Below are positions 1-13,909 of a stretch of DNA of 13,909 nucleotides, in pieces. The first letter of the stretch is position 1. Each line of letters begins with the position of its first letter. Below the pieces are notes generated by a model. That model was not told the DNA's origin and did not search any database. It worked only from the letters and a program-made list of their open reading frames with translations. The stretch lies in NCBI GenBank assembly GCA_016192135.1, contig JACPUR010000005.1, positions 1 to 13,909 on the forward strand. The letters are read 5' to 3'. This DNA comes from Candidatus Tectomicrobia bacterium (GTDB lineage Bacteria; UBA8248). Both the position numbers and the translations under genes were made by a program.

Positions 1-30
1 ATCGGATTATTTCAAAATCCGAACCAGGAA

Positions 31-195
31 TCACTGGACAGTGCCATCGGCGAGGATCCACCTCCCGTTCAGATAGAGTTCGCCGGCCGAATGCCGGGGA
101 TGGGGTCGCGCGCCGCACATCCCGCGGATTTTCTCCGGATGAAAACGATTGTCCAGGCGCTCGGCGATCTCGAAGCCAATGCGCGCCGGGACCCC
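31..195 (-). pseudogene. Transglutaminase-like domain remnant
   Basis: The minus-strand reading frame ending in TGA at 31-33 gives about 54 residues resembling the core of transglutaminase-like (TGc superfamily) proteins. It has a VPARIGF segment where intact members have the G-I-P-A-R strand, then HPRHSAGELYLNGRWILAD, which matches the His...E-hydrophobic-Y-L-x-G-x-W-hydrophobic-x-x-D pattern around the catalytic His and Asp. The upstream part of the open frame (196-315) is proline- and glycine-rich, does not resemble the family and lacks the catalytic Cys region. The reading stops just after the Asp segment, where family members normally continue. I infer a decayed internal fragment with no function. 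The family assignment is by motif recognition only. Confidence 0.5.
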
Positions 196-511
196 GCCGC
201 GCGGCGCGGGGCCGGGAGGGCGGCCGCCCCATGCATGCGGAAGCCCCCTCCCTCCCGGATCAGGCCGGAGGCCTTTCCCCGCTTCGGCTGAAAACACACG
301 GCCGGGGGAATCCATGGGCTTGTTGTTCTGCCCGAGGTCCTTTTTTGCTAATATTCACCCCCTCATCGATGCCGGTTCGACAAGCTCTTCTTGGCGCGGG
401 GGCGCGCCGGCTGGTGCGCGGAGGAACTCGGCTGGCGGAGCAAGATCGCCGGGCCCGCCTGACGTTTGGAGGAATTCCCGAAAGGTATGCAATCCCCTGG
501 GAGGAATTGAG
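196..511. other. Intergenic region upstream of the substrate-binding protein gene
   Basis: No convincing gene is seen. The first 100 bases are C/G-rich with a short AGGCC-GGA-GGCCT palindrome at 262-274. A T-run (341-346) and an extended -10-like element (346-354) precede the substrate-binding protein gene. An open frame runs in phase with that gene from 149, but its first 121 codons have no signal peptide or family similarity, and the strong ribosome site lies only before 512. Confidence 0.5.
346..354 (+). promoter_or_regulatory. Possible extended -10 promoter element
   Basis: TGC-TAATAT matches an extended -10 (TGn plus TAATAT, one mismatch to TATAAT). It would start transcription near 361, about 150 bases before the substrate-binding protein gene. 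No good -35 box sits at 17 bases, which is tolerated for extended -10 promoters. Pattern match only. Confidence 0.3.
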
Positions 512-2095
512 ATGAAGAAATATCTGAGTCCTTATCGCACGCGATGGATTCTATTGGCGTCAATTCTCGCTGGGGCGTTCCTGCCGACGGAGTCAGGATA
601 TGCACAAGGGGGGAACGATACTATCGTCGTCGCCCATGAGGCCGCGGTTCCCAACCTTGATCCCGCTCAGGCACTTGGGCTGCACTCCTTGCGGGTCATC
701 CGTTTCATCTCCGAGGGTTTGGTGACGACGAAAAAGGACGAACCTGAAGTGTCGCCTCTCTTGGCGAAGTCGTGGGACATTTCTCCGAACGGCCTCGAAT
801 GGACGTTCCACCTCCAAGAAAACGTTCGGTTCCATGACGGGGAACCGCTGACCGCCGAGGCGGTGAAGTACAGCTACGAGCGCTTCATGGACCCCAAGCA
901 TCCCGAGTATAAGTGCGGCAAATGGACTTTCGTCGTGGGTTATGCGCGACCCATCAAGCGAATCGATGTCGTCAACGCTCATACGGTGAAGCTCGTCCTT
1001 CACTACAAACATGCCGGCTTCCTCGGCTATCTCTCCAATGTGAACTTCGGAATTGTCAGCCCCAAAGCGGCGAAACAATCGTGCAACGACTTTGGCTCCA
1101 AGCCCGTGGGGACGGGCACCTACAGGCTCGAGACTTGGCAGCGCGGGGTGAAACTCTCCCTGATTCGCAATGAGCACTACTGGGGCAAGAAGGGTGCTCC
1201 AAAACGGATCATCTTCCGGCCCGTGCCCGAGGAACAAACACGCGTCGCCGAACTTCTTTCGGGCGGTGTTGATGTGATCGTCCCGGTCTTCCCGGATTCC
1301 ATCCCCCAAGTTGAGAAAAACAAGGATACCCGGATCATCAAGGTGCCCGGCCTCACAATCTGGTATGTGGCCTTGAACCTCGACAGGAAGATCTTCCAGA
1401 ATCAAAAAGTCCGCCAAGCTCTCAATTATGCGATTGACCGGGAGGCCATCGTCCGCGATGTGCTCAAGAACACCGGTATCGTGGCCACTCAGGCGGTCCA
1501 TCCCTCAAGCTGGGGGCACAACCCCAATGCGCGCAAGTACCCGTACGATCCTGAAAGAGCGAAAAAACTTCTGGCGGAAGCCGGTTTCCCAAATGGATTT
1601 TCTTTGAAGTTGTGGGCGCCGACGTCCGGCTCGGGCATGCAACTTCCGAAAGAGATGGCCCAGGTCATACAGGCTAACCTCGCTGCCATCGGCGTCCAAA
1701 CAAAACTCGAAGTCTTCGAATGGGGAACCTACCTGGCAAAAGTGCGGGAGAAACAACGCTCTTTCGATATGGCGGCCATGTCCTGGTATCAGAAGGTGAG
1801 AGACCCGGATGTTACCCTTTATCCTCTTTTCTACTCGAAGAATGTCCCCTTCGTGAATCTGATGAAGTACAACAATCCGGAGGTCGACCGGCTTCTTGGT
1901 GAGGCCCGCGAGGTCTTCGACGAGGGGAAGCGCAAAGTCATTTACCAGAAAATCGTGGAGATCGTGAACGAGGAGGTTCCCTGGATTCCGATAGATCATC
2001 AGTACGAGGTGGTGGGCGTGCGCGCCAATGTGCACGGAGTATCCATGAATCCCAATGGGTGGCTCCTCTCGCTTGAAGACGCATATAAGAAATAA
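512..2095 (+). CDS. ABC transporter substrate-binding protein, oligopeptide/dipeptide type (SBP family 5)
   Basis: A 527-residue exported solute-binding protein of the DppA/OppA class, which captures peptides or similar small molecules in the periplasm and hands them to a DppB/DppC-type membrane pore. I chose ATG 512 because GGGAGG lies 7 bases upstream and the protein then opens with K-K, a hydrophobic core and a likely signal peptidase site after GYA (residue 31). Residues 81-115 carry the family hallmark: LLAKSWDISPNGLEWTFHL, then V-R-F-H-D-G and P-L-T-A-E-A-V. Later family segments are VGTGTYRLETW and the R-Q-A-L-N-Y-A-I-D-R block. Length is typical. The ligand cannot be read from sequence; peptides, glutathione, nickel chelates and sugars are all known in this family. 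The matching permeases lie downstream on the opposite strand, so it is not co-transcribed with them. Confidence 0.93.
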   Translation: MKKYLSPYRTRWILLASILAGAFLPTESGYAQGGNDTIVVAHEAAVPNLDPAQALGLHSLRVIRFISEGLVTTKKDEPEVSPLLAKSWDISPNGLEWTFHLQENVRFHDGEPLTAEAVKYSYERFMDPKHPEYKCGKWTFVVGYARPIKRIDVVNAHTVKLVLHYKHAGFLGYLSNVNFGIVSPKAAKQSCNDFGSKPVGTGTYRLETWQRGVKLSLIRNEHYWGKKGAPKRIIFRPVPEEQTRVAELLSGGVDVIVPVFPDSIPQVEKNKDTRIIKVPGLTIWYVALNLDRKIFQNQKVRQALNYAIDREAIVRDVLKNTGIVATQAVHPSSWGHNPNARKYPYDPERAKKLLAEAGFPNGFSLKLWAPTSGSGMQLPKEMAQVIQANLAAIGVQTKLEVFEWGTYLAKVREKQRSFDMAAMSWYQKVRDPDVTLYPLFYSKNVPFVNLMKYNNPEVDRLLGEAREVFDEGKRKVIYQKIVEIVNEEVPWIPIDHQYEVVGVRANVHGVSMNPNGWLLSLEDAYKK

Positions 2096-2106
2096 ACCGA
2101 GCGAAA

Positions 2107-2125
2107 CCGGCGGGCTACCGGCCGG
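2107..2125. terminator. Hairpin between the convergent transporter genes
   Basis: CCGGC (2107-2111) pairs with GCCGG (2121-2125) and is extended by GG/CC around a GCTA loop, with one bulged G. It lies in the 79-base gap between the converging substrate-binding protein and permease genes. Read on the minus strand it is followed by TTT, but neither side has a real T-tract. It is a weak candidate terminator. Confidence 0.3.
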
Positions 2126-2174
2126 CGCGGAAAAGGAAAAACCCGGAGGGTGATAACCTCGGCGAAACGTGGAG

Positions 2175-3056
2175 CTACGCCCGAAGGCGCGGGTCGAGTG
2201 CGTCCCGCAGGCCGTCGCCCACGAGGTTGAAAGCCAGGGCGACGCCGAATATCGCCAGCCCGGGCAAGGTGGCGACATGGGGTGCGACGGCCAGATAGTT
2301 CCGTCCGTCGGCCAGCATCGAGCCCCAATCCGCCGTTGGGGGCTGAGTTCCCAGGCCGAGGAAGCTCAGGCTTGCGGTGGCGATGATCTTGGCCCCGACA
2401 TCGAGGCTCACCATGACGATGATGGGAGCGGTGATGTTCGGGAGGATGTGCCGGGAGAGAATGAGGCGGTGACTCGCGCCCAGTGCCTTGGCGGCTTCGA
2501 CATATTCCTGCTCCCGGACGGAAAGAATCGCCCCGCGCGCGAGCCTCGCGTATTGGGGAATGCCCACGACGGCGATCGCAAGCATGGCGTTCCAGAGACC
2601 CGGGCCGAGCGCGCCCACGAGCGCGATGGCCAAGAGGATAAACGGGAAGGCCATCACGACATCCACCAGCCGCATCACAATGGCGTCGATACGTTGCGTT
2701 CCGTATCCCGCCACGAGCCCTAAGAAAACGCCAAAAATCATCGACAGAAACGCCGAGCAGAATCCCATCAGGAGCGAGATACGACCTCCCCATATCAGAC
2801 GGCTCAGCATATCTCTTCCGAACCCGTCCGTCCCGAGTGGGTGCTCGGATAACGCGAATGGCGGCTTGAGCCGTTGGATCGTGTTGATCTTGTCAGGGTT
2901 CACGAGCGGGAGAAGGGGCACGGATAGCACGACGGCGGCGAGCGCGATCAACATGACGGCGAGCGATGCCGCCACCCAGTAGCGCGTGATCCATCGGACC
3001 AAGAGGCGGGCGCCCTCCGAAAAGAGAGGCGCTGAAGGAACCGACTCAATCCTCAT
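2175..3056 (-). CDS. ABC transporter permease, DppC/OppC type
   Basis: Inner-membrane permease of a peptide-type ABC importer, 293 residues, which is typical for the class. It has an N-terminal membrane segment at about 27-50, then the DppC signature H-P-L-G-T-D-x-x-G-R-D (72-82). A multi-helix transport domain follows, with the EAA loop that contacts the ATPase at EAAKALGAS (187-195) continuing to H-I-L-P-N. The C-terminus has S-F-L-G-L-G and D-P-R-L-R, both usual for the family. I chose ATG 3056 rather than upstream ATG 3179 because the latter adds 41 residues with no membrane character that lie inside the upstream permease gene. With this start it overlaps the DppB-like gene by 11 bases, indicating translational coupling. 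It should pair with that permease; the substrate-binding protein at 512-2095 is the likely partner. Confidence 0.93.
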   Translation of the reverse strand: MRIESVPSAPLFSEGARLLVRWITRYWVAASLAVMLIALAAVVLSVPLLPLVNPDKINTIQRLKPPFALSEHPLGTDGFGRDMLSRLIWGGRISLLMGFCSAFLSMIFGVFLGLVAGYGTQRIDAIVMRLVDVVMAFPFILLAIALVGALGPGLWNAMLAIAVVGIPQYARLARGAILSVREQEYVEAAKALGASHRLILSRHILPNITAPIIVMVSLDVGAKIIATASLSFLGLGTQPPTADWGSMLADGRNYLAVAPHVATLPGLAIFGVALAFNLVGDGLRDALDPRLRA

Positions 3057-3996
3057 ATTGAATCCGCGGGTCGAGATAGACGTAAAGTACATCCACCGCG
3101 AGATTGACCATGACGAACACCACGGCGATGAGCAGCACTCCTCCCTGGATGACCGGAAAATCTCGTTGAAGGATCGCATCCAGCATCAGCGAACCAAGCC
3201 CCGGCCAAGAAAACACCTTCTCGGTGAGCACCGCCCCGCCGAGCAGATAGCCCAACTGAAGCCCGACAACCGTTACCACGGGGATCCAGGCGTTCCGCAG
3301 GGTGTGGCGGAGCAACACCGCATTGGGGCTGACCCCCTTCGCCTTCGCCGTCCGGATGAAATCTTGCCCGAACACCTCCAAGAGGCTCGACCGCGTGAAC
3401 CGCGCGACGGTCCCCATGGAGACGGTCCCCATGGTCACCGCCGGAAGAACAAGATGTCGCAGGAGGTCCCAGGCTCCGCCTCCGGACGGGTCTTGCATCC
3501 CGCTCACGGGAAACCAAGACAAACGCAGCGAGAAGAAAAGGATAGCCATGAGCCCGAGCCAGAAAACCGGCATGCTCACGCCGAAGAGCGCAAGCGCCGT
3601 CACCAGCCGATCGAAGACGGAGTTGAGGTGCATCACCGCGAGAAGACCGGCGAGGATACCCACGACGGTGGAGAAAGCGAGACCTGAGACAGTCAGGATG
3701 AAGGTGGCCTTAAACCGTTCCCACACCAGCGGACCCACGGGCGCCTTCATCGCGAAGGATCGGCCGAGATCCCCCTGGACTACGCGAGCGAGCCAAAGAA
3801 AATACTGAACGTAGATCGGCCGATTCAAACCAAGCTCCTCGCGGAGCTGGGCGATGGACTCCGGTGTGGCCTCGGGGCCGAGCATGACCTGCGCCGGATC
3901 CCCCGGGGTCAAGTGAAGGATAAGAAACACCGTCAATGTCACGCCAAGCAGAACCGGCAGCATCTGCACCAGTCTCTTGACGATATAGCGCGTCAC
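3046..3996 (-). CDS. ABC transporter permease, DppB/OppB type
   Basis: Inner-membrane permease of a peptide-type ABC importer, 316 residues. It begins with the conserved DppB start (R-Y-I-V-K-R-L and a first helix), followed by H-L-T-P-G-D-P-A (28-35) and a periplasmic region with G-D-L-G-R-S (75-80). The transport domain follows, with its EAA-type loop at about 215-240 (T-A-K-A-K-G-V then L-R-H-T-L-R-N). The C-terminus D-P-R-I-Q-Y is also typical. The start codon is GTG with a G-rich ribosome site (GAGGGCGGG) just before it. It is the first gene of a two-gene operon with the DppC-like permease. No DppD or DppF ATPase gene lies on either side, so energy coupling must come from subunits encoded elsewhere. 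A near-perfect 15-base direct repeat (3406-3435) falls in the coding region without changing the usual spacing. Confidence 0.93.
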   Translation of the reverse strand: MTRYIVKRLVQMLPVLLGVTLTVFLILHLTPGDPAQVMLGPEATPESIAQLREELGLNRPIYVQYFLWLARVVQGDLGRSFAMKAPVGPLVWERFKATFILTVSGLAFSTVVGILAGLLAVMHLNSVFDRLVTALALFGVSMPVFWLGLMAILFFSLRLSWFPVSGMQDPSGGGAWDLLRHLVLPAVTMGTVSMGTVARFTRSSLLEVFGQDFIRTAKAKGVSPNAVLLRHTLRNAWIPVVTVVGLQLGYLLGGAVLTEKVFSWPGLGSLMLDAILQRDFPVIQGGVLLIAVVFVMVNLAVDVLYVYLDPRIQYED

Positions 3997-4481
3997 GACC
4001 CGCCCTCGATTCCGCTACCCGAGCGCCGCTCTCCAGGTTCATCGAACCATATGATATCAGGCGCAGCCCTGTGCTCCACGATAATTTCAGGCTCCCTCGG
4101 GCCGCGCAAGGAATCGGATTGAACTCCCGGTGCAGGACACCCAAGACCGGCGCGGAATCGACCTTCCGGTACCCTGGTCCACCGAATTTTGGATTCCAAA
4201 TTTTGCCGTTCTGAGGGGATCGGGCCATTTGGCTCTACGATGGCCTCCGGAAGATTCCTGATGGCTGGACCCCGAAGGTTACCACACGCCTAACGATTCC
4301 AAGTCATTACATTCAGAAACGCCGGCCCATAAAATCGGTGGGCCAGCACACCGGTGCGGGCCGGGTCCGAGTCTAACGCTTGCCCTTGACGTATCCCCGC
4401 AGGGAAGCCGCCAACCCGTCGTCCTGGTTATTGTCGGACACGACGCTCACCGCCCCAACGGCTTCCCTCTCCTCCGCCCGT
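3997..4481. other. Gene-poor spacer with several small palindromes
   Basis: No full gene is supported in these 485 bases. They contain: TTTGGA-T-TCCAAA (4188-4200), a possible operator upstream of the minus-strand permeases; GGCCAT/ATGGCC (4223-4228, 4240-4245); GGCCCA/TGGGCC (4324-4329, 4339-4344); a string resembling a tRNA-Ser T-arm (4115-4136); and a minus-strand open stretch ending in TAG at 4373-4375. The last reads about 30 non-low-complexity residues ending S-L-R-G-Y-V-K-G-K-R, possibly the tail of a lost gene, which I do not recognise. The promoter of the permease operon should lie near the right edge of the dppB-like gene, but I see no strong -35/-10 pair. Confidence 0.45.
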
Positions 4482-5102
4482 CTAGGCGGCGTACCACAGC
4501 ACAGCGATGAAATGGCATGTGGTGCCCGCCATGACGAACAGGTGCCAGATCAGGTGGCTGTAGGGGATCCGCTGGGCGGCGAAAAACCCCACTCCCACCG
4601 TGTACGCGGCGCCGCCGGCGAATATCCAGAACAGACCCCACGGCGGCACGAGGATCCACAACGGCTTTACCGCGACGACGGCGAGCCAGCCCATCGCCAG
4701 GTAGAGGCCGGTTGAAGCCCCCACCGACCGCAGCTTGCCTGCGGCCTTCAAGGCGATGCCGGCAATGGCCAGGGCCCACACGAGCCCGAGCAGCGTCCAG
4801 CCCCAAACGCCGTGGAGCACACCGAGCATGAATGGGGTGTATGTACCCGCGATCAGGAGATAGATCGCGATCTGGTCGAGATCCTCGAACAGGCGTCTCG
4901 CACGGTTCTCGGGCAAAGCGTGGGAGAGCGTGGACGCCAGGTACAACAGCACCACCGCCGCCGCGAAGACGCTCGAGCCAAGAACTCCCGCCGCGCCGCC
5001 GCGCTGGATAGCGGCAAGAACGAGGACCGGGGCGGCCGCCACCGCCGCCAGGAAGCCGATGCCATGGCTGACACTGTTCGCGACCTCCCCGATCGGCAGC
5101 AT
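4482..5102 (-). CDS. Hemolysin III family (PAQR-like) integral membrane protein
   Basis: A seven-helix membrane protein of the hemolysin III / YqfA family, the bacterial arm of the PAQR superfamily, whose members are membrane-embedded hydrolase-like proteins with a metal site. Visible signatures are N-S-V-S-H-G-I-G near the N-terminus, S-T-L-S-H-A-L at the end of helix 2, DQIAIYLLIAGTYTPF in helix 3, and the C-terminal SHLIWHLFV with a later C-H. These supply the conserved Ser, Asp and His residues. It is 206 residues from ATG 5100-5102. A GTG at 5130-5132 would add 10 residues and has a slightly better placed G-rich site (GGGA), so the start is uncertain. The open frame beyond that is proline-rich and not family-like. 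Physiological role in bacteria is poorly defined; the hemolysin name does not imply toxicity. Confidence 0.88.
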   Translation of the reverse strand: MLPIGEVANSVSHGIGFLAAVAAAPVLVLAAIQRGGAAGVLGSSVFAAAVVLLYLASTLSHALPENRARRLFEDLDQIAIYLLIAGTYTPFMLGVLHGVWGWTLLGLVWALAIAGIALKAAGKLRSVGASTGLYLAMGWLAVVAVKPLWILVPPWGLFWIFAGGAAYTVGVGFFAAQRIPYSHLIWHLFVMAGTTCHFIAVLWYAA

Positions 5103-5169
5103 ATGTCCCGGCCGTGCAAGCGATTCGCCCACGGCTCGAATTCCCAGCCGATTTCGACGGGAGGATGGC

Positions 5170-5562
5170 CTAAACACTGACCGTCCCCGCGCCGGCGGCC
5201 CCCGGGGCCCGGGGCGCTTGGGGCCGGGAGGCGGCGCCGGGCCTGGGAGACCGCGGCCCCCGGGCCAAAAACCGCGCCTTCCCCAGGCCCTCAATCTCGG
5301 CCTCCAGGATGTCCCCGCCGATCGGCCCCTTGCGCCCCTCGTGGCAGGTGCCGGTGGCGATAACGTCCCTCGGGTCGAGCCGGGCGAAGCGGCTCAGCCA
5401 GGCCCCCTGGGCGGGGATCTTATGGGCCATGTCGCCGGTGCGACCGTCCTGGGCTGGGGCGCCATTCACCCAGGATCTCACCCGGAGCTTGTGGGGATCG
5501 GGAATCTCGTCCTTGGTGGTGATCCACAGCCCGCGGGGGCCGTGGCTGCCCTCCTGCCCCTT
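5170..5562 (-). pseudogene. Fumarylacetoacetate hydrolase family, C-terminal fragment
   Basis: Only the last third of a fumarylacetoacetate hydrolase (FAH) family protein is present. Readable segments are G-L-W-I-T-T-K-D-E-I-P-D-P, then V-N-G and D-G-R-T-G-D-M, then the strand D-V-I-A-T-G-T. After it comes G-P-I-G-G-D-I-L-E-A-E-I-E-G-L-G, which resembles the subfamily carrying N-H-Q-G-x-G-P-I-x-D-G-D. The N-terminal part with the metal-binding glutamates is missing. Upstream the frame becomes unrelated sequence and then tRNA-Ser. The tail (about 30 residues rich in P, G, A and R) also looks abnormal. FAH enzymes cleave carbon-carbon bonds in beta-diketo acids or decarboxylate ring-opened aromatics; this copy cannot be active. 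It lies immediately 3' of the tRNA, a common place for integration-linked truncation. Confidence 0.75.
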
Positions 5563-5620
5563 GGTGGGGGGGAGAACCGGGGAGGGGAGAGAAGGGAGCC
5601 TGCGCACGACGGTAAATTCT

Positions 5621-5712
5621 TGGCGGAGAGGGAGGGATTCGAACCCCCGGTGCGGTCGCCCGCACAACAGATTTCGAGTCTGCCGCCTTAAACCGGACTC
5701 GGCCACCTCTCC
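5621..5712 (-). tRNA. tRNA-Ser (anticodon CGA)
   Basis: A complete class II tRNA of 92 nt including encoded CCA. The acceptor stem is GGAGAGG with CCTCTCC, discriminator G. The D-arm is GCC...GGC. The anticodon arm is GCAGA-CTCGAAA-TCTGT, giving anticodon CGA for codon UCG. The long variable arm GTGCGG/CCGCAC is typical of tRNA-Ser, and the T-arm has loop TTCGAAT. It starts 19 bases after the tadA stop on the same strand, so co-transcription is likely. It is not tRNA-Sec, which has a UCA anticodon and a longer acceptor arm. Confidence 0.96.
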
Positions 5713-5731
5713 GGGAAAAACCTTTGGACGT

Positions 5732-6232
5732 TCAGGCATTCCGCGCGCCCTGGGCGGGATACCGCCTCTCCTGGAAGAAGTCCCGCAGGAGCCGGGCGCT
5801 CTCCCCGGCCAGCACCCCCGCCGTCACCGGGAAGCGGTGGTTCAGCCGGGGGTCCGAGGGAAGATCGTAGAGCGAGCCGCAGGCGCCCGCCTTGGGGTCC
5901 GCCGCGCCATAAACGAGCCGCCCGATCCGGGCGTTCACGAGGGCCCCGGCGCACATGGCGCAGGGCTCGAGCGTCACGTAGAGGACGGCGCCCTCGAGCC
6001 GCCAGCTCCCGGCCCGGCCGGCCGCCTCGCGCAGGGCGAGGAGCTCGGCGTGGGCGGTGGGGTCGGCGTCCGCCTCCCGGCGGTTCCAGCCCCGGCCGAG
6101 GACCTCCCCTTCCCGGACGACCACGGCCCCCACGGGCACGTCCCCCGCCTCCCGGGCCCGTTGCGCCAGCCCCAAGGCCTCGGCCATCCAGCGCCGGTCC
6201 TCCCGGGCCTGATCGGGCGCCTGCGGCTCCAC
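5732..6232 (-). CDS. tadA: tRNA-specific adenosine deaminase TadA
   Basis: Zinc-dependent deaminase that converts A34 to inosine in tRNA-Arg(ACG), allowing it to read CGU, CGC and CGA. 166 residues from GTG 6230-6232, chosen because AGGAGG lies 7 bases upstream and the N-terminus then reads D-R-R-W-M-A-E-A-L as in family members. An internal ATG at 6185-6187 would cut into helix 1. The catalytic core is complete: H61-A-E63 (zinc ligand His and proton-shuttle Glu) and P90-C91-A-M-C94 (zinc ligand cysteines). The substrate-binding neighbourhood is also seen: N50, L-Y-V-T-L-E-P, and R-I-G-R-L-V-Y-G-A. The C-terminal helix ends R-D-F-F-Q-E-R-R. Small cytidine- or guanine-deaminase relatives are possible, but length and motifs favour TadA. 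It ends in TGA and is followed by tRNA-Ser. Confidence 0.93.
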
Positions 6233-6479
6233 CGTCCATCCTCCTACCGCCCAGGCCGGCGCGGAATCGCATGCGGGGCCTGAACCAGCCCCTAAAAAGA
6301 CCACGAATCGGGTGCCGAGGCAATCCGGTCCCTGCCCTAGGCAACCTCCACCCCCAAATGCACGAAGGTGCGCGAAATTGCGGTAACGGCTCCTTCCCCG
6401 GCACGCCCTACATTGCCCCTTGGGGGCCGGGGCCGCCCGGATGGCCGGACGGGCACCATGCCGGGCGGGGGAGGGCGTC

Positions 6480-6546
6480 GCGGATAGTGGCGGATAAAGC
6501 ATGGATAAAGGGCAAATTTTTTGTTTGCCGCGGATAGTGGCGAATA
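6480..6546 (+). repeat. Two direct copies of a 17-base GGATA-type repeat flanking a hairpin
   Basis: GCGGATAGTGGCGGATA at 6480-6496 recurs as GCGGATAGTGGCGAATA at 6530-6546, a 16/17 match exactly 50 bases apart. Between them GGCAAA (6511-6516) pairs with TTTGCC (6524-6529) around a T-rich loop. GGATA also occurs at 6503-6507, so units repeat every 10-11 bases (6482, 6492, 6503). Degenerate copies continue at 6620-6635 and, inverted, around 6645-6662. The pattern resembles the short A/T-containing periodic repeats seen between genes in many bacterial genomes; function unknown. Confidence 0.6.
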
Positions 6547-6617
6547 TTGCGCCTTTAAAACACATGCACGCGCCGGAGGAGAGGACCCACGGCGGGCGGT
6601 GGGAGCGTCCGGGAGGG

Positions 6618-6647
6618 TTGCGGGTAATACGGATAGTTCCCTCTAAT
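6618..6647 (+). promoter_or_regulatory. Possible sigma-70-type promoter for the amidohydrolase operon
   Basis: TTGCGG (6618-6623) and TCTAAT (6642-6647) are separated by 18 bases. The -10 matches TATAAT at 5 of 6 positions; the -35 keeps TTG. It would give a leader of about 170 bases before the operon. The site overlaps the degenerate GGATA-type repeats, so chance matches are possible. Confidence 0.33.
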
Positions 6648-6729
6648 TGCCGCTAATACCGGAAATTTCCCCATAAAAAATCTTCCCCGCGCGTATTTCT
6701 CCCGCCTGGGCGCCTCCGGTTGCCGGGGG

Positions 6730-6783
6730 CGGGAAAACCTGCGAGTCTTGGGCGGTTTCCCGTGCCAGCCGGGGAAACCCGGC
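6730..6783 (+). other. Two-hairpin leader upstream of the amidohydrolase operon
   Basis: CGGGAAAACC (6730-6739) can pair with GGTTTCCCG (6754-6762) with one bulged A. A perfect GCCGGG-GAAA-CCCGGC hairpin with a GNRA tetraloop follows at 6768-6783. The second hairpin ends 25 bases before the Shine-Dalgarno sequence. I do not recognise a known riboswitch class; this may be an RNA-level control element or a chance feature of GC-rich DNA. Confidence 0.35.
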
Positions 6784-6824
6784 CCCAGAATCCCCCGAAG
6801 CTCCTGGCAGGAGGAGGCCCCGTC

Positions 6825-7580
6825 ATGCTCTGGGAGGAGTTGAGCTGGCCCCAGCACAAGAAGATGGCCGAGGCGGGCGCCGCCGTGGTGCTGCCGGTCG
6901 CCTCCATCGAGCAGCACGGCCCCCACAACCCCGTGGTGGTGGACACCCTCCTCTGCACCAGCGTCTGCCGGAAGGCCGCCGAGGGGCTGGAACGGGTGGT
7001 CCTCACCCCCACGATGTGGGCCGGGATGTCCCTCCACCACGCGGACTACCCCGGCACTCTCACCCTCAGCTTGGAAACCTATCTGGCCGTGATCCAGGAG
7101 CTCATCCGCTCCATCCACCGCTCGGGCTATAAAAAAGTGCTCGTCGTGAACGGCCACGGGGGGAACATCAACCCCGTTCAGTCCGCCCTGGTCCCGGTCC
7201 GCTACGAACTGGGCATCGAGATGTGGTTCGTGACCTACTACCAGCTCGGGGACCAGGCCGCCGCCCAGTACCGCAAGAGCGAGATCGGGGGCATGGGCCA
7301 CAGCTGCGAGTTCGAGACCTCGATCATGCTCCACCTCCGGCCCGACCTGGTGAACATGAAGGAGGCCGTCAAGAACCCGAACGTGCCCAAGCACCCCCTC
7401 ATGGTCCGCGACATGCATCACGGGGGGAAGCTCCACCGGCCCTCGGACTTCAACCGCAACCGCGCCCCCTCGGGCGTCTCGGGGGACCCCACCGTGGCGG
7501 ACGCGGCGAACGGGGAGAGGTTCTTCGAGGCGTGCGCGGCGCGCCTGCGCGAGATCATCCAGGCCCTGGCCGCCGCTTAG
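6825..7580 (+). CDS. Creatininase-family amidohydrolase
   Basis: A 251-residue metal-dependent amidohydrolase of the creatininase family, whose members hydrolyse cyclic or linear amides (creatinine, formamidopyrimidines, amide intermediates of cofactor pathways). Start ATG 6825 follows AGGAGGAGG by 7 bases. Family signatures in order are P-V-A-S-I-E29-Q-H31-G-P-H with D40 (metal ligands), H-H-A-D-Y-P-G-T (71-78), N109-G-H111-G-G-N114, and G-H159-S-C-E162-F-E-T-S. The last replaces the usual H-A-G-E-x-E-T-S but keeps the His and Glu. The fold is usually a homohexamer with two metals per subunit. The gene is first in an operon with an alpha/beta-hydrolase-fold protein (7-base gap) and a cyclase-family hydrolase. 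That suggests a pathway opening or cleaving an amide or imide, but the substrate cannot be deduced. True creatininase activity is not implied. Confidence 0.9.
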   Translation: MLWEELSWPQHKKMAEAGAAVVLPVASIEQHGPHNPVVVDTLLCTSVCRKAAEGLERVVLTPTMWAGMSLHHADYPGTLTLSLETYLAVIQELIRSIHRSGYKKVLVVNGHGGNINPVQSALVPVRYELGIEMWFVTYYQLGDQAAAQYRKSEIGGMGHSCEFETSIMLHLRPDLVNMKEAVKNPNVPKHPLMVRDMHHGGKLHRPSDFNRNRAPSGVSGDPTVADAANGERFFEACAARLREIIQALAAA

Positions 7581-7587
7581 GAACGAC

Positions 7588-8451
7588 ATGGCGCGCATCG
7601 CCGGCGAGTCCCCCCGGACCGCCCGCTACTTCAAGCTGAGCCCCGTGGGGGTGGACGACCCGGTCATCCTCTGCGCCGAGATCTCGGGCGAGGGCTCCTG
7701 GGTCTTCCTCGTCCCCGGGCTGGGCGACACCGTTTGGGCCTGGCGAAAGATCGTGCCCTGGCTCGAGACGGCCCACCACGTGGCCGCCGTCGAGCCCCGC
7801 GGCCACGGCCGCTCCGCCAGCCCGGCCGGACCCTACTCCGTGGAGGCGATGGCGGGGGACCTCGCGCGGCTGGCCGAGGCGCTGGGGGCGAAGCGTCCCG
7901 TCCTCATCGGCCAGGGGCTGGGCGGCCGTGCGGCGCTCCTGCTGGCGCTGGAGCGCCCCGAGCTCGCGGGCGCCCTCGTCCTCATCGGGACCGATCCGGC
8001 TCCGCCCGAGGGGGGCCAGCGCGAGGCCCTCCTCGCGCAGCGGGCCCCGGCCGCCGGAGGGAATCTCCAGGCGGCCTACAAGGCCCGCAAGGCGGCGGGC
8101 GCCCTGCCCAGGGGCATGACCCCCAAGGAGCGGGCCGAGCACCACCGCCTCTTCCTGCGGAACGCCCCCCGGGGCTACGCCGCCTCGCTGGAGGCGGCGC
8201 TGGGGGGGCCGGACCTCACCCCGCGCCTCGCGGAGCTGCGCTGCCCCATCCTGGCCGTCGCGGGGGAGAAGGACGCCGGGGGGGCGGACGCCGCGAGGCG
8301 GCTGGCCGGGGCCGCCCCCGGCGGGGAGGCGGTCGTGGTGGAGGGCGCGGGAGCCTTCGTCCAGCTCGACCGGCCCGAGTCCCTCCTGGCCCTGCTGGAG
8401 GAGTTCTTCCGGAAGCACTCGGTCGCGCGCCGCGAGCCGGGATCTTCTTAA
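7588..8451 (+). CDS. Alpha/beta-hydrolase-fold protein lacking the catalytic Ser and His
   Basis: A 287-residue single-domain alpha/beta hydrolase fold protein. The strand-turn motifs are recognisable: L-V-P-G-L-G-D-T (41-48, oxyanion region), E-P-R-G-H-G-R-S (69-76), the nucleophile elbow V-L-I-G-Q-G-L-G-G (105-113), A-V-A-G-E-K-D (223-229, acid strand), and V-E-G-A-G-A-F-V-Q-L-D-R-P-E (251-264). The elbow normally reads G-x-S-x-G, but here residue 110 is Gly (codon GGG). The last motif normally reads G-A-G-H, but here residue 256 is Ala (GCC). The rest of the frame is intact and well conserved in character, so this is not simple decay. I infer a non-hydrolytic role, such as a binding, chaperone or regulatory partner, or a different chemistry using the fold. 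The start has AGGA 5 bases upstream. It sits between the creatininase-like and cyclase genes in one operon. Confidence 0.85.
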   Translation: MARIAGESPRTARYFKLSPVGVDDPVILCAEISGEGSWVFLVPGLGDTVWAWRKIVPWLETAHHVAAVEPRGHGRSASPAGPYSVEAMAGDLARLAEALGAKRPVLIGQGLGGRAALLLALERPELAGALVLIGTDPAPPEGGQREALLAQRAPAAGGNLQAAYKARKAAGALPRGMTPKERAEHHRLFLRNAPRGYAASLEAALGGPDLTPRLAELRCPILAVAGEKDAGGADAARRLAGAAPGGEAVVVEGAGAFVQLDRPESLLALLEEFFRKHSVARREPGSS

Positions 8452-8477
8452 GCCGTTCTTCCTGAGGAGGCCGCGCC

Positions 8478-9158
8478 GTGGCACGCCTGATCGACCTCAC
8501 CGCCCCCCTGGGCCATCCGGACCTCTGCCTGGTCCCCACTTTCCCGCCCGTGGAGTTCTGGCGCTTCCACGAGCACCCGACCCACGGCCGGCAGAACAGC
8601 GCCGTGAAGATGGCCATCCACCAGGGCACCCACCTCGACGCGCCCAACCATTTCTACGCGGACGGCGCCACCATCGACGAGATGCCCCTCGAAACCTTCT
8701 GCGGCCGCGCGGTCAAGCTCGACGTCCGGGCCACGACGAAGCCCGAGAGCCCCATCACCCGGGAGCACATCGAGCGCTCCCCCGGTTTCGACGCGAAGCG
8801 CCTCGAGGGCGCCATCGCCGTGAGCTGGAGCGGGTGGTCCAAGCGGGCCATCTTCACCCCGGACTACTTCCCCCGGAACCCCTACCTCGACCAGGAGGCC
8901 TGCGAATTCCTCTGCGCGTGCGGCATGAAGGCGCTCTGCATGGACCACCCCATCGACCCCGGCATGCGGCCCGGCGGCACCGCCCAGAAGGGGGACTCCC
9001 CCGGCCACCGGACGGTGCTGGGGCGGGGCATCCCGCTCATCGAGCACGTCGTCAACCTGGACAGCTTCCTGGAGAGGGAGTTCGAGATGTTCGCCTTCCC
9101 CCTCAAGCTCCACCGCATCGAGGGCGCCCCCGCCCGGGTGGTGGCCCGGGTGGGGTGA
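8478..9158 (+). CDS. Cyclase-family metal-dependent hydrolase (kynurenine formamidase / isatin hydrolase-like)
   Basis: A 226-residue protein of the cyclase family, the metal-dependent hydrolases that include bacterial kynurenine formamidase and isatin hydrolase. The diagnostic metal-binding motif H48-Q-G-T-H52-L-D54-A-P-N-H58-F is complete. A downstream conserved region has C-M-D-H-P-I-D, where family members supply further active-site residues. Start is GTG 8478, with GAGGAGG 7 bases upstream. It lies 26 bases after the alpha/beta-hydrolase-fold gene in the same operon as a creatininase-family enzyme. Two different amide-hydrolysing folds side by side suggest sequential hydrolysis of a cyclic amide or imide or an N-acyl compound. 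Known alternatives in this family include polyketide cyclase-like proteins. Stop is TGA. Confidence 0.87.
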   Translation: MARLIDLTAPLGHPDLCLVPTFPPVEFWRFHEHPTHGRQNSAVKMAIHQGTHLDAPNHFYADGATIDEMPLETFCGRAVKLDVRATTKPESPITREHIERSPGFDAKRLEGAIAVSWSGWSKRAIFTPDYFPRNPYLDQEACEFLCACGMKALCMDHPIDPGMRPGGTAQKGDSPGHRTVLGRGIPLIEHVVNLDSFLEREFEMFAFPLKLHRIEGAPARVVARVG

Positions 9159-9169
9159 TTCCATCCGGC

Positions 9170-9193
9170 GGAGAGGGGCCCGGCTGCCTCTCC
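9170..9193 (+). terminator. Hairpin after the amidohydrolase operon
   Basis: GGAGAGG (9170-9176) pairs perfectly with CCTCTCC (9187-9193) around a 10-base loop, 12 bases after the cyclase stop. There is no T-tract, so it is not a classical intrinsic terminator. It may stabilise the 3' end or act with Rho. Confidence 0.35.
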
Positions 9194-9271
9194 CGCGCCG
9201 GGCGGCGCCCCGCCGATCCGGCCGGAAAACCCGCCTGGCGTCTCGAAAACCGGCCAGGAACCCCCGCCGTC

Positions 9272-9300
9272 TAATGAGCAAGGAAAAAACGGGGTATAAT
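9272..9300 (+). promoter_or_regulatory. Promoter candidate for the MacAB-type operon
   Basis: A perfect TATAAT (9295-9300) stands out in GC-rich surroundings 40 bases before the adaptor gene. The -35 position at 17 bases (9272-9277, TAATGA) matches the consensus poorly, so an activator may be needed. Pattern evidence only. Confidence 0.5.
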
Positions 9301-9340
9301 CCCCGCTCCCGGGAGGGGGCGCCGCCCTCTCCCCAGGAAA

Positions 9341-10984
9341 ATGAGACCCATGCGACGCACCTTTTGGCTGATCTTGGCGGCTCTGCTCCTCGCGGGGGCG
9401 GCCTCCATCCCCCTCCTGGGCGCCCGCGGGGCCAGCGGCCCGGGCTTCCGCGTCGCGACGGTGGAGCGGGGCACCCTCACCGCCGCCGTCTCCGCCACCG
9501 GTACCCTGAACGCCGTCACGAGCGTCCTCGTGGGCTCCCAGGTTTCGGGCCGCATCGCGGAGCTGGCCGCCGACTTCAACACCCCGGTTCGCAAGGACCA
9601 GGTCATCGCCCGCATCGCCCCTGAGATATTCGAGGCCAAGGTGAACCAAGCCGCCGCCGAGCTCGAGGCGGCCAAGGCGTCCATCCTCAATCAGCGGGCT
9701 GCCCTCGAGCGCGCGCATGCCGACGTCCAGAACGCCAGGGCCGCGGCCGCGGCCGCGGCCGCCCAGACGGTCAAGTCGCGGGTCGGCCTCCTCGACGCGA
9801 AGCGCAACCTCGACCGCCGCAAGCGCCTCTTCGAGGAAAAGCTCATCCCCCAGAGCGAGCTCGACTCGGCCGAGGCCGCTCACGACACGGCCGCCGCCCA
9901 ACTCACGGCCACCCAGGCCCAGGAGGAGGCCCAACAGAGCGGGATCAAGGCCGCTCAGGCCCAGTTCCGGGCAATCGAGGCCCAGCTCCAGAACGCCCAG
10001 GCGGGCTTGAAGCAGAAAGAGGCGGCCCTGAGCCAAGCCAAGGTGGATATGGAGAACACCATCATCCGGGCGCCGGTGGACGGGGTGGTCGTCTCGCGCA
10101 ACGTGGACGTGGGCCAGACGGTGGCGGCCAGCCTCCAGGCCCCGACCCTCTTCACCATCGCCCAGGACCTCACCCGGATGCAGGTGAACACGAACGTGGA
10201 CGAGGCCGACATTAGCCGCATCCGCTCCGGCATGCCCGCCACCTTCACGGTGGACGCCTTCCCGGGCCAGAGCTTCAAGGGGGAGGTGGTGCAGATCCGC
10301 AAGGCGCCCCAGGTCGTCCAGAACGTGGTGACCTACGACGTCGTCGTCTCGGCCCCGAACCCCACGCTCCGGCTCCTGCCCGGGATGACGGCCAACGTGC
10401 AGCTCGTGGTGGAGCACAAGGAGAACATCCTCAAGATCCCGAACGCCGCCCTGCGCTTCAACCCGGACGGCGCGGCGGCTCCCGCCTCCGGGAACGGGGG
10501 CCGCCCCGAGGGCGGCGCCCCCCGGGGAGCTCAGGCGGGCGGCGGGCGCCAGATCCAGGAGCGTCTCGCGAAGGAGCTCGGCCTGGACGCCGGGCAGCGG
10601 GCGAAGGTCGAGACCATCTACCAGGGGCAGCGGCAGGAGTTCATGAAGCTGCGCGCCGAGAACCTGACCGAGCGCGCGAGAGAGACCCGCATCCAGGAGC
10701 TCCGCCAGGCCGTCCAGGCCAAGGTCGCGGCCCTGCTCACCCCGGCCCAGCGCGAGCGGTATGAGCAGCTCTTCGGCGGGGGGAGCTCCCGGAGCCGGGT
10801 GTGGGTGCGGGGGCAGAACGGACACCCCGAGGCGCTCGTCCTCCGGATCGGGAGCACCGACGGCAGCCACACCGAGATCCTCTCGGGAAGCCTCCAAGAG
10901 GGCCAGGAGGTCATCGTGGGCAAGGCTTCCTCCGGCCCCTCCGGGGCTCCGGGCGGGGGCCGCGGGCTGCGGCTGGGGTTCTAG
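9341..10984 (+). CDS. MacA-like periplasmic adaptor with an LTxxQ-like insert
   Basis: Membrane-fusion (HlyD/MacA-type) subunit linking an inner-membrane MacB-type ABC pump to an outer-membrane channel. 547 residues, clearly longer than usual MacA proteins (about 370-400). Order: N-terminal membrane anchor (5-27); first lipoyl half around 62-95 (V-G-S-Q-V-S-G-R-I); long alanine- and glutamine-rich coiled-coil hairpin (96-235); second lipoyl half with I-R-A-P-V-D-G-V-V (242-250); beta-barrel (265-360) with L-P-G-M-T-A-N-V. A Gly/Ala/Pro linker (375-402) and a helical insert (403-479) follow. The insert contains L-D-A-G-Q-R and L-L-T-P-A-Q-R, resembling the LTxxQ motifs of Spy/CpxP periplasmic chaperones. 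The membrane-proximal domain (485-527, V-W-V-R...E-G-Q-E-V-I-V-G) closes the protein. ATG 9350 may be the true start, because AGGA is only 2 bases from ATG 9341. Confidence 0.9.
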   Translation: MRPMRRTFWLILAALLLAGAASIPLLGARGASGPGFRVATVERGTLTAAVSATGTLNAVTSVLVGSQVSGRIAELAADFNTPVRKDQVIARIAPEIFEAKVNQAAAELEAAKASILNQRAALERAHADVQNARAAAAAAAAQTVKSRVGLLDAKRNLDRRKRLFEEKLIPQSELDSAEAAHDTAAAQLTATQAQEEAQQSGIKAAQAQFRAIEAQLQNAQAGLKQKEAALSQAKVDMENTIIRAPVDGVVVSRNVDVGQTVAASLQAPTLFTIAQDLTRMQVNTNVDEADISRIRSGMPATFTVDAFPGQSFKGEVVQIRKAPQVVQNVVTYDVVVSAPNPTLRLLPGMTANVQLVVEHKENILKIPNAALRFNPDGAAAPASGNGGRPEGGAPRGAQAGGGRQIQERLAKELGLDAGQRAKVETIYQGQRQEFMKLRAENLTERARETRIQELRQAVQAKVAALLTPAQRERYEQLFGGGSSRSRVWVRGQNGHPEALVLRIGSTDGSHTEILSGSLQEGQEVIVGKASSGPSGAPGGGRGLRLGF

Positions 10985-10986
10985 GC

Positions 10987-11730
10987 ATGGCCTCCCTCGT
11001 CGAGACGCTCCACCTGGCCAAGGACTACTTGCTCGGGGACCACACGATCCACGCGCTCAGGGACGTCTCCATCCGCTTCGAGACGGGCGAGTTCGCCGCC
11101 GTGATGGGCCCCTCGGGCTCGGGTAAGTCCACCTTCATGAATCTCCTGGGCTGCCTGGACGCCCCCACGGCGGGCCACTACCTCCTGGACGGGCGGGACG
11201 TCTCCGGCCTGAGCGCGGACGACCTCGCGAGCGTGCGGAACGTGAAGCTCGGCTTCGTGTTCCAGAGCTTCAACCTCCTCCCCCGCACGAGCGCGCTCGA
11301 GAACGTGGCGCTTCCCCTCATCTACGCCGGGGCGGGCCGCAAGGAGCGGCTCCGGAAGGCCTGGGAGAAGCTCGAGGCGGTCAACCTGGCGGACCGGGCC
11401 GGCCATCATCCTTCCCAGCTCTCGGGCGGGCAGCAGCAGCGCGTGGCCATCGCACGGGCCCTGGTGAACGACCCCGTGCTCCTCCTGGCGGACGAGCCGA
11501 CCGGGAACCTCGACTCGCGCACGAGCGTGGAGATCATGGCGCTCTTCCAGGAGCTGAACGCGCTCGGGCTGACCATCGTGGTGGTGACGCACGAGCCCGA
11601 CATCGCGCAGTTCGCGAAGCGCGTCGTCACCTTCCGGGACGGGCGCGTCCTCCGCGACGAGGCCGTGGCGGAGCCCCGGCGGGCGGCCGAATTGCTGGCC
11701 GGCATGCCGGCCGAGGAGGTGGAGGCGTGA
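10987..11730 (+). CDS. MacB-type ABC transporter ATP-binding protein
   Basis: ATPase of a MacB/LolD-class ABC transporter, 247 residues. All nucleotide-binding motifs are intact: Walker A G41-P-S-G-S-G-K-S-T49, Q-loop Q93 in F-V-F-Q-S-F-N-L-L, signature L145-S-G-G-Q with Q-Q-R, Walker B L-L-L-A-D-E170 followed by P-T-G-N-L-D, and the switch His H202 in T-H-E. The P-T-G-N-L-D-S and F-Q-S-F-N-L-L strings are typical of the MacB/LolD/FtsE branch. Unlike E. coli MacB, where ATPase and membrane domain are one chain, this ATPase is a separate polypeptide. It starts 2 bases after the adaptor stop and overlaps the permease start by 4 bases (GTGA), so the three genes form a tightly coupled operon. The substrate may be a peptide, siderophore, antibiotic or lipoprotein. 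Confidence 0.95.
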   Translation: MASLVETLHLAKDYLLGDHTIHALRDVSIRFETGEFAAVMGPSGSGKSTFMNLLGCLDAPTAGHYLLDGRDVSGLSADDLASVRNVKLGFVFQSFNLLPRTSALENVALPLIYAGAGRKERLRKAWEKLEAVNLADRAGHHPSQLSGGQQQRVAIARALVNDPVLLLADEPTGNLDSRTSVEIMALFQELNALGLTIVVVTHEPDIAQFAKRVVTFRDGRVLRDEAVAEPRRAAELLAGMPAEEVEA

Positions 11731-12959
11731 ACCTCGCGGCCACCCTGCCCATCGCCTTCCGCGCGCTACTGGTGAACAAGCTGCGCAGCATCCTCACCAT
11801 GCTCGGCGTCATCATCGGGGTCGGCGCGGTCATCGCCATGGTCTCGGTGGGCGCGGGGGCGCAGGCGCGCGTGAGCGAGCAGATCCAGAGCCTGGGCTCC
11901 AACCTCATCGTCATCCTCTCGGGCTCGCGGACCTCGGGAGGGGTGCGGCTCGGGGCGGGCAGCCGCTCCACCCTGACGGAGGGCGACGCCCAGGCCATCC
12001 AGCGGGAGATCCCTTCCGTCCAGGCGGCCGCGCCCGCGGTGCGGGGCGGGGCGCAGGTGGTCTTCGGAAACCTCAACTGGTCCACCGCGGTGCACGGGGT
12101 GACGCCGGAGTATTTCACGGCGCGCGACTGGGAGATCGTCTCGGGCCGGCCCCTGAGTCCGCAGGACATCGCGGGCTCGGCCAAGGCGGCCGTGCTCGGC
12201 CAGACGGTGGTGCAGAACCTCTTCGGCGGGAGCGACCCGCTGGGCCAGATCGTCCGCATCAAGAAGGTGCCCTTCACGGTGGTCGGGGTGCTCGGCCGCA
12301 AGGGCCAGACCGGATGGGGGCAGGACCAGGACGACACCATCCTCGTCCCCATCTCGGCCGCGAAGACGAAGGTGCTCGGGGTCAACCCGGCGAACGCGAA
12401 GTCCGTCGGGTCCATCTCGGTCAAGGTCAGGGAGGCCGGATTGATGAAGGAGGCCGAGAGCCAGATAAGCGCCCTCCTCCGGCAGCGCCACGGCCTCCAG
12501 CGGAGCCAGGAGGACGACTTCACCCTCCGCAACCTCTCGGACGTGCTCCAGGCGCGGGAGGAGTCCTCCCAGGTGATGACTTTCCTCCTGGCGGCCATCG
12601 CCTCGGTCTCGCTGCTGGTGGGCGGGATCGGCATCATGAACATCATGCTCGTCTCGGTGACGGAGCGGACGCGGGAGATCGGCCTGCGCATGGCGGTGGG
12701 CGCCAAGAGGCGCGACATCCTCTCCCAGTTCCTGGTCGAGGCCCTCGCCCTCTCGCTCGCGGGGGGGCTGATCGGGGTGCTGCTCGGCCTGGGCGGCTCG
12801 GGGGCTATCGCCTACTTCGCGGGCTGGCCCGTGCTCATCCTGCCGGACTCGGTCCTCCTCGCCTTCGGCTTCGCGGGAGGGGTGGGCATCTTCTTCGGGT
12901 TCTATCCGGCCCGGAAGGCGGCCCGCCTCAACCCCATCGACGCCCTGCGGTACGAGTAG
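11727..12959 (+). CDS. MacB-type ABC transporter permease (FtsX-like)
   Basis: Membrane component of the MacAB-type pump, 410 residues. It has the MacB architecture: helix 1 (about 20-42, with L-T-M-L-G-V-I-I-G-V and V-S-V-G-x-G), a large periplasmic MacB_PCD-like domain (about 45-280), then three C-terminal helices of the FtsX domain. Helix 2 has S-L-L-V-G-G-I-G-I-M-N-I-M-L-V-S-V, followed by the coupling segment T-E-R-T-R-E-I-G-L-R-M-A-V-G-A. The C-terminus P-A-R-K-A-A-R-L-N-P-I-D-A-L-R is the classic family ending. Start is GTG 11727, overlapping the ATPase stop, with GAGG just upstream. In this mechanotransmission class, ATP binding drives periplasmic substrate through the adaptor and an outer-membrane channel; no TolC-like gene is in the window. 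Confidence 0.95.
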   Translation: MNLAATLPIAFRALLVNKLRSILTMLGVIIGVGAVIAMVSVGAGAQARVSEQIQSLGSNLIVILSGSRTSGGVRLGAGSRSTLTEGDAQAIQREIPSVQAAAPAVRGGAQVVFGNLNWSTAVHGVTPEYFTARDWEIVSGRPLSPQDIAGSAKAAVLGQTVVQNLFGGSDPLGQIVRIKKVPFTVVGVLGRKGQTGWGQDQDDTILVPISAAKTKVLGVNPANAKSVGSISVKVREAGLMKEAESQISALLRQRHGLQRSQEDDFTLRNLSDVLQAREESSQVMTFLLAAIASVSLLVGGIGIMNIMLVSVTERTREIGLRMAVGAKRRDILSQFLVEALALSLAGGLIGVLLGLGGSGAIAYFAGWPVLILPDSVLLAFGFAGGVGIFFGFYPARKAARLNPIDALRYE

Positions 12960-12984
12960 CGCGCAAAGAAAACTTGTTTTCAGC

Positions 12985-13100
12985 GTTGTTGTCATTCCGA
13001 GCCCTGCGCTTGCGCTCAGGGTAAACTCCGCGAGGAATCTGCTTCTTATTTTGAAAAGCGGATTCCTCGGTCGCTTCTCTCCCTCGGAATGACAAGACAA
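12985..13100. repeat. Palindromic intergenic repeat (GTCATTCCGAG type)
   Basis: The ends TTGTCATTCCGAG (12989-13001) and CTCGGAATGACAA (13083-13095) are perfect 13-base inverted repeats. Inside, CGAGGAATC (13031-13039) pairs with GATTCCTCG (13061-13069), extended by GCTT/AAGC. The whole can fold into a long cruciform or RNA hairpin. Strings of this kind are familiar as dispersed intergenic repeats in many unrelated bacterial genomes and probably behave like non-autonomous REP/MITE-like elements. It lies between the macB-like permease and the shared terminator. Confidence 0.8.
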
Positions 13101-13159
13101 CATCCGATCCAATGAAAGGGCTGCTACCAGGCGGGTCCGACAGATGCCCGCTCACATAA

Positions 13160-13198
13160 AAAAAGCACCGAAGGAAATCTTTTCCCCCGGTGCTTTTT
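13160..13198. terminator. Strong bidirectional intrinsic terminator
   Basis: AGCACCG (13164-13170) pairs with CGGTGCT (13188-13194), and the stem is extended by A-run/T-run pairing on both sides. Read on either strand, a GC stem is followed by at least five T. It lies 17 bases after the minus-strand peroxiredoxin-like gene and also downstream of the plus-strand MacAB-type operon, so it can serve both converging units. Confidence 0.92.
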
Positions 13199-13214
13199 CA
13201 GCGGACCGCTGCTG

Positions 13215-13733
13215 TTACTTCTTCGCCCCGGCCAGCATCTTCTTGCGGTACTGCACCGCCTGGAGCACGTCCTGCCAGACGAGCCGCCCCAGCGGGCCGG
13301 AGCTGTAGACGGCGATGTTCACCTTGCCGTCCGGCGAGAGGAGGAAGTTGGTGGTGTGGAGATAGGACCGGGGCCGGTTCGGCGGGTCCGGCTGGTAGAA
13401 GGCGCCGGTCGTCTCCGAGACCTTCGCCGGATCGAGGCTGTGCCCGATGGGGAAGTTCACCTCGCTGTGGGCGATGGTCTTGCGGACCTCGTCCTCGGGG
13501 TCCGTGGAGCCGGCCACCACCTTGATGCCCTCGGCTGCGAGCTTTTCTCCCGCCCGGGAGAATGCGGCGAGCTGCACCAGTCAGTAGGGTCACCAGTGGC
13601 TGCGGTAGAGGAGGACGACCCCCCAGGAGCCGGCCAAGCCGTCCGGGAGGGAGATCTTCCCACCGCCCACCTTCGGGAACTCGAGGTGCGGGAACATGTC
13701 CCCCGTGTCGAGGAACTTGGCGTTCGACTTCAT
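13215..13733 (-). CDS. Peroxiredoxin-like selenoprotein with a U-x-x-U redox motif
   Basis: A 172-residue thioredoxin-fold protein of the peroxiredoxin-like (AhpC/TSA-type) group, predicted to contain two selenocysteines. Starting at ATG 13731-13733 (GGGAG 6 bases upstream) the frame reads F-P-H-L-E-F-P, G-S-W-G-V-V-L-L-Y-R-S-H-W, then TGA-CCC-TAC-TGA, then L-V-Q-L-A-A-F. The usual motif here is W-C-P-Y-C, so both cysteine codons are TGA, giving U48-P-Y-U51. The strand before the motif and everything after it (V-A-G-S-T-D-P, F-P-I-G-H, L-L-S-P-D-G-K-V, G-R-L-V-W-Q-D-V-L) is continuous in one frame. A hairpin at 13545-13562 fits a bacterial SECIS. A conventional call would begin at GTG 13577 and lose the active site. 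No signal peptide is seen. Inferred role: peroxide or disulfide reduction by a diselenide, as known for SelL-type proteins. A paralogue ends 34 bases upstream on the same strand. Confidence 0.85.
13545..13562 (-). promoter_or_regulatory. Predicted bacterial SECIS hairpin
   Basis: On the minus strand TTCTCCC-GGGC-GGGAGAA forms a perfect 7-bp stem with a four-base loop beginning with G. The loop starts 25 nt after the second in-frame TGA (13581-13583) and 34 nt after the first (13590-13592). Bacterial SECIS elements lie just downstream of the UGA inside the coding region, with a small apical loop having G in its first positions, roughly 16-37 nt from the UGA. Both TGAs fall in that range, so one hairpin could recruit SelB for both. 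Confidence 0.72.
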
Positions 13734-13767
13734 TCCGATCTCCCGCGGATTGAGGAAGGGAGCACCC

Positions 13768-13909
13768 CTACTTCGGCTGGGGGGCCATCTTCTTGTAGAA
13801 CTGGACGAGGCCCAGCACGTCCTGCCAGACGAGCCGCCCGATGGGGCCCGTGCTGTAGACGCCCACGGCGATGGTGCCGTCGGGCTTCAAGACGTAGCCC
13901 GTGCTGTGG
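13768..13909 (-). CDS. Second peroxiredoxin-like protein, C-terminal part (continues past the window)
   Basis: The last 46 residues of a paralogue of the downstream selenoprotein gene. It reads H-S-T-G-Y-V-L-K-P-D-G-T-I-A-V-G-V-Y then S-T-G-P-I-G-R-L-V-W-Q-D-V-L, against H-T-T-N-F-L-L-S-P-D-G-K-V-N-I-A-V-Y and S-S-G-P-L-G-R-L-V-W-Q-D-V-L in the neighbour. It ends in TAG at 13768-13770. The N-terminal half, including the redox motif, lies beyond the window, so I cannot say whether this copy uses Cys or Sec. The 34-base gap and shared strand indicate a tandem-duplicated pair in one transcript. Confidence 0.88.
   Translation of the reverse strand, partial: HSTGYVLKPDGTIAVGVYSTGPIGRLVWQDVLGLVQFYKKMAPQPK

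Follow-up and report, generated by a model that had tools for sequence, protein, structure and literature searches.

A peroxiredoxin-like gene with a predicted U-x-x-U selenocysteine pair and a candidate shared bSECIS hairpin in an uncultured Tectomicrobia-type lineage

Proteins that carry two selenocysteine (Sec) residues in a single redox motif are rare. SelL, a peroxiredoxin (Prx)-like selenoprotein of thioredoxin fold, is a case in which both a UxxU motif and a diselenide bond have been described. Reviews also list a pfam00578 'Prx-like thiol:disulfide oxidoreductase' that occurs with UxxC and UxxU motifs, exemplified by WP_010940744.1 (PMC13188914, PMC9312934), and a 2008 survey of GOS sequences described the Prx-like 2 family, a distant Prx homologue with UxxC and several UxxU sequences (PMC2398784). 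A literature search combining Tectomicrobia and selenoproteins gave no paper naming Tectomicrobia among the ten matches listed.

The gene described here, which we call PrxB, lies in a window of 13,909 nucleotides that forms the entire contig C5 of a 3.9 Mb, 97%-complete Candidatus Tectomicrobia genome (G000). Among the listed kinds, the nearest to PrxB is the pfam00578 Prx-like thiol:disulfide oxidoreductase, which by description shares with it an AhpC-TSA domain, a UxxC/UxxU motif and one or two Sec. The UxxU kind of selenoprotein is already known, and PrxB is an unannotated addition to the pfam00578 Prx-like kind; what differs is its setting, next to a UxxC gene with which it forms a tandem pair, in an uncultured lineage of Tectomicrobia type. 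The Prx-like 2 family of the GOS survey is defined by weak similarity to pfam04592 (the SelP N-terminal domain; PMC2398784), whereas PrxB is a clear match to pfam00578. The first-pass annotation had pointed to SelL as the nearest precedent. Although PrxB is, like SelL, a Prx-like thioredoxin-fold protein, it scored 20 bits against the SelL-related NCBIfam model NF040769, for which the curated cutoff is 120, and the genome holds a separate SelL-related UxxC selenoprotein; we therefore rejected SelL membership. That separate gene (L068, C35:108473-108976) has one TGA, in the motif LGUIFC, and TGA-containing genes of the same type were found in some members of the genome family, not all.

With TGA read as U, PrxB translates as M...HW-U48-P-Y-U51-LVQL...KK, with two in-frame TGAs, both at cysteine positions of a W-C-P-Y-C redox motif, and no others (Table 1). 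This confirms the earlier reading of a frame that is otherwise open for 172 codons; it ends in TAA and is preceded by a ribosome-site-like stretch. Codons one base change from TGA number six of 172, and the two in-frame TGAs are the redox pair. A promoter scan 5' of PrxB found none. On the 3' side lies a terminator-like repeat whose 17-nt loop exceeds the limit of the terminator scan, and which is absent from the list produced by that scan. The sole tRNA in the window is a tRNA-Ser (CGA) at 5621-5712 on the minus strand.

Table 1. Features of the PrxB locus, in positions of the 13,909-nt window.
Feature	Position	Strand	Basis or detail
PrxB, predicted UxxU peroxiredoxin-like selenoprotein gene	13215..13733	minus	172 codons, ATG start, TAA stop, AhpC-TSA match
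Predicted Sec-UGA 1 (residue 48)	13590..13592	minus	17/17 orthologues and UxxC paralogues
Predicted Sec-UGA 2 (residue 51)	13581..13583	minus	TGA in 8 orthologues, TGC/TGT in 9
GGGAG, Shine-Dalgarno-like, 6 nt 5' of the PrxB ATG	13740..13744	minus	direct reading of sequence
Terminator-like inverted repeat AAAGCACCG...CGGTGCTTT, then T run, 3' of PrxB	13158..13198	minus	direct reading
Predicted bSECIS hairpin TTCTCCC-GGGC-GGGAGAA, codons 58-63	13545..13562	minus	MFE -9.9 kcal/mol
PrxA (UxxC paralogue), 3' end, 46 codons and TAG	13768..13909	minus	contig ends inside PrxA

PrxB matches PF00578 (AhpC-TSA) at 64.5 bits, with a cutoff of 26, and its AlphaFold2 model has a mean pLDDT of 92 and a pTM of 0.89. 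The solved structure that best matches this model is that of Bcp4 (3hjp; Z 21.5, rmsd 2.4 Å, 158 residues), and comparison with Prx structures gave Z scores of about 19-21.5 over 150-160 residues, nearly the whole chain. On the basis of the model we are confident in the predicted peroxiredoxin fold. PrxB shares this fold with canonical Sec-peroxiredoxins, whose motif is TxxU, and in a profile alignment with 1-Cys Prx the peroxidatic Cys pairs with residue 51 of PrxB and the Thr of PxxxTxxC with residue 48. Unlike the canonical proteins, however, PrxB has Sec at the Thr position also, without the Thr and Pro: the segment reads RSHWUPYU, in which R44 occupies the place of the Pro and U48 that of the Thr. 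PrxB thus sets a thioredoxin-like motif in a peroxiredoxin scaffold, in keeping with the label 'Prx-like thiol:disulfide oxidoreductase'; because its active site departs from the canonical PxxxTxxC, peroxidase activity of PrxB is uncertain.

Homologue searches aligned both CxxC and UxxC sequences to the UxxU of PrxB and recovered TGA at the same two sites in other genomes. PrxB is present in 16 same-family genomes besides G000, and the distribution of codons at the two sites over these 17 copies, the first invariant and the second either TGA or a Cys codon, agrees with the earlier argument that the pair is beyond chance. The eight copies with TGA at residue 51 (G000, G001, G002, G004, G005, G007, G008 and G012) span four genera. 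On a tree, the UxxU label has to change three times, and well-supported branches force two of these changes; genus g3 has UxxU in three genomes and UxxC in one. More distant PrxB homologues carry UxxC in other families and CPFC on alphaproteobacterial plasmids, and other Sec homologues have the motifs UHYC or UPFC. Both genomes of the order of G090, which has two in all, are UxxC. Further UxxU members were not found at E <= 1e-25 in two sets of 385 genomes centred on G379 and G090, which overlap with the first genome set. In an unrelated family, two adjacent Prx-like frames with UPFC and UTLC each contain an in-frame TGA (L041, contig C101 of G056).

The end of PrxA lies 34 nt upstream of PrxB on the same strand. 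The first-pass annotation, whose reading of a two-Sec gene stands, had overlooked both this tandem UxxC paralogue and the shared hairpin described below. Relatives with complete contigs have an intact PrxA-PrxB pair in which a complete PrxA precedes PrxB; PrxA is UxxC in every copy with a readable motif, and its PrxB partner is UxxU or UxxC. PrxA probably works in the same pathway as PrxB. In G000 itself, the same PrxA 3' end stands at an edge of both C5 and C28, and two near-identical PrxA 5' parts carrying W-U-P-Y-C open contigs C8 and C31. This genome has at least two near-identical PrxA copies, at which the assembly is broken; one 3' end runs into PrxB, and the other, on C28, is followed by a terminator-like repeat and a convergent gene.

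Downstream of the two UGAs, the codons TTC TCC CGG GCG GGA GAA fold into a mismatch-free 7-bp stem capped by a GGGC loop; the distance to this loop is 34 nt for UGA1 and 25 nt for UGA2. The bSECIS model calls for a stem of 4-16 bp, a loop of 3-9 nt with a G in its first two positions, a distance of 16-37 nt between UGA and loop, and an MFE <= -7.5 kcal/mol (PMC13188914), and the PrxB hairpin satisfies it for both UGAs. Geometry by itself is weak evidence, as 10% of positions drawn at random from this GC-rich window carry a comparable hairpin; the strong point is the absence of synonymous change. The hairpin sequence is identical in 15 of the 17 PrxB copies, and synonymous differences in codons 58-63 amount to 0 of 752 same-residue pairs, against 4125 of 9551 (43%) elsewhere in the gene, these comparisons not being independent since the orthologues are kin. 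No six-codon block of PrxB is lower, and the comparable ones are merely those that overlap it. All 18 hairpin bases are kept in the G005 copy at ~65% protein identity, and in the divergent G003 copy this place is taken by another hairpin with a 5-bp stem, TTCGC-GCGG-GCGAA. The hairpin is under selection.

It could be that the hairpin is kept for another reason, such as mRNA stability or a regulatory or protein site, and that another structure acts as the true SECIS. This would accord with its identity in UxxC and UxxU copies, with the frequency of such hairpins by chance in GC-rich sequence, and with PrxA, which is likewise a UGA gene and has no such invariant hairpin. However, for each of the two UGAs the position, the G-first loop and the stem all agree with the bSECIS model, and the different hairpin of G003 stands in the same place; we regard a role other than Sec decoding as unlikely. 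Since copies with UxxC share the hairpin of those with UxxU, this element seems to have been present for UGA1, and UGA2 lies within its reach. We lean towards a single SECIS shared by both UGAs, in which SelB with Sec-tRNA would use one hairpin to decode the two, so that Sec could take the place of the second Cys of PrxB with no new SECIS being needed. In its full form, which we favour to about the same modest degree, this proposal holds that one strongly selected bSECIS decodes two UGAs nine nt apart, that a neighbouring Cys codon would thus be almost free to become Sec, and that residue 51 has undergone at least two or three switches between Sec and Cys in this lineage with the hairpin unchanged.

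A narrower reading would make U48 the only Sec in practice, with UGA2 mostly terminating translation or being poorly decoded, so that the product is truncated or the second Sec marginal. That close relatives differ in having Sec or Cys at residue 51 is compatible with this, as is the demand that two UGAs so close together both be decoded. Yet TGA occupies residue 51 in eight orthologues from four genera, the part downstream is conserved in all of these, and the distance from UGA2 to the hairpin loop is well within the 16-37 nt range, all of which makes this reading very improbable.

We also considered a dead or mis-sequenced gene, in which two nonsense changes or assembly errors had converted Cys codons to TGA. 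The source is a MAG-like draft whose contig ends in the collapsed PrxA repeat adjoining PrxB, and one relative has a broken PrxB frame, a frameshift in the C-terminal part that may be assembly error or decay (L040, contig C320 of G016). Against this stand the same TGAs in separately assembled genomes of several genera, the lack of synonymous change in the hairpin, and low dN/dS on both sides of the TGAs: in comparisons of G000 with four relatives, where calculable, dN/dS was 0.16-0.37 on the 5' side and 0.11-0.28 on the 3' side. Both halves of PrxB are under purifying selection, and the orthologues refute the pseudogene or error reading for practical purposes, leaving it hardly any probability. 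The TGA stops, the orthologues and the dN/dS values likewise ruled out a split gene.

G000 has a tRNA-Sec (selC) at 74.8 bits, against a 47-bit cutoff, together with selA (540 bits) and selB (389 bits), which are adjacent on C15. In this 96.8%-complete assembly no selD scored above the cutoff (best 83.5 bits, cutoff 125). Nine of the 11 same-family relatives searched have a selD with a TGA of its own (G001-G006, G008, G009 and G011), G007 also having no SelD above the cutoff, and the missing selD of G000 is likely due to an assembly gap. A deiodinase-like frame with an in-frame TGA (FGAITUPPF) at about 230-900 on the minus strand of C28 (L020) is likely a further selenoprotein. From the Sec machinery, the SelL-related gene and the deiodinase-like frame, G000 appears to use Sec in several selenoproteins. 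As the first-pass annotation had observed, TGA is a normal stop in the window, where it ends several ordinary genes that we take to be oppB-, tadA- and cyclase-like genes and an ABC ATPase. Genome-wide reassignment of UGA to an amino acid, for which no supporting point was found, can be dismissed on these stops, on the Sec machinery, and on the TGA that follows the C-terminus of PrxB in the close relatives G001 and G002, at the expected stop position.

Collectively, the orthologous UGAs, the Sec-decoding genes, selection on both sides of the UGAs, the selected hairpin downstream and the predicted fold lead us, on computational grounds, to conclude with a probability of roughly 0.93 that PrxB is a 172-residue peroxiredoxin-fold protein with Sec at both positions of W-U-P-Y-U. 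The original proposal of a U-x-x-U peroxiredoxin-like selenoprotein is likewise supported by the alignment of homologues, the shared TGA sites and the presence of tRNA-Sec, SelA and SelB. In the catalytic cycle that we propose, the reduced form of PrxB would use its exposed U48 selenolate to attack a substrate, either a peroxide or a disulfide, U51 would resolve the intermediate as a putative U48-U51 diselenide, and a donor of the thioredoxin or thioredoxin-reductase type would reduce this bond; by analogy, we hold this sequence of steps to be slightly favoured.

Standard gene calling would read both UGAs as stops, and such genes are therefore likely to be lost or truncated in the automatic annotation of these uncultured bacteria. 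To the known UxxU selenoproteins PrxB adds an operon with UxxC and UxxU genes in tandem, a second position that has switched repeatedly between Sec and Cys in close relatives, and a hairpin placed for two UGAs. The clade forms a natural comparison, in which UxxC and UxxU orthologues stand in the same operon with the same hairpin and the UxxC paralogue serves as an internal control. The PrxB clade thus offers a direct test of what a second Sec costs and gains, and of the decoding of two UGAs from one SECIS.
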